In this document: positions 1 to 64,000 of the stretch, one piece after another
Layout: each line of letters begins with the position of its first letter
Numbering within the stretch: the stretch's first letter is position 1
NCBI GenBank assembly: GCA_947503105.1
Contig: CANNCM010000002.1
Location: 329,546 to 393,545 of the forward strand
Direction of reading: 5' to 3'
Source of the DNA: an uncultured Flavobacteriaceae bacterium
Lineage (GTDB): Bacteria > Bacteroidota > Bacteroidia > Flavobacteriales > Flavobacteriaceae
Length of the DNA: 64,000 bases
Translations under genes and position numbers: made by a program
The notes under the pieces: generated by a model
The model's input: the letters and a program-made list of their open reading frames with translations, nothing else
Databases searched by the model: none
What the model was told of the DNA's origin: nothing

Positions 1-2
1 GT

Positions 3-200
3 TTGACCAATCAAATTGGCGAAGAGTTAAAAACAATTTTAGGAACCCACGATGTTGCCGTTGTCATTGACGCCAAACATCTCTGCGTTTCGTCTAGAGG
101 AATAAAGGACGAAACGTCATCAACAGTCACTGCATTTTATAGTGGTGAATTTACCAACTCAGCAAAAATTGCAGAGCTCAATAATTATATAAATTCATAA
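3..200 (+). CDS. folE: GTP cyclohydrolase I, C-terminal part (5' end outside window)
   Basis: Protein contains the FolE C-terminal motif VVIDAKHLCVSSRGIKDETSSTVTAFYSGEF; truncated by left window edge. Confidence 0.9.
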   Translation: MTNQIGEELKTILGTHDVAVVIDAKHLCVSSRGIKDETSSTVTAFYSGEFTNSAKIAELNNYINS

Positions 201-201
201 T

Positions 202-426
202 ATGAGTCCAGTAGAAAAAGGAGAAGAATTTTTAACGAAAAGTTTAAAATTTAAAAATACAAGCGAAAGAATTGAAGCTTCAAGAGAAGTCAAGGCCTTG
301 ATTCTCGACATCAATGAAATTTACAAAACCAATAAAGATCAAAAATTAATGGATTTGATGAAAGATTTGACATTGATTAAACAGAAGATAGAAAAACGAT
401 TAAAAGGAAGGCCATTAACATCATGA
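202..426 (+). CDS. small conserved hypothetical protein between folE and SDR
   Basis: Intact 74 aa ORF, tightly spaced with folE (1 nt gap) and overlapping the SDR start by 4 nt. Confidence 0.75.
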   Translation: MSPVEKGEEFLTKSLKFKNTSERIEASREVKALILDINEIYKTNKDQKLMDLMKDLTLIKQKIEKRLKGRPLTS

Positions 427-1106
427 AAACAATCATTATTGTCGGCGGTAGCAGAGGCATTGGAAAAGCGAGTATCGAAACGCTTTTGCCCAATAATAAG
501 GTGATCAATATCAGTAGAAATGCACCAGAAGTCGAGCATCAAAATTTAACGCATTACAACTGTGATGTTTTATCTGATGAACTTCCAAATATTGAAGTTG
601 CAGATGGTTTGATCTATTGTCCTGGAAGCATCAATTTGAAACCCTTCAAGAGGTTGAATTTAGAAGATTTTAGAAATGATTTTGAGATCAATGTCATTGG
701 AGCGATCAAAAGTATTCAGGCCTACTCTCCTGCTCTATTAAAGTCGGAGTCTGCTTCAATAGTACTTTTCAGTACAGTTGCGACAGCAATGGGTATGCCA
801 TTTCATGCGAGTGTGGCGACAGCAAAATCCGCTGTTGAAGGTCTTATGAAATCTGTTGCAGCAGATCTTGCACCAAAAGTGAGGGTCAATGCAATTGCGC
901 CAACACTCACAGAAACAGATTTGGCCGCAAAACTTCTACGTAACGAGCGCATGGTAGAAAATACGATCCAAAGACATCCGCTAAAAAAATTCTTAAATCC
1001 AAAAGAAGTAGCAACAATGGTTGACTACTTAATTTCCGATGGATCTAAGTCTATTTCTGGGCAAGTTTTTAAAATGGATTGTGGAATAGTTTCTCTAAAA
1101 GTTTAA
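423..1106 (+). CDS. SDR family NAD(P)-dependent oxidoreductase
   Basis: N-terminal GGSRGIG Rossmann motif and C-terminal SDR features; catalytic region partly atypical (HASVATAKSA). Confidence 0.9.
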   Translation: MKTIIIVGGSRGIGKASIETLLPNNKVINISRNAPEVEHQNLTHYNCDVLSDELPNIEVADGLIYCPGSINLKPFKRLNLEDFRNDFEINVIGAIKSIQAYSPALLKSESASIVLFSTVATAMGMPFHASVATAKSAVEGLMKSVAADLAPKVRVNAIAPTLTETDLAAKLLRNERMVENTIQRHPLKKFLNPKEVATMVDYLISDGSKSISGQVFKMDCGIVSLKV

Positions 1107-1108
1107 GT

Positions 1109-1657
1109 ATGAAAAAATTAAAACTATTGTTTTTGGTTTTATTTATAACAAACCTGAATCAAGCGAAAGCACAACACGATAATACTATGAATATTTACGA
1201 TATTAAAATTAATGCATTAGATGGATCGCCCATAGCGCTGAAGACCTATGAAGGAAAATACATTTTGTTTGTCAATGTAGCCTCCGAATGTGGTTTTACA
1301 AATCAATACGAAGGGTTACAAAAGCTCTACGATACTTACAAAAATGATCTAATGATCATTGGAGTGCCATGCAATCAATTTGGGCAGCAAGAACCTGGAA
1401 GTTCGGAACAAATTCAATCTTTTTGTAAGAAAAATTATGGCGTTACTTTTTTGATGACCGAAAAAATAAAAGTTAAAGGAAAGGACAAACATCCGCTTTA
1501 TGAGTGGCTTACAAATAAAGATTTAAATGGCGTTAAAAGTACTTCTGTAAAATGGAATTTTCAGAAATATATTGTTGGTAGAAATGGTGAATTTATTGAC
1601 TACTTCTATTCAATGACAAAACCCATGAGTAGTAAAATTACAAAATTAATTCAGTAG
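1109..1657 (+). CDS. glutathione peroxidase, probably exported
   Basis: NVASECGFTNQYEGLQ active-site motif, WNFQKYIVGRNGE; internal ATG at 1109 follows the SDR stop and gives a signal-peptide-like N-terminus. Confidence 0.9.
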   Translation: MKKLKLLFLVLFITNLNQAKAQHDNTMNIYDIKINALDGSPIALKTYEGKYILFVNVASECGFTNQYEGLQKLYDTYKNDLMIIGVPCNQFGQQEPGSSEQIQSFCKKNYGVTFLMTEKIKVKGKDKHPLYEWLTNKDLNGVKSTSVKWNFQKYIVGRNGEFIDYFYSMTKPMSSKITKLIQ

Positions 1658-1659
1658 AA

Positions 1660-1830
1660 ATGTTTGGACTATTCAAGAAAAAAACGGAAACTGAGAAATT
1701 GCAAAACCGCTATAAAAAGTTGATGGCAGAATGGCATAATTTGTCTTCTACAGACCGCTCAGCAAGTGATGCAAAATATGCTGAAGCACAAGAGGTTTTG
1801 GACGAAATCGAAAAATTAGAACAACACTAA
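1660..1830 (+). CDS. small Lacal_2735-like/hypothetical protein (56 aa), absent from the supplied ORF track
   Basis: Read directly: MFGLFKKKTETEKLQNRYKKLMAEWHNLSSTDRSASDAKYAEAQEVLDEIEKLEQH*, starting 2 nt after the GPx stop. Confidence 0.7.
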   Translation: MFGLFKKKTETEKLQNRYKKLMAEWHNLSSTDRSASDAKYAEAQEVLDEIEKLEQH

Positions 1831-1935
1831 AGCATCATCGACAAAATTAAAAGCATAAAAATATAGGCCGATATGGTGTTTAAAACTACATCAAGCGAAT
1901 GCTTAGTGTAACAGAAAAAAATAGGAAATAAACAC

Positions 1936-2397
1936 ATGAAATTTACAGCGACATTAATATTGTTTTTAGCTCTGAATTTTGGAGCTTTAGGGATTGGTAC
2001 GTTGCTAATGGGTAATGGCCCAGAGTCGTTGTGGTACACTACATTACATCAAGCCCCTTGGACGCCAATGGGATGGATTTTTGGTGCAGCTTGGACCTGT
2101 GTTATGATTTTCTTTTCTGTTTTTATGACGTTTTTTCTTCAAAATGAAAACATTAAAAAAGTTTGGCTGTTATTTGCTCTACAATTTGTTTTAAATGTGT
2201 CTTGGAATTATGTTTTTTTTAATCAACACCTTGCAGGTCTTGGCCTTTTGATCATTGTTTTACTTACTGCACTGACTTTTTATTTTTTATTCGCCTTCAA
2301 ATCAACATTAAACAATAACCGATATTTTGTTTTGCCTTATTGCCTTTGGCTTTTGATTGCCACATCACTAAATGCTTATATCGTACTTTATAATTAA
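1936..2397 (+). CDS. tspO: TspO/MBR family tryptophan-rich sensory protein
   Basis: W-rich 5-TM protein, APWTPMGWIFGAAWT and NVSWNYVFF motifs. Confidence 0.9.
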   Translation: MKFTATLILFLALNFGALGIGTLLMGNGPESLWYTTLHQAPWTPMGWIFGAAWTCVMIFFSVFMTFFLQNENIKKVWLLFALQFVLNVSWNYVFFNQHLAGLGLLIIVLLTALTFYFLFAFKSTLNNNRYFVLPYCLWLLIATSLNAYIVLYN

Positions 2398-2865
2398 ATG
2401 AAAATATACACTTTACACACCAAACAGAATCTTCCAATTTCTGTAGACGACGCTTGGAAATTCTTGTCCAGTCCAGAAAATTTAAAAACCATCACACCAG
2501 ATTATATGGGGTTCCATATTCTTTCTGGTGCTGACCGTGAGATGTTTCCAGGGCAAATTATTCAATACATCGTTACACCCGTATTAGGCATAAAAACCAA
2601 ATGGGTTACAGAAATTACGCATGTCAAAGACAAGGCATACTTTGTGGATGAGCAGCGTTTTGGTCCATATGCTCTATGGCATCACAAACATTTTATACGT
2701 CCCATTGATGGTGGTGTAGAAATGGAAGATATTGTAGATTACAAATTGCCTTTTGGAGCATTGGGAAGACTAGCGCATCCGATTTTGGTCAAGCCAAAAT
2801 TAAAAGAAATATTTGAGTATCGTCAAAAGAAACTAATTGAACTTTTTGGCCCCTTCAAATCATGA
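2398..2865 (+). CDS. SRPBCC family (cell-division-inhibitor-like) protein
   Basis: ENLKTITPDYMGF...W...DEQRFGPYALWHHKHFIRP...DIVDYKLPFG pattern of SRPBCC proteins found with photolyases. Confidence 0.8.
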   Translation: MKIYTLHTKQNLPISVDDAWKFLSSPENLKTITPDYMGFHILSGADREMFPGQIIQYIVTPVLGIKTKWVTEITHVKDKAYFVDEQRFGPYALWHHKHFIRPIDGGVEMEDIVDYKLPFGALGRLAHPILVKPKLKEIFEYRQKKLIELFGPFKS

Positions 2866-4163
2866 ATCCAACAGCACTATTTTGGTTTAGAAGAGATTTG
2901 CGTTTACATGATCAACATGGGTTGTATCAAGCTTTAAAAGCACACAAAAGCACTCTACTTATTTTTATTTTTGACACCGAAATTCTCGATAACTTAGAAA
3001 AAGATGATGCTCGTGTAGATTTTATTTATCATCAATTAGAGGCACTAAATAAAACACTAGAAAAGTACAACTCTGCTATTCAAACCTATTATGGAAACCC
3101 TTTTAAGATCATTCAAAAATTAACAAAAGAAAATAAGATTGAAGCCGTATATACAAATCATGATTATGAACCTTATGCGATTCAAAGAGATCAAAAAATT
3201 GGTGGGTATTTAAAAGAACATCAAATTGAATTTAATACCTACAAAGATCAGGTTATTTTTGAAAAAAACGAGGTCACAAAAGATGATGGACTACCCTATA
3301 AAGTATTTACGCCATATTCAAAAAAGTGGTTGAGTTTGTTTGAAGAAAATTGCGTTGATCCATTTCCGTGTGAAACACTTTTGGACCATTGTACAAAAAT
3401 TGAATCTCCAATATGGATAGAAATGAAAGCCATGGGCTTTACACCTTCTCCGGTAAAGATTACACCCTATATTTTGGACAAGAATTTGATTGATTTATAT
3501 GAAGAAAAAAGAAACACCCCCTCAGTAGCAGGAACATCTAGACTAGGGCCTCATCTAAGGTTTGGGACTGTAAGTGTGCGTGAGATTGTATCAAAAGCAA
3601 AACAAAGAGACAACATCACATTCTTGAAAGAACTCATTTGGCGTGAATTTTTTATGCAAATATTATGGCATTTTCCGCATACAGTTTCCAAAAGTTTCAA
3701 ACCACAATATGAAGGTATTCAATGGCGAAACAATCAAGAGGAATTTGAAAAATGGTGTGCTGGTAAAACAGGCTACCCGCTTGTCGATGCCGGTATGCGC
3801 GAGTTGAATGCAACAGGGTTTATGCACAATAGAGTGCGTATGTTGGTGGGAAGTTTTTTGTGCAAACACTTACTTATTGATTGGCGTTGGGGCGAGGCCT
3901 ATTTTGCTCAAAAACTTCATGATTTTGAATTATCGAGTAATGTCAGTAATTGGCAATGGGTAGCAGGCTGTGGTGTAGATGCTGCGCCATATTTTAGAAT
4001 TTTTAATCCCACAACGCAAATCACCAAATTTGATAAAGAACATACATACATCAAAAAATGGGTGCCTGAGTATCAGGAGTTTAACTATCCTGCTCCAATT
4101 GTAGATCATAAATTCGCTAGGGAACGTTGCTTAGATACCTATAAAAAAGCCCTGAACAAATAA
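2862..4163 (+). CDS. deoxyribodipyrimidine photolyase / cryptochrome family
   Basis: LFWFRRDLRLHD N-terminus; FAD-domain motifs WREFFMQ, WCAGKTGYPLVDAGMRELNATGFMHNRVRM, SNVSNWQWVAGCGVDAAPYFRIFNP. Confidence 0.95.
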   Translation: MNPTALFWFRRDLRLHDQHGLYQALKAHKSTLLIFIFDTEILDNLEKDDARVDFIYHQLEALNKTLEKYNSAIQTYYGNPFKIIQKLTKENKIEAVYTNHDYEPYAIQRDQKIGGYLKEHQIEFNTYKDQVIFEKNEVTKDDGLPYKVFTPYSKKWLSLFEENCVDPFPCETLLDHCTKIESPIWIEMKAMGFTPSPVKITPYILDKNLIDLYEEKRNTPSVAGTSRLGPHLRFGTVSVREIVSKAKQRDNITFLKELIWREFFMQILWHFPHTVSKSFKPQYEGIQWRNNQEEFEKWCAGKTGYPLVDAGMRELNATGFMHNRVRMLVGSFLCKHLLIDWRWGEAYFAQKLHDFELSSNVSNWQWVAGCGVDAAPYFRIFNPTTQITKFDKEHTYIKKWVPEYQEFNYPAPIVDHKFARERCLDTYKKALNK

Positions 4164-4174
4164 AAACAAGCGTT

Positions 4175-5488
4175 CTAGGATTCTATACGCTCAATTTTTG
4201 CTCCGATTGCTTTTAATCGTGTATCAATATTTTGATACCCTCTATCAATTTGCTCAATATTATGTATCGTAGAAGTGCCTTTCGCAGAAAGCGCAGCGAT
4301 CAATAATGAGATACCGGCTCTAATATCTGGAGACGTCATCGTTGTGGCTTTTAACTGAGATTTAAAATCATGACCAATAACAGATGCTCTGTGGGGATCG
4401 CAGAGAATAACTTTTGCCCCCATATCTATTAACTTATCAACAAAAAACAAACGGCTTTCAAACATTTTTTGATGAATCAAAACACTACCACGAGCTTGTG
4501 TTGCCACAACTAATATAATACTCAAAAGGTCTGGTGTGAATCCTGGCCATGGTGCATCAGAAATGGTCAAAATAGAGCCGTCTATATAATTTTGAACTTC
4601 ATAACCGTCTTTATGTGCTGGTATATAGATGTCGTCATCTTTACGTTCTACAGTAATTCCTAATTTTCTAAAAACATTTGGAATTACACCCAAATCGTCC
4701 CAACTCACATTTTTTATGGTCAATTCACTTTTTGTCATAGCAGCCAGTCCAATCCAACTTCCAATTTCTATCATGTCTGGAAGCATAGTATGTTCTGTAC
4801 CTCCTAATGAATCGACGCCTTCAATGCTAAGAAGATTAGATCCAATGCCTCTAATTTTGGCCCCCATTCTGTTCAACATTTTGCAAAGTTGTTGCAAATA
4901 GGGCTCGCAAGCTGCATTATAAATTGTTGTTGTGCCATTGGCCAAAACAGCAGCCATAACAATATTGGCAGTACCAGTTACAGAAGCCTCGTCCAAGAGC
5001 ATATATGCCCCTTGTAATTGATCGGATTCAACACCGTAAAAATAATCTTCTTTGTTGTATCTAAACTTCGCTCCGAGTTTTATAAATCCCTCAAAATGAG
5101 TGTCTAAGCGTCTTCTTCCAATTTTATCACCACCGGGTTTTGGAATATAACCCTTACCAAATCGTGTGAGTAAAGGTCCCACAATCATGATTGAACCTCT
5201 TAGCCCAGCACCATCTACTTTAAACTCTGCAGATTCTAGGTATTCTAAATTGATTTGATCGGCTTGAAAAGTGTAAGTACTTTCTGAAAGTTGCTCAATT
5301 CGAACACCCAATTTGCCTAACAAACGGATCAGTTTATTCACATCAATAATATTTGGGATATTGTGAATGGTAATTTTATCTGAAGTAAGCAATACTGCAC
5401 ACAAAATTTGTAGTGCTTCGTTTTTTGCGCCTTGCGGTTGAATTGATCCTTTGAGTTGATGACCGCCTTCTATTCTAAATGACTTCAA
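4175..5488 (-). CDS. murA: UDP-N-acetylglucosamine 1-carboxyvinyltransferase
   Basis: EPSP-synthase fold protein with LKGSIQPQGAKNEALQ and PGGDKIGRRRLDTH. Confidence 0.95.
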   Translation of the reverse strand: MKSFRIEGGHQLKGSIQPQGAKNEALQILCAVLLTSDKITIHNIPNIIDVNKLIRLLGKLGVRIEQLSESTYTFQADQINLEYLESAEFKVDGAGLRGSIMIVGPLLTRFGKGYIPKPGGDKIGRRRLDTHFEGFIKLGAKFRYNKEDYFYGVESDQLQGAYMLLDEASVTGTANIVMAAVLANGTTTIYNAACEPYLQQLCKMLNRMGAKIRGIGSNLLSIEGVDSLGGTEHTMLPDMIEIGSWIGLAAMTKSELTIKNVSWDDLGVIPNVFRKLGITVERKDDDIYIPAHKDGYEVQNYIDGSILTISDAPWPGFTPDLLSIILVVATQARGSVLIHQKMFESRLFFVDKLIDMGAKVILCDPHRASVIGHDFKSQLKATTMTSPDIRAGISLLIAALSAKGTSTIHNIEQIDRGYQNIDTRLKAIGAKIERIES

Positions 5489-5533
5489 TAGATATGGTTT
5501 TGGTGGATTAGTAAATAAACTTATTTTGGTGCT

Positions 5534-6184
5534 CTAATAACGCTTGCGATTTCGAGTGTTTTTTTTCGATTTATTCGATTTTTTATAATTGTTATTCTTC
5601 CGTTGCATTTTTATCAATGTCGTAGAATCTGCCAATTTTTCTTCGGAGTTTCGAATGTCAATAGTGCCATTTGAAAGCTCGAAAAGGTGATTTAAAATGA
5701 CCACATCCTCTACCGTATCTTTATTCCAATTAAGGAATGATTTTTTCATATGATTGGCAATAGTGATTACCAATGCATTTTTCATATCGCCCTCTTCCCA
5801 CGAAGATGCAACATCAATCATCGTTTTAATATTATTACCATAAAAACGATACTTAGGATAGTTTTGCGGATAATGTAAAGGATCGGGTTTTGCATTTAAA
5901 ATTTCTTCTGATGGTTTTTCAAAAGGAGAATCGGCGTCCAATTTGAATTCAGACATGATAAAAAGCTGATCCCATAGTTTGTGCTGAAAATCTGGAACAT
6001 CGCGCAAATGGGGTTGCATATTACCCATTACAGAAATAATGGCTTTTGCCAATCTATTGCGTTCTTCTTTAGAGTCCTGCGCTAAGGCATGATTTATCAT
6101 TTTTTGAATATGGCGCCCATATTCTGGAATGATAAGGTGTTCGCGTTCTGTGTTATATTCGAGTTGGTCTGTAAAAGCTGTCAT
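5534..6184 (-). CDS. DUF4290 domain-containing protein
   Basis: MTAFTDQLEYNTEREHLIIPEYGRHIQKMI, characteristic Bacteroidota family; internal start chosen at 6184. Confidence 0.8.
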   Translation of the reverse strand: MTAFTDQLEYNTEREHLIIPEYGRHIQKMINHALAQDSKEERNRLAKAIISVMGNMQPHLRDVPDFQHKLWDQLFIMSEFKLDADSPFEKPSEEILNAKPDPLHYPQNYPKYRFYGNNIKTMIDVASSWEEGDMKNALVITIANHMKKSFLNWNKDTVEDVVILNHLFELSNGTIDIRNSEEKLADSTTLIKMQRKNNNYKKSNKSKKNTRNRKRY

Positions 6185-6254
6185 TCTTTGTGTGTACGTT
6201 ATGATCCGCAAAGTACAAAAATTAAACAAAAAAATTGAATTATATAGTAAAGGA

Positions 6255-6548
6255 TTACAATGAGATAACCCCTTCTACATCGCTGCTGATTTGCTTGTAT
6301 TTATCCACAACGGCCTCTGGATTTTTCATGACCACATGTATTGAAATACTAACATAATTCCCTTTTTTAGATACCGTACTATTGATTACTGCACCCAAAT
6401 TATCAAAAACAGATTCTATTTTGTCTATTTTATGTTGTTCTGAGGGAATAATAAATTTGAAAAGATATGCCGTTGGCCACGACGATGTTTCGTAAAGTTG
6501 TGATTTTAATTTTGTATAAAATTCTTCTGAATTATTAGAACTCTGCAT
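6255..6548 (-). CDS. DUF493 family protein
   Basis: Small YbeD-like protein, FKIIPSEQHKIDKIESVF...GNYVSISIHVVMKNPEAV. Confidence 0.75.
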   Translation of the reverse strand: MQSSNNSEEFYTKLKSQLYETSSWPTAYLFKFIIPSEQHKIDKIESVFDNLGAVINSTVSKKGNYVSISIHVVMKNPEAVVDKYKQISSDVEGVISL

Positions 6549-6642
6549 AATGTCTAATTTGTGCTACAAATATACAGCAACTCATATTTTTTATTTAACT
6601 TTTAAATCACGAATTTTACACAATTAAGACATAAAAGCTATC

Positions 6643-7173
6643 ATGCCAAAAAAAATAGCACTCATTGGAGGTCCCGCAACAGGAAAAACAACACTAATCG
6701 ACGCTTTAAAAGCGAAAGGATTTTGTTGTATGGATGAAATTTCTAGGCAAATTACCATTGAAGCTCAAAAAAATGGCGTGAAACAACTCTTTTTGGAAGA
6801 TCCAATTTGGTTTAGCAAACAACTGCTGGAAGCTCGTAAAAATCAATTCTTAGTGTCACAAAACTTCAACGAACCATTAGTTTTTTTTGATAGAGGACTT
6901 CCAGATGTAGTTGCCTATTTGGATTATATTAAATCAGATTTTGATCAAGAGTTTATAGCAGTTTGCGAAACCCACAAATACGATCAGGTTTTTATTCTGC
7001 CGCCATGGAAAGCCATTCACAAAACAGATAATGAACGCTATGAATCTTTTGATCAATTAGTAGAAATTCATGAATATCTCAAAAAATGGTACAATAAATT
7101 TGGGTACACTGCTATTGAAATTGAAAAAGGTTCTATTGAAGATCGACTAGAATTTATTCTCGAAAGTATCTAA
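6643..7173 (+). CDS. AAA family ATPase (NadR/Ttd14-like P-loop)
   Basis: Walker A GGPATGKTT; FFDRGLPD motif. Confidence 0.85.
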   Translation: MPKKIALIGGPATGKTTLIDALKAKGFCCMDEISRQITIEAQKNGVKQLFLEDPIWFSKQLLEARKNQFLVSQNFNEPLVFFDRGLPDVVAYLDYIKSDFDQEFIAVCETHKYDQVFILPPWKAIHKTDNERYESFDQLVEIHEYLKKWYNKFGYTAIEIEKGSIEDRLEFILESI

Positions 7174-7178
7174 ACAAC

Positions 7179-9080
7179 ATGAATCTTCCTCTTCAAATAT
7201 TAGAACGTTATTGGAAGTTTTCCAAATTTAGGCCTCAACAACAAGAGATCATCCAATCTGTTTTGAACCAACAAAACTGCGTTGCCTTACTTCCAACAGG
7301 TGGTGGAAAATCCCTGTGCTTTCAAATTCCAGCACTGATCAAGGATGGTATTTGTATTGTCATCTCCCCGCTTATTGCTTTGATGAATGATCAAGTTTTG
7401 GCACTGAACAACAAAGGAATCAAAGCGACAGCCCTGACAAACTTAAACCAACTGAGCGATTTGGACCGTATTCTCGATAATTGTATTTATGGCGATTACA
7501 AATTCCTTTATATTTCGCCAGAACGTTTGCAAAATCCGCTTGTTCAAGAGCGTATCAGACTAATGAATATAAATTTAATTGCTGTTGATGAAGCGCATTG
7601 TATCAGTCAATGGGGCCATGATTTTAGGCCAGCATATAGATCCATAAATGTTCTGAAAACATTGCATCCAAACGTCACCACCATAGCACTAACGGCATCA
7701 GCAACACAACGGGTTGTAGAAGACATTCAAAACCAACTGAATCTCGAACAACCAAAGCTGTTTAAACATTCATTTTTTAGAAAAAATCTAAGCTATCAAA
7801 CACTGCGTTTTGAAGATAAAAACTTTAAAATCCTAGAACTTCTAAGGACCAACACAGAAAGTGCAATTGTGTATGCAGGGAGCAGATCTGCAACTCAGCA
7901 ACTGGCCAAAATGCTAAATAATAATGGCATTGCTAGTGGGTATTATCACGGTGGATTGAGCACCCACGAAAAAGAGCAACAATATCAGCAGTGGATGACA
8001 AATAAGACAAAAGTTATTGTGGCTACAAATGCTTTCGGAATGGGAATTGACAAAGCTGATGTTTCGATGGTAATCCACGTCAATATACCAGAAAGTATTG
8101 AGCACTATTTTCAAGAGGCAGGCCGAGCTGGTCGTGATCAAAATCATGCTCAAGCGCTACTTTTGGTTGGCCCCAATGATATAGAAATCACAAAAAAATG
8201 GTATCTAGATCAACTTCCTGATGTGAGTTTTTTAAAGTTAATTTATAAAAAACTAAATTCTTATTTTCAAATTGCATATGGCGAATTGAGCGAAGAAAAG
8301 CATGGATTTAATTTCAATTCTTTTTGTGCATTATATGAACTTCCAAAACGAAAAACATACAACGGATTGAAGGTCTTAGATCGGCATGGACTAATTGTCT
8401 TTGAAGAACTATTCAAAAAGAAAGCAACACTTCTCTTTTTGGTTTCTCATAATGCGCTTTCAGAGCATATAAAACACAATAATGAACTCCGATTGATTGT
8501 GACAACAATTTTGAGAACTTACGAAGGAATACACAGCCAAGAAACTTCAATTGATATAGAAAAAATTGCTAAAATGCTCCAAATTGAAGTTGGTACAATT
8601 ATGGAAACACTAAACACTTTAAACACAAAAGAAATCGTAAAATTTAAAAGCATCAACACCGATGCACAAATCACATTTTCACAACCTAGAGAAGACGAAA
8701 AAGCGATCCACAGAATCTCTAAAGAAGTTAAAGCGCATCATCACGTAAAACATACTAAAATCACAGCTGTAATCAATTATATTGAGAATGATAATATTTG
8801 CAAAAGCAAACAGTTACTGAGCTACTTTGATGAACCCTTTTCTGCAAATTGTGGAGTGTGTAATGTGTGTTTAAAAAATAAAAAAACAACAACAACTTTT
8901 AAAAAAGAAACTGTAGATTTGATTTTAAAATTAATCAAAGATCAACCGAGGAGTTCTCGAGCGTTGGAATCCTGTTTATCGCTTTCAACAAAAGAAGTGG
9001 TTGCTGTTTTGAAATACCTGCTGGAGCTCGAAAAAATTGAACAAACACAAACGAATCAATTTAAAATAAAATGTCCATAG
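7179..9080 (+). CDS. recQ: ATP-dependent DNA helicase RecQ
   Basis: FRPQQQEII, LPTGGGKSLCFQIPAL, DEAHCISQWGHDFRP, QEAGRAGRD, zinc-binding CGVCNVC. Confidence 0.95.
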   Translation: MNLPLQILERYWKFSKFRPQQQEIIQSVLNQQNCVALLPTGGGKSLCFQIPALIKDGICIVISPLIALMNDQVLALNNKGIKATALTNLNQLSDLDRILDNCIYGDYKFLYISPERLQNPLVQERIRLMNINLIAVDEAHCISQWGHDFRPAYRSINVLKTLHPNVTTIALTASATQRVVEDIQNQLNLEQPKLFKHSFFRKNLSYQTLRFEDKNFKILELLRTNTESAIVYAGSRSATQQLAKMLNNNGIASGYYHGGLSTHEKEQQYQQWMTNKTKVIVATNAFGMGIDKADVSMVIHVNIPESIEHYFQEAGRAGRDQNHAQALLLVGPNDIEITKKWYLDQLPDVSFLKLIYKKLNSYFQIAYGELSEEKHGFNFNSFCALYELPKRKTYNGLKVLDRHGLIVFEELFKKKATLLFLVSHNALSEHIKHNNELRLIVTTILRTYEGIHSQETSIDIEKIAKMLQIEVGTIMETLNTLNTKEIVKFKSINTDAQITFSQPREDEKAIHRISKEVKAHHHVKHTKITAVINYIENDNICKSKQLLSYFDEPFSANCGVCNVCLKNKKTTTTFKKETVDLILKLIKDQPRSSRALESCLSLSTKEVVAVLKYLLELEKIEQTQTNQFKIKCP

Positions 9081-10030
9081 CTAAAGAACAATTGCGCATA
9101 ATTTTCATGGGAACTCCAGATTTTGCGGTTCATATTCTTGACGGATTAGTTCAACAACATTATACTGTGGTTGGTGTGATTACTGCACCAGATCGGCCAG
9201 CTGGTCGTGGACAAAAAATAAAGCAATCTGCTGTGAAGATATATGCCAAAAACCAGCAGCTGAATGTTCTCCAACCTGAAAATTTAAAACATCCCGATTT
9301 TATTGCAGAAATTGAAGCATTAAAACCAGATTTACAAATCGTTGTGGCGTTTAGAATGCTACCAAAAACTGTATGGCAATTACCAAAGCTCGGCACTTTC
9401 AATCTTCATGCCTCTTTGTTGCCTCAATATAGAGGTGCAGCACCCATCAATTGGGCGATCATAAATGGCGAAAAAGAAACAGGGGTAAGTACTTTTTTTA
9501 TCGACGACAAGATTGATACTGGTGCCCTTATTTTTCAAAAAAGCATATCCATATCAAAAGATGATACCGCAGGAACGCTTCATGATAAATTAATGTCTGA
9601 AGGAAAGCAACTCACCCTAAAAACAATAGATTATATCTGTAAAGGTCGTGTATCACCGACAGAACAACACGAACCAACACCCCTGAAAACCGCCTATAAA
9701 CTCAATAAAGAAAATTGCAAAATTGATTGGAAAAAAAGTGGCGAACAAATTCGAAATCATGTGCGTGGATTAAATCCCTATCCTGGTGCTTGGGCATTAC
9801 TACAAAACGGAAGTGATACTTTTAATGTCAAATTATATGAAGTCGATTTTGAAGAAACGAATCATGACATAGCTGTTGGAGTATTAGTTGCAGAAAAATC
9901 TTCAATCAAAATTGCTGTTTGTGATGGTTTTATTGTTTGGAATCAATTTAAATTTCCTGGTAAAAAACAAATGGATGTAAAATCATTTCTTAATGGATTT
10001 TCTTTTCTCTCAAATTCAAAAATGATTTAA
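9071..10030 (+). CDS. fmt: methionyl-tRNA formyltransferase
   Basis: RIIFMGTPDFAV, NLHASLLPQYRGAAPINWAI; canonical start may be the in-frame TTG at 9092. Confidence 0.95.
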   Translation: MSIAKEQLRIIFMGTPDFAVHILDGLVQQHYTVVGVITAPDRPAGRGQKIKQSAVKIYAKNQQLNVLQPENLKHPDFIAEIEALKPDLQIVVAFRMLPKTVWQLPKLGTFNLHASLLPQYRGAAPINWAIINGEKETGVSTFFIDDKIDTGALIFQKSISISKDDTAGTLHDKLMSEGKQLTLKTIDYICKGRVSPTEQHEPTPLKTAYKLNKENCKIDWKKSGEQIRNHVRGLNPYPGAWALLQNGSDTFNVKLYEVDFEETNHDIAVGVLVAEKSSIKIAVCDGFIVWNQFKFPGKKQMDVKSFLNGFSFLSNSKMI

Positions 10031-10114
10031 TCTTCACCATCATTAAGCGAAGTAAGTACCTGACTGTCAATTCAATAAAATATTAATTTTCTTTTGAAAT
10101 TGAAATATATTACA

Positions 10115-10122
10115 TAATTTTG
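10115..10122 (+). promoter_or_regulatory. Bacteroidota -7 promoter element (TAATTTTG)
   Basis: Matches TAnnTTTG upstream of the T9SS cargo gene. Confidence 0.45.
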
Positions 10123-10147
10123 TAGCTCTCAAAACTATTATAAAATT

Positions 10148-11077
10148 ATGAAAACAAAACTTACACTACTATTGATTAACTTATGTTTATGTGCTTATTC
10201 TCAGCACCCGCATGCTATTCCCGAAGACGATATTTATATCAAAACTATTTTTAATATACAAGATTATGCATCTGGCGGCAATACTCATGATATTGCTTTT
10301 ATTGCCATAGAAGTTAAAAATGATATTGACAGAAATAACTACAAAATTCGTTATACGAATGCTAATGGAGAAACACACGAACGCTATTTTCGTCAGAATA
10401 CTGCCCCAAGTACTCCAATGAATTTTGTGGCTTCGACGCCACCAGATTATTCGGTAAGGGAAAATTCACCAGATTTGCTTCCTGCAGATACTGAAATCTA
10501 TATCGTTAATGGCATCAGTTCAGAAGGCTATGATATTTTAAATGGTACTGGAGGTTATGGCTATTTTATGGTGCATGATATTCTTGGAGGTGCAATCACA
10601 AATAAGCATTTCTCTCGCTGTTGGTGGGCCAATTTTCATGTCGATTTTAATAATGCCCCCAACACAAAAATTGAATTACTTTACAATGCCAATGGTACAT
10701 GGACTTTATTTGATGTCTGGGAAGGTCCATTGAGTCACAATAAATACGATCAGCGCAACGTAAACACCGCAAACGCGACATTCACCGCAAGTGAATGGAA
10801 TAGAAATCAAGATAGTGCATCGGATGTAGGAACTTTAGGAACAACTACTGTAGAGTTTGATGCTGTTCTATTTTTAAGCCCTAATCCAGTTGGTGATAAT
10901 TTCCAAATACGAAATCTCAAAAAACAATCGTCTTACAAGATTTTTAATTCCTTGGGTGCATTGATACAAAAAGGTGAAATTTCTGAAGGAGAATTTATTC
11001 AAACTTCGAATTTTAATTCTGGCCTCTATGTCTTAAAGTTAAGCTCTGGGCAATTCTTTAAATTTTTAAAACAATAA
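10148..11077 (+). CDS. secreted protein with T9SS type A C-terminal sorting domain; N-terminal domain unassigned
   Basis: Signal peptide MKTKLTLLLINLCLCAYSQ; C-terminal LSPNPVGDNFQI...YKIFNSLGALIQKGEI...GLYVLKL. Confidence 0.85.
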   Translation: MKTKLTLLLINLCLCAYSQHPHAIPEDDIYIKTIFNIQDYASGGNTHDIAFIAIEVKNDIDRNNYKIRYTNANGETHERYFRQNTAPSTPMNFVASTPPDYSVRENSPDLLPADTEIYIVNGISSEGYDILNGTGGYGYFMVHDILGGAITNKHFSRCWWANFHVDFNNAPNTKIELLYNANGTWTLFDVWEGPLSHNKYDQRNVNTANATFTASEWNRNQDSASDVGTLGTTTVEFDAVLFLSPNPVGDNFQIRNLKKQSSYKIFNSLGALIQKGEISEGEFIQTSNFNSGLYVLKLSSGQFFKFLKQ

Positions 11078-11092
11078 ATTGATTTTAATACT

Positions 11093-11123
11093 AAAAAAAG
11101 CAGCTTAACGGCTGCTTTTTTTT
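11093..11123 (+). terminator. Rho-independent terminator
   Basis: AGCAGC-ttaacg-GCTGCT stem followed by T run. Confidence 0.8.
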
Positions 11124-11202
11124 GTTAAAATGAAAAAAACTAGTTTCATTTTTGATGTAAATTAATAAATTTATTTAAATTTAGTTTGTAAACAATCAAA
11201 TT

Positions 11203-11754
11203 GTGGCCATAGAAAAAGGTAAAATATTAATTGCAGAACCTTCTATCATTGGAGACATTTCTTTCAATAGATCGATCATTTTACTTGCTGATCATAACAC
11301 TGAGGGATCAATTGGTTTTATCTTAAATAAACCATTAGAATGTAATCTTGGCGATCTTATTCCTGAAATTAATTCTACATTTAAAGTGTATAATGGAGGG
11401 CCTGTACAACAAGATAACTTATACTTTATTCATAAGGTTCCAGAACTAATTCCTGGAAGTATTAAAATTTCTGAGGGTCTTTATTGGAGCGGAGACTTTA
11501 AGCATATTTCTGAGTTGATCAGATCACAAAAAATTGATGAAAATGATATTCAGTTTTTCTTAGGATATTCTGGTTGGGATGCCAATCAATTAAATTCTGA
11601 GTTAGATTCAAAAACATGGATACTTTCAGAAAACACCCATGAAAGTGATATTATTCGTGCTGTTGATCCCTCATTTTGGAAAGATAAAATGATAGCCCTT
11701 GGCGGTGAATATAGCATTTGGTCCAACGCACCAGAACACCCCTCGTACAACTAG
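11203..11754 (+). CDS. YqgE/AlgH family protein (GTG start)
   Basis: KGKILIAEPSIIGDISFNRSIILLADHNTEGSIGFILNKP and VYNGGPV motifs. Confidence 0.9.
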   Translation: MAIEKGKILIAEPSIIGDISFNRSIILLADHNTEGSIGFILNKPLECNLGDLIPEINSTFKVYNGGPVQQDNLYFIHKVPELIPGSIKISEGLYWSGDFKHISELIRSQKIDENDIQFFLGYSGWDANQLNSELDSKTWILSENTHESDIIRAVDPSFWKDKMIALGGEYSIWSNAPEHPSYN

Positions 11755-12596
11755 CCCAAACGCAGTTTTATATTTAACAACTTCAAAAGGTCTTTGGAAA
11801 CTTCAGATGTGTATGTCTTTTTTCGGTATTTTGTAACAGGAACAATACCTTGAACTATATTGGTCACAAAGATTTCATCTGCTTTTTGAAGTTCGAACGG
11901 TGAAATAGAAGATTCATCAAGTTCATATGCTGGGGATTTAGAAACAATTTCTATCAATTTTTCGCGAACAATCCCTTTCAAACACCCATCTGACAACGGA
12001 GCCGTTTTGATGGTATTTCCATTGACAATAAATACATTTCCATTCAGGGCTTCTATAACACTTTTGTTGGTATTGAGCAGCAAACAATTGTTGTAGTTGT
12101 TTTCTTTGGCAAAGATACTACCAACCACATTGATAATTTTGTTGTTTGTTTTTAAAGTGGATATTAAATTCGGTGCAATCAAATAGTCTTTAAACAATTC
12201 AATTTCATAATGTTGATCTGAAATGATATAATTATCCGATTCCAATTCAGAAATCGAAATGGTATAAGAAACTGCATTAGTATCTGGTGTGTAGTAGCCG
12301 TTACTATCGCGAAAAACGGTAATTTTTGCTCTGTAGGAGATTGCAGAACTGGACAACACAGAGACCAAGCTAGAAAGTTGTTTTTCTAAATACTCGGGAG
12401 TAAAATGCATTGGAATTTGCATACGTAAAATACGCATAGAAGCCATCAAACGAAAATAATGTGCTTCCCAAAAAACAGGTTTTCCGTTGTTGATTTTTAG
12501 GGTTTCAAAAACAGCATCGCCGTAGGCATAACCTCTGTTGTAGGGTGATAAATTGGCTTGAGAATCTTCAAAAATTGTTCCGTTGATATTAATCAT
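11751..12596 (-). CDS. aminotransferase class IV (aminodeoxychorismate lyase / BCAT-like)
   Basis: NRGYAYGDAVFETLKINNGKPVFWEAHYFRL; APLSDGCLKGIVRE. Confidence 0.85.
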   Translation of the reverse strand: MININGTIFEDSQANLSPYNRGYAYGDAVFETLKINNGKPVFWEAHYFRLMASMRILRMQIPMHFTPEYLEKQLSSLVSVLSSSAISYRAKITVFRDSNGYYTPDTNAVSYTISISELESDNYIISDQHYEIELFKDYLIAPNLISTLKTNNKIINVVGSIFAKENNYNNCLLLNTNKSVIEALNGNVFIVNGNTIKTAPLSDGCLKGIVREKLIEIVSKSPAYELDESSISPFELQKADEIFVTNIVQGIVPVTKYRKKTYTSEVSKDLLKLLNIKLRLG

Positions 12597-12646
12597 AAGA
12601 AATTAGAAAAATTTGAAGCAAATATACGCCAAAATATGATTGTGCT

Positions 12647-13033
12647 CTAACGCGAACCTAAAACTTGCTTTAGACTTGATATTTGATTATCCCAAAGCAT
12701 TTTGGCCTCATCGACTTCGTCATCATCAGAAAAATCGGTAACAATAAGGGACACATCTTTGGTGATGCCGTCCACTTGAATTCGAAGTTCAAAATAACAA
12801 CTGTCATCATCGCTTTCGAGCCACTTAAATTTGATCCGTTCTGGACTTTTTTTAGTTACTAATTTTGCTTTTTCTTCGGAGTCATCCCATATGAATATAA
12901 ACAATTCTCCTCTCGAGTTGACATTATCGGCAAACCACTCGGAGAGTCCAGAAGGTGTTGAGATATAATTGTATAATAACTGAGGTGAGGCTTGGATAGG
13001 GAATTCTATTTCGAATTTTACTTTGGTACTCAT
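12647..13033 (-). CDS. START-like (SRPBCC/AHSA1-type) domain protein
   Basis: FPIQASPQLLYNYISTPSGLSEWFADNV...FKWLESDDDSCYFELRI. Confidence 0.8.
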   Translation of the reverse strand: MSTKVKFEIEFPIQASPQLLYNYISTPSGLSEWFADNVNSRGELFIFIWDDSEEKAKLVTKKSPERIKFKWLESDDDSCYFELRIQVDGITKDVSLIVTDFSDDDEVDEAKMLWDNQISSLKQVLGSR

Positions 13034-13116
13034 GGTTGTCGTAAATTAGATTTCCAATATATACATTAATTTGTAAGTATTAAAAGAAAAAAAATATTTT
13101 TTACAAAGGATTTTAT

Positions 13117-13147
13117 TTGAAAGGCAATCTTTTTGTTTCTATATTTG
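13117..13147 (+). promoter_or_regulatory. Bacteroidota promoter of tRNA-Met (TTG - 20 nt - TATATTTG)
   Basis: -33 TTG at 13117 and -7 TATATTTG at 13140, immediately upstream of the tRNA. Confidence 0.65.
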
Positions 13148-13161
13148 CAGCCACAATTTAT

Positions 13162-13235
13162 GGCGTGGTAGCTCAGTTGGTTAGAGCGTCGGATTCATAA
13201 CCCGGAGGTCGGGAGTTCAAATCTCCCCCACGCTA
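13162..13235 (+). tRNA. tRNA-Met (CAT anticodon)
   Basis: Cloverleaf read by eye: GGCGTGG acceptor, GCTC/GAGC D-stem, anticodon loop TTCATAA, GGGAG-TTCAAAT-CTCCC T-arm; CCA not encoded. Confidence 0.93.
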
Positions 13236-13240
13236 CGTTA

Positions 13241-13267
13241 AAACCCTTGATTATCAAGGGTTTTTTT
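13241..13267 (+). terminator. Rho-independent terminator after tRNA-Met
   Basis: AAACCCTTGA-tta-TCAAGGGTTT followed by T run. Confidence 0.8.
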
Positions 13268-14639
13268 ATTTCTTTAATTTTGATTTTAAGGATTGAAGAT
13301 CTACTACTTCTTGTGTGCCAGTCGTCATATCTTTTAGAGTAAAAGAATTAGAACCCATTTCTTTATCACCCACTAAAACTACAAATGGAATATTGCATTT
13401 ATTCGCATAGGTGATTTGTTTTTTCAATTTTGAGGCATCTGGATAAAGTTCTGCCACAATGCCGTTGGCTCTCAAGTCTTGAATGGCTTTGTAAGCATAC
13501 AAACTTTCGTTTAAACCAAAGTTTGTAAAAAGTACTGTTGTGTTTTGTTGATGGTTTTCTGGAAAAAGGTCTAATTCCTCCATTACGAGTGCGATTCTAT
13601 CAAGTCCAAAACTAATGCCTACCCCACTAATCCCTTTGAGCCCAAAAATACTGGTAAGATCGTCATAACGACCACCTCCGCCAATGGAACCCATTTGCAC
13701 ACCGCTGGGCGCAGAAACTTCAAAAATAGCACCGGTATAATAGTTGAGTCCGCGAGCCAATGTAACATCCAATTTTAGCGTTGCTGTTTTAAGGCCTAAA
13801 TCGTTAATTGCGTTTGAAATAAATTCCAATTCGGAAATTCCAGCACTACCCACTTCTGAAGTCTCTAGCAATAATTTCAAGGCGTTCAATTGGGCGTCAA
13901 AATTTCCTGTCATATTAAATAGGGGCTCTAAAGTTGTGATGCCTTCAGAGGATATTCCTTTTTGAAGCATCTCTTCTTTAACTTTATCGGGGCCAATTTT
14001 GTCGAGCTTATCTAGGGCAACCGTAAAATCTATAAGCTTGTCTTGTGCGCCAATGCGTTCTGCTATGGCAGCCAGAATTTTTCTGTTGTTCATTTTTATG
14101 GTAACTCCATCCAATTTCAAATCATGAAAAACAGCATCATATAATTGGATAAATTCTACCTCTTGCCACAAAGAATTTGAGCCGACAACATCGGCATCAC
14201 ATTGATAAAATTCTTGAAAACGACCTCTTTGAGGGCGATCGGCGCGCCACACAGGTTGAATTTGATACCGCTTGAAAGGAAATGTAATCTCATTTTGATA
14301 TTGAACTACATAGCGAGCAAACGGTACAGTGAGGTCATAACGCAAAGCTTTTTCTGAGAGTGAGTTAGAAAAACGAGCTAAGTTGCCTTCTTCCAAAGCT
14401 TGTAGATCTGCTTTTTTGACTTTTTCGCCAGAATTTAAAATCTTGAAAATAAGACGGTCGCCTTCTTCTCCATATTTTCCCAAAAGCGTTTCGGACAATT
14501 CAAAACTAGGCGTTTCTATAGGTGCAAAACCAAACGCTTTAAAGTTTGACTTTATGGTGCCAAAAATGTATTCGCGCTTTGCAATCTGCTGCGCACTAAA
14601 ATCTCTTGTTCCCTTTGCTATGCGTGGTTTTGTTGCCAT
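13266..14639 (-). CDS. hisS: histidyl-tRNA synthetase
   Basis: KGTRDF, RYDLTVPFARYV, YQIQPVWRADRPQRGRFQEFYQCDADVVG, LARGLNYYTG. Confidence 0.95.
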   Translation of the reverse strand: MATKPRIAKGTRDFSAQQIAKREYIFGTIKSNFKAFGFAPIETPSFELSETLLGKYGEEGDRLIFKILNSGEKVKKADLQALEEGNLARFSNSLSEKALRYDLTVPFARYVVQYQNEITFPFKRYQIQPVWRADRPQRGRFQEFYQCDADVVGSNSLWQEVEFIQLYDAVFHDLKLDGVTIKMNNRKILAAIAERIGAQDKLIDFTVALDKLDKIGPDKVKEEMLQKGISSEGITTLEPLFNMTGNFDAQLNALKLLLETSEVGSAGISELEFISNAINDLGLKTATLKLDVTLARGLNYYTGAIFEVSAPSGVQMGSIGGGGRYDDLTSIFGLKGISGVGISFGLDRIALVMEELDLFPENHQQNTTVLFTNFGLNESLYAYKAIQDLRANGIVAELYPDASKLKKQITYANKCNIPFVVLVGDKEMGSNSFTLKDMTTGTQEVVDLQSLKSKLKK

Positions 14640-14678
14640 AAGTTCATATTCAAAACAAATATCTTATTTTTTAGGACG

Positions 14679-15149
14679 CTATCCAATGAGTTGATCAAAA
14701 TACTTAAATAATTCTCCTTTGGTGATGTTTGCCCCTTTTTCTATGAGTTCAAAAATATTAAGATTTTTGTCGCCTTCGATATTTTTTTCTGCATTAAACA
14801 GTTCAACTTCGTCGGACATTAAATGTTCTCTTAACCAAGAAAAACCTTCTTTGTTTGTCAAATCAACAGTGGTTGTGTTTAGCTTTAAACCAATCAATGC
14901 GATGGTTTTTTCTTTAACCTGAAAGAGATACATATGTTGAGGGGCAATATTTTCTAAAAACTCTACTTTTCCTAAAACACCTTCCCATACCAAATCACTA
15001 AAAACATCCATTTCTTCTTCGGCTACTTTTGGTTGTTCTGATTTGATTTTTTGCCACTCTTCAGCAGTTATCGATTGTGTGGCTAAAAAGTTTATGAATT
15101 CTTGGTGTAATTCTTCAAATTGTTCTTTAGTTAATCGTCTGTATTTCAT
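14679..15149 (-). CDS. DUF6495-like conserved hypothetical protein
   Basis: MKYRRLTKEQFEELHQEFINFLATQSI; intact ORF next to hisS. Confidence 0.65.
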   Translation of the reverse strand: MKYRRLTKEQFEELHQEFINFLATQSITAEEWQKIKSEQPKVAEEEMDVFSDLVWEGVLGKVEFLENIAPQHMYLFQVKEKTIALIGLKLNTTTVDLTNKEGFSWLREHLMSDEVELFNAEKNIEGDKNLNIFELIEKGANITKGELFKYFDQLIG

Positions 15150-15214
15150 CTCAAAATATTAACAAAAAAGGCCTGTTGAAAACAGACCTTTTGAAAATCA
15201 AACTTATTTTTGGT

Positions 15215-15667
15215 TTATGCTTTTGCAGCAATAATTTCGAAAGGAAGATCGACAAGAACATCTCTGTGCAAACGTACTTTTGCAGTGTACTTGCCCAATC
15301 GTTTTACATTTCCTCCTGTTACAGAAATAAATTTCTTGTCAACAGTATGTCCTGCGGCTTCTAAAGCTTCAGAAACATTAATGTTATTCACAGAGCCAAA
15401 TAGTTTATCTCCAGAACCGACTTTTGCAGCAATTTTTACGTCTAAAGCATTTAAAGCTTCCGCAATTTTTTGTGCATCATCAATGATTTTCTTTTCCTTG
15501 AAAGCGCGTTGCTTTAAGTTTTCGGCAAGTACTTTTTTTGCCGATGTTGTTGCAAGAACTGCCTTGCCTCCAGGAATTAAAAAATTTCTACCATAACCAT
15601 TTTTAACTGTTACAACATCATCTTTAAAACCTAATCCTTCTACGTCTTGTTTTAATATTAGTTCCAT
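15215..15667 (-). CDS. rplI: 50S ribosomal protein L9
   Basis: MELILKQDVEGLGFKDDVVTVKNGYGRNFLIP. Confidence 0.97.
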   Translation of the reverse strand: MELILKQDVEGLGFKDDVVTVKNGYGRNFLIPGGKAVLATTSAKKVLAENLKQRAFKEKKIIDDAQKIAEALNALDVKIAAKVGSGDKLFGSVNNINVSEALEAAGHTVDKKFISVTGGNVKRLGKYTAKVRLHRDVLVDLPFEIIAAKA

Positions 15668-15679
15668 AGTTATGATAAT

Positions 15680-15973
15680 TTATTTTAATAAATCCGCAAC
15701 ATAAGGCATTAAAGCTAAGTGTCTAGCTCTTTTGACTGCAGTTGCGACTTTACGTTGATATTTCAAAGACGTTCCTGTAAGTCGTCTTGGTAAGAGTTTA
15801 CCTTGTTCATTGACAAATTTCAATAGAAAATCTGGATCTTTGTAATCAATGTACTTGATTCCTGATTTCTTGAAACGGCAATACTTTTTTGCTTTGTTTG
15901 TTTCAATATTTAAAGGCGTCAAATATCTAATTTCACCGCCTTTTTTGCCTTTTGCTTGTTGTTCTATTGACAT
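15680..15973 (-). CDS. rpsR: 30S ribosomal protein S18
   Basis: [62 protein letters not shown]. Confidence 0.97.
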
Positions 15974-15975
15974 AA

Positions 15976-16314
15976 TTACGCTTTTTCTTTTAATTTAACT
16001 CTTCTTCGTTCTGCCCACGAGATGGCATGTTTATCAAGTTTTACAGTAAGGTAACGCAAAAAACGCTCGTCACGTCTAAACTCAACTTCTAATGGGCCAA
16101 CAGCCTCACCAGGAGCAGTAAATTCAAATAAGTGATAAAATCCACTTTTTTTGTTTTGGATTGGATAGGCCAACTTCTTTAGCCCCCAGTCTTCTTTAGA
16201 TACCATCTTAGCTCCTTTAGAAACGAGAAAATCTTCGTATTTCTTTACTGTTTCCTTTACCTGATCTTCAGATAAAACGGGATTTAAGATGAAAACAGTT
16301 TCGTAATGATTCAT
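15976..16314 (-). CDS. rpsF: 30S ribosomal protein S6
   Basis: [30 protein letters not shown]...[16 protein letters not shown]. Confidence 0.97.
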
Positions 16315-16336
16315 ATATATAATTTTAAAATGGATG

Positions 16337-16367
16337 CAAAAATAACTATTTATTATGGTTTAAACAA
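16337..16367 (-). promoter_or_regulatory. Promoter of rpsF-rpsR-rplI operon
   Basis: On the minus strand TTG - 20 nt - TATTTTTG, just upstream of rpsF. Confidence 0.6.
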
Positions 16368-16486
16368 CAATATTTATCGCCTTTTTTACATTTTTAATTT
16401 TTGCATTTTAACGATGATTATTGGATTTTATCGAATTATTTTTCTAAATTTGTTAAAATAAACAACCAATCTAAGACCAATTTACT

Positions 16487-17197
16487 ATGAAAATTAATTG
16501 TATTGTAATCGATCCTCATGCACTACATCGCATAAATACAATTTCTAAAATCAATAACAACGAATCATTGCATTTTACCAATGAGTTTAGCTCATGCACT
16601 GATGCTGTGCAATATCTTGAAGCAAATACTACAGATCTAATTTTTCTTGAAGTTGATGCTCCTAATTTGAATGGATTTGAGTTTTTGGATTTGATCAAAA
16701 CTACTGGAAAAACAATGCCTATGGTTATCATAACTACCAAAAACACCGACTGCGCATTTAAATCATACAGATATGGTGTTGTAGATTTTTTGGCCAAACC
16801 CCTCAATGAATCTTTGTTTAATAGTGCGATAGAAAAAGTGATCAAATTATCCTCCTCCAAAACTTCAACTAAAGACTCTGACACCCAACATATTTTCATC
16901 AAAAGTAATCTCAAAAAGCGAAAGATTTTTACTAAAGAAATAAAATGGATTGAAGCGCTTGGAGATTATGTAAAACTAATTACTGATAATGGTAGTTTCG
17001 TGATTTTATCTACAATGAAATCTTTTGAAAATGAATTGCCACAGAACAAATTCATGAGAATTCACAAGTCCTATATCATCAACCTCAAAAAAGTAGAGCG
17101 GTACAATAGTAAATTTGTTGAAATCGAAAATTCTCAAATCCCTCTCAGTCGAAACAAAAAAACCATACTGACAGAAGCTCTTGAGTTAGTCTCATAA
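16487..17197 (+). CDS. LytTR-family response regulator with degenerate receiver domain
   Basis: REC-like N-terminus (DLIFLEVDAPNLNGFEFL) and LytTR DNA-binding domain (WIEALGDYVKLITDNGSFVILSTMKSFENELP...RIHKSYIINL). Confidence 0.9.
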   Translation: MKINCIVIDPHALHRINTISKINNNESLHFTNEFSSCTDAVQYLEANTTDLIFLEVDAPNLNGFEFLDLIKTTGKTMPMVIITTKNTDCAFKSYRYGVVDFLAKPLNESLFNSAIEKVIKLSSSKTSTKDSDTQHIFIKSNLKKRKIFTKEIKWIEALGDYVKLITDNGSFVILSTMKSFENELPQNKFMRIHKSYIINLKKVERYNSKFVEIENSQIPLSRNKKTILTEALELVS

Positions 17198-17198
17198 A

Positions 17199-19667
17199 CT
17201 AGTAATTATCCACATTAATTACGAGTCGAATAGGGCGGAAAAGCTTTGTACTCAAAAAACTATTTTTTATACGATGAATAATCGTTTTTGTTTTTTGTAA
17301 GGATTGTTCACTAGGAATTTTAACCAATATATTCTTATGATACTGATTTCTAATTCTTGAAACTGGTGGAAATTCAGGACCTAAAACATGAGATCCAAAA
17401 ACCTGTGCAAGGGCTTTGGCCAACCATGCAGCACCTTCATTCACTTTATTGTAGTCTTTATGCTTTAGGGTAATTTTTATGATTCTGAAATATGGTGGAT
17501 ATTTATAAATTTTACGCTGATAGGTTTGTTCTTCAAACATTTTCGTGTAGTCGTTTGTAGAAACTTGCTGTAAAATATTATGATGAGGATTGTAGGATTG
17601 GATAATCACTTTACCACGGATTTTTGTCCGTCCTGCCCTCCCCGATACCTGCTGTAAGAGCTGAAAGCAACGTTCGTGAGCTCTGAAATCTGGGAAATTT
17701 ATAAGCTGATCGGCATTAAGAACACCTACAAGTTTTATATCTCTAAAATCTAGGCCTTTTGTTAGCATTTGAGTGCCGACTAAAATATCAATTTCTTTGT
17801 GTTCAAATTTTTGAATGATCCGCTCATAGCTGTATTTGCCTCGCGTGGTGTCCAAATCCATACGTGCCACTTTTGCATCTGGAAAAAGTGCTAAAGTTTC
17901 TTCTTGAATTTGTTCTGTGCCAAAACCTTTGGTGTCTAAATCTATTCCATGGCAAGCAGCACATTGTTTTTTAGAAACCACAGTATAGCTGCAATAGTGA
18001 CAGCGCAATTGGTTTGAATTCTGATGGTAGGTTAGACTCACATCGCAATTTGGACACTCGGGGCTATGACCACATGTATTGCAAGTCATGATTGGTGCAT
18101 ATCCTCGTCTGTTTTGAAAGAGTATAATTTGATGATTACTTTCTAATGCATCTTTCATTTCTGAAATGAGACGATCACTAAAATGTCCCGTCATGCGTTT
18201 GCGCTTGTATTTATCTTTCAAATCTACTAATTCGATATCTGGAAGAATAACATCGTTGTAGCGTTTTGTCAGCGAAACATAGCCATATTTATGTTGTTTT
18301 ATGGCATTAAAATAACTTTCTATGCTTGGCGTTGCAGAGCCCAAAATTGTTTTGGCTTTATGCAAATTAGCCAAAACAATAGCCGCATCCCTAGCATGAT
18401 AGCGCGGCGCTGGATCAAACTGTTTGTATGATGGCTCATGCTCTTCATCTACAATAACAAGACCTAAGTTTGAAAAGGGTAAAAACAAAGACGAGCGTGC
18501 TCCTATCACCACTTTAGAGTGTTCAGAATTTTTTAAAATTCGGTTCCAAATTTCTACACGTTCATTGGGGCTAAACCGGGAGTGATATACCTCTATTGTA
18601 TCACCAAAATATTGTTTCAGTCTTAAAACCAATTGGGACGTTAGGGCAATTTCTGGCACTAAAAACAAAGCTTGTTGATGATTTGCCAACGCTTCTTCAA
18701 TCAATTTGACATAAATCTCTGTTTTCCCAGAAGAGGTTACGCCATGAAAAAGACATACCTCTTTTTCTTTTAATTCTGTTTTGATATTAGAAAGTGCTTC
18801 GTTTTGATCAGCACTAAGCACGATTGATTTTTCTTGAATATTTTTTTCAAATTTTAAGCGATCTACTTCAATAAAATACTCCTCAAAAATACCTTTATCG
18901 ATCAATGTTTTTATTTGTGCAGATGTGCCAGTACTCAATTTTTTGAGTTCTGCTACATCAACTTTTGGTAACGCTTTAGACAAAGAAAAATAAGCAAGAA
19001 CAATTTGCTTTTGTTTTTGAGAGCGCTGAAGCTGATTTAATAGAGGTTCTAACGCATTTTTGGAAGTGTATTTGGGGTGAAGTGCAACACAGCGCTGGAG
19101 TTTTGGTTTGTATTTCTCAACGAGTTCTTGGCTTGTCGTGAGAATATTGGCATCAAGTAATGGATTTAAAATTTTGAATGTATTTTTTTTATTTAAAATT
19201 GAATGCACTTCCTCGACACTAAGTCTAGATTCTTGTTGCAGGGCTTCAATTACAAGAAATTGATCGTCAGTGAGATGATTTTCATCAAATGTAGCTTTTG
19301 GATGAAGCGCAATAATAGACGCACTCTGTAATAAGAATGCATTTGGTAAAGCGGCAGACAAAACTTCTCCAATGGCACACATATAATAGTGTGCCACCCA
19401 AGACCAGTGACGCAATTGAATGGGGTGTATTATGGGCGTATCGTCCACAATGCTATGAATGGATTTTACGTCATAGGCAGTAGGCGCAGTGGTATGAAGT
19501 TTCAATACAAGAGCGGTATATATTTTACGTTTTCCGAATGGAACAGCTACACGCATACCAGGTTGAATAAAGGTGTACTCTGCTTCTGTTACGGCATATG
19601 AAAAGTTGTGCTCCAAAGGCAGCGGTAATATAACATCAATAAAAAAGGAATGGGTTATGAGTTGCAT
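17199..19667 (-). CDS. priA: primosomal protein N' (replication restart helicase)
   Basis: HGVTSSGKTEIY, DEEHEPSYKQFDPAPRYHARD, LGSATPS, zinc-binding CNTCGHSPECPNCD, VSGRAGR. Confidence 0.96.
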   Translation of the reverse strand: MQLITHSFFIDVILPLPLEHNFSYAVTEAEYTFIQPGMRVAVPFGKRKIYTALVLKLHTTAPTAYDVKSIHSIVDDTPIIHPIQLRHWSWVAHYYMCAIGEVLSAALPNAFLLQSASIIALHPKATFDENHLTDDQFLVIEALQQESRLSVEEVHSILNKKNTFKILNPLLDANILTTSQELVEKYKPKLQRCVALHPKYTSKNALEPLLNQLQRSQKQKQIVLAYFSLSKALPKVDVAELKKLSTGTSAQIKTLIDKGIFEEYFIEVDRLKFEKNIQEKSIVLSADQNEALSNIKTELKEKEVCLFHGVTSSGKTEIYVKLIEEALANHQQALFLVPEIALTSQLVLRLKQYFGDTIEVYHSRFSPNERVEIWNRILKNSEHSKVVIGARSSLFLPFSNLGLVIVDEEHEPSYKQFDPAPRYHARDAAIVLANLHKAKTILGSATPSIESYFNAIKQHKYGYVSLTKRYNDVILPDIELVDLKDKYKRKRMTGHFSDRLISEMKDALESNHQIILFQNRRGYAPIMTCNTCGHSPECPNCDVSLTYHQNSNQLRCHYCSYTVVSKKQCAACHGIDLDTKGFGTEQIQEETLALFPDAKVARMDLDTTRGKYSYERIIQKFEHKEIDILVGTQMLTKGLDFRDIKLVGVLNADQLINFPDFRAHERCFQLLQQVSGRAGRTKIRGKVIIQSYNPHHNILQQVSTNDYTKMFEEQTYQRKIYKYPPYFRIIKITLKHKDYNKVNEGAAWLAKALAQVFGSHVLGPEFPPVSRIRNQYHKNILVKIPSEQSLQKTKTIIHRIKNSFLSTKLFRPIRLVINVDNY

Positions 19668-20593
19668 TTTTGTTTAAGTCGTTGCAAGGATGCATTAAGC
19701 TCAAAACCGAGCAATAGAATGATTGCGTTTAGCCACAAATAAAATAATAGGATCAATAGTGCTCCGATAGAACCATAGAGTTGATTGTAGTTAGAAAAAT
19801 TTTCGATGTAGAAACCAAATACATATGAATTTAGCAACACCAAAAGTGTTGTGAATAACGCACCAACAGAGAAAAATCGTGATTGTTTTCCTTCTTTAGT
19901 ACCAAAAAAATAAAGCACAGCCACTATCAAGTAGATCATCAAAACAAAAAACAAAAACTTAGAATTATCTATCCAAAATAGTTCTGTAGAAGCGTCTTCA
20001 ATGTTTAAAGAATCGTACAGAGGGTGTATCAAATAGATTTCAGAAAAACCAATGCCAATAATGGTAATGATTAAAATGACCACCAAAATAATGGAAACTC
20101 CAAAAGCATAAAGATATTGATTGATAAAGTTTCGGTTGAGTTGTTGATGATAAGAATTTTCAAAGCTAGAAAATACAGCATTTACGCCATTTGACATCAG
20201 AAACATTGAAATCAAAAAAACAGAAGAAATAAGTCCCCCTCCTCTATTTTTATTGATATTTTCAAAAATATTTTGATTGAAAAAATCTGAAGTATTTGGC
20301 GGCAATGAGGCCTCCAAAAAATTAAGAAAATCAGATTGAAACCCTTCAAAAGGGATATAAGGAATTAATATGATAATAAACAAAAGGAAAGGAAAAATCG
20401 CTATAAAAAAACTAAAAGCGACCGCACTAGCACGAATGGTTAGCGCACCGTGAATGATGCCTAAAACATACATTTCAAAAAGGTCATAAAGTGATAGGCC
20501 TTCTAACCCAGGAAGTTTTATGGATTTCAAAAAGCGAAGTACCCAACGCAAAACAGGAATTTTTTCTATTTTTTGTTCAATAGACTTGCTCAT
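19655..20593 (-). CDS. YihY/BrkB family inner membrane protein
   Basis: Multi-TM protein, RASAVAFSFFIAIFPFLLFII, YGSIGALLILLFYLWLNAIILLLGFELNA. Confidence 0.9.
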   Translation of the reverse strand: MSKSIEQKIEKIPVLRWVLRFLKSIKLPGLEGLSLYDLFEMYVLGIIHGALTIRASAVAFSFFIAIFPFLLFIIILIPYIPFEGFQSDFLNFLEASLPPNTSDFFNQNIFENINKNRGGGLISSVFLISMFLMSNGVNAVFSSFENSYHQQLNRNFINQYLYAFGVSIILVVILIITIIGIGFSEIYLIHPLYDSLNIEDASTELFWIDNSKFLFFVLMIYLIVAVLYFFGTKEGKQSRFFSVGALFTTLLVLLNSYVFGFYIENFSNYNQLYGSIGALLILLFYLWLNAIILLLGFELNASLQRLKQKCNS

Positions 20594-21450
20594 TCTGCAG
20601 CTTTTAAACTGAGATCCATATTATAAACAGAATGTGTAAGTGCTCCAGATGAAATATAATTGACACCACACTCTGCGTAATGACGCAAAGTGACTTCGTT
20701 GATACCACCAGAGGACTCTGTGTGGCATTGATCGCCAATAAGTGCTACGGCTTCTTGAGTTTCTTGAATACTAAAATTATCAATCAAAATACGATCGACA
20801 CCACCGTGTGCCAAAATGGCTTTGATTTCATCGAGATCGCGTGCTTCTACAATAATTTTTAAGTGGAGTTGATGTGTTTTTATATAATCTGTAGTCAATT
20901 CTAAAGCTTTAGTAACATCGCCGGCAAAATCGATATGGTTATCTTTCAGCATAATCTCATCATACAACGCAAAACGATGATTTACACCACCACCTATTGA
21001 AACGGCCCATTTTTCTAAAGCACGAATTCCAGGAGTTGTTTTTCGGGTATCCAAAATTTTTGTGCCAGTTCCTTTAAGGAGTTCAACATAAGATTTTGTT
21101 TTTGTAGCAATAGCGCTCATTCGTTGCATTGCGTTGAGGACTATACGTTCTGCTTTAAGAATAGACTGTTGAGATCCCATGACATCAAAGGCAATATCGC
21201 CAAACTTGACAGCAGTACCATCCTGAATATGAATTTTCATATGTAGCTTTGGATCCACATATTTGAACACTTGACGTGCAAATTCCACTCCTGCCAATAG
21301 GCCTTTGTCTTTGACCAAAAGGTGTGCTTTTCCGAAAGCTTGCTCTGGAATACAGGCCAGCGAACTGTGATCGCCTTCTCCAACATCCTCACGAACAGCG
21401 TTAGCGATTATGATATTTATTTCATTTTGAAAGGCTTCTGCGCTTATCAT
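20590..21450 (-). CDS. nadC: nicotinate-nucleotide diphosphorylase (carboxylating)
   Basis: REDVGEGDHSS, LDTRKTTPGIRALEKWAVSIGGGVNHR, LKDNHI, ESSGGI. Confidence 0.95.
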   Translation of the reverse strand: MISAEAFQNEINIIIANAVREDVGEGDHSSLACIPEQAFGKAHLLVKDKGLLAGVEFARQVFKYVDPKLHMKIHIQDGTAVKFGDIAFDVMGSQQSILKAERIVLNAMQRMSAIATKTKSYVELLKGTGTKILDTRKTTPGIRALEKWAVSIGGGVNHRFALYDEIMLKDNHIDFAGDVTKALELTTDYIKTHQLHLKIIVEARDLDEIKAILAHGGVDRILIDNFSIQETQEAVALIGDQCHTESSGGINEVTLRHYAECGVNYISSGALTHSVYNMDLSLKAAE

Positions 21451-21540
21451 TATTCTTTTGTTTAATAGCTAAATTAAGGATTTGAGCGTTTAAAAATAAA
21501 AAAATGAGGTCTATTTTGAAAGAAATACAATAAGTTGCAA

Positions 21541-22098
21541 TTAGTTGTTGAGTTTAGACCTCTGTGGGAGTTTTGCTTTTAATCGTCTAAAGGCATTAGT
21601 AATATGACCTTCTACAGTTTTAATGGAAACGCCTAGATGTTTGGAAATTTCTTGATTTGAAAGCCCTTCTTTTTTACTCATTTTAAAAATTAGTTTACAC
21701 TTGGAGGGTAACTTTTCTATTTCAGAATTTATAAATTCTATCTGTTGTTTTTGAATCACATCCTCACTTTGAGCATACATTCTATTTAAAGCGTCCATAT
21801 ATTTTTGCTCCAAAATACTTATGGTTTTCTTTTGTTTATATTGGTTTATAAATTCGTTATAAACGGCCTTAAACAAGAAGGATCTTATGGATAATTTGGG
21901 GTTTAAGTTGCTGCGAAATTTCCATATTTTAAGATATACGTTTTGAAGAATATCTTGAGCCATGGCATGATCTCTTGACAAAGACAATGCATAAGCAAAT
22001 AGCAGCCGAGAATAGGATGTAAAAAGGGCTGTAAATGCAGATTCATCCCCTTGCTTTAGAGCCGCAACAAGTTGACAGTTTTTTTCTGAATTACACAT
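21541..22098 (-). CDS. ECF-type RNA polymerase sigma factor (Bacteroidota FecI-like)
   Basis: Sigma-70 region 2 (AQDILQNVYLKIWKFR) and region 4 (GLSNQEISKHLGVSIKTVEGHI). Confidence 0.9.
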   Translation of the reverse strand: MCNSEKNCQLVAALKQGDESAFTALFTSYSRLLFAYALSLSRDHAMAQDILQNVYLKIWKFRSNLNPKLSIRSFLFKAVYNEFINQYKQKKTISILEQKYMDALNRMYAQSEDVIQKQQIEFINSEIEKLPSKCKLIFKMSKKEGLSNQEISKHLGVSIKTVEGHITNAFRRLKAKLPQRSKLNN

Positions 22099-22266
22099 AA
22101 ACTGTAGGTTTTCTTAAAGAAATTGATAGGCATCATTGAGGTGATTATTTTGAATAAAGGTAAATAAATCCAATATATATCACCAAAAGTAATTAAAAAT
22201 TTAAAAAAATATGATCAAAAAACAAGGGTTTTACAACGCAAGACTGTATTAGCTATATAATCTTGA

Positions 22267-23421
22267 ATGTTAATGAAGCATCATATAGAACCTTTACTCA
22301 TCAAATTTCTGAATAAGTCTGCAAGCCCAAAAGAGCTAGCGATTTTAGAAGACTGGATTTCGAAGCCAGAAAATGAACCTCTTTTTGAAGCGTACATCAG
22401 AGTCCACTTTGAAACAAACTTGAGTATGAATATGCCAAACATGAAGACTCTAAAAACGAGTCTTTTACCAACTATAAATTTCAGATCTGTGCGTTACGTA
22501 TTGCCATCAAAAACGATACGTCAATTGGCAGTTGCGGCAGTTATAACTGCTATCTTTGTCCTTCCTCTTTTCAATTTTAAAGAAGACTTCCATAACGACA
22601 GATCTGATACCCCCTCAAAACAAGGTCTATTTACAGTAGATGACAAAGCCATTTTGACACTTGAAAACGGACAGAATGTTAGCTTGAGCAAAGACCATCA
22701 ATACAGCAATTCGGAAGTTAACAGCAATGGTGAAAATCTTATATATACAACAAGTGCTGGCGAGCAAAAAAAATCTAAGATCAGCTACAATTACCTAGCA
22801 ACACCACGTGGGGGTCAGTTTTATGTGCAACTGGCAGATGGCAGCAGAGTATGGCTCAACTCCGAAACTAAAATAAAATATCCTATACATTTTTCAAATG
22901 ACAAACCTAGACTGGTAGAACTCCTCTATGGAGAGGCGTATTTTGATGTTGCACACGGCAATGCGTTTAAAGTCGTTCATAAAACTCAAGAGCTAGCGGT
23001 TTTGGGTACGGCGTTCAACATTAAAGCATATATTGAAGATGAAAATGTTGAAACCACTTTGCTACAAGGACGAGTAGCTCTAAAAGTTGGGGCGGACAAT
23101 ATAACTCTGAAACCCAAAGAACAATATACATATAATAGTGTGTCAAATCGAGGTGTAAAAAAAACAAATATCAATGTCGATCATGTTAGTTCATGGCGAA
23201 ATGGCAAGGTCAAATTTCAAAACCAAAGCTTAAAAGAGGTTTGTACACTTATGGAACGTTGGTATGATTTAGATATTGATCTACAAAACACAAAGCATGA
23301 ATCTATTGTATTATCGGGTTCACTTAGCAAAAATCAAGATATAAATACCATTTTATTAAGCTTAAAGAATTTAAAAAATATTGAATATGAAATCAATGAA
23401 AAACATATCATCATAAAATAA
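22267..23421 (+). CDS. FecR family anti-sigma factor
   Basis: ATPRGGQFYVQLADGSRVWLNSETKIKYP, GEAYFDVAH, FKVVHKTQELAVLGTAFNIKAY. Confidence 0.93.
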   Translation: MLMKHHIEPLLIKFLNKSASPKELAILEDWISKPENEPLFEAYIRVHFETNLSMNMPNMKTLKTSLLPTINFRSVRYVLPSKTIRQLAVAAVITAIFVLPLFNFKEDFHNDRSDTPSKQGLFTVDDKAILTLENGQNVSLSKDHQYSNSEVNSNGENLIYTTSAGEQKKSKISYNYLATPRGGQFYVQLADGSRVWLNSETKIKYPIHFSNDKPRLVELLYGEAYFDVAHGNAFKVVHKTQELAVLGTAFNIKAYIEDENVETTLLQGRVALKVGADNITLKPKEQYTYNSVSNRGVKKTNINVDHVSSWRNGKVKFQNQSLKEVCTLMERWYDLDIDLQNTKHESIVLSGSLSKNQDINTILLSLKNLKNIEYEINEKHIIIK

Positions 23422-23504
23422 AAAAAGGGATATCGGTAGCGCCTGATGAGCTGTAACCTCCTCCCTTGAGCTAGTCATTTTTATTAACTAAACTACCCAA
23501 ATTT

Positions 23505-26500
23505 ATGAATATTAATTTAATCCCTTGCCGGCCTTATTTCTTAAGAGGCAACATCCTAAAATTTGTTATGAGATCATCTATTTTCTTATCAAGCTTATTC
23601 GTTTTTGGCTTTAGCCCAGGGATAAGTCATTCTCAAAAAGAGAACATTGAAATTACGAAAACAGCCACCTATGAAGTTGCCGAAATATTTGATCTCATTG
23701 TAGCCCAAACCGACTATAATTTTTTATATACCAGAGATTTATTTGATAACATTCCCGAAGTTCGCTTAGCGGCTGGCACAATGCGTACCGATGATTTACT
23801 CAAAAAATGCTTAGGCGCCTCTGCTTTTACCTACAATTTTAAAGGCGATAGCACTATTGTATTGCAAAAAAAACAAACACAACATGCCATTATTGATGAT
23901 AACGATCAGCAGCAAGACATGCTAAGAGGCATCATTAGCGACCAAAGTGGCCTGCCGTTGCCGGGCGTTAATGTGGTTGTAGAACGGCCTGGATCTGATA
24001 TTATAGAAGGGACCTATTCTGGGTTTGATGGAGACTATACAGCTATTGTATCACCCAATGCTACCATAACATTTTCTATGATTGGCTTTAAAACCCAACA
24101 GATTCAATATGTGGGACAAAAGGTACTCAATATTGTGATGCAAGAAGACATAAACGAATTGGAAGAAGTACAGATCGTGAGTACTGGATATCAAAAAATT
24201 TCTAAAGAACGCTCTACGGGCTCTGCTGATGTCGTGAGCGAAAAAACACTGGAAAACTACAAAAACCAACGCACCACCAATAATGTATTGGATCTTCTGA
24301 ACGGAACTATTCCTGGATTGGGGTTTGCTACCAATCAAACTCAATTTGGTCCTGGAACCAAAACACTTTCTATAAGGGGAAGGACGGCTTTTTCATTAGA
24401 TAACAATAATCCCTTGGTTGTTGTGGATGGATTTGAAATTATAGGAGATGATGAGGCTGGAGTTCGTGAAATACTAAGGCGTTATAATCCAGAAGACATA
24501 GAAAGTATCACCGTATTAAAGGATGCCGCAGCAGCTTCCATATGGGGGGCCAAAGCGGCCAATGGAGTTATTGTGATCAACACCAAACAAGGTAAACGCC
24601 GTTCTGAAACCACCACTTCTTTTACATCTACACTTTCATTACAAGAACATCCAGACTATAGCAAAGGCTATCTTGCTTCTGTGGCTTCAAGCCTAGCATT
24701 AGATAAGCTCAGAGTTGACAATAATATGGAATCCATAGCATCACCTTATTGGTTTACTTCTCCCAATAATGAGGGAGCTCAGACATATCAAGATTTAAAT
24801 AATGGAATCATCACACAACAACAGGCAGATGCGATCATAAACAAACTACGACAAACCAATACCATACAAGAATATTCAGATTTGTTTTTAGAAACTGGTT
24901 TGCATCAAAGACACACCTTAAACGTTAGCCATGGTGGAGACCACTTTGGGCTATATTCTTCTTTTGGTTATGATAAAGAAGAAACCACACAAAAAGGAGA
25001 GGAAAGCCGACTTTTTACAGGAAATCTAAATATCAATACCGATATCAGTAAAGGCATAACTCTCGGAGCAAGAGTTAATTTCACCAATGGAAAAGAATTA
25101 AACAATGCGGCTGCAACACCGATTGAGATGATGCAGGCCTACGAACAGTTTCTTGACAAGGAGGGAAACTATATTTTTAGGGATGAGGAAATTCATAAAT
25201 ATACGAGACAAGAGTTAGAAGCTACAGGCATCTATCCTTATGGGTGGGGTTATAATGAAAAACAGGAATTTGACAATATGGACAATACAACCTACAGCAA
25301 CAGCATCGATCTTGGACTGACTTTAAAGGTAAAACTCTTTGAAGGGCTTGATTTTGAAACCGCCTACAACTTTCAAAATAGCAGAAGTGAAGGGCGTAAT
25401 TTACTTAATGAAAATCGATATAATACAAGATACCTCATAAACACCTCTGTTATTTTTATAGACCATGACGATGATCCGACAACGCCAGCAGTATTTGACC
25501 CAACGCAACAATACGATGGATTTGTTCTTCCTAAAGGAAATATCCTTCAATCATCTTACAGAAAATACAGCTCTAGCGGGGGTCGGGTACAACTAAATTA
25601 TAGTCGCTTTTTTGGGCCCGAACAAAAACATTTTGTTACAGCACTTCTTGGTGTCGATTATCGAGAACTTAATAGTGAACTCAATGGTAATGAACTGTAT
25701 AGCTATAACGCCAACTCTAGGACAAATTACTTGCCTGTAGATCTTACCAATCGCTACATGGACTCTTTTGGATATGAAAGGAAAATAGAACCATCCCCAA
25801 CTGTATATAATAGAATCAAAGATCGATTTTTGGCCAACTACGTCAATGGGGCATATACGTATAATGACAAATATACACTGTCTAGCAGTTGGCGTTTGGA
25901 CGATTCTAACCTCTTTGGATCATCGCCAAAATACCGAAATGTACCGCTTTGGTCTGTTGGTGCAAAATGGCAGGCCGCCAAAGAATCGTTTATGCAAAAT
26001 ATAGACTGGATAGACCAATTGGATGTAAGAATCAGTTATGGTACTGGGGGAGCTATTGATAAATCGACCCATCCATTTTTGGCCTATATAAGAGATGTAG
26101 ATTATTTTACTGGAGAAGTCGTAGGTAATATCGTTAATTACAAAAATGACGAGTTGCGCTGGTCCACCACCTCCACCACCAATGTGGGCTTAGATTTTGT
26201 GCTGTATGCAGGTAAACTGAGTGGTAGTTTTGAGTGGTATCGCAAATATACGGATGACTTATTGACGGAAGTCCCTATCAATCCTACCAATGGATTTTCT
26301 AGCCAAACACGTAATTTTGGAGAAGTCTCCAATAAAGGCATCGATTTGAGGTTAACCTATAATCCTATTGACACCGATACCTTTGGTTGGAGCATGACAG
26401 GGCTTCTAAACTACAACAAAAACAAAGTTGAACGTATTGGCGATATTACACAAAACATCGCCTATTTTACAAATGGTAGACTCCCTATTCTTGGTGAGGC

Positions 26501-27140
26501 TCTTAGAACGTTTTACCACTACAAATGGGCTGGACTGAGCGCCACTGGAGCACCACAAGTTTTTGATGCAAAGGGAAATATCACACCATATACAACAGAT
26601 ATAACAGATGTTAACGCCCTAGAAAAAGCGGGGCAACGCGATCCAAAATATTCGGGTAGTTTTCAGAATACTATTCGCTATAAAGGCTTTAGCTTATATG
26701 CTTTAGTTGCTTTTCAACTAGGGCATGTTTTTAGAAAAAAAACTATAGATTACGCCGAAATGAACTACAGCAGAACTCCTCCTCATAAAGATTTTGATCA
26801 ACGTTGGCAAAATCCAGGGGATGAAAAAACGACATACGTTCCTGCCTACAATCCAGATAGTGGGCAAAACTTTAACTATGGTAATTACTTTGAAAATAGT
26901 GATTTACACACCCTCAAAGCAGACCATATACGTTTATCAGCCGTGAGCTTAAACTACGACTTTAACCAACAATGGTTAAGAACTACATTTATCAATTCTA
27001 TCAACATGGGCATCAATGTGCAAAATCTTGGAATTCTTTGGGCAGCAAACAAATATAATATTGATCCATTACTGAATAATTTTAGAAGAACTGCACCAAA
27101 TGAACCCATCTATTCTATTAACGCAAGAATAAAATTTTGA
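23505..27140 (+). CDS. SusC/RagA family TonB-linked outer membrane protein with N-terminal STN domain
   Basis: STN-like EIFDLIVAQTDYNFLYTRDLF; GIISDQSGLPLPGVNVVVE; SusC plug VLKDAAAASIWGAKAANGVIVINTKQG; C-terminal beta-barrel ending in F. Confidence 0.95.
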   Translation: MNINLIPCRPYFLRGNILKFVMRSSIFLSSLFVFGFSPGISHSQKENIEITKTATYEVAEIFDLIVAQTDYNFLYTRDLFDNIPEVRLAAGTMRTDDLLKKCLGASAFTYNFKGDSTIVLQKKQTQHAIIDDNDQQQDMLRGIISDQSGLPLPGVNVVVERPGSDIIEGTYSGFDGDYTAIVSPNATITFSMIGFKTQQIQYVGQKVLNIVMQEDINELEEVQIVSTGYQKISKERSTGSADVVSEKTLENYKNQRTTNNVLDLLNGTIPGLGFATNQTQFGPGTKTLSIRGRTAFSLDNNNPLVVVDGFEIIGDDEAGVREILRRYNPEDIESITVLKDAAAASIWGAKAANGVIVINTKQGKRRSETTTSFTSTLSLQEHPDYSKGYLASVASSLALDKLRVDNNMESIASPYWFTSPNNEGAQTYQDLNNGIITQQQADAIINKLRQTNTIQEYSDLFLETGLHQRHTLNVSHGGDHFGLYSSFGYDKEETTQKGEESRLFTGNLNINTDISKGITLGARVNFTNGKELNNAAATPIEMMQAYEQFLDKEGNYIFRDEEIHKYTRQELEATGIYPYGWGYNEKQEFDNMDNTTYSNSIDLGLTLKVKLFEGLDFETAYNFQNSRSEGRNLLNENRYNTRYLINTSVIFIDHDDDPTTPAVFDPTQQYDGFVLPKGNILQSSYRKYSSSGGRVQLNYSRFFGPEQKHFVTALLGVDYRELNSELNGNELYSYNANSRTNYLPVDLTNRYMDSFGYERKIEPSPTVYNRIKDRFLANYVNGAYTYNDKYTLSSSWRLDDSNLFGSSPKYRNVPLWSVGAKWQAAKESFMQNIDWIDQLDVRISYGTGGAIDKSTHPFLAYIRDVDYFTGEVVGNIVNYKNDELRWSTTSTTNVGLDFVLYAGKLSGSFEWYRKYTDDLLTEVPINPTNGFSSQTRNFGEVSNKGIDLRLTYNPIDTDTFGWSMTGLLNYNKNKVERIGDITQNIAYFTNGRLPILGEALRTFYHYKWAGLSATGAPQVFDAKGNITPYTTDITDVNALEKAGQRDPKYSGSFQNTIRYKGFSLYALVAFQLGHVFRKKTIDYAEMNYSRTPPHKDFDQRWQNPGDEKTTYVPAYNPDSGQNFNYGNYFENSDLHTLKADHIRLSAVSLNYDFNQQWLRTTFINSINMGINVQNLGILWAANKYNIDPLLNNFRRTAPNEPIYSINARIKF

Positions 27141-28552
27141 AACAAAATACTAAATATAAACAGATGAAAACAATTTACTCCTATATACTACTCGCCGCAT
27201 TGTTAAGTTTCTCTTGCGATCGTGATAAGTTGCTCGATCTAAAACCTTTTGATGATATTATCCCAAGCACAGTGGAGGACTTTCGCCGTTTGTTGGATTA
27301 CCATTATTATTATGAACCAGAAATGCTTTCAGATGTAGGGGTTGCACATCTATATAGCATTGATTTATTTATGACTGATGAATATCAAGTATTAGGTGGA
27401 ACCTTTGAAAATCAGTTTAGTACTCACATACGATTTAGAGACGCTGCGACATGGGAAAAAGATTTTGGTGCTCTAAATACAGAGGATTTTGACTGGGCGG
27501 TTTTATACAAAACTATTCTAACGGCTAACATAGTGATAGAAGGTATGAATGACCCAAAAATAACAGGAGATGAAACATTGAAAAACATCTTAAAATCAGA
27601 AGCCAAAGTACACAGAGCACTGGCCTATTTTAGTCTTGTTAATTTATATAGCAAACAATACAATGCTACCAGTGCCGATACGGATTTGGGCGTCCCCATC
27701 AAACTGACGTCAAAACCTGAAATTCAAATCCCGCGTGCTTCTGTAAAGAAAGTCTATGATTTGATTCTCAATGATTTAAAGGATGTTATAGAGATTAACG
27801 CATTGCCCATGGGGAAACAAAAAATTGGCACACGGCCGTCTATGGCCGCGGCCTATGCGGTTTTGGCTAAAACCCATCTGGCCATGGGAGCGTACCAAAA
27901 GGCATTGACGGCAGCCAACAAAAGTCTTCAAAACTACAATACTCTTTTGGATATGAATTCAATTATTTTTTACCCAGAAAGTATAAACAATCCAGAAGGG
28001 ATTGTGATTAAAAAAGCTGCTCTAGAAGGTCCACGAGGGATGTATGCTGCAGATGATTTAATAGCGCTGTATGACCCCTCAGATTTGCGTTTAGAATACT
28101 ATATGGCACTTCCAGAAGACCCAAATAATCCATATATGCTTCAAAGAACGAATATAATTGAAGATAGTTGGCCACTGAGTCCTACAACTCCCGAATTGTA
28201 TTTGATTCGAGCAGAATGCAATGCTCGTGTTGGAGATTTGAATGCCGTTGATAATGATTTAAACGCTATTGGACAAAATCGCATACCGGGCTATACCCCA
28301 CTCCCCAACTATACCGACAGAGCAACCGCCTTGGAAGCTGTCAAAATAGAACGTCGCAAGGAACTCGTGGGAAAAGGCGTCCGTTTGTTTGATTTAAAAC
28401 GCTACAATGCCTTTGACAATGCCAATATTTCACTGACAAGAATTATTGACGGTACAACACATACACTAAAAGCCAACAGTAACCGTTGGATAGTTCCAAT
28501 TGCTAGATCTGTATTAGCACAAGATCCATCACTAGAACAAAGTCCAAGATAA
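27137..28552 (+). CDS. RagB/SusD family nutrient uptake outer membrane protein (lipoprotein)
   Basis: Lipobox SFSCDR; LIRAECNARVGDLNAVDNDLNAI...RRKELVGKGVRLFDLKR. Confidence 0.93.
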   Translation: MKQNTKYKQMKTIYSYILLAALLSFSCDRDKLLDLKPFDDIIPSTVEDFRRLLDYHYYYEPEMLSDVGVAHLYSIDLFMTDEYQVLGGTFENQFSTHIRFRDAATWEKDFGALNTEDFDWAVLYKTILTANIVIEGMNDPKITGDETLKNILKSEAKVHRALAYFSLVNLYSKQYNATSADTDLGVPIKLTSKPEIQIPRASVKKVYDLILNDLKDVIEINALPMGKQKIGTRPSMAAAYAVLAKTHLAMGAYQKALTAANKSLQNYNTLLDMNSIIFYPESINNPEGIVIKKAALEGPRGMYAADDLIALYDPSDLRLEYYMALPEDPNNPYMLQRTNIIEDSWPLSPTTPELYLIRAECNARVGDLNAVDNDLNAIGQNRIPGYTPLPNYTDRATALEAVKIERRKELVGKGVRLFDLKRYNAFDNANISLTRIIDGTTHTLKANSNRWIVPIARSVLAQDPSLEQSPR

Positions 28553-28593
28553 TATCCAAATTAAATTATCATACAAACACTAAAAAAAAACAG

Positions 28594-29964
28594 ATGAAAA
28601 AAATAATTTCACTATGTGTTGTACTGCTATTAGCAAGCTGCACAAAAGACAAGGCCGTGGTAAGCTTAGAAGGAAAAATAACCAATCCTTTGGACAGTGG
28701 AGAAACAACTAAACTCATTATTGGCAGTGATTTAGAATTTGAGAATCCTGCAGCATTTGAAAAAACAATAGAAGTACAAGCAAACGGAACATTTTCTGAT
28801 ACCCTGAAAATACCATGTGGTGGCATATATACTTTTATGTATTCTGAAAATGCAATAGGTAGTGTTTATATGGAGCCCAATAATAACTTAGAACTCTATT
28901 TTGATAACAAAAACTTTGAGCCTTCATTAGAATTTAAAGGAGAGCACGCAGAAGCATCAAATTATTTAAAAAAAACCGATAAAGAGAACCAAAAATTAAT
29001 GTTCACTACATATGAATTTGACCCCACCAAAAAAGATATTAATGACTTTATAGACAGTTTAAGCGTAGTCAAAAATAAAAACCTAAAAACACTAAAAAAT
29101 GTATCTTCAGAGTTTATAGATCTAATGAAAAACAAGACTGAAATTTCTTTACTATCTACTGGTTATGGCTTATACGGTATTCTTAATCAAATGGACCCCA
29201 AAAAGGCCGAAAAGTACAAAAAATACAAAGACCGTGTGGATAGTTTCAATTATGATGATGAAGCACTATACAGACAAAGTGGTGATCTTAAAAAACTTAT
29301 GATATTTTACTATTCGTATTTATTTGAGCAAAGTGAAAGAGAACAATTTGTTAAAAAAGTTGCACATTTTAAATCCAACTATATAAAAAATGATTTTGCA
29401 CGTCTTTTGATTAGTATGATCTCTCACGAAATGCCACAAGAACATGAGTTTTTGGCTGCCTCTGTACATCAACTGACCAAAGACAAAACGGTCATTAGCG
29501 GTCTAGAAAGCAAGCTCGATGATATCGCTAATGTTGTAAAAGGAAAGCCATCCCCACAATTCACAAATTACATCAATCATGCTGGGGGCACCAATGCTTT
29601 AAAAGACTATAAAGGAAAGTACGTGTATATTGATGTCTGGGCAACTTGGTGTGGACCTTGTGTTGCAGAAATTCCTTATTTAAAAAAATTAGAGAAAAAG
29701 TTTGAAGGAAAAAATATTCATTTTTTAAGTATTTCTGTAGATAAAGACAAAGAGGCGTGGCGAAAAATGGTAACTGATAAAAACTTAGGAGGCGTTCAAC
29801 TCCTTGTGGATAAACCAAATTCGGAATTTATTACTAAATATCAAGTTACTGGCATTCCAAGATTCATTTTGATAGACCCCGAAGGTATCATTGTAGAACC
29901 AAATATGTTGCGTCCTTCTCAAGAAAAAGAGATTGTAGCCTATTTTAAAGACTTAGGGATTTAG
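28594..29964 (+). CDS. TlpA-like thioredoxin-domain lipoprotein
   Basis: Lipobox LLASCTKD; VYIDVWATWCGPCVAEIPYLKKLEKKF thioredoxin motif. Confidence 0.92.
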   Translation: MKKIISLCVVLLLASCTKDKAVVSLEGKITNPLDSGETTKLIIGSDLEFENPAAFEKTIEVQANGTFSDTLKIPCGGIYTFMYSENAIGSVYMEPNNNLELYFDNKNFEPSLEFKGEHAEASNYLKKTDKENQKLMFTTYEFDPTKKDINDFIDSLSVVKNKNLKTLKNVSSEFIDLMKNKTEISLLSTGYGLYGILNQMDPKKAEKYKKYKDRVDSFNYDDEALYRQSGDLKKLMIFYYSYLFEQSEREQFVKKVAHFKSNYIKNDFARLLISMISHEMPQEHEFLAASVHQLTKDKTVISGLESKLDDIANVVKGKPSPQFTNYINHAGGTNALKDYKGKYVYIDVWATWCGPCVAEIPYLKKLEKKFEGKNIHFLSISVDKDKEAWRKMVTDKNLGGVQLLVDKPNSEFITKYQVTGIPRFILIDPEGIIVEPNMLRPSQEKEIVAYFKDLGI

Positions 29965-30088
29965 AATAAAAACATATTTATAAGGTTCTATTTGTTTTTA
30001 AACTACTTTTAAAACGCAACATCAAAAGCGCAATTAAAAAATAAAAACATAGGCCACCTAGGTTTTGTTTTATGTGTAACTTTACAGC

Positions 30089-30562
30089 ATGAAAATAAAA
30101 CTTTTGGCGGTTGGAAAAACAGACAATGCCGCCCTCATAGCGTTAATTCAGAACTACGAGGCGCGGCTTCGTCATTATGTGTCTTTTTCAATAGATGTTA
30201 TCCCTGATTTAAAAAATACCAAAAACCTTTCAGAACTTGTTCAAAAAGAAAAAGAAGGAGCACTAATTTTAAGCAAAATCTCAAACACAGACCGTCTTTT
30301 CTTACTTGATGATAAAGGAACAACAATGGATTCTGTAGCGTTTTCACAGTTCTTACAAAAGCAAATGAATTCTGGCCTCAAACAATTGGTTTTTGTCGTT
30401 GGTGGACCCTATGGTTTTTCTGATGAAGTGTATAAAAAAGCACAAGGTAAAATTTCACTTTCAAAAATGACCTTTTCCCATCAAATGGTACGCTTAGTTG
30501 CCATCGAACAAATTTATAGAGCATTCACCATTTTACGAAATGAACCTTATCACCATCAATAA
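30089..30562 (+). CDS. rlmH: 23S rRNA (pseudouridine1915-N3)-methyltransferase
   Basis: LFLLDDKGTTMDSVAFSQFL, FVVGGPYGFSDEV, SLSKMTFSHQMVRLVAIEQIYRAFTI...PYHHQ. Confidence 0.96.
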   Translation: MKIKLLAVGKTDNAALIALIQNYEARLRHYVSFSIDVIPDLKNTKNLSELVQKEKEGALILSKISNTDRLFLLDDKGTTMDSVAFSQFLQKQMNSGLKQLVFVVGGPYGFSDEVYKKAQGKISLSKMTFSHQMVRLVAIEQIYRAFTILRNEPYHHQ

Positions 30563-30565
30563 ATT

Positions 30566-31147
30566 ATGATTGAAATTGTTTTTGCAACTAACAACCCCAA
30601 TAAACTTATAGAGGTACAAGCACAACTCCCACAAGGTATTAGGCTCATTAGTCTTGGTGAAATTGGGTGTACAGAAGATATTCCTGAAACCCAAAACACA
30701 ATTGAAGGTAACGCTATTCAAAAAGCCAATTACATCAAGTCTAATTACAATTTAGATTGTTTTGCAGATGATACAGGCTTGGAAGTTCTTTCGTTAAATG
30801 GCGCTCCAGGAGTTTATTCTGCTCGATACGCTGGGCCACAAAAAAATGCAGAAGCTAATATTGAAAAATTACTTTCTGAACTCAAAAATAAACCAAACCG
30901 AAAAGCACAGTTCAAAACTGTAATTGCCTTACATTTCAAAGGAAAATTAATCACCTTTGAAGGGATTTGTAAAGGAGAAATTACACACGAAAAAACAGGT
31001 TTTGGCGGTTTCGGATATGATCCAATATTTAGGCCCATTGGCAAAACCCAAACCTTTGCCGAAATGCCTTTGAAAGAAAAAACAATTATTGGTCACAGAG
31101 GGCTTGCCATTGTACAATTGATCGCCTTTTTCAATAAAAACAAGTAA
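30566..31147 (+). CDS. rdgB: non-canonical purine NTP pyrophosphatase (RdgB/HAM1)
   Basis: FATNNPNKLIEVQ, FADDTGLEVLSLNGAPGVYSARYAG, GFGGFGYDPIF. Confidence 0.95.
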   Translation: MIEIVFATNNPNKLIEVQAQLPQGIRLISLGEIGCTEDIPETQNTIEGNAIQKANYIKSNYNLDCFADDTGLEVLSLNGAPGVYSARYAGPQKNAEANIEKLLSELKNKPNRKAQFKTVIALHFKGKLITFEGICKGEITHEKTGFGGFGYDPIFRPIGKTQTFAEMPLKEKTIIGHRGLAIVQLIAFFNKNK

Positions 31148-31162
31148 CTTAATTATTTAATG

Positions 31163-31170
31163 TATCTTTG
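31163..31170 (+). promoter_or_regulatory. -7 promoter element (TATCTTTG) of DEAD-box helicase transcript
   Basis: TAnnTTTG match just after rdgB stop; no clear -33 TTG at the expected spacing. Confidence 0.5.
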
Positions 31171-31178
31171 CCGCAATT

Positions 31179-31257
31179 CCTCAGGGTGAGGATGTGTTAC
31201 AAGAAGTATGATAAAAATGTTCGATACGCTTCTAAGGTAACACCTTAATAGCACATC
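31179..31257 (+). promoter_or_regulatory. Candidate structured 5' leader of DEAD-box RNA helicase mRNA
   Basis: Hairpin CCTCA-ggg-TGAGG; GATGTG/CACATC closing stem; AGAAGTAT/ATAC(gc)TTCT; AAGGT-aac-ACCTT. Confidence 0.45.
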
Positions 31258-31271
31258 GAATATACATACGA

Positions 31272-33068
31272 ATGAATACATTCCAACAACTTGGACTTGA
31301 AGAACACTTGCTTCAAGCCATAACCGATCTTGGTTTTGAAACCCCAAGTGAAGTTCAACAAAAAGCAATTCCAACCCTTTTATCAGAAGAAAATGACCTT
31401 GTCGCTTTGGCACAAACAGGGACAGGAAAAACAGCAGCATTTGGATTTCCAATGCTTCAAAAAATTGATATCAATAGTCGTACCACTCAAGGATTGATTC
31501 TCTCTCCAACGCGGGAATTATGTTTGCAAATTACAAACGAGTTAAAACTTTATGGAAAGTACTGTAAAGGTCTAAACGTAACAGCAATTTATGGCGGTGC
31601 AAGCATCACAGAACAGGCCAAAAATGTAAAACGAGGGGCGCAAATTATTGTGGCAACTCCTGGTCGTATGAAAGATATGATTAGCAGACGCTTAGTTGAT
31701 ATCTCTAAAATAGATTATGCGGTATTGGATGAAGCTGATGAGATGCTCAATATGGGGTTTTTTGAAGATATTAAATCTATTCTTTCTCATACCCCACAAG
31801 AAAAATCGACATGGTTGTTCTCTGCCACGATGCCAAAAGAGGTTTCTATAATTGCCAAAAAATTCATGGCCAACCCGACAGAAATTACCGTTGGACACAA
31901 AAATACAGGAAGCAAAAATGTATCTCACGAATATTATTTGGTAGGTTCAAGAGACCGTTATGCAGCCCTCAAACGATTGGCCGATGCTAATCCACAGATA
32001 TTCTCTGTTATATTTTGTAGAACAAAACGCGACACTCAAAAAGTTGCAGAAAAACTGATTGAAGACGGCTACAATGCAGGAGCATTACACGGAGATTTAA
32101 GTCAGAATCAGCGCGATTTGGTCATGAAATCTTTCAGAAACAAACAAATCCAAATGCTTGTGGCAACAGATGTTGCAGCCCGTGGAATTGATGTTGATGA
32201 CATCACACATGTAATCAATTATCAACTCCCAGATGAGATAGAAACATACACCCACCGTAGTGGTCGTACAGGACGTGCTGGAAAATCTGGGGTGTCGATG
32301 GTCATTATCACAAAAAGCGAGCAACGCAAAATCAAAACCATTGAAAAAATTATTCAAAAAGCGTTTATCAAAAAAGAAGTTCCTGAAGGAATGGAAATTT
32401 GTGAAGTTCAATTGAAAGCATTAGCACATAAAATTCACGATACAGAAATCAATCATGAAATTGATCCTTATCTTGAAGAAATCAATCTGTTACTTGAAGA
32501 TACAAGCAAAGAAGAACTTATCAAAAAGTTTTTTTCTGTAGAATTTACTCGATTTTTTAATTATTATAAAGGCGCGAAAAACCTCAATTCACCCAAAGGA
32601 AACAACTCTGAATCCGAAATTAGAAGCGATGATCAATCGGCTCGCTTTTTTATAAATATTGGAAAAAAAGATGGTTACGATTGGATGAGCCTAAAAGATT
32701 TCTTGCGCGACAACTTAGGGCTAGGACAGGATGATGTTTTTAAAGTTGATGTAAAAGACAGTTTTTCGTTTTTCAATACAGAAACTGTTCATATGCCAAA
32801 AGTGTTGGAGTTTTTTACAGATTTCAAACAAAATGGACGTTATATCAATGTTGAAATAACAGAGAAAAAAGAACGTAGAGGACAGCGTAAGTTTGGAAAA
32901 CAAAAAGGAGGACGTTCGCGGCGAAAAGATGGTTTTCGATCAAGTGGAGACCGAGGTCGAAGAAAAGATCGAAATAATGAAAATAGTGGTCGGTCACCTC
33001 GTAGATCTTCTGATTTCAAACCACAAGGAAGCGGGTCGTCTCGCCCAAGAAGAAATCGAAGGAAATAA
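31272..33068 (+). CDS. DEAD/DEAH box RNA helicase (CsdA/DeaD-like)
   Basis: AQTGTGKTAAFGFP, PTRELCLQI, VLDEADEML, SATMP, HRSGRTGRAGKSG; DbpA-like RNA-binding C-terminal domain and basic RGR tail. Confidence 0.95.
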   Translation: MNTFQQLGLEEHLLQAITDLGFETPSEVQQKAIPTLLSEENDLVALAQTGTGKTAAFGFPMLQKIDINSRTTQGLILSPTRELCLQITNELKLYGKYCKGLNVTAIYGGASITEQAKNVKRGAQIIVATPGRMKDMISRRLVDISKIDYAVLDEADEMLNMGFFEDIKSILSHTPQEKSTWLFSATMPKEVSIIAKKFMANPTEITVGHKNTGSKNVSHEYYLVGSRDRYAALKRLADANPQIFSVIFCRTKRDTQKVAEKLIEDGYNAGALHGDLSQNQRDLVMKSFRNKQIQMLVATDVAARGIDVDDITHVINYQLPDEIETYTHRSGRTGRAGKSGVSMVIITKSEQRKIKTIEKIIQKAFIKKEVPEGMEICEVQLKALAHKIHDTEINHEIDPYLEEINLLLEDTSKEELIKKFFSVEFTRFFNYYKGAKNLNSPKGNNSESEIRSDDQSARFFINIGKKDGYDWMSLKDFLRDNLGLGQDDVFKVDVKDSFSFFNTETVHMPKVLEFFTDFKQNGRYINVEITEKKERRGQRKFGKQKGGRSRRKDGFRSSGDRGRRKDRNNENSGRSPRRSSDFKPQGSGSSRPRRNRRK

Positions 33069-33152
33069 ATCAAGTGTTAATTTTTAAACAAAATTTGGGC
33101 TGATATTTGCTATATAAACATAGTTTAGTATTTTTAGCATAACAAATTTTCT

Positions 33153-33920
33153 ATGAAGCACTGCTTGACTTTCGTTCTATTATTTTTTTTATCCCTATAT
33201 AGTTTTGGTCAAAATAATGCTGTTGTTAAAGGTAAAATAGTAAACGCCGCCAATGACGAGCCCATGGAAAATGTGAATATTGTCAACCTAAATCAGGTTT
33301 TCGGGACTTCTACAAATGTTGATGGAGAGTTTGAAATTAATGCCAAAACAAACGATACTTTACACCTTTCTTTTTTAGGTTTTAAATCCATTAAAGTGAG
33401 AGTAACAAATGATTGGATCAATTTTGGAAACACCACAACAATTGAACTTACAGAGCTTGCCTTGGCGCTAGAAGAGGTGGTTGTCAATAAGTTGAAGCTG
33501 ACAGGGTATTTGGAGATAGACATCAAACAAGTACCAATTCAAAAAAACACCAGATACAGTATTTCTGGGCTAAATACAGGCTACGAATCGAGCCCACGGT
33601 CGCCAAACATGGTTACCAAAGTTTTAGGCGCCATTTTTAATCCCGCTGATTTCCTCTATAATATTTTTGGGAAAAAACCACGCGAGATGAAAAAGCTTCG
33701 TAAAATGAAAAAACAAGAAGAAATCCGAAACATCCTCGCCTCTCGTTTCGATAGAGAAATGCTGACCGCATTACTGCAAGTAGATAAGGTAGATTTAGAT
33801 TTACTCATTAGCGAATGTAATTATTCGGATGATTTTATCCGAAACGCCAATGATCTTCAAGTTCTTGATGCTATAAGCGAGTGCTACGAAGAGTATAAAA
33901 TTCTTAGTAAAGGCCGTTAA
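33153..33920 (+). CDS. carboxypeptidase-like regulatory domain protein (CarbopepD_reg_2)
   Basis: VVKGKIVNAANDEPMENVNIVNLNQVFGTSTNVDGEFEINAKTNDTLHLSFLGFKS. Confidence 0.85.
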   Translation: MKHCLTFVLLFFLSLYSFGQNNAVVKGKIVNAANDEPMENVNIVNLNQVFGTSTNVDGEFEINAKTNDTLHLSFLGFKSIKVRVTNDWINFGNTTTIELTELALALEEVVVNKLKLTGYLEIDIKQVPIQKNTRYSISGLNTGYESSPRSPNMVTKVLGAIFNPADFLYNIFGKKPREMKKLRKMKKQEEIRNILASRFDREMLTALLQVDKVDLDLLISECNYSDDFIRNANDLQVLDAISECYEEYKILSKGR

Positions 33921-34018
33921 TTTTGATTTTTTTTAATAAAAAGTTAAATTAAATTTTGTGTTTTAACTTTTTTTTATACATTTGTTTTGTTAATGTTTGC
34001 CCCCAATCATGAACAACC

Positions 34019-34047
34019 GAAACTTCACACAACTAGTTTCTTTTTTT
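34019..34047 (+). terminator. Weak terminator/attenuator-like hairpin
   Basis: GAAACT-10 nt-AGTTTC followed by TTTTTTT upstream of the GlsB-like gene. Confidence 0.35.
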
Positions 34048-34096
34048 ATTTCTTTGAGGGCAGTATTATTAAAAATTAATACTAATATCAACTATT

Positions 34097-34348
34097 ATGG
34101 AAATTATTAGCACAATAGTAATCGGAGCAATAGCTGGATGGCTTGGAAGCTCTATTTTCAAAGGCAGTAGTCTAGGATTGTTTGGCAATATCATTGTTGG
34201 TATTGTTGGGAGTTTTGTAGGCAATTGGTCTTTAGGAAAACTTGGCGTAAGTCTTGGCTCAGGATGGATAGGTGCTATCTTAACTGGTGCTGTAGGCGCT
34301 TTAATTATATTATTTCTCCTTAATTTGATTTTCAAAAAAAGGCTGTAA
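34097..34348 (+). CDS. GlsB/YeaQ/YmgE family stress-response membrane protein
   Basis: Small Gly-rich TM protein IGAIAGWLGSSIFKG...GNIIVGIVGSFVGNW...GAILTGAVGALIILFLLNLIFKK. Confidence 0.85.
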   Translation: MEIISTIVIGAIAGWLGSSIFKGSSLGLFGNIIVGIVGSFVGNWSLGKLGVSLGSGWIGAILTGAVGALIILFLLNLIFKKRL

Positions 34349-34384
34349 GTTCGAGTCTGAACCCTTCTCGATTTGCTCAGCCCC

Positions 34385-34429
34385 AATGCACACAATCCGT
34401 ACGAAAGTATGGTGCGTGTGCATTTTTTA
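34385..34429 (+). terminator. Long hairpin with GAAA tetraloop and U-tail
   Basis: AATGCACAC/GTGTGCATT plus CCGTAC/GTATGG separated by a 3x3 internal loop, GAAA loop, followed by T run. Confidence 0.75.
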
Positions 34430-34454
34430 TTAAATTTGGATAAATTTAAAATCT

Positions 34455-34853
34455 ATGCATCCATTTTTAAAAAACGGTTTGGCCGTTCTGGCAGGTATTT
34501 GTGTTGGAGGAATTGTGAATTTTGGTATTATTTTAATTAGCAGCTCCATTGTTGCACCCCCAGAAGGTGTTGACGTTTCGAGTGTAGAAAGTATAAAAGC
34601 TAACATTCACCTATACAAACCCATTCATTTTTTGTTTCCCTTTTTAGCGCACGCAATTGGAACTTTGGCAGGTGCACTGTTGACAATCAAGCTTTCTAAA
34701 AATATAAAAAGTGCTTATGTCATTGCACTTATATTCTTGTATGGTGGTATTTCTATGGTAACTCAAGTGCCTGGACCACTGTGGTTTTCAGTACTAGATT
34801 TGGGTCTTGCATATATTCCAATGGCTTGGTTAGCAACAAAAATTTCGGGTTAG
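34455..34853 (+). CDS. hypothetical membrane protein
   Basis: Intact ORF with four predicted hydrophobic segments. Confidence 0.7.
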   Translation: MHPFLKNGLAVLAGICVGGIVNFGIILISSSIVAPPEGVDVSSVESIKANIHLYKPIHFLFPFLAHAIGTLAGALLTIKLSKNIKSAYVIALIFLYGGISMVTQVPGPLWFSVLDLGLAYIPMAWLATKISG

Positions 34854-36127
34854 AGACCTTTATTTTTGGCTTCAATCCATTTCGAAAAGTACTTAGAACT
34901 TTGCATACTGTGATGTTGTAGTAAAATTCCTGTGAAATTTTGTAATCTATTAGCCTCCAAATTAGTTTCTAAAAATTGTATTCTTTTAATAAAAATTAAA
35001 TAAAAATCTTTCGCTAAAAATCTTGATTTTAGCGTTAATAACCCTTTTGCTTGCATTGACGTCCATCTATTTTCATCGGTATATAGCTCAACAGCTTTTT
35101 CTATAAAATGTGTTTCATTACTAGAAATAAAAGCATTTTTTTGTGAGGCATCAAAAATACCTTCTGCAGCAATTTCAGATAAAACACATGGCGTACCGTT
35201 ACGCATGGCATCAATAACTTTCCCTTTTAGTCCAGCTCCAAATTGAAGCGGAGCTAGTAAAATCTTAGATGAAGATAATACCTTATCAACATCATCAACA
35301 AAACCATGAACAAAAAAACGTTCTTTTCTATTTTGAAGGTTAAGGTGATGAGATTTTGGATAAGACCCAAAAATATGCAAGGATGTATTAGGAATTTTTT
35401 TTCGAAGTTTTGGCCAAATTTGTGTTTTTAAAAGAGCCACCGCATCGGCGTTTGGAGGGTGAATAAAACTCCCCACAAAAACAAAATCTTTTCGTTCTTC
35501 AAAACTTGGCAACTGATTTTGATTTGGAATTTGTGTAGAATCCAAAAGAAACGGCAAATACAACAACAACGAAGCATCGATATTCAATTCTTTTGTTAAA
35601 ATATTGACCTCTTCTTCAGAGATAATCAATGACAAATCGGACCTATAGATACTGGCCAATTCTCTTTTTGCGGTGTCATTTTTTAAAAATATTGTCGAGA
35701 AATTAGTTGTCTTTATATTGGCCGTCTTTCGCGCTTTACGCAAAAAATGAAGGTCTTCTGTATCCAAAATTCGAATAGCATTTGGACAAGATTCGGCCAC
35801 ACGCCAACCAAATTGTTCTTCGGTCATAAATCGATCAAAAACAACGCAATGTGGATTTAAATCTGTTATATATTCGTCAAAACTGGTGTTGTTTAGTTGA
35901 AGATGTACTTGTTTTACTCCAATAGAGTTCAAGTCAAATGAATGTTCGGAAGGTTTTGAAACAGACCCAAAAACAACATCATAACCATAAAACTGAAAAA
36001 ACGCAACCAATTGTAAAATTCTTGAGCCAGCAGCAGAAGATTTTGGTTCAGGAAAAACAGAACCTATAAAAAATACAATAGATGATTTTGACTCCAATAG
36101 TTTGGTTGAGATTAAATTATAACTCAA
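34850..36127 (-). CDS. glycosyltransferase family 4-like protein
   Basis: FVGSFIHPPNADAVALLKTQIWP...HIFGSYP...LLAPLQFGAGLKGKVIDAMRNGTPCVLSEIAAEG. Confidence 0.88.
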   Translation of the reverse strand: MSYNLISTKLLESKSSIVFFIGSVFPEPKSSAAGSRILQLVAFFQFYGYDVVFGSVSKPSEHSFDLNSIGVKQVHLQLNNTSFDEYITDLNPHCVVFDRFMTEEQFGWRVAESCPNAIRILDTEDLHFLRKARKTANIKTTNFSTIFLKNDTAKRELASIYRSDLSLIISEEEVNILTKELNIDASLLLYLPFLLDSTQIPNQNQLPSFEERKDFVFVGSFIHPPNADAVALLKTQIWPKLRKKIPNTSLHIFGSYPKSHHLNLQNRKERFFVHGFVDDVDKVLSSSKILLAPLQFGAGLKGKVIDAMRNGTPCVLSEIAAEGIFDASQKNAFISSNETHFIEKAVELYTDENRWTSMQAKGLLTLKSRFLAKDFYLIFIKRIQFLETNLEANRLQNFTGILLQHHSMQSSKYFSKWIEAKNKGL

Positions 36128-36161
36128 AAATAGGAATTAATCTCATCATCTGTTCAACAAA

Positions 36162-36193
36162 TTGAAATCTTAGAACGAAAAGTGATATCTTTG
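36162..36193 (+). promoter_or_regulatory. purB promoter (TTG - 21 nt - TATCTTTG)
   Basis: -33/-7 Bacteroidota elements directly upstream of purB. Confidence 0.65.
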
Positions 36194-36212
36194 CATTTTT
36201 AAAACGCATTTT

Positions 36213-37556
36213 ATGTCGCTCACACCACTAAACGCTATCTCCCCAATTGACGGACGCTACAGGTCTAAAACAAATGCTCTTGCAGATTATTTTTCTGAAG
36301 AAGCCTTGATAAAGTACCGTGTTTTGGTTGAAATCGAATATTTTATTGCGTTGTGTGCTATTCCAGTTCCTCAGCTTTCGGATTTTGATCACACATTATT
36401 TGAAACTCTACGAACGATTTATAAAGACTTTACTGCAAAAGATGCTAAAGCCATAAAAGAAATTGAGCGTGTCACGAACCACGACGTTAAAGCTGTTGAA
36501 TATTTTATAAAACAAAAATTTGATACTTTAAATCTAAGTGCATTCAAGGAGTTTATTCACTTTGGACTTACTTCGCAAGATATCAATAACACTGCAGTTC
36601 CACTTAGCATAAAAGATGCTATTGAAAACGTATATCTACCTGAAATTAATGAACTTATAAAAAAATTAGATGGTTTTATTGATGAATGGAAAGCTGTTTC
36701 GCTATTGGCACGCACTCATGGTCAGCCGGCCTCTCCTACCCGATTAGGAAAAGAAATTGCGGTTTTCAAAGTGCGTTTAGAAGAGCAACTTAAAACACTA
36801 AAAGCTATTCCTAATGCGGCAAAATTTGGAGGGGCAACAGGAAATTTCAATGCACACCATGTTGCGTATCCAAACATCGATTGGAAAGTCTTTGCGACTT
36901 CTTTTTTAAATACTAATTTGGGGCTTCACCATTCCTTTCCAACGACTCAAATAGAGCACTACGACCATGCCGCCGCTATGTTTGATGCCATGAAACGCAT
37001 CAATACCATAATTATTGATATGGATCGAGATTTCTGGACCTATATTTCAATGGATTATTTTAAACAAAAAATTAAGAAAGGAGAAGTTGGAAGTTCTGCG
37101 ATGCCACATAAAGTTAATCCCATTGATTTTGAAAATAGCGAAGGAAATCTAGGGATTGCCAATGCTCTATTTGAGCATCTTGCAGCAAAATTACCAACAT
37201 CAAGATTACAGCGCGACTTGACCGACAGCACTGTACTTCGCAATGTCGGTGTTCCTTTTGCGCATACGCTTATTGCTTTTAAATCTACGCTGAAAGGTTT
37301 GGATAAATTACTTCTTAATGAGCAAAAAATTGCTAGTGATTTGGAACAAAACTGGGCGGTGGTCGCTGAAGCCATTCAAACTATTCTTAGACGTGAAGGT
37401 TATCCAAATGCCTACGAAGCCCTTAAAGGACTTACACGAACTAATGCGGCGATTACTAAAGAATCTATAGCAGAATTTATTGACACTCTGGAAGTTAACA
37501 ACAATATCAAAAAGGAGTTAAAAAACATTACACCTTCAAACTATACAGGTATATAA
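36213..37556 (+). CDS. purB: adenylosuccinate lyase
   Basis: LNAISPIDGRYRSK, FGLTSQDINNTA, ARTHGQPASPTRLGKE, GEVGSSAMPHKVNPIDFENSEGN. Confidence 0.96.
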   Translation: MSLTPLNAISPIDGRYRSKTNALADYFSEEALIKYRVLVEIEYFIALCAIPVPQLSDFDHTLFETLRTIYKDFTAKDAKAIKEIERVTNHDVKAVEYFIKQKFDTLNLSAFKEFIHFGLTSQDINNTAVPLSIKDAIENVYLPEINELIKKLDGFIDEWKAVSLLARTHGQPASPTRLGKEIAVFKVRLEEQLKTLKAIPNAAKFGGATGNFNAHHVAYPNIDWKVFATSFLNTNLGLHHSFPTTQIEHYDHAAAMFDAMKRINTIIIDMDRDFWTYISMDYFKQKIKKGEVGSSAMPHKVNPIDFENSEGNLGIANALFEHLAAKLPTSRLQRDLTDSTVLRNVGVPFAHTLIAFKSTLKGLDKLLLNEQKIASDLEQNWAVVAEAIQTILRREGYPNAYEALKGLTRTNAAITKESIAEFIDTLEVNNNIKKELKNITPSNYTGI

Positions 37557-37589
37557 AAAAATGCTCTGCAAAAGCAGAGCATTTTTTTT
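37557..37589 (+). terminator. Rho-independent terminator of purB
   Basis: ATGCTCTGC-aaaa-GCAGAGCAT flanked by A and T runs. Confidence 0.88.
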
Positions 37590-37609
37590 ATGTTTTGTAG
37601 TGATTTAAT

Positions 37610-38155
37610 TTAGAGCATAAAATCTAGAAAACCTTCAACATTCATTTCTTTTGTATCTAATTTGTTGATTATTGGACCGAGTTCCATAATTTTTGATACA
37701 TTCATCTCATCACCCAAAACCCGAATAACAGCAAACCCAAATTCTTTAGATTCACCAAAAATAACCAACTCATCCATAGTGTCATCATCGCCAGTATAGC
37801 TGATGTTTATTTTACCTTCTTTTGGGTTGCCTAAACGCATAAGTTCGTTGTAATTTTCAGCTTTTAGGAGTGTTTTTATTTGAGCCACTTCTTGCTTAAA
37901 TACATCCAAATCTCCACTCTTCAAACTATAACCAAGCATATTTAGTTTATCAATTGAATTAATGGCTTCTTGCTGTACTTTGGTCACTTGTATATCATCT
38001 ATTCCCAAAAAAGAAACTGGGATATCCATTGATATAAAATTTGGTGTCTCTTGATGATCTACAAAGTACGTTTGCAAAGTTGGTTTTGCATCACAACTTA
38101 ACAAAAATAAAATGGCAATCACAAAAACACAAGTAGTGTTAAGGTTTTTTTTCAT
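37610..38155 (-). CDS. DUF4252 domain lipoprotein
   Basis: Lipobox LLSCDA; DUF4252-like FLGIDDIQVTKVQQEAINSIDKLNMLGY...MRLGNPKEGKINISYTGDDDTMDELVIFG. Confidence 0.8.
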   Translation of the reverse strand: MKKNLNTTCVFVIAILFLLSCDAKPTLQTYFVDHQETPNFISMDIPVSFLGIDDIQVTKVQQEAINSIDKLNMLGYSLKSGDLDVFKQEVAQIKTLLKAENYNELMRLGNPKEGKINISYTGDDDTMDELVIFGESKEFGFAVIRVLGDEMNVSKIMELGPIINKLDTKEMNVEGFLDFML

Positions 38156-38158
38156 TTC

Positions 38159-38725
38159 CTATTTTTCTTTTGAAGCTTTTTTGAGTTGATCTCCACCAGG
38201 AACATTAAGTTGAGTTGTTAGCTCGGAGACTTTACGCAAATCAATATCGCCAGTAAGTGAAAGTAAAACTGTTTCGATAACACGCTTTTGTCCACCAACG
38301 CTGATGTCTTGTTTTTCCATTGTCTTTGAAAGGCCATTGACAAGCATTAAAAGTTCTGAAACATGATTTTCATCACTTCCAGACATTACATAAAATTTAA
38401 TGTTTTTATCTTCATCTTTTATGCGCATCAACTCTTCCAGTGAAGACGATTTTACATAGCGCTCCACATCAGAAATAATAGCTTTTGAAACTGTCAAATC
38501 GTCTGTTGTGTATACGGTGAGGTTTTGTAGTGTTTTTACTTGTTCCAAAAAAGCGTCTGCTTCTGGATCATTAGTTTTGATTTTCATTTCAGCAAGCATA
38601 CCAAACATTTTTTGGTTGACGACTACTGAAGTGACGTTGTCCATGTCTTCATATTTTTCAAAAAGACTTTGTGCAAATGCCATTGGTGCAATGGCTAATA
38701 AAAAAATAATTCCTAGATTTTTCAT
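38159..38725 (-). CDS. DUF4252 domain protein (secreted)
   Basis: Signal peptide; TSVVVNQKMFGMLAEMKI...LTVYTTDDLTVSKAIISDVERYVKSSSLEELMRIKDEDKNIKFYVMSG. Confidence 0.85.
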   Translation of the reverse strand: MKNLGIIFLLAIAPMAFAQSLFEKYEDMDNVTSVVVNQKMFGMLAEMKIKTNDPEADAFLEQVKTLQNLTVYTTDDLTVSKAIISDVERYVKSSSLEELMRIKDEDKNIKFYVMSGSDENHVSELLMLVNGLSKTMEKQDISVGGQKRVIETVLLSLTGDIDLRKVSELTTQLNVPGGDQLKKASKEK

Positions 38726-38734
38726 GGTATAAAT

Positions 38735-39217
38735 TTACTTGTTTATTTTAAAAATTGTATTGGTTGTCGTATTAAATGTATTGAGATAAGTCATATTCTG
38801 TTCTCCTTTTTGTAATGCGTTGGTAAAAACTTCTAAGTTTTTGAGTTGATGTGTTCCTTTATTAAAATTATTTGAAAGTAATTCTAGTGCTGATTTTGTT
38901 TGATTATAAGCGAAAATCTCATCCTGTGTATGTGGTGTTGATACTGAGTTGTAATTTAAAATAAGACCAAATAACAACACAATAGATGCTGCTATTGAAA
39001 GATATTTGAGAGGATTTTGTCTTTTGTTAATCTTAAAAGGCGAAGAAAAATCGTGATGCTTTTCTTCAGAAAAATAGCTGAAAAGAATCTTGTAATGCAT
39101 CAAATGCTCTGGCACGTCACTTTGAGTAAAAAAAGCTGCTAATTTGGCTTCTTCTGCAAGAGAGGTCTTTCCCAAATCGTATTTTTCTAAAAGGTGTTCA
39201 ATTGGCTGTAACTCCAT
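38735..39217 (-). CDS. small single-TM protein, likely anti-sigma factor partner
   Basis: Overlaps downstream end of ECF sigma gene; one TM helix after a zinc-finger-less N-terminus. Confidence 0.65.
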   Translation of the reverse strand: MELQPIEHLLEKYDLGKTSLAEEAKLAAFFTQSDVPEHLMHYKILFSYFSEEKHHDFSSPFKINKRQNPLKYLSIAASIVLLFGLILNYNSVSTPHTQDEIFAYNQTKSALELLSNNFNKGTHQLKNLEVFTNALQKGEQNMTYLNTFNTTTNTIFKINK

Positions 39218-39713
39218 AATTATGTGCTTTTATCAATTTTTCTTTTAATGTTTTTCTTGCTCTTGAAAGGGCCACCCGAATGGCGGTTTCTTTCATTTCT
39301 AATACTTCTGCAATTTCCTTAAACTCGTACTGCTCTATATCTCGAAGTTGAATAATCAACTGCTGCTGAACAGGCAAAGTTTTTATGAATTTTTCTACCA
39401 GACTAATACTGTCTCTTGTCTCTATTTTTTTTTGTAATTTCTGGTTATGGTCTTCATAATTATTATGGGCAATTTTTAAATTCTGAGAATGCTTAGACTT
39501 CAATTTATCTAGACAATGATTTCGTGTGATTGTCATTGCAAAAGCTTCAGGATTATTATATGAGCCCAATTTTTCGCGTAAATTCCATAATTTTAAAAGA
39601 ACGTCCTGTGTCGCATCTTCTGCCTCTTCTACCGAAACCAAAAACCGTTTGGCAAAACGAAATAATTTATTTTTGAAAGGGTCAATTAGCGCTATATATT
39701 CTCTTTCATTCAT
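39198..39713 (-). CDS. ECF RNA polymerase sigma factor
   Basis: Region 2 (EEAEDATQDVLLKLWNLR) and region 4 (QYEFKEIAEVLEMKETAIRVALSRARKTLKEKL). Confidence 0.93.
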   Translation of the reverse strand: MNEREYIALIDPFKNKLFRFAKRFLVSVEEAEDATQDVLLKLWNLREKLGSYNNPEAFAMTITRNHCLDKLKSKHSQNLKIAHNNYEDHNQKLQKKIETRDSISLVEKFIKTLPVQQQLIIQLRDIEQYEFKEIAEVLEMKETAIRVALSRARKTLKEKLIKAHNYGVTAN

Positions 39714-39881
39714 AAATTTGATCCTACTTATTCTAAAGACGAGTGTTAACTAATTTTGTTACAAAAAGAAATTTGATTTTTATGTAGTATTAATTTTTAA
39801 TGTAACTTGTGGTATAAAATTTGCTTGTCTAAAGATAGAAATATTAAACTAAAATACGACAACCAAAATTGCATGCTCATG

Positions 39882-41291
39882 ATGAAAAAAATAAAATATA
39901 CAGTCCTAACACTAATAATTGGGCTTTCTTTCGGATGTTTTGAAGACAATGACGACAACGCGAGTGGTTCTAGCAGTGTGAAAGATTTTGTATGGAAAGC
40001 AATGAACAATGTCTATCTCTATAATGCAGATGTCGCAGATTTAGCAGATGATCGCTTTACAAATAATACAGATTATAATAGTTTTTTAGATGGGTTTGAC
40101 ACTCCAGAAGCCTTATTTGAAAGTTTGGTACATGATCGAGAAAATGTAGATCGCTTTAGCATAATTACTAATAATTATTTTGAACTGGAACAATCACTCA
40201 GTGGGGTTGCCAAAAGAAGCGGCGCCGAATTTAATTTCTATTATGTTCCTGGGAGTACTTCTGAAGTTTTTGGAATTGTTCGTCTTATTTTACCCAATAG
40301 TAATGCAAGTCAAACCCCTCTGACACGAGGACAAATTTTCAATAAAATTAATGGGGTAACAATGACAGACAGTAATTACCGATCACTTTTTAGTGGTGAT
40401 ACATACACCATAACTTTAGCTGCGTATGATGACAATAATACAGAAGATACTTCGGACGATGTTATTAGTGATACGGCAGAAGATATTACCTTAATTAAAT
40501 CGGTTTACACAGAAAACCCTATTTTTAAAACAGAAATTTTTGATGTGAATAATGATAAAGTAGGCTACCTGATGTACAATACTTTCGTTGGAGAATTCGA
40601 CTCAGAATTGAATCAAGCTTTCGGAACATTTAAAACAGAAAATATCGATCATCTTGTCTTGGATCTTCGCTATAACCCAGGGGGTAGTGTTCGAACTGCA
40701 GCAGCATTGGGTAGTATGATAACGGGTGATTTTAATAACCAAGTTTTTGCAACATTGCAGTTTAATGAAAATTTACAGAACAATAATTATGACTATGTTT
40801 TTACAGATGAACTATCAAATGGCTCTATCATAAACAGTTTAAACTTAGATAAAGTGTATGTTTTGACCTCTGGTGCTTCAGCATCAGCGAGCGAAATGAT
40901 AATCAATAGCTTGAAATCGTACATAACGGTCGTCCAAATTGGAACTACAACTGTTGGGAAATCTCAAGCGTCTCAAATTATTTACGACTCCTCAAATTTT
41001 GGTAGAGTTAATGCCAATCCTACACACACCTATGCGTTGTTGCCACTCATAGCAATTACTGTCAATAAAGACAGTACTGTTGTACCTGCATCTGGCTTAG
41101 TTCCAGATATAGAACTTAAAGAAAAAGCGGCAAACTACGGAATTTTGGGCGACCCAACAGAACCGCTTTTGGAAGCCGCTTTAAACGAAATTCAAGTTTC
41201 TGGAAGACGCTCAAATATCATGTCAAACAACAATAATCTAGTCCTTATAAATGAATTAGACTCTAAGAGTACACTAATGATTGCGGATTAG
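39882..41291 (+). CDS. S41 family C-terminal processing peptidase, lipoprotein
   Basis: Lipobox LSFGCF; VLDLRYNPGGSVRTAAALG; SGASASASEMIINSLKSYITVVQIGTTTVGKSQAS; start chosen at 39882. Confidence 0.9.
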   Translation: MKKIKYTVLTLIIGLSFGCFEDNDDNASGSSSVKDFVWKAMNNVYLYNADVADLADDRFTNNTDYNSFLDGFDTPEALFESLVHDRENVDRFSIITNNYFELEQSLSGVAKRSGAEFNFYYVPGSTSEVFGIVRLILPNSNASQTPLTRGQIFNKINGVTMTDSNYRSLFSGDTYTITLAAYDDNNTEDTSDDVISDTAEDITLIKSVYTENPIFKTEIFDVNNDKVGYLMYNTFVGEFDSELNQAFGTFKTENIDHLVLDLRYNPGGSVRTAAALGSMITGDFNNQVFATLQFNENLQNNNYDYVFTDELSNGSIINSLNLDKVYVLTSGASASASEMIINSLKSYITVVQIGTTTVGKSQASQIIYDSSNFGRVNANPTHTYALLPLIAITVNKDSTVVPASGLVPDIELKEKAANYGILGDPTEPLLEAALNEIQVSGRRSNIMSNNNNLVLINELDSKSTLMIAD

Positions 41292-41310
41292 TTTTTTATC
41301 TATAACTTTG
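41281..41310 (+). promoter_or_regulatory. Promoter of DUF6580-like gene (TTG - 19 nt - TAACTTTG)
   Basis: -33/-7 elements at 41281 and 41303, overlapping the end of the S41 peptidase CDS. Confidence 0.55.
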
Positions 41311-41334
41311 TGGGTAATAAAAAAAATATGTTTA

Positions 41335-41835
41335 ATGGTGTCATTTGTTATCAGTAAAAAAAATATAATTATTGCTATTTTCATGTTGGTTGCCGTGCTT
41401 ACCCGACTCGTCCCCCACCTCCCAAATTTCACCCCTGTGACCGCCATAGCACTTTTTGGTGGTTTGTATATTTCAAACAGAATTTTGGCCTATGCTCTAC
41501 CACTTGTTATCATGCTAATTTCTGATCTTTTCCTTGGGTTTTCTTCGATTACATTGTTTGTATATGCAGCTTTTTTGATTGTTACATCTATAGGAATGCT
41601 TAGAAAAAAACCCAGTATTTTTACCATTTTTCTTGGAAGTTTAAGCTTTTTTATTGTTACAAATTTTGGAGTGTGGATATTAGGATATCCAAAAACATGG
41701 ACAGGTTTGGCAGAATGTTACACCCTAGCGCTACCCTTTTTTAGAAATTCTTTATGGGGTGATTTTTTCTATTCTGGTATTATGATTGTAGGATTTAATT
41801 TTGTACAAAAACACTACTTACAAAAAGTAAAATAA
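41335..41835 (+). CDS. DUF6580-like putative transport (ECF S-component-like) membrane protein
   Basis: LTRLVPHLPNFTPVTAIALFGGLYI; hydrophobic segments; start chosen at 41335. Confidence 0.7.
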   Translation: MVSFVISKKNIIIAIFMLVAVLTRLVPHLPNFTPVTAIALFGGLYISNRILAYALPLVIMLISDLFLGFSSITLFVYAAFLIVTSIGMLRKKPSIFTIFLGSLSFFIVTNFGVWILGYPKTWTGLAECYTLALPFFRNSLWGDFFYSGIMIVGFNFVQKHYLQKVK

Positions 41836-41841
41836 TACCAA

Positions 41842-42054
41842 CTAAAAAGATCTGCTGATATTAAAACCAAAGTAAAAATCGCCATCTGCCCAATCGCCAG
41901 TACTATTTCCCAAAGCGCTGTTGGCATTCATAAATTGAGAATTTGTAAAATGCAGTTGAAACACATGACCACCTGTTTCCAAATCAAAACCGATAGATAA
42001 CGGATTATTGTAAAGTGAGTTTTCTGCACGATTCAAATGTGCGCCATATTCCAC
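41842..42054 (-). pseudogene. 3' remnant of DUF5777-like beta-barrel protein gene
   Basis: EYGAHLNRAENSLYNNPLSIGFDLETGGHVFQLHFTNSQFMNANSALGNSTGDWADGDFYFGFNISRSF matches only a C-terminus; no start or N-terminal portion. Confidence 0.7.
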
Positions 42055-42055
42055 A

Positions 42056-42280
42056 TTGAAAGACCAACGCTTGCCCGGCAGCTTAGAAATGCATGGGAAG
42101 AGTACATCTATCTCTGTTGAAACTTATATAATTAAAGAGGGCAATATGATGAAATGCAACGGCACTTTTGATGTGAATACTGATGATTTTGCTATTGAAA
42201 TTCCAAAAATTGTACAAAACAAAGTCAGCAATATAGTTACTATTACGTTCGATTTTGAACTCATCAAAAAAAGCGACTAA
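42056..42280 (+). pseudogene. 3' remnant of YceI-family protein gene
   Basis: GSLEMHGKSTSISVETYIIKEGNMMKCNGTFDVNTDDFAIEIPKIVQNKVSNIVTITFDFELIK corresponds to the C-terminal strands of YceI; N-terminal two thirds absent. Confidence 0.7.
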
Positions 42281-42293
42281 ATCGCCGCTTTTT
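42268..42293 (+). terminator. Rho-independent terminator, possibly bidirectional
   Basis: AAAAAGCG / CGCTTTTT stem with T run, between YceI remnant and carB. Confidence 0.65.
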
Positions 42294-42296
42294 TTA

Positions 42297-45149
42297 TTAT
42301 TTACTCAAATACATTTTGCGTCTAGCATATAAATCATAGAACGCGTCGTCTTTTAGACTGTCTATAAATAAAATGCTTTCTCCAGTACTTTTCATTTCTG
42401 GGCCTAATTGTTTATTAACATTAGGAAATTTATTGAATGAAAACACGGGTTGCTTTATTGCATATCCCTCTAAATAAGGTTTAAAATCAAAATCGGTAAC
42501 TTTTTTGTCGCCCAACATAACCTTGGTGGCATAATTCACATAGGGTTCTCCATATGCTTTAGCAATAAAAGGAACTGTTCTTGAAGCTCTCGGATTGGCT
42601 TCTATAATATAAACTTTATCGTTCTTAACAGCAAACTGGATATTGATTAAACCTACAGTATTTAGAGCAAGTGCAATTTTCTTTGTATGATCTTTAATTT
42701 GTTGCATCACCAAATCTCCTAAATTGAATGGTGGAAGTGTTGCATTACTATCACCAGAATGGATTCCACAAGGTTCTATATGCTCCATAATTCCAATGAT
42801 GTAGACATTTTCTCCATCGCAAATCGCATCGGCTTCTGCTTCAATTGCGCCATCTAAATAATGATCTAAAAGCAGTTTATTATTTGGGATTTTACGTAGT
42901 AAATCCACAACATGCTCTTCGAGTTCTTGCTTATTAATGACAATTTTCATGCCCTGTCCACCAAGAACATATGATGGTCTTACTAGGATTGGGAAATTAA
43001 GTTTATCGGCAACTTTCAAGGCCTCGTCTGCGGTTTCGGCAGTATCAAATTCTGGATAAGGAATGTTGTTCTCTTTCAATAAAGAAGAAAATGAACCACG
43101 GTCTTCGGCCAAATCCAAAGATTGATAGCTGGTTCCAATCACTTTGATGCCATATCGATCTAGTTTTTCAGCTAATTTGAGTGCTGTTTGTCCACCTAAC
43201 TGAACAATCACCCCTTCTGGTTTTTCATGCTGAATAATATCGTATATGTGTTCCCAAAAAACAGGTTCAAAATACAGTTTATCTGCGGTATCAAAATCTG
43301 TAGAGACTGTTTCTGGATTACAGTTGATCATGATGGTTTCGTAGCCACATTCTGCTGCAGCCAATACACCATGTACACAACAATAATCAAACTCAATTCC
43401 TTGTCCAATTCTATTTGGACCAGATCCGAGCACAATGATTTTCTTTTTATCAGTAACAACACTTTCATTATCTGTTTTTGTGACCCCTTCTTTTGTGGTC
43501 ATCTGACTTTCAAAGGTTGAATAGTAATAGGGCGTTTTGGCCTCAAATTCTGCCGCGCAAGTATCAACAAGTTTATATACTCTGTTGATATTGAATTCTT
43601 TACGCTTGTTATACACCTGACTTTCTAAACAATCTAGCATATGTGCAATTTGACGATCGCCATATCCTTTTTGTTTTGCTTCTAGCAAAAGTTCTTTGGT
43701 AATTGTATCAATGGAGTAATTAGAAATCTCTTTTTCTAAGTAATATAATTCTTCATATTGTTTCAAAAACCACATGTCAATTTTTGTGATTTCGTGGATT
43801 CGAGACAATGGAATTCCAATTTGAATGGCATCATAAATAACAAATACACGATCCCAACTTGCATGTCTAAGTTTGCTTATAATTTGATCGTAATCCGTAT
43901 AGCCCTTACCATCTGCACCAAGTCCGTTTCGTTTAATTTCGAGTGATTGCGTTGCTTTGTGAAGAGCTTCTTGAAAAGATCGTCCAATGCCCATTACTTC
44001 CCCAACGGCTTTCATTTGAAGACCAAGTTCGCGATCACTGCCCTCAAATTTGTCGAAATTCCAACGTGGTATTTTCACAATCACATAATCTAAAGTAGGC
44101 TCAAACAGTGCCGAAGTCGATTTTGTAATTTGATTCTGAAGTTCATCTAAAGAATATCCAATGGCAAGCTTTGCGGCAATTTTTGCAATCGGGTAGCCTG
44201 TGGCTTTACTCGCTAATGCAGAAGAACGTGAAACTCTTGGATTGATTTCTATAGCAATAATATCTTCTTTTTCATCTGGACTAACAGCAAATTGCACATT
44301 ACAACCTCCTGCAAAATCTCCAATACTACGCATCATATGAATGGCCATATCACGCATTTTTTGGTAAGTGGTATCGCTCAAGGTCATCGCAGGCGCGACT
44401 GTAATAGAATCGCCAGTGTGAATACCCATTGGATCCATATTTTCTATTGAACAGATGATGACAACATTGTCATTTTCATCTCTCAAAAGCTCCAATTCGT
44501 ACTCTTTCCACCCCATCATGGCCTTGTCAATCATGACTTCGTGAATTGGAGAAATTTCTAGACCGCGCTTCAATAGTTCATCAAAATCTTCTTCTTTATA
44601 AACAATAGATGCTCCCGCTCCACCAAGTGTAAATGAAGCTCTGATGACCAACGGAAAACCAAATTCTTGTGCAATTTCTTTTCCTTTTAAATAAGAATTT
44701 GCTGTTGCTTGTGGCGCCATTGGAACACCAATTTTAAGCATGAGTTCACGAAATTTTTCTCTGTCTTCGGTGATATTGATGGCATCAATATCGACCCCGA
44801 TAATTTCTACACCAAAGTCTTCCCAAATGCCTTTTTCATCAGCTTCAATACACAAATTTAGTGCAGTTTGTCCTCCCATTGTTGGCAATACAGCATCTAT
44901 TTGAGGATGTTCTTTCAGAACTTTTACAATGGATTTTGTATTCAGTGGCAACAAATATACATGATCGGCCATAGAGGGGTCTGTCATAATTGTTGCAGGG
45001 TTGGAGTTGATGAGAATAGTTTCAATCCCGTCTTCTCGTAGAGAGCGAAGGGCTTGAGAACCAGAATAATCAAATTCACATGCTTGACCAATTATAATAG
45101 GTCCGGAACCGATTATGAGAATGGATTTTAAGTCTTTTCTTTTTGGCAT
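42297..45149 (-). CDS. carB: carbamoyl-phosphate synthase large subunit
   Basis: ILIIGSGPIIIGQACEFDYSGSQALRSL; two ATP-grasp halves; IVLGSGPNRIGQGIEFDYCCVHG. Confidence 0.97.
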   Translation of the reverse strand: MPKRKDLKSILIIGSGPIIIGQACEFDYSGSQALRSLREDGIETILINSNPATIMTDPSMADHVYLLPLNTKSIVKVLKEHPQIDAVLPTMGGQTALNLCIEADEKGIWEDFGVEIIGVDIDAINITEDREKFRELMLKIGVPMAPQATANSYLKGKEIAQEFGFPLVIRASFTLGGAGASIVYKEEDFDELLKRGLEISPIHEVMIDKAMMGWKEYELELLRDENDNVVIICSIENMDPMGIHTGDSITVAPAMTLSDTTYQKMRDMAIHMMRSIGDFAGGCNVQFAVSPDEKEDIIAIEINPRVSRSSALASKATGYPIAKIAAKLAIGYSLDELQNQITKSTSALFEPTLDYVIVKIPRWNFDKFEGSDRELGLQMKAVGEVMGIGRSFQEALHKATQSLEIKRNGLGADGKGYTDYDQIISKLRHASWDRVFVIYDAIQIGIPLSRIHEITKIDMWFLKQYEELYYLEKEISNYSIDTITKELLLEAKQKGYGDRQIAHMLDCLESQVYNKRKEFNINRVYKLVDTCAAEFEAKTPYYYSTFESQMTTKEGVTKTDNESVVTDKKKIIVLGSGPNRIGQGIEFDYCCVHGVLAAAECGYETIMINCNPETVSTDFDTADKLYFEPVFWEHIYDIIQHEKPEGVIVQLGGQTALKLAEKLDRYGIKVIGTSYQSLDLAEDRGSFSSLLKENNIPYPEFDTAETADEALKVADKLNFPILVRPSYVLGGQGMKIVINKQELEEHVVDLLRKIPNNKLLLDHYLDGAIEAEADAICDGENVYIIGIMEHIEPCGIHSGDSNATLPPFNLGDLVMQQIKDHTKKIALALNTVGLINIQFAVKNDKVYIIEANPRASRTVPFIAKAYGEPYVNYATKVMLGDKKVTDFDFKPYLEGYAIKQPVFSFNKFPNVNKQLGPEMKSTGESILFIDSLKDDAFYDLYARRKMYLSK

Positions 45150-45203
45150 TTTATTAGAGTTGAATGGTATTAATTTTATTCAAAAATAAACAACGTTTGG
45201 ATA

Positions 45204-45235
45204 CAAAAAAAGGCGTTACGACCAGTAACACCTTT
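45204..45235 (-). terminator. Rho-independent terminator of rpmH
   Basis: On minus strand AAAGGTGTTAC-tggtc-GTAACGCCTTT followed by T run. Confidence 0.85.
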
Positions 45236-45258
45236 AATATATTAACAATTGTTAATCA

Positions 45259-45417
45259 TTATTTTTTATGACGAATTTCAGATGAAACACTCAATTTCTT
45301 TCTCCCTTTGGCTCTTCTTCTAGAAAGTACTTTTCTACCATTAGCAGAAGCCATTCTTTCCATAAACCCGTGCTTATTTTTTCTTTTTCTCTTAGATGGT
45401 TGAAATGTTCTTTTCAT
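45259..45417 (-). CDS. rpmH: 50S ribosomal protein L34 (not in supplied ORF track)
   Basis: Translated by eye: [52 protein letters not shown]. Confidence 0.97.
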
Positions 45418-45587
45418 GTGATCCTAGCTTGTAAAACCTTTTATTTGGTTTATAAATTTAAATATTGTTAAATGTCTTAAAAAAGCGCCGTGCAAATATA
45501 CAAAGACTTTTTACTATGACAAACGCAAATTTAAAATATTTTTATTTTGTTTTTTATTACATTTGTGCTCCTGTTTAAACTATATCT

Positions 45588-46151
45588 ATGTTCAACAAAA
45601 ATTTTAAAATCGTTCTTTTTACTTTGGCAATTGCCTATGCTATCTATCAATTTACAGAATCGTATATTGGAAATGGTATTATGTTTATTTTTATTGGTTT
45701 GATTTTTTTGTTTCTTTATTTTAAAAATGAGTTGATTTTATTGGCGTTTTTAAAACTTAGAAAACAAGATTTTGAAGGGACAGAGCGTTGGTTGAATAAA
45801 ATTAAAAATCCAAAAACAGCATTGACCCAAAAACAACAGGGATATTATAATTTTTTGAAAGGAATTATGGTTTCTCAAACCAATATGACTGCCGCAGAAA
45901 AATTCTTTAAAAATGCTGTGAGTTTGGGACTTTCCATGGATCATGATATGGCTATGGCAAAGTTAAATTTAGCAGGAATTGCATTTACAAAACGTCGCAA
46001 ACAAGAAGCACAACGGTTGTTGAAAGAAGCACAAACACTCGACAAAAGAGATATGCTTTCGGAACAAATCCGAATGATGAAACAACAAATGAAAAAAGCG
46101 TCTATTCCAAATCAACATTATGGACAAACGCGCGGCGGAAGACGACGCTAA
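45588..46151 (+). CDS. hypothetical membrane protein with tetratricopeptide-like C-terminus
   Basis: Two N-terminal TM segments followed by helical repeats (AEKFFKNAVSLGLSMDHDMAMAKLNLAGIAFTKRRKQEAQRLLKEAQTLD). Confidence 0.7.
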   Translation: MFNKNFKIVLFTLAIAYAIYQFTESYIGNGIMFIFIGLIFLFLYFKNELILLAFLKLRKQDFEGTERWLNKIKNPKTALTQKQQGYYNFLKGIMVSQTNMTAAEKFFKNAVSLGLSMDHDMAMAKLNLAGIAFTKRRKQEAQRLLKEAQTLDKRDMLSEQIRMMKQQMKKASIPNQHYGQTRGGRRR

Positions 46152-46160
46152 GTTTTCTAG

Positions 46161-47087
46161 CTAATTTCGACTGTAATAGTTCGGATCTGGAAGCTCAATT
46201 TTGTATTTTTTCCTTGATTTGTTATTCAAAAACTCTTCCCTAAGCCAAGGATTGTGTCGTTTTAGTTGTTTATAATTGATGCCAAAATCTTGACTAAATT
46301 GAACAAAATCAGCCACAGCAGTATCAATTTCTATGTCGTAGGTTGGTGCATAATCATACAAATCCTTGTCTTCAAAATTGAATCCATATTTTTTGGGATG
46401 CGACATGATTTCTTTTAAAGCAACAATCCTAAAAAGATAGCGTCCAGTTTCTTCTCCTAAAAGTAAATCGTAATAATCTGAAACCGATTGGCGTTCAAGC
46501 TCAGAAGCAATACGACTCATTCCAGCATTGTATGAGGCCGCTGCAAGCGTCCAAGACCCAAACTTTTCTTTTGCTTTCAATAAATATTGACAAGCCACTT
46601 GTGTAGATAATTTTATATTGTAGCGCTCATCGACATTGCTGTTGATTTCTAATCCATATTCTTTTCCTGTCGATTTCATAATTTGCCAAAATCCCTTGGC
46701 ACCAGCTGGCGAAGTAACCTGTTGTAAACCACTTTCTATTAGTGCCAAATATTTAAAGTCTTCTGGAATTCCATAGGATTTTAAGATTGGTTCTAGTATC
46801 GGGAAAAATTTGTGCGCTCTTTTGAATAATAATAATCCGTTGGATTGCCAATAGGTATTGACAAGCAACTCGCGGTCCATACGTTCTTTGATGTCTGGCA
46901 TACCTAAGGGTAGCGGTTCTTGAGAAAAATCAAGTTGTTCTGGCATAGGTAATGCATACACATTATAATCTTCTATAGCAGTAAATTGAAGGCGTTTTTC
47001 AGTGGTATGCGTCGAAAATGCTAAGGACAAAATGCCTACGGTTGCTAACAAGGCAACACTAACAGTTGGTTTTTTGTAAATGTTCAT
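46161..47087 (-). CDS. lytic transglycosylase (SLT domain, MltD-like)
   Basis: YLALIESGLQQVTSPAGAKGFWQIMKSTGKEYGLEIN...AAASYNAGMSRI; start approximate. Confidence 0.9.
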   Translation of the reverse strand: MNIYKKPTVSVALLATVGILSLAFSTHTTEKRLQFTAIEDYNVYALPMPEQLDFSQEPLPLGMPDIKERMDRELLVNTYWQSNGLLLFKRAHKFFPILEPILKSYGIPEDFKYLALIESGLQQVTSPAGAKGFWQIMKSTGKEYGLEINSNVDERYNIKLSTQVACQYLLKAKEKFGSWTLAAASYNAGMSRIASELERQSVSDYYDLLLGEETGRYLFRIVALKEIMSHPKKYGFNFEDKDLYDYAPTYDIEIDTAVADFVQFSQDFGINYKQLKRHNPWLREEFLNNKSRKKYKIELPDPNYYSRN

Positions 47088-47255
47088 TATTGTGTAGTTT
47101 AGGGATAGCAATTTAATTAAAATTGATAAAACAATAAAATATTTGATGAATTATGAATAGAAATTATGGCTAAAAAGTGTTAAAATTCCACCCAACAAGA
47201 GTTTTTTTTGTAAATTTGCTAAATATATAGACCCCAATAACTAAAACTCACAAAA

Positions 47256-47552
47256 ATGCTTAAGGCTTCAGATCTTATCGACAATACTTTTTTACGTCAA
47301 TATCAATTTAAAATTGGTTCAGAAATGGCTACTATTGAATATGCGCAGCAAGAACGAAAAATTTTCTTGACCAAGCTCAATATTCCTGAATCGATTGAAT
47401 CTGAGGAGTTTACGGAAAATTTTCTAAAAATTGTTTTGGATAACATCAGTGAAAAAAACATAAGTGTTGTTCCTACAAGCCCACCTATTGCGAAGTTTAT
47501 CAAAAGAAACAGACGCTACAAAAAAATGCTTCCTGTAGGGATTAGAATTTAA
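47256..47552 (+). CDS. small GNAT-like (YjdJ/NATD1-type) N-acetyltransferase
   Basis: 98 aa, FLTKLNIPESIESEEFTENFLKIVLDNISEKNISVVPTSPPIAKFIKRNRRYKKML. Confidence 0.6.
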   Translation: MLKASDLIDNTFLRQYQFKIGSEMATIEYAQQERKIFLTKLNIPESIESEEFTENFLKIVLDNISEKNISVVPTSPPIAKFIKRNRRYKKMLPVGIRI

Positions 47553-48883
47553 TACTGAACAACTTCGGAAACAAATTCAAAGCGCACCAACCCGTCTTGA
47601 TCTATTGCCTTTAAATAAACATCGTGTATTGTATTCACTAACTCGGGATTCCAAGGCGCTTTTACTTTTACATAATTTCTTGTAAACCCATGAATATACC
47701 CCTCTTTATTTTCGCTTTCAAACAAAACATTTTGTACCGTTCCTAATTGCGACTCATAAAAAGCACGGCGTTTTTTGACCGAAAGTCCACGTAACATTTT
47801 ACTTCGCTTGGTACGTACTGCTTTTGGCACTTTAGCTTCCATCGTAGCGGCAACAGTATTTGGACGTTCGGAATATGAAAAGACATGCAGATAAGAAACA
47901 TCTAAATGATTTAAAAACTCATAAGTCTCTAGAAATAGTTCATCGGTTTCTCCAGGAAAACCAACAATAACATCCACACCAATACACGCATTGGGCATTT
48001 TTTGTTTTATGCGAGCCACACGATCTACATAAAGTGCCTTCATATAACGCCTACGCATCAACTTGAGTAATTCATTGCTGCCACTTTGTAATGGTATATG
48101 AAAATGTGGCACAAAATTATCACTTTGTGCAACAAAATCTATCGTTTCATCTTTTAATAAATTGGGCTCAATTGAAGAAATTCGAACACGTTCTAAACCT
48201 TCAACTGTATCAAGCGCCTGAACAAGTTCAAAGAAAGTGTGCTCGTGTTTTTTATTGCCAAACTCACCTTTTCCATAATCGCCAATATTGACTCCTGTAA
48301 GAACAATTTCTTTGATCCCTTTTTGAGTAATTTCGCGAGCGTTACTTAAGACATTTTGGAGGGTGTCACTTCGCGAAATACCTCGTGCCAATGGAATTGT
48401 ACAATAGGTACATTTGTAATCACAACCATCTTGAACTTTTAAAAACGCTCGAGTACGATCTCCAAAAGAATAACTGCCCACATAAAAATCGGCATCTTCA
48501 ATTTCACAAGAATGGATAGCTCCAATATCATTTTTGGTCAAATCGTTCAGATAGTCTGTAATTTTAAACTTTTCTGTAGCTCCAAGTACCAAATCAACAC
48601 CATCAACTTCTGCAAGCTGTTTTGGCTGCAACTGAGCATAACAGCCGATAGCAATAACAAATGCTTCTGGATTTACCTTCTGTGATTGCCTAACGATACT
48701 TTTGAAACGCTTGTCTGCATTTTCTGTAACAGAGCATGTATTGATCACATACACATCGGCGGATTCCGAAAAATCGACACGAGTAAAATTCTCATTTTCA
48801 AAATCTCGAGCAATTGTCGAAGTTTCAGAAAAATTTAATTTACACCCAAGCGTATAAAATGCGACTTTTTTTTTGGCGTTCAT
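47549..48883 (-). CDS. mtaB: tRNA t6A37 methylthiotransferase MtaB
   Basis: TLGCKLNFSETSTIARDF, radical-SAM DGCDYKCTYCTIPLARGISRS, TRAM-like C-terminus. Confidence 0.95.
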   Translation of the reverse strand: MNAKKKVAFYTLGCKLNFSETSTIARDFENENFTRVDFSESADVYVINTCSVTENADKRFKSIVRQSQKVNPEAFVIAIGCYAQLQPKQLAEVDGVDLVLGATEKFKITDYLNDLTKNDIGAIHSCEIEDADFYVGSYSFGDRTRAFLKVQDGCDYKCTYCTIPLARGISRSDTLQNVLSNAREITQKGIKEIVLTGVNIGDYGKGEFGNKKHEHTFFELVQALDTVEGLERVRISSIEPNLLKDETIDFVAQSDNFVPHFHIPLQSGSNELLKLMRRRYMKALYVDRVARIKQKMPNACIGVDVIVGFPGETDELFLETYEFLNHLDVSYLHVFSYSERPNTVAATMEAKVPKAVRTKRSKMLRGLSVKKRRAFYESQLGTVQNVLFESENKEGYIHGFTRNYVKVKAPWNPELVNTIHDVYLKAIDQDGLVRFEFVSEVVQY

Positions 48884-48928
48884 TCTTGTACATTTACAAC
48901 GTGAACAAATTTACAACTAACAAGCTGA

Positions 48929-50551
48929 ATGACAAAGTACACCTCTAATTTCTTTATCTTGAAATACGGCTTAGCATTTTTCCTATTGATGAATGTTTTG
49001 GGGTGTAATACGGCTAAAGATGACATAAAAGACACTACTGTTTTTCGTTACAACGAACATAAAAATATTAGTGGATTGGATCCTGCTTTCGCGAAAGATA
49101 ATGCGGATATTTGGGCCATTCATCAACTTTTTAATGGTCTTGTTCAAATGGATTCTGAAATGAAAATCGTAGCATGTATTGCCTCGTCTTGGTCCATTTC
49201 AGACGATGGAAAAATTTATACTTTTAAGCTTCGAAATGATGTCTTTTTTCATCCCCACACAAACTTTGGAGAAACTAAAACAAGAACCGTGAATGCAAAC
49301 GATTTTGTGTATAGTTTTGATCGGTTGAAAGACCCAAAACTCGCTTCTCCAGGAAGATGGGTGTTGGATGCGGTAAAACGATACAATGCCATTGACTCTC
49401 ATACGTTTCAAATAGAACTGAAACATCCTTTTCCTGCGTTTTTGGGATTACTTACTATGAAGTACTTAAGTGTTGTTCCAAAAGAAATTGTAGTCTTCTA
49501 TGGTTCAAATTTTAGAGCCAACCCCATTGGAACAGGGCCTTTTAAATTTAAACGCTGGTCGGAAAAAAATAAGCTCGTTTTTAGGCGACATACAAACTAC
49601 TTTGAGCGAGATCAAAACGGCAAAGCTCTTCCATATCTAGAAGCTATCGCAATAACTTTTTTACCCAATAAACAAAGTGAATATTTGCAGTTTGTTCAAG
49701 GAAATCTTGATTTTGTGTCTGGACTTGATGCCTCATATAAAGACGATATTCTGACTGCTTCTGGAAAATTAAATCCAAAATACAACGAACAATTTTCGAT
49801 GCTCCGAAGTCCATATTTGAATACCGAATATTTAGGTTTTTTTATGGAATCGAAGACATCAGAAGTGGAGAGTAAATTGATAAGGCAAGCCATAAATTAT
49901 GGTTTTGATAGAAAAAAAATGATGCTTTATCTTCGAAACGGAATTGGTATTCCTGCCCATGGTGGCTTTATTCCAAACGGACTTCCAGGATATGATGAAT
50001 TAGCGGGATATCGTTATGATCCAGAACAAGCAAAAGCCTTGGTTCAAGCGTATAAAACGCGTTCTAAAAATGCATCACCAAGGGTAACCATTTCGACTAA
50101 TGAAAATTATTTAAATTTTTGTGAATTCATTCAACGTGCTTTGTTGGATATCGGACTGGAAGTAAATATTGAAGTTATGCCATCATCGTCTTTAAAAACG
50201 GCCAAAGCTAATGGAAAATTAGACGTTTTTAGAGCCAGTTGGGTAGCAGACTACCCCGATGCTCAAAATTATTTATCCTTATTTTTTAGTGACAACTTTA
50301 CGCCAAACGGTCCAAACTACACCCATTTTAAAAACGCCAAATACGATAGTTTATACCGCAAAGCAATGTCAGAATCTGACGTGAAAAAACGCATCAATTT
50401 ATACAAAAAAATGGATCGTATTGTTCTTGAAGAAGCTCCTGTTGTAGTGCTCTTTTATGATGAAGTTGTGCGTTTTACGCAAAAAAATATAAAAGGATTG
50501 GGCATCAATCCAACGAATTTGTTGGAACTCAAAAACGTGCAAAAAAACTAG
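48929..50551 (+). CDS. ABC transporter substrate-binding protein (SBP_bac_5, peptide type), lipoprotein
   Basis: Lipobox NVLGCN; DDGKIYTFKLRNDVFFHPH, NDFVYSFDRLKDP, RQAINYGFDRKKMM. Confidence 0.92.
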   Translation: MTKYTSNFFILKYGLAFFLLMNVLGCNTAKDDIKDTTVFRYNEHKNISGLDPAFAKDNADIWAIHQLFNGLVQMDSEMKIVACIASSWSISDDGKIYTFKLRNDVFFHPHTNFGETKTRTVNANDFVYSFDRLKDPKLASPGRWVLDAVKRYNAIDSHTFQIELKHPFPAFLGLLTMKYLSVVPKEIVVFYGSNFRANPIGTGPFKFKRWSEKNKLVFRRHTNYFERDQNGKALPYLEAIAITFLPNKQSEYLQFVQGNLDFVSGLDASYKDDILTASGKLNPKYNEQFSMLRSPYLNTEYLGFFMESKTSEVESKLIRQAINYGFDRKKMMLYLRNGIGIPAHGGFIPNGLPGYDELAGYRYDPEQAKALVQAYKTRSKNASPRVTISTNENYLNFCEFIQRALLDIGLEVNIEVMPSSSLKTAKANGKLDVFRASWVADYPDAQNYLSLFFSDNFTPNGPNYTHFKNAKYDSLYRKAMSESDVKKRINLYKKMDRIVLEEAPVVVLFYDEVVRFTQKNIKGLGINPTNLLELKNVQKN

Positions 50552-51723
50552 GCCGTTCTATATGCTTTTGATTGCTCAAAAACTTCAGATAGAATTGCAG
50601 CATCTAACTCTGTAAAAGCGACCCCACGCCTATTCATCACAACGGTTGCAACTTCAAATGCTTTTTTGGTCAAATACGTGCTAAAACCACTGTGACCACC
50701 CCAACTAAAGCTTGGAACAAAATTTCGTGGAAATCCGCTTCCAAAAACGTTAGCACTAACCCCAACTACAGTTCCAGTGTTAAACATCGTATTAATACCA
50801 CATTTGCTATGGTCGCCCATCATAAGACCACAAAATTGCAACCCTGTTTTTGCAAAGTTTTCAGACTCATAATTCCACAAGCGTACTTCTGCGTAGTTGT
50901 TTTTGAGATTAGACGTATTGGTGTCTGCTCCTAAATTACACCACTCCCCTATAACAGAATTGCCCAAAAAACCGTCGTGGGCTTTGTTGCTGTATCCAAA
51001 AAATACAGCATTATTCACCTCGCCACCAACCTTAGAATGTGGACCAATGGTTGTAGGGCCGTAAATTTTTGTACCCATTTTTAAAACAGAATTTTCGCAA
51101 AGTGCAAAAGGGCCACGAACCATACTTCCCTCCATAATTTCTGTGTCTTTTCCAATGTAAATCGGGCCATTTGTGGCATTTAAAACACATAAAGGCAATT
51201 GCGCTCCTTCTTCAATAAAAATTTGAGCTTCATTGAAAGCCACTACTTTTTCCGGTATTGGCTGAGAGGTTCTATTTTTTGTTATCCATTGAAAATCCGC
51301 TGCGATGGCAGTACCATTATGCTGAAAAATGGACCACGAATTTTTTAGTGACAAGGTTGAAGTTGGACAATGAAGAGTTTCAAAAGTATCAAAATCAATT
51401 TTGCTTTGTGTTTCGGTAGCTCTAAAAGCGACAACAACCTCACCATCATAAATCACTTGTTTTGGTTTCAGATTTTGAATCATTTCCACTAAAACTTCAT
51501 TTGGAGTATAAGACGCATTGATGAGTGTATTTTCTTCGAGCTCTACCATTGGAAATTTTGAAACCAAATAATCCTCTGTAATCGTTGTGGTAGTACTGCC
51601 CAAAAACAATTCCCATTTTTCTCTAATGGTCAAAATACCAAAACGGATATCGGCTACAGGCCTGGTATATGTAAATGGTAATAAAGCGTTTCTAAAAGGG
51701 CCGTCAAAAAGGATATAATTCAT
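50548..51723 (-). CDS. GlmU-family putative sugar nucleotidyltransferase with LbH domain
   Basis: Start chosen at MNYILFDGPFRNALLPFTYTRPVADIRFGILTIREKW; hexapeptide-like repeats; left-handed beta-helix C-terminus. Confidence 0.88.
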   Translation of the reverse strand: MNYILFDGPFRNALLPFTYTRPVADIRFGILTIREKWELFLGSTTTTITEDYLVSKFPMVELEENTLINASYTPNEVLVEMIQNLKPKQVIYDGEVVVAFRATETQSKIDFDTFETLHCPTSTLSLKNSWSIFQHNGTAIAADFQWITKNRTSQPIPEKVVAFNEAQIFIEEGAQLPLCVLNATNGPIYIGKDTEIMEGSMVRGPFALCENSVLKMGTKIYGPTTIGPHSKVGGEVNNAVFFGYSNKAHDGFLGNSVIGEWCNLGADTNTSNLKNNYAEVRLWNYESENFAKTGLQFCGLMMGDHSKCGINTMFNTGTVVGVSANVFGSGFPRNFVPSFSWGGHSGFSTYLTKKAFEVATVVMNRRGVAFTELDAAILSEVFEQSKAYRTA

Positions 51724-51742
51724 CTGTAATCTTTTTGTAAAA

Positions 51743-51778
51743 GTAATAAAAAAGCCCTTCAAAATATTGAAGGGCTTA
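51743..51778 (-). terminator. Rho-independent terminator of rpmE2
   Basis: Perfect 11-bp inverted repeat AAGCCCTTCAA-aata-TTGAAGGGCTT with T run on minus strand. Confidence 0.85.
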
Positions 51779-51801
51779 GATTTATAGTACTGAATGCTAT
51801 G

Positions 51802-52053
51802 TTATTTTTTGAACTTAGCGTATTTTGTTTTAAATTTATCAATACGTCCTGCAGTATCCACAAGTTTAGATTTACCTGTGTAATACGGATGAGATGTTCT
51901 TGAAATTTCCATCTTTACTAGGGGATACTCCACACCGTCAACTTCTAATGTTTCATTAGTATCTGCAGTAGATTTTGTTAAAAAAACATCATCGTTGGAC
52001 ATATCTTTAAAAGCCACTAATCTATAATTTTCTGGATGTGTATCTTTTTTCAT
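51802..52053 (-). CDS. rpmE2: 50S ribosomal protein L31 type B
   Basis: [29 protein letters not shown]...[31 protein letters not shown]. Confidence 0.96.
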
Positions 52054-52087
52054 CTCTTTAGTATTAATTTCGATTTTTTTCGAGTTG

Positions 52088-52117
52088 CAAATTTAAGTAT
52101 TTTTTGTAAATCTACAA
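52088..52117 (-). promoter_or_regulatory. rpmE2 promoter (TTG - 19 nt - TAAATTTG)
   Basis: Bacteroidota -33/-7 elements on minus strand. Confidence 0.65.
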
Positions 52118-52206
52118 TAGATTATATAATTTTTTATTTTGGGTTTTAATTGTAACAAATTATCATAACTTGCATCTAATATTACAAATCAATTAAATTA
52201 TATATT

Positions 52207-52737
52207 ATGGAACCAACCAACAAATCAAATTCAATCAATCTTGGGCTATATCTTGGCGCCACACTGGCCACTATTGTGGTTCTGATTTATGCTGTTAAAC
52301 TTGATCTTATAATAGAAATGTGGTTTAACATAGCTTTACTTACCGTTGTTATCGCTTTTGGTATTGTTGCATCAAAACGAGCCAAAAAAGCCAATGGAGG
52401 ATTTATTTTTTTCAAGGAAGCATTTATTCATTATTTTATTGCTATTGCTGTAGGAACAGCGATTAGTACTGTGATTGGTATTGTTATTTTTAATTTTGTC
52501 GATCCGGAAGCCGCTACACAACTCAATGAACAGATTCTTTTAAAATCAAAACAAATGATGGAAAGATTTGGTATGCCGCAAGAAGCCATGACAACTGCAC
52601 TTGAAGAGGCCAGCAAAAAAGACAACTTTTCTATTGGATCTCAACTACAATCCTATGTGTTTAGCTTGGCATTGTACGCTGTAATTGGTCTTATTGTAGC
52701 ATTAATCATAAAGAAAACGGATACAAGCAAAGCTTAA
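52207..52737 (+). CDS. DUF4199 domain membrane protein
   Basis: AKKANGGFIFFKEAFIHYFIAIAVGTAISTVIGIVIFNFVDPE. Confidence 0.82.
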   Translation: MEPTNKSNSINLGLYLGATLATIVVLIYAVKLDLIIEMWFNIALLTVVIAFGIVASKRAKKANGGFIFFKEAFIHYFIAIAVGTAISTVIGIVIFNFVDPEAATQLNEQILLKSKQMMERFGMPQEAMTTALEEASKKDNFSIGSQLQSYVFSLALYAVIGLIVALIIKKTDTSKA

Positions 52738-52770
52738 TTTCGTTATTTTTGGGGTTTGTAAGTCAACCCT

Positions 52771-53721
52771 ATGGATATTTCTGTCGTTATACCCCTTTTG
52801 GATGAGCAAGACTCATTGGTAGAACTCCACGATTGGATTGCCCAAACCATGCAGTCCAATCGGTTGACTTACGAACTTATTTTTATCGATGATGGCAGTC
52901 GGGATCAGTCTTGGGATATCATCACAAGTTTGAGTCAAAAAAACGCCTCCGTTTTTGGCCTACGATTTTCAAAAAACTTCGGTAAATCTCAAGCGCTACA
53001 CGCTGGTTTCGAAAAAGCAAAAGGCGATGTAGTCATTACTATGGATGCCGATTTGCAAGATAGCCCCGATGAAATCCCAGAACTTTTTTATCTTATTAAG
53101 AACAACCACCACGATATAGTTTCGGGATGGAAAAAAAAGCGCTACGATGCTTTCTTTGCAAAAAATTTACCCTCAAAACTATTCAATTGGGCAGCTCGAA
53201 ATATTTCGGGTTTAAAGCTTCATGATTTCAATTGTGGGCTAAAAGCATACAAAAAAGAAGTTGTAAAAAATATTGAAGTTTATGGAGAAATGCACCGCTA
53301 TATTCCGCTACTGGCTGTAAATGCTGGATTTACGAATATTGTTGAAAAAGTGGTTGTGCATCAAGCAAGAAAATATGGGAAAACAAAATTTGGTATGGAG
53401 CGATTTATAAATGGATTTTTAGATTTAATTACAATTTGGTTTACTTCACGATTTGCCAAACGTCCGATGCATTTTTTTGGATTGCTTGGAGTTTTGATGT
53501 TTGTTGTTGGATTTGGATTTTCTTTCTATTTAGGAATAGAAAAATTGTACTTTAATCCAACTGGACGCCTCATTACGGAACGGCCAGAATTTTTTATTGC
53601 ATTGACAACCATGGTAATTGGAACACAATTTTTTGTTGCAGGGTTTTTGGGTGAAATTATTCTGCAATCTAGAAACAATAAAGAACGTTATCATATTAGC
53701 GATAGAACGAAATCACATTAA
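52771..53721 (+). CDS. glycosyltransferase family 2 (DPM/GtrB-like)
   Basis: SVVIPLLDEQDSLVEL, FIDDGSRDQSWDII, DADLQDSPDEIPEL; two C-terminal TM segments. Confidence 0.92.
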   Translation: MDISVVIPLLDEQDSLVELHDWIAQTMQSNRLTYELIFIDDGSRDQSWDIITSLSQKNASVFGLRFSKNFGKSQALHAGFEKAKGDVVITMDADLQDSPDEIPELFYLIKNNHHDIVSGWKKKRYDAFFAKNLPSKLFNWAARNISGLKLHDFNCGLKAYKKEVVKNIEVYGEMHRYIPLLAVNAGFTNIVEKVVVHQARKYGKTKFGMERFINGFLDLITIWFTSRFAKRPMHFFGLLGVLMFVVGFGFSFYLGIEKLYFNPTGRLITERPEFFIALTTMVIGTQFFVAGFLGEIILQSRNNKERYHISDRTKSH

Positions 53722-53776
53722 AATCAATATTAAATAAAGCAAATATTTACATTTGCAATATATTTCAACGTTAAAA

Positions 53777-55507
53777 ATGACAAAATTAAGCCCTCAGGTA
53801 ATAAAAAACATAGACCATTGGTCTTCCGATTTATTTGACGAAAACACACGATCAGAAATCGAAAACTTGAAAAATAATCCCGAAGAATTAGAAGATCGAT
53901 TTTATAAAAATCTTGATTTTGGAACTGGCGGAATGCGCGGTATGATGGGGGTAGGCACCAATCGTATTAACAAATACACTTTAGGAAGAAATACTCAAGG
54001 TCTTTCTAATTATTTAAAACAAATTTATCCCAATAAAAACCTTAAAGTTGTTATTGCCTACGATTGCAGACACAATAGTAAAACGTTTGCAAAAATTGTA
54101 GCTGATGTCTTTTCGGCCAATGGTATTGAAGTGTTTTTGTTTGAAGATTTGCGTGCAACACCAGAACTTTCTTTTGCTTTGAAACATCTTAACTGTCAGT
54201 GCGGTATTGTGCTAACGGCATCACACAACCCGCCAGAGTATAACGGCTACAAAGTGTATTGGGAAGATGGTGGACAACTTGTACCGCCCCACGACAAAGC
54301 TATTATTTCTATCATTAATAACTTAGACTACAAAGACATCAATTTTTCTGTACAGAATGAGCTTATTCATAGTATTGGAAAAGAAATAGACGATGTATTT
54401 ATCAATGCCGCTGTAAGCAATGGAACGTTAGAAAAGAACAATAATAAGAATAGAGAAAACTTAACGGTTGTTTTTACGTCCTTGCATGGCACCTCCATAA
54501 CAGCTGTTCCAGAAACACTAAAACGAGCGGGCTATACCAACGTCCACATTGTTGAAGAACAAGCCATTCCAAATGGAGATTTTCCAACCGTAAAATCACC
54601 CAATCCAGAAGAACCCGAAGCGTTGGATATGGCTCTGAAATTGGCAGAAAAAGTAAAGGCAGATATCGTTATTGGTACAGATCCCGATTGTGATCGCTTA
54701 GGAATAGCTGTTCGAAATACAGCTGGAAAATTGACACTACTAAATGGAAATCAAACGATGGTGATCATGACCAAGTTTTTATTAGAACAGTGGAAAAATC
54801 AGGGAAAAATAAATGGTAATCAATTTGTAGGATCAACCATAGTATCAACACCAATGTTGCCGAAACTTACAGAACATTTTGGTGTAGCATGCAAAATTGG
54901 TTTGACTGGATTTAAATGGATTGCCAAAATGATAGAAGAATATCCAACCCTAGATTTTGTAGGCGGTGGCGAGGAAAGTTTTGGATTTATGGTTGGAGAT
55001 TTTGTCCGTGACAAAGATGCGGTAACTTCTACCCTTTTGGCTTGTGAAATAGCGGCACTATCCAAAGCCAATGGTGGTTCATTTTTTGAAGAACTCATTG
55101 GCTTATATTCTACGCATGGATTCTATAAAGAACGCTTAATCTCTGTCACCAAAAAAGGGAGAAAAGGCGCCGAGGAGATTCAAAATATAATGGATCAAGC
55201 GCGACGTCATCCACAGCAAACAATACACAATTCCAAAGTCGTTAGAATTGATGATTACCAATCGTCTATCTCCAAAAACACAGCAGAGAACACCTCCTCT
55301 GAGATTAAAATACCAAAGGCAAACGTTCTTATTTTTACAACAGAAGATGGAAGTAAAATTGCTTTGAGACCGAGTGGAACGGAACCTAAAATAAAATTTT
55401 ATATCAGTGTCAATACCCCACTTCATAGCAAAGAAAATTATGACAAGATAAATGATGCTCTAGAACAGAAAATTGACGACATCATAGCATCAATGCAACT
55501 CCTTTAG
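53777..55507 (+). CDS. phospho-sugar mutase (phosphoglucomutase/phosphomannomutase)
   Basis: FGTGGMRGMMGVGTNRIN, LTASHNPPEYNGYKVYWEDGGQL, TDPDCDRLGIA, RPSGTEPKIKFY. Confidence 0.94.
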   Translation: MTKLSPQVIKNIDHWSSDLFDENTRSEIENLKNNPEELEDRFYKNLDFGTGGMRGMMGVGTNRINKYTLGRNTQGLSNYLKQIYPNKNLKVVIAYDCRHNSKTFAKIVADVFSANGIEVFLFEDLRATPELSFALKHLNCQCGIVLTASHNPPEYNGYKVYWEDGGQLVPPHDKAIISIINNLDYKDINFSVQNELIHSIGKEIDDVFINAAVSNGTLEKNNNKNRENLTVVFTSLHGTSITAVPETLKRAGYTNVHIVEEQAIPNGDFPTVKSPNPEEPEALDMALKLAEKVKADIVIGTDPDCDRLGIAVRNTAGKLTLLNGNQTMVIMTKFLLEQWKNQGKINGNQFVGSTIVSTPMLPKLTEHFGVACKIGLTGFKWIAKMIEEYPTLDFVGGGEESFGFMVGDFVRDKDAVTSTLLACEIAALSKANGGSFFEELIGLYSTHGFYKERLISVTKKGRKGAEEIQNIMDQARRHPQQTIHNSKVVRIDDYQSSISKNTAENTSSEIKIPKANVLIFTTEDGSKIALRPSGTEPKIKFYISVNTPLHSKENYDKINDALEQKIDDIIASMQLL

Positions 55508-55508
55508 A

Positions 55509-57338
55509 ATGAAAAAAATCATACAACAATTATTGCCATTCATTAAAAACTACAAAAAACATGTTGTGCTTAATATTGTTTTTAACTTGTTGTATGCCCT
55601 CTTCAGCACCCTAGCGTTTGTATCGCTTATTCCTATGCTTAATGTGTTGTTTGACAAAACACAAAAGGTAACAAATGAACCTGTTTGGACTGGAATTGGG
55701 AGCCTCAAAGATTATGGAAATGACATGCTCAATTATAAGGTTTCTTCACTACTAGAAAACGGTAATCCACAGATGGCACTTTTGGTAGTTGTTGCTTTGG
55801 TCATCACTACATTTTTTCTGAAAAATTTCTTTGGATACCTTTCCATGCAACACGTCATGTATCTTAAAAATGGTGTTCTTACTGACTTAAGAAAAGACAT
55901 GTACAAACATATTATTGAGCTTCCAATTAGCTTTTATTCCAAGCGCAAAAAAGGGGATATTATGGCAAGGGTTTTGGGTGATATCAATGAAATGCAAAAC
56001 TCATTTTTTATTTTATTGGAACTTATTGTTAGAGAGCCCTTAACTATTTTATTTTCGCTTATTGTCATGTTCAGCATAAGCTGGAAGCTTTCAGTTTTTG
56101 TATTACTTTTTATTCCAATATCGGGGTTTTTGATTTCGAGTATCGGAAAAAGACTTAAACGACAATCACTTCGAGCCCAACAGGAATCGGGGCATCTTAT
56201 TTCTACAGTTGAGGAAACACTTACGGGCTTGAAAATCGTAAAGAGTTACAATGCCGAAAATGCATTCAAAAAACGATTTGTAGATTCTGCGGATAGGATA
56301 TTATCCCTTGTCAATAAAATTGGACTAAAAAATAATTTAGCTGGACCACTTAGTGAAGTTTTAGGGATTATAACCATCGCAATTCTCCTGTGGTATGGTG
56401 GAAAACTGGTGCTTATTGAAAAAGCCATTGAGGGCACTACTTTTATTGGTTTTATGGCACTTGCCTATGGTATTCTAACGCCTGCAAAAGCCATTAGTAA
56501 AGCCTCATACAGGGTAAAAAATGGTATTGCTGCGGCCGATAGAGTTTTCGAGGTATTGTTTCATGAAGACACCATGCCCGACAATCAAAATGCCATTGAT
56601 GCTTTTGGATTTGAAACAAAAATAGAACTGAAAAATGTGTCGTTTAAATATGAAAATGAATACGTTTTAAAAGACTTTTCCATGACCGTTAAAAAAGGGC
56701 AAAGTGTCGCATTAGTGGGACAGTCTGGAAGTGGAAAATCGACGATTGCAAACCTGTTGACTCGATTTTATGATGTAAATGATGGTTCTATTTCAATTGA
56801 TGGAAACAATATTAAAAATCTAAGTAAAGCATCGTTGCGTACTCAAATTGGTTTGGTTACTCAAGATTCTATTTTATTTAATAATAGCATTAAAAACAAC
56901 CTCAAAATTGGAAATGAATCTGCCACAGATGAAGAGATCTTAAAAGCTCTAAAAGTTGCCAATGCTTGGGAGTTTGTAAAAGAACTTCCAGAAGGCATTG
57001 AAACCAATATTGGGGATGCTGGAAACAGTCTTTCTGGCGGTCAAAAACAGCGCTTAAGTATTGCCAGAGCAGTCTTAAAAAACGCTCCAATAATGATTTT
57101 GGATGAAGCCACTTCCGCACTAGATACAGAAAGTGAGCGCTTAGTTCAAGAAGCACTAGAAAATATGATGAAAAATAGAACTTCTGTGGTAATTGCACAC
57201 CGCCTATCTACCATTCAGAATGCAGATCATATCATCGTAATGAAGCAAGGCAAAATTGTTGAACAAGGCAAGCATCAAGAACTCTTAGACAAAAAAGAAG
57301 TGTACTATTCTTTGGTCATGATGCAATCTTTCGACTAA
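55509..57338 (+). CDS. ABC transporter, fused TMD-NBD (MsbA-like lipid exporter)
   Basis: Walker A GQSGSGKST, LSGGQKQRLSIARAVLKNAPIMILDEATSALD. Confidence 0.93.
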   Translation: MKKIIQQLLPFIKNYKKHVVLNIVFNLLYALFSTLAFVSLIPMLNVLFDKTQKVTNEPVWTGIGSLKDYGNDMLNYKVSSLLENGNPQMALLVVVALVITTFFLKNFFGYLSMQHVMYLKNGVLTDLRKDMYKHIIELPISFYSKRKKGDIMARVLGDINEMQNSFFILLELIVREPLTILFSLIVMFSISWKLSVFVLLFIPISGFLISSIGKRLKRQSLRAQQESGHLISTVEETLTGLKIVKSYNAENAFKKRFVDSADRILSLVNKIGLKNNLAGPLSEVLGIITIAILLWYGGKLVLIEKAIEGTTFIGFMALAYGILTPAKAISKASYRVKNGIAAADRVFEVLFHEDTMPDNQNAIDAFGFETKIELKNVSFKYENEYVLKDFSMTVKKGQSVALVGQSGSGKSTIANLLTRFYDVNDGSISIDGNNIKNLSKASLRTQIGLVTQDSILFNNSIKNNLKIGNESATDEEILKALKVANAWEFVKELPEGIETNIGDAGNSLSGGQKQRLSIARAVLKNAPIMILDEATSALDTESERLVQEALENMMKNRTSVVIAHRLSTIQNADHIIVMKQGKIVEQGKHQELLDKKEVYYSLVMMQSFD

Positions 57339-58369
57339 TACTCCTTTTTTAACTTAAAATTCAATTTAGCAAGCCGTCCTTTTCCTGCTGCAAAAGCAGT
57401 GCTATCATTCAAAAAACGAAGTGTATAAAAACCTTCACTACTCAAGGACACCCATGATATCCCACCATCGAAGCTGTAATCTATACCTTCAAAACCAATA
57501 GCAACTAGACCCATGGCATTGGAATTTGGAACATATTGCACACAACTTCGATAACCTGGATTTTTTTCATACCCAACCACCTGCCATGTTTGGCCACCAT
57601 CTACAGTTTTAATTTTATTCTTAATGTTGGATTTAGATTTCGTATAGTCACCACCAATAGCAAAACCATTTTTGTCGTCATAAAAATCAATACTATACAT
57701 TCCTGTTGTCGGTGTACCCTGAACAATAGGCGTATCAAAAACGGTCCAAGAACGGCCTTTATCTGAAGAATATATCACACGACTCGCCATACCTCCACTG
57801 GCAATCCAAACTTGATCTCCAACGATCGAAATATTAGTGTCACTGGCGGCAAAAGCAGCTTCTCCTTCTATCGCTTTTGGAAGTTGCTCACAAGGAATTT
57901 TATGCCAATGTTCACCCCCATCTCTAGTGATTAAAATACTCAAGCAATCGTCCGTTGGATCGCCCATTGCAATGCCTTCTTGATGGTTCCAAAACTCCAT
58001 GCTATCATAAAACACAGCCGAATCCAATTCAGAATATACCAATCTTGAATTTTTATACAAATAAGCTGGACTTGCAATGCTTAATGCAAAAACAGTGTCA
58101 CCAACCAACGCCATTGAGCGTACATTTAGCGTATCTTGTGAAAAGCGATTTTTAGTTATTGTTTTCATTTTTAAATCATAATGATACACATCACCCACAG
58201 ATGATACCGCCACTAATGCTTTGTTATTCAATTCAATAGCCCTTATGTTAAGCAGAGAATCTTCTAGTATTGGACTAATGAAAACCCCTTCAAAAACAGG
58301 TGCTGATATTGGTTTTTTACAGCCATATAGGGCCAGACAAAATATGATTAATAGAGATGAATTAAATTT
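57335..58369 (-). CDS. YCF48/BNR-repeat-like lipoprotein
   Basis: Lipobox ALYGCK; repeats ITRDGGEHWHKI, SSDKGRSWTVFDTP, TVDGGQTWQVVG, SFDGGISWVSL. Confidence 0.85.
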   Translation of the reverse strand, partial: KFNSSLLIIFCLALYGCKKPISAPVFEGVFISPILEDSLLNIRAIELNNKALVAVSSVGDVYHYDLKMKTITKNRFSQDTLNVRSMALVGDTVFALSIASPAYLYKNSRLVYSELDSAVFYDSMEFWNHQEGIAMGDPTDDCLSILITRDGGEHWHKIPCEQLPKAIEGEAAFAASDTNISIVGDQVWIASGGMASRVIYSSDKGRSWTVFDTPIVQGTPTTGMYSIDFYDDKNGFAIGGDYTKSKSNIKNKIKTVDGGQTWQVVGYEKNPGYRSCVQYVPNSNAMGLVAIGFEGIDYSFDGGISWVSLSSEGFYTLRFLNDSTAFAAGKGRLAKLNFKLKKEY

Positions 58370-58465
58370 CATATAAAATTTTCTAGGTTTGAAATTCAAT
58401 ATACATAATTCCATAATGCAAAACCATTAATTAAGTGTAACTTTGCACCAAAATAGACCAATTCT

Positions 58466-59686
58466 ATGCGTTTACACAGAAATTTATGTTTTGCCGTAAT
58501 TGACGGTGTTTTGCAAGTCTTTAATGATGGAGAGTATGCGGATAAAGTCATTCAAGGGCTTTTGAAACGTGATAAGCGTTGGGGTAGTCGAGACCGTGGA
58601 TTTGTTGCAGAAACCACCTATGATATTGTCCGCTGGAAACGTCTTTATGCCGAAATTGCTGAAGTTAAGGCCCCGTTTAGTCGTGATGATGCTTGGCGGC
58701 TTTTTGCAGTTTGGGCCACACTCAAAGGTATCAAACTTCCAGATTGGAAATATTTTGAAGGTACTCCAACTCGAAAAATTAAAGGCCGCTTTGATGAAGC
58801 TTCTAAAACACGAAAAATTAAAGAATCTATTCCCGATTGGATTGATACGTTAGGGGTTGATGAATTGGGCGAAAACATATGGTCAAAAGAACTGTCTAAA
58901 CAAAACGAACAAGCCGAAGTTATTTTGCGTGTCAATACGCTAAAAACAACCAAAAAAGACCTTCAACTCAAGTTACAGTCAGAAGATATTGAAACGGTAG
59001 AAATTAAGGGTTATCCTTATGCAATAAAACTTGTAGAACGTGCAAATGTATTCAAAACAGAAGCTTTCAAAATGGGATGGTTTGAGGTGCAAGATGCCTC
59101 GTCTCAACTGGTCGCTGATTTCCTTGATGTAAAACCTGGAATGAAAGTCGTAGATGCATGTGCGGGTGCAGGTGGAAAAACCTTACATCTATCGGCATTG
59201 ATGGAAAATAAAGGATCGCTCATTGCGATGGACATATACGAAAGTAAACTCAAAAAGCTTAAGGTTCGAGCCAGACGAAATGGAGCGCACAACATCGATA
59301 TGCGAGTGATAGACTCTACAAAACCCATCAAAAAATTGAAAGCAAAAGCCGATCGATTGCTTATTGATGCGCCTTGTTCTGGGTTGGGGGTTATGCGCAG
59401 AAACCCCGATTCGAAATGGAAGCTTCAAGCGGAATTTTTAGATAAAATAAGAGGAACTCAACAACAAATTTTACAAAATTATTCCAAAATGCTAAAGCCC
59501 GGCGGAAAAATGGTGTATGCTACATGTTCCGTTTTACCCTCAGAAAATCAAGCACAAGTTGCTGCTTTTTTAACTTCCGAAGCAGGGCAAAATTTCAAAT
59601 TAATAAAAGATAAAAGTATCTTAGCGCATCAAAGCGGCTATGATGGGTTTTACATGGCGCTGCTCGAAAAAAATGATAATTTATAG
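58466..59686 (+). CDS. RsmB/NOP family class I SAM-dependent RNA methyltransferase
   Basis: VQDASSQLVADFLDVKPGMKVVDACAGAGGKTLHLSALM, DAPCSGLGVMRRNPDSKW, MVYATCSVLPSENQ. Confidence 0.94.
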   Translation: MRLHRNLCFAVIDGVLQVFNDGEYADKVIQGLLKRDKRWGSRDRGFVAETTYDIVRWKRLYAEIAEVKAPFSRDDAWRLFAVWATLKGIKLPDWKYFEGTPTRKIKGRFDEASKTRKIKESIPDWIDTLGVDELGENIWSKELSKQNEQAEVILRVNTLKTTKKDLQLKLQSEDIETVEIKGYPYAIKLVERANVFKTEAFKMGWFEVQDASSQLVADFLDVKPGMKVVDACAGAGGKTLHLSALMENKGSLIAMDIYESKLKKLKVRARRNGAHNIDMRVIDSTKPIKKLKAKADRLLIDAPCSGLGVMRRNPDSKWKLQAEFLDKIRGTQQQILQNYSKMLKPGGKMVYATCSVLPSENQAQVAAFLTSEAGQNFKLIKDKSILAHQSGYDGFYMALLEKNDNL

Positions 59687-59689
59687 CCA

Positions 59690-60832
59690 ATGAAATTTTT
59701 CTATTCTGTTTCTTTTCTATTAATAACAGTCCAGAGTCTATTATCACAATCAGATATTCCTTCAGATTATTACGATTCTGCAAACGGTTTAATAGGATAT
59801 CCGCTCAAAACTCAACTAAAAAATATTATATCCAATGGTCATATTACTAGAGACTATGGGCAACTTTATGACGGGGATGGCATAGCGGGTTCACGAGGAT
59901 TTATAGACACCCATTCTGACCTAAATATTTCAGGAGGAGCAAATTATGATAATGATGGAACGGTATTGGATTTTTATTCTGAAAGACCTTATGCTATCGA
60001 TCCCTACAACTACACCCATGGTAACAATCAATGTGGAAATCAATCCTCTGAGGGTGATTGTTACAATAGAGAGCACCTAGTACCACAATCCGCATATGAT
60101 GATGTTGCCGATCTGCCAATGAAAACAGATATTCATCATGTAATTCCATCTGACGGACGCGTAAATAATTTTAGAGGATCATATCCCTTTGGAATAGTTG
60201 CTGTTGCAAATTGGACTTCTCTAAACAACTCCAAAAGAGGAAGCAGTGGTATGGCGGGCTATTCTGGAATTGTTTTTGAGCCCATAGACGAATTTAAAGG
60301 CGATATCGCTCGTGCTTTGCTCTACTTTGCTACACGCTACGAGACGACTGTTTTTGAATCGAATGCTTTTGATAATACTAATTTTGCTATGTTTAATGGA
60401 ACTTCCGATCAAGTGTTTACTGATTGGGCTATTGAATTACTTTTGGAATGGCACAACACAGTTGACCCTGTTGATGAAAGAGAGCGCGAAAGAAATGAAG
60501 CGGCTTGGGACTTTCAAGGCAATGCCAATCCATTTGTGAGCCATCCAGAGTTTGCAACTATGATTTGGGATCCTGAAGCTTTAAGCACAACAAATACAAT
60601 TCAACAAGAAATTAAATTACATCCCAATCCTACCAAAGGAGAAAGCCTATTTGTAGAGGTTCAACTCCCAACAGTTGTAGAACTCTTTGACCTCACAGGC
60701 CATAGTATTCTAAAAACCACTGTAAACCAAAACCACTCTAGTATTGATATTCGCAACTTGAGTAGTGGGATATATATTTTATACTTGCAAAACGCACAGG
60801 CCAAAAGCACGCGTAAGTTAGTGAGGTTATAA
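59690..60832 (+). CDS. endonuclease I family nuclease with T9SS C-terminal sorting domain
   Basis: CYNREHLVPQSAYDD...DIHHVIPSDGRVNNFRGSYPFG; C-terminal LHPNPTKGESLFVEVQLPTVVELFDLTGHSIL...SGIYILYLQ. Confidence 0.93.
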   Translation: MKFFYSVSFLLITVQSLLSQSDIPSDYYDSANGLIGYPLKTQLKNIISNGHITRDYGQLYDGDGIAGSRGFIDTHSDLNISGGANYDNDGTVLDFYSERPYAIDPYNYTHGNNQCGNQSSEGDCYNREHLVPQSAYDDVADLPMKTDIHHVIPSDGRVNNFRGSYPFGIVAVANWTSLNNSKRGSSGMAGYSGIVFEPIDEFKGDIARALLYFATRYETTVFESNAFDNTNFAMFNGTSDQVFTDWAIELLLEWHNTVDPVDERERERNEAAWDFQGNANPFVSHPEFATMIWDPEALSTTNTIQQEIKLHPNPTKGESLFVEVQLPTVVELFDLTGHSILKTTVNQNHSSIDIRNLSSGIYILYLQNAQAKSTRKLVRL

Positions 60833-60952
60833 TTCATTAAATCTCTGTTCAAAACACGTGAATAACTCCCAAAAATCCCTGAACACATTAGCGGTATTTA
60901 CGGACAAAAAAATTAAATTTGCAGTATATCGATAATTATCAAATTTAAGCGC

Positions 60953-63900
60953 ATGATCCATTTCTTTGGCCAGCCAACCACCAAAGTTTTTGCCGTACAA
61001 ACACAAGGCGAATTATCCTCTGAAGACATCTCAAAATTGCAATGGCTTTTTGGAAACCAACCCAAAATACAAAACACAGCCATCGCAACCCCATTTGTTG
61101 GGCCACGAGCTGCAATGATTACTCCATGGAGCACCAATGCCGTAGAAATCACCCAAAATATGGGCATCTCAGGTATCATTCGTATCGAAGAGTTTGAAGC
61201 TGCTGAAGACCATCAAAGTTTCGATCCCATGATCTCAGAGAAATTTGCACAACTCAACCAACACCTTTTTGATATCGATATCACCCCAGAACCCATCATA
61301 AGCATTAGCGATATTGCGGCCTATAATGCTAAAGAAGGTCTTTCGCTTAGCAATGAAGAAATGGAGTACCTCGATGCCGTCAGTAAAAAAATTGGCCGTC
61401 CGCTCACCGACTCTGAAGTATTTGGCTTTTCGCAAGTGAATTCCGAACATTGCCGTCATAAAATTTTTAATGGAACTTTTGTTATTGATGGTGAAGAACA
61501 ACCCACTTCCCTATTCAAACTCATTAAAGAAACCTCTAAGCAAAATCCTAACGGTATTGTATCGGCCTACAAAGACAATGTGGCTTTTGTTAAGGGTCCT
61601 GTTGTAGAGCAATTTGCGCCCAAAAGCGCCGATAAACCTGACACTTATGTTACTGAAAAATTTGAATCCGTTATTTCACTAAAAGCAGAAACCCACAATT
61701 TTCCTACAACCGTAGAGCCTTTTAATGGTGCAGCGACTGGTTCAGGCGGCGAAATTAGAGACCGCCTTGCTGGCGGAAAAGGGTCTCTACCTCTTGCTGG
61801 AACAGCGGTGTATATGACCTCCTATTCGCGCTTAAACGATAACCGTCCTTGGGAACAAGGGTTTGAAGAACGCCAATGGCTCTACCAAACACCAATGGAT
61901 ATTCTGATTAAAGCTTCCAATGGAGCTTCAGATTTTGGCAATAAATTTGGGCAACCCCTCATTTGTGGATCGGTACTCACGTTTGAACACAAAGAAGATG
62001 CAGAAAGACTGGGGTTTGACAAAGTAATTATGCAGGCCGGAGGGATTGGCTACGGAAAAGCCAATCAAGCTCTTAAGGATACACCCAAAAAAGACAATGC
62101 TATTGTGATACTAGGAGGTGATAATTACAGAATTGGTATGGGTGGTGCCGCAGTATCCTCTGCAGATACTGGTGAATTTTCATCTGGTATCGAGCTTAAC
62201 GCTGTACAGCGCTCAAATCCCGAAATGCAAAAAAGAGCAGCAAATGCCATTCGTGGTATGGTTGAAAGTGAAAATAATGCTATAGTTTCCATCCACGATC
62301 ATGGGGCTGGTGGCCACCTGAATTGTTTGTCAGAACTAGTCGAAGATACTGGAGGACACATCAACTTGGACGCTTTACCGGTTGGCGATCCTACTCTTTC
62401 AGATAAAGAATTAATTGGTAACGAATCGCAAGAGCGCATGGGATTGGTTATTTCAAATGAGCATTTGGAGACTCTAAAACAAATTGCCGAGCGTGAGCGT
62501 GCACCAATGTACAAGGTTGGAAAAGTGACTGGCGATCATCGTTTTGTATTTCAATCGGCAAAAAACGGCAACACCCCCATGGATTTCAATTTGGAAGACA
62601 TGTTTGGGAGTTCGCCAAAAACCATCATGGAAGATCAAAGATGCACGAAGTCTTATGATCCCATAGGCTATGATATCAATTTACTAAAAGAATATCTAGC
62701 CGATCTTCTCAAGCTTGAAGCTGTTGCATGTAAAGATTGGCTCACCAACAAAGTGGACCGCTGTGTGGGCGGAAAAGTGGCCAAACAACAATGTGTAGGT
62801 CCTCTCCAACTCCCCTTGAATAATGTGGGAGTCATGGCATTGGATTATACTAGTGGACATGGTGTAGCTACCAGTATTGGTCATGCGCCAATTTCAGCAT
62901 TAATTGATCCCATAGCCGGGAGTCGTAATGCTATTACTGAAGCTTTAACAAACATTGTTTGGGCGCCTCTGGAAGAAGAACTTAAAAGCATTTCGTTATC
63001 TGCCAATTGGATGTGGCCGTGTAAAAATCCAGGTGAAGATGCGCGATTATATGATGCTGTAAAAGGGATTTCAGAATTTGCGATTGATCTCGGAATTAAT
63101 GTACCAACAGGAAAAGACTCACTCTCAATGAAACAAAAATATCCAGAGGGTGATGTGATTTCTCCTGGAACTGTAGTCATTTCTGCAGCAGCACATTGCA
63201 CAAATATTACTAATGTGATAGAGCCGTTGTTTAAGGCCAATCAAGGACCAATATATTATATCAATGTCTCGCAAGACGATTTCAAATTGGGCGGAAGTTC
63301 ATTTGCACAAACTCAAAATAAAATCGGAAATGATGTACCAAATGTAAAAAGTGCAGCCTACGTCAAAACTGTTTTCGATACGATTCAAAAACTCATCAAA
63401 AATAATAAAATTGTTGCTGGTCATGATGTCGCCTCTGGCGGATTGATTACAACACTATTAGAACTTTGTTTCTCTAATAATAATTTGGGCGCCGACATTG
63501 ACTTGACGAGTCTTGGTGATGCCGATGCTGTAAAAATATTATTTGCTGAAAATTCTGGACTTGTGTTTCAAGCCAAAGACAAAAGTGTAGAAGCTATTTT
63601 CAAAACTGCAGAAATTGACGCTCATTGCATAGGAACGGTAACCACGGAAAGTCAGCTGAACCTAACACATCACGATCAAATTATCAATCTTGATATTCAA
63701 ACTTACAGAGATATTTGGTACGAAACATCTTATCTGTTAGATGAAAAACAAACCGCCAATGGACTTGCAAAAACACGTTTTGAAAATTATAAAAAACAAG
63801 CCCTAAGCTACACCTTTCCAACTCATTTTACAGGGAAATTACCAAAAATTGATGCTTTAAAACCTCGTCCAAAAGCAGCTATCATAAGAGAAAAAGGCAG

Positions 63901-64000
63901 CAACTCAGAACGTGAAATGGCCAATGCGATGTATTTGGCAGGATTTGAAGTTAGGGATGTTCATATGACTGATTTGATTTCTGGACGAGAAACCTTGGAA
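60953..64000 (+). CDS. purL: phosphoribosylformylglycinamidine synthase, 5' part (runs off right edge; not in ORF track)
   Basis: Read from ATG 60953: MIHFFGQPTTKVFAVQTQGELSSEDISKLQWLFG...FSQVNSEHCRHKIFNG...SLKAETHNFPTTVEPFNGAATGSGGEIRDRLAGGKGS. Confidence 0.96.
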   Translation, partial: MIHFFGQPTTKVFAVQTQGELSSEDISKLQWLFGNQPKIQNTAIATPFVGPRAAMITPWSTNAVEITQNMGISGIIRIEEFEAAEDHQSFDPMISEKFAQLNQHLFDIDITPEPIISISDIAAYNAKEGLSLSNEEMEYLDAVSKKIGRPLTDSEVFGFSQVNSEHCRHKIFNGTFVIDGEEQPTSLFKLIKETSKQNPNGIVSAYKDNVAFVKGPVVEQFAPKSADKPDTYVTEKFESVISLKAETHNFPTTVEPFNGAATGSGGEIRDRLAGGKGSLPLAGTAVYMTSYSRLNDNRPWEQGFEERQWLYQTPMDILIKASNGASDFGNKFGQPLICGSVLTFEHKEDAERLGFDKVIMQAGGIGYGKANQALKDTPKKDNAIVILGGDNYRIGMGGAAVSSADTGEFSSGIELNAVQRSNPEMQKRAANAIRGMVESENNAIVSIHDHGAGGHLNCLSELVEDTGGHINLDALPVGDPTLSDKELIGNESQERMGLVISNEHLETLKQIAERERAPMYKVGKVTGDHRFVFQSAKNGNTPMDFNLEDMFGSSPKTIMEDQRCTKSYDPIGYDINLLKEYLADLLKLEAVACKDWLTNKVDRCVGGKVAKQQCVGPLQLPLNNVGVMALDYTSGHGVATSIGHAPISALIDPIAGSRNAITEALTNIVWAPLEEELKSISLSANWMWPCKNPGEDARLYDAVKGISEFAIDLGINVPTGKDSLSMKQKYPEGDVISPGTVVISAAAHCTNITNVIEPLFKANQGPIYYINVSQDDFKLGGSSFAQTQNKIGNDVPNVKSAAYVKTVFDTIQKLIKNNKIVAGHDVASGGLITTLLELCFSNNNLGADIDLTSLGDADAVKILFAENSGLVFQAKDKSVEAIFKTAEIDAHCIGTVTTESQLNLTHHDQIINLDIQTYRDIWYETSYLLDEKQTANGLAKTRFENYKKQALSYTFPTHFTGKLPKIDALKPRPKAAIIREKGSNSEREMANAMYLAGFEVRDVHMTDLISGRETLE

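Follow-up and report, generated by a model that had tools for sequence, protein, structure and literature searches.

A conserved, pseudoknot-containing leader RNA as a putative translational operator of a DEAD-box RNA helicase gene in Flavobacteriaceae

In the window analyzed here, a 64,000-nucleotide stretch of DNA from an uncultured Flavobacteriaceae bacterium, the gap at positions 31148 to 31271 separates a Ham1-family gene on its 5' side (30566 to 31147) from a DEAD-box RNA helicase gene on its 3' side (31272 to 33068, plus strand). Comparison of more than 200 leaders indicates that this gap encodes a conserved, structured cis-regulatory RNA with an H-type pseudoknot. We lean toward the view that positions 31178 to 31271 form a cis-acting translational operator of the downstream helicase, probably autoregulated by the helicase. 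The product of the proposed regulated gene (598 amino acids) contains DEAD, Helicase_C, and DbpA RNA-binding domains, each above the Pfam cut-off (PF00270, PF00271, and PF03880), and a basic C-terminal tail; all of its NCBIfam matches fall below the curated cut-offs. The gene lies outside any ribosomal-protein operon. Elsewhere in the window, we recognized by eye a gene resembling those of TonB-dependent outer-membrane receptors and, after it, a SusD-like lipoprotein gene (23505 to 28552), with a gene for a thioredoxin-fold protein downstream of the pair.

Leader DNA of this kind is present in other genera of Flavobacteriaceae; cultured carriers include Psychroserpens, Lacinutrix, and Maribacter. 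A protein search yielded 80 helicase loci with three kinds of upstream region: an A/C type starting with CCTCAGRGTGAGG, a B type starting with GCCGCYGGTATRGC, and leaderless orthologues, which include those of Flavobacterium, Mesonia, Zunongwangia, and Capnocytophaga. Covariance models built for the A/C type (R1) and the B type (R2) match in 185 and 63 of 400 Flavobacteriaceae genomes, respectively, or about 246 genomes combined (about 60%), with two genomes matching both models and a few chance matches possible at these thresholds. About 39% of the sampled genomes have no match, indicating that leader control is dispensable. All 201 strong matches that were fetched (138 for R1 and 63 for R2) immediately precede one and the same gene, that of the DbpA-domain DEAD-box helicase, in line with the proposal of an initial annotation of this DNA that a structured cis-regulatory RNA is tied to the helicase. 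Second matches and out-of-family matches without a helicase are all weak (E values of 8e-4 to 5e-3). A Bacteroidota-wide sample of 396 genomes returned family members plus two matches at an E value of 0.004, and none that is real outside Flavobacteriaceae. The out-of-family matches L278 and L279 have no helicase nearby and were rejected as chance; of the second weak matches in four genomes, that in G069 reflects one leader interrupted by an insertion and the others are likewise chance. In a rough helicase tree, in which our crude leader typing misassigns part of the A/C split, the A/C and B leaders occupy neighboring clades, a pattern that a single origin and some losses could explain.

Folding calculations at 37°C give the whole leader an energy of -31.5 kcal/mol, compared with -16.7 ± 3.2 kcal/mol for shuffled sequences (z = -4.65), and the segment from 31174 to 31271 stands out further (z = -5.47, with none of 200 shuffles as low). 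The leader begins with a hairpin, P1 (UCCUCA-ggg-UGAGGA, 31178 to 31192, with arms at 31178 to 31183 and 31187 to 31192), which is near-invariant in the A/C types, where 95 to 96% of alignment cells are paired. In the B type, P1 is swapped for a different hairpin, GCCGCYGGUAURGC. Four other leaders (L225, L061, L305, and L310) carry unrelated, longer hairpins in its place, which suggests that in some lineages the shape of P1 matters rather than its sequence. The remaining strands follow in the order P2, P3, PK, P3', P2', PK', that of a classical H-type pseudoknot. P2 pairs GUGUUAC (31194 to 31200) with GUAACAC (31237 to 31243) and takes the forms GUGUUAC/GUAACAC, GUGUUGA/UCAACAC, GUACU/AGUAC, and GUGCU/AGCAC across lineages, the last three being double changes. 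P3 pairs AGAAGU (31202 to 31207) with GCUUCU (31228 to 31233); 97% of its cells are paired in the A-type alignment (A1), and double changes are present in the C type.

The pseudoknot helix itself, overlooked in the initial annotation, joins AUGUUCGAU in the P3 loop (31217 to 31225) to AUCGAAUAU (31255 to 31263), which ends 8 nucleotides upstream of the start codon; as DNA, the two strands read ATGTTCGAT and ATCGAATAT. The helix is AU-rich, and its strands have been exchanged wholesale between lineages with pairing kept: in addition to AUGUUCGAU/AUCGAAUAU, we find GUUUACUAG/CUAGUAAAC, AUUUAUUUGU/ACAAAUAAAU, GGUUUAAUCGU/ACGAUUAAAUU, UUACGU/ACGUAA, UUGUUUAUAAG/UUUAUAAACAA, and UGGUUUAUCGC/GCGAUAAACUA. 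The 3' strand usually ends 3 to 15 nucleotides before the AUG, adjoining the start region as in S4- and S15-type leaders. Conserved loop nucleotides flank the 5' strand, AGGUU before it and GUCG after it, with GUCG found just 3' of or within this strand in 125 of 154 unique A/C leaders. GUCG is a candidate ligand contact site. In C-type leaders, GUCG is kept even where it is unpaired. In one species, the pseudoknot loop is interrupted between P3 and the 5' pseudoknot strand by about 160 to 170 extra nucleotides (L237, G069:C5:194121-194385); both halves of its leader are intact, and the insertion, with its roughly inverted ends, resembles a small mobile element.

Several comparisons support this fold. 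In 27 A-type sequences (A1), 89.3% of cells are paired and 34 cells show double changes, versus 12.2 ± 2.7 after shuffling; the corresponding counts are 32 versus 13.4 ± 3.0 in A2 (17 divergent leaders, C-type and others) and 18 versus 8.3 ± 2.9 in A3 (16 B-type leaders), in each case against shuffles that ignore the relatedness of the sequences. When the pairing partner is slid by 1 to 3 columns, pairing falls to 35 to 53%, and such slid controls are far lower in the A, C, and B types. The wholesale exchange of pseudoknot strands with pairing kept is more telling than the shuffle counts. P1, P2, P3, and the pseudoknot helix are all conserved and carry compensatory changes, by which we define the leader family here.

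We also scored each 5' arm against its own 3' arm and against the 3' arms of other representatives (arm-swap test). Own arms fit better in 58 A-type representatives for P2 (z = -5.8), the pseudoknot (z = -4.1), and the alternative hairpin P4 described below (z = -6.6). The same holds in 23 more distant representatives (z = -4.1, -2.1, and -3.4, respectively) and for the pseudoknot in 57 B-type representatives (z = -8.1). P3 gives no arm-swap signal in the A type because it hardly varies there. Further, when each pseudoknot was compared with shuffled downstream sequence, 121 of 173 leaders reached a P value of ≤0.05 and 62 reached ≤0.01, a result that is supportive rather than independent or decisive alone, since AU-rich shuffles also pair. 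A de novo search of every pair of columns in the A-type alignment alone, using a substitution-permuting null modeled on R-scape, found no significant pair; the A-type leaders are too alike and this null is too broad, so we relied on the structure-level and arm-swap tests instead. The RNA survives the comparison of covariation and stem conservation in orthologous leaders, the point on which the initial annotation had staked its proposal.

The strings on which that annotation built its model all lie where it had placed them, but the model itself holds only in part. Its hairpin at 31179 to 31191 corresponds to P1, its pairing of AGAAGTAT (31202 to 31209) with ATACGCTTCT (31224 to 31233) contains P3, and its AAGGT-aac-ACCTT hairpin (31234 to 31246) is retained; the pairing it had regarded as the alternative, GTGTTAC/GTAACAC (31194 to 31200 and 31237 to 31243), turns out to be P2 of the core. 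The core fold that it drew, a three-way junction closed by GATGTG (31191 to 31196) and CACATC (31252 to 31257), is not upheld, as this closing stem shows no covariation in A-type leaders (arm-swap z = 0.0).

The AAGGT hairpin extends to UAAGGU-aac-ACCUUA at 31233 to 31247 (P4) and is present in A-type leaders. Its compensatory forms include UAAGGU/ACCUUA, UUAUGU/ACAUAA, UUUUGU/ACAAAA, CUAAGU/ACUUAG, UAAUG/CAUUA, UGAUAU/AUAUCA, and UUAUGC/GCAUAA. P4 draws on nucleotides of the P2 3' strand, so that a complete P4 cannot coexist with P2, and the strong arm-swap signals of both agree with the earlier claim of two mutually exclusive pairings. Nearest-neighbor folding, which cannot draw pseudoknots, chooses P4 nested within the pseudoknot helix, so the pairing over the start region can persist in both states. 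C-type leaders lack P4, their linker being too short.

A -7-like promoter element of the Bacteroidota TAnnTTTG type, TATCTTTG (31163 to 31170, plus strand), probably places the 5' end of the putative transcript just upstream of P1. Of 155 unique A/C-type leaders, 147 have a TAnnTTTG element 7 to 66 nucleotides 5' of P1, and 72 of 73 B-type leaders have one 12 to 32 nucleotides upstream. Many A-type leaders (for example, L019 and L020) have an extra 20 to 50 nucleotides with an inverted repeat of their own between promoter and P1. The promoter type, the family of the genome and of its relatives, and the absence of matching leaders outside Flavobacteriaceae do not fit the Proteobacteria frame in which the leader had initially been interpreted.

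Bacteroidota mRNAs lack Shine-Dalgarno sites, and secondary structure around the start codon modulates initiation in F. johnsoniae (PMC6847099). Since initiation without such sites needs an unstructured start region, pairing 8 nucleotides before the AUG should repress. The pseudoknot would tie up nucleotides at about -9 to -17 from the AUG, and this start-region pairing would lower initiation. Competition of P4 for the P2 3' strand would create two exclusive states between which the RNA could switch. The most likely signal would be the helicase, because every strong copy of the leader precedes the helicase gene alone and a metabolite is less indicated; autogenous feedback could operate through the RNA-binding domain, the basic tail, or the unwinding activity of the protein. 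We put forward the helicase as ligand, and likewise the sign of the feedback, as hypotheses. Leaderless orthologues often have a TAnnTTTG promoter about 20 nucleotides from the ATG, which we count in favor of leader control.

The RNA-binding domain of YxiN recognizes a UGUUC loop (PMC3695512). This loop sequence occurs in only 16 of 154 A/C leaders, and a comparison of the leader with 23S rRNA revealed no sequence similarity (best local scores of 20.9, versus 21.5 ± 2.3 for shuffled sequences). The obvious route to autorecognition is therefore unsupported, and we rejected mimicry of the HP92/A-loop sequence, as bound by DbpA and YxiN, at the level of sequence comparison. It is conceivable, though rather unlikely, that the helicase is sensed by its unwinding, which would interconvert the P4 fold and the P2/P3 pseudoknot fold, so that the mRNA, as a substrate, would gauge free helicase activity rather than simple binding.

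Similarly doubtful is an RNA thermosensor, in which the AU-rich pseudoknot and the balance of P4 and P2 would shift with temperature and set helicase synthesis in the cold or heat, ligand-free. Helicases are often cold-shock genes, and the E. coli cold-shock mRNA cspA is a thermosensor with pseudoknot-containing alternative folds. By description, the helicase leader resembles it in its cold-shock-type gene and its alternative folds with a pseudoknot, and both the two competing folds and the AU-rich pseudoknot helix would suit such a device. However, a plain thermometer needs neither wholesale-conserved P1 and P2 sequences nor a near-constant GUCG. We think it unlikely that the leader reports ribosome status to the helicase gene by binding some other protein, whether a ribosome-assembly factor or a ribosomal protein such as S1. 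S1 has a high affinity for pseudoknots, and leader pseudoknots are targets of S4, S15, and L20 (PMC10931766); the DbpA domain suggests a ribosome-assembly helicase. The lack of 23S rRNA similarity and the position of the gene outside a ribosomal-protein operon count against this explanation.

A riboswitch, with a small molecule or ion bound by the pseudoknot, is if anything slightly less likely still. The compact pseudoknot and the conserved loop nucleotides AGGUU and GUCG look like small riboswitches in form, but a riboswitch is usually found before multiple genes of a pathway, whereas all fetched strong matches precede a single gene; the B type also swaps out P1 entirely, and Rfam offers no match. 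The location of P1 at the probable transcript 5' end is consistent with an element that only stabilizes the mRNA or protects its 5' end, without any switch, but this improbable reading leaves unexplained the conserved pseudoknot strand beside the AUG and the covarying competitor hairpin. Finally, attenuation or translational coupling via the 10-codon upstream open reading frame that the initial annotation had singled out (MIKMFDTLLR, 31208 to 31240, plus strand) is very improbable: an ATG and stop are present here, but within the same genus the frame stays open beyond the stop in L004 and has no ATG in L006, neither peptides nor stops recur among the leaders compared across the family, and an ATG after P1 is missing altogether from 13 A/C and 3 B unique leaders, so we judge the reading frame incidental.

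The preferred reading, a translational operator regulated by the helicase itself, has parallels among ribosomal-protein leaders. Like the rpsO pseudoknots (S15; E. coli and mycobacterial) and the S4 alpha-operon pseudoknot, which are stabilized by their repressors, the helicase pseudoknot lies in a 5' leader and adjoins or covers the start region (PMC10931766). Those systems act on one protein's own mRNA, and the helicase leader is likewise confined to one gene, its autoregulation being hypothetical; it differs from them in sequence, in details of topology, in its gene, and in that no Shine-Dalgarno sequence is involved. Flavobacterial ribosomal-protein leaders, including those of S4, S15, and S16, are also lineage-restricted, structured, and specific to one gene each, but they are predicted before ribosomal-protein genes rather than a helicase gene (PMC7247131). 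A structured leader, uORFC-6-1, likewise precedes a gene with RNA helicase activity, hflX, in Bacillales (PMC8632094); HflX, however, is a GTPase, and that motif contains an upstream open reading frame and occurs in Firmicutes, so no relation is implied.

The Rfam covariance-model scan suggested in the initial annotation detected no known family: with Rfam 15, only a tRNA exceeded the gathering cut-off in the whole window, and nothing did in the leader and 11 variant-carrying loci, which argues against a deposited family. The main text of a paper describing 104 motifs (PMC2864571) refers to no helicase leader, that of the paper on 20 ribosomal leaders (PMC7247131) refers to no helicase at all, and a 26-genome survey reports only the hflX motif in Bacillales (PMC8632094). 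Full-text literature searches likewise returned no description of the leader, the 224-motif set (10.1093/nar/gkx699) being outside the comparison. The helicase leader is thus probably an unrecorded RNA family and a genetic switch not yet described.

This apparent new RNA family, present in about 60% of the sampled Flavobacteriaceae genomes, would provide putative control of a helicase in mRNAs that have no Shine-Dalgarno sites. It indicates the site from which a pseudoknot can affect the start region of such mRNAs, and it opens DEAD-box helicase autoregulation to direct testing with small reporter constructs.
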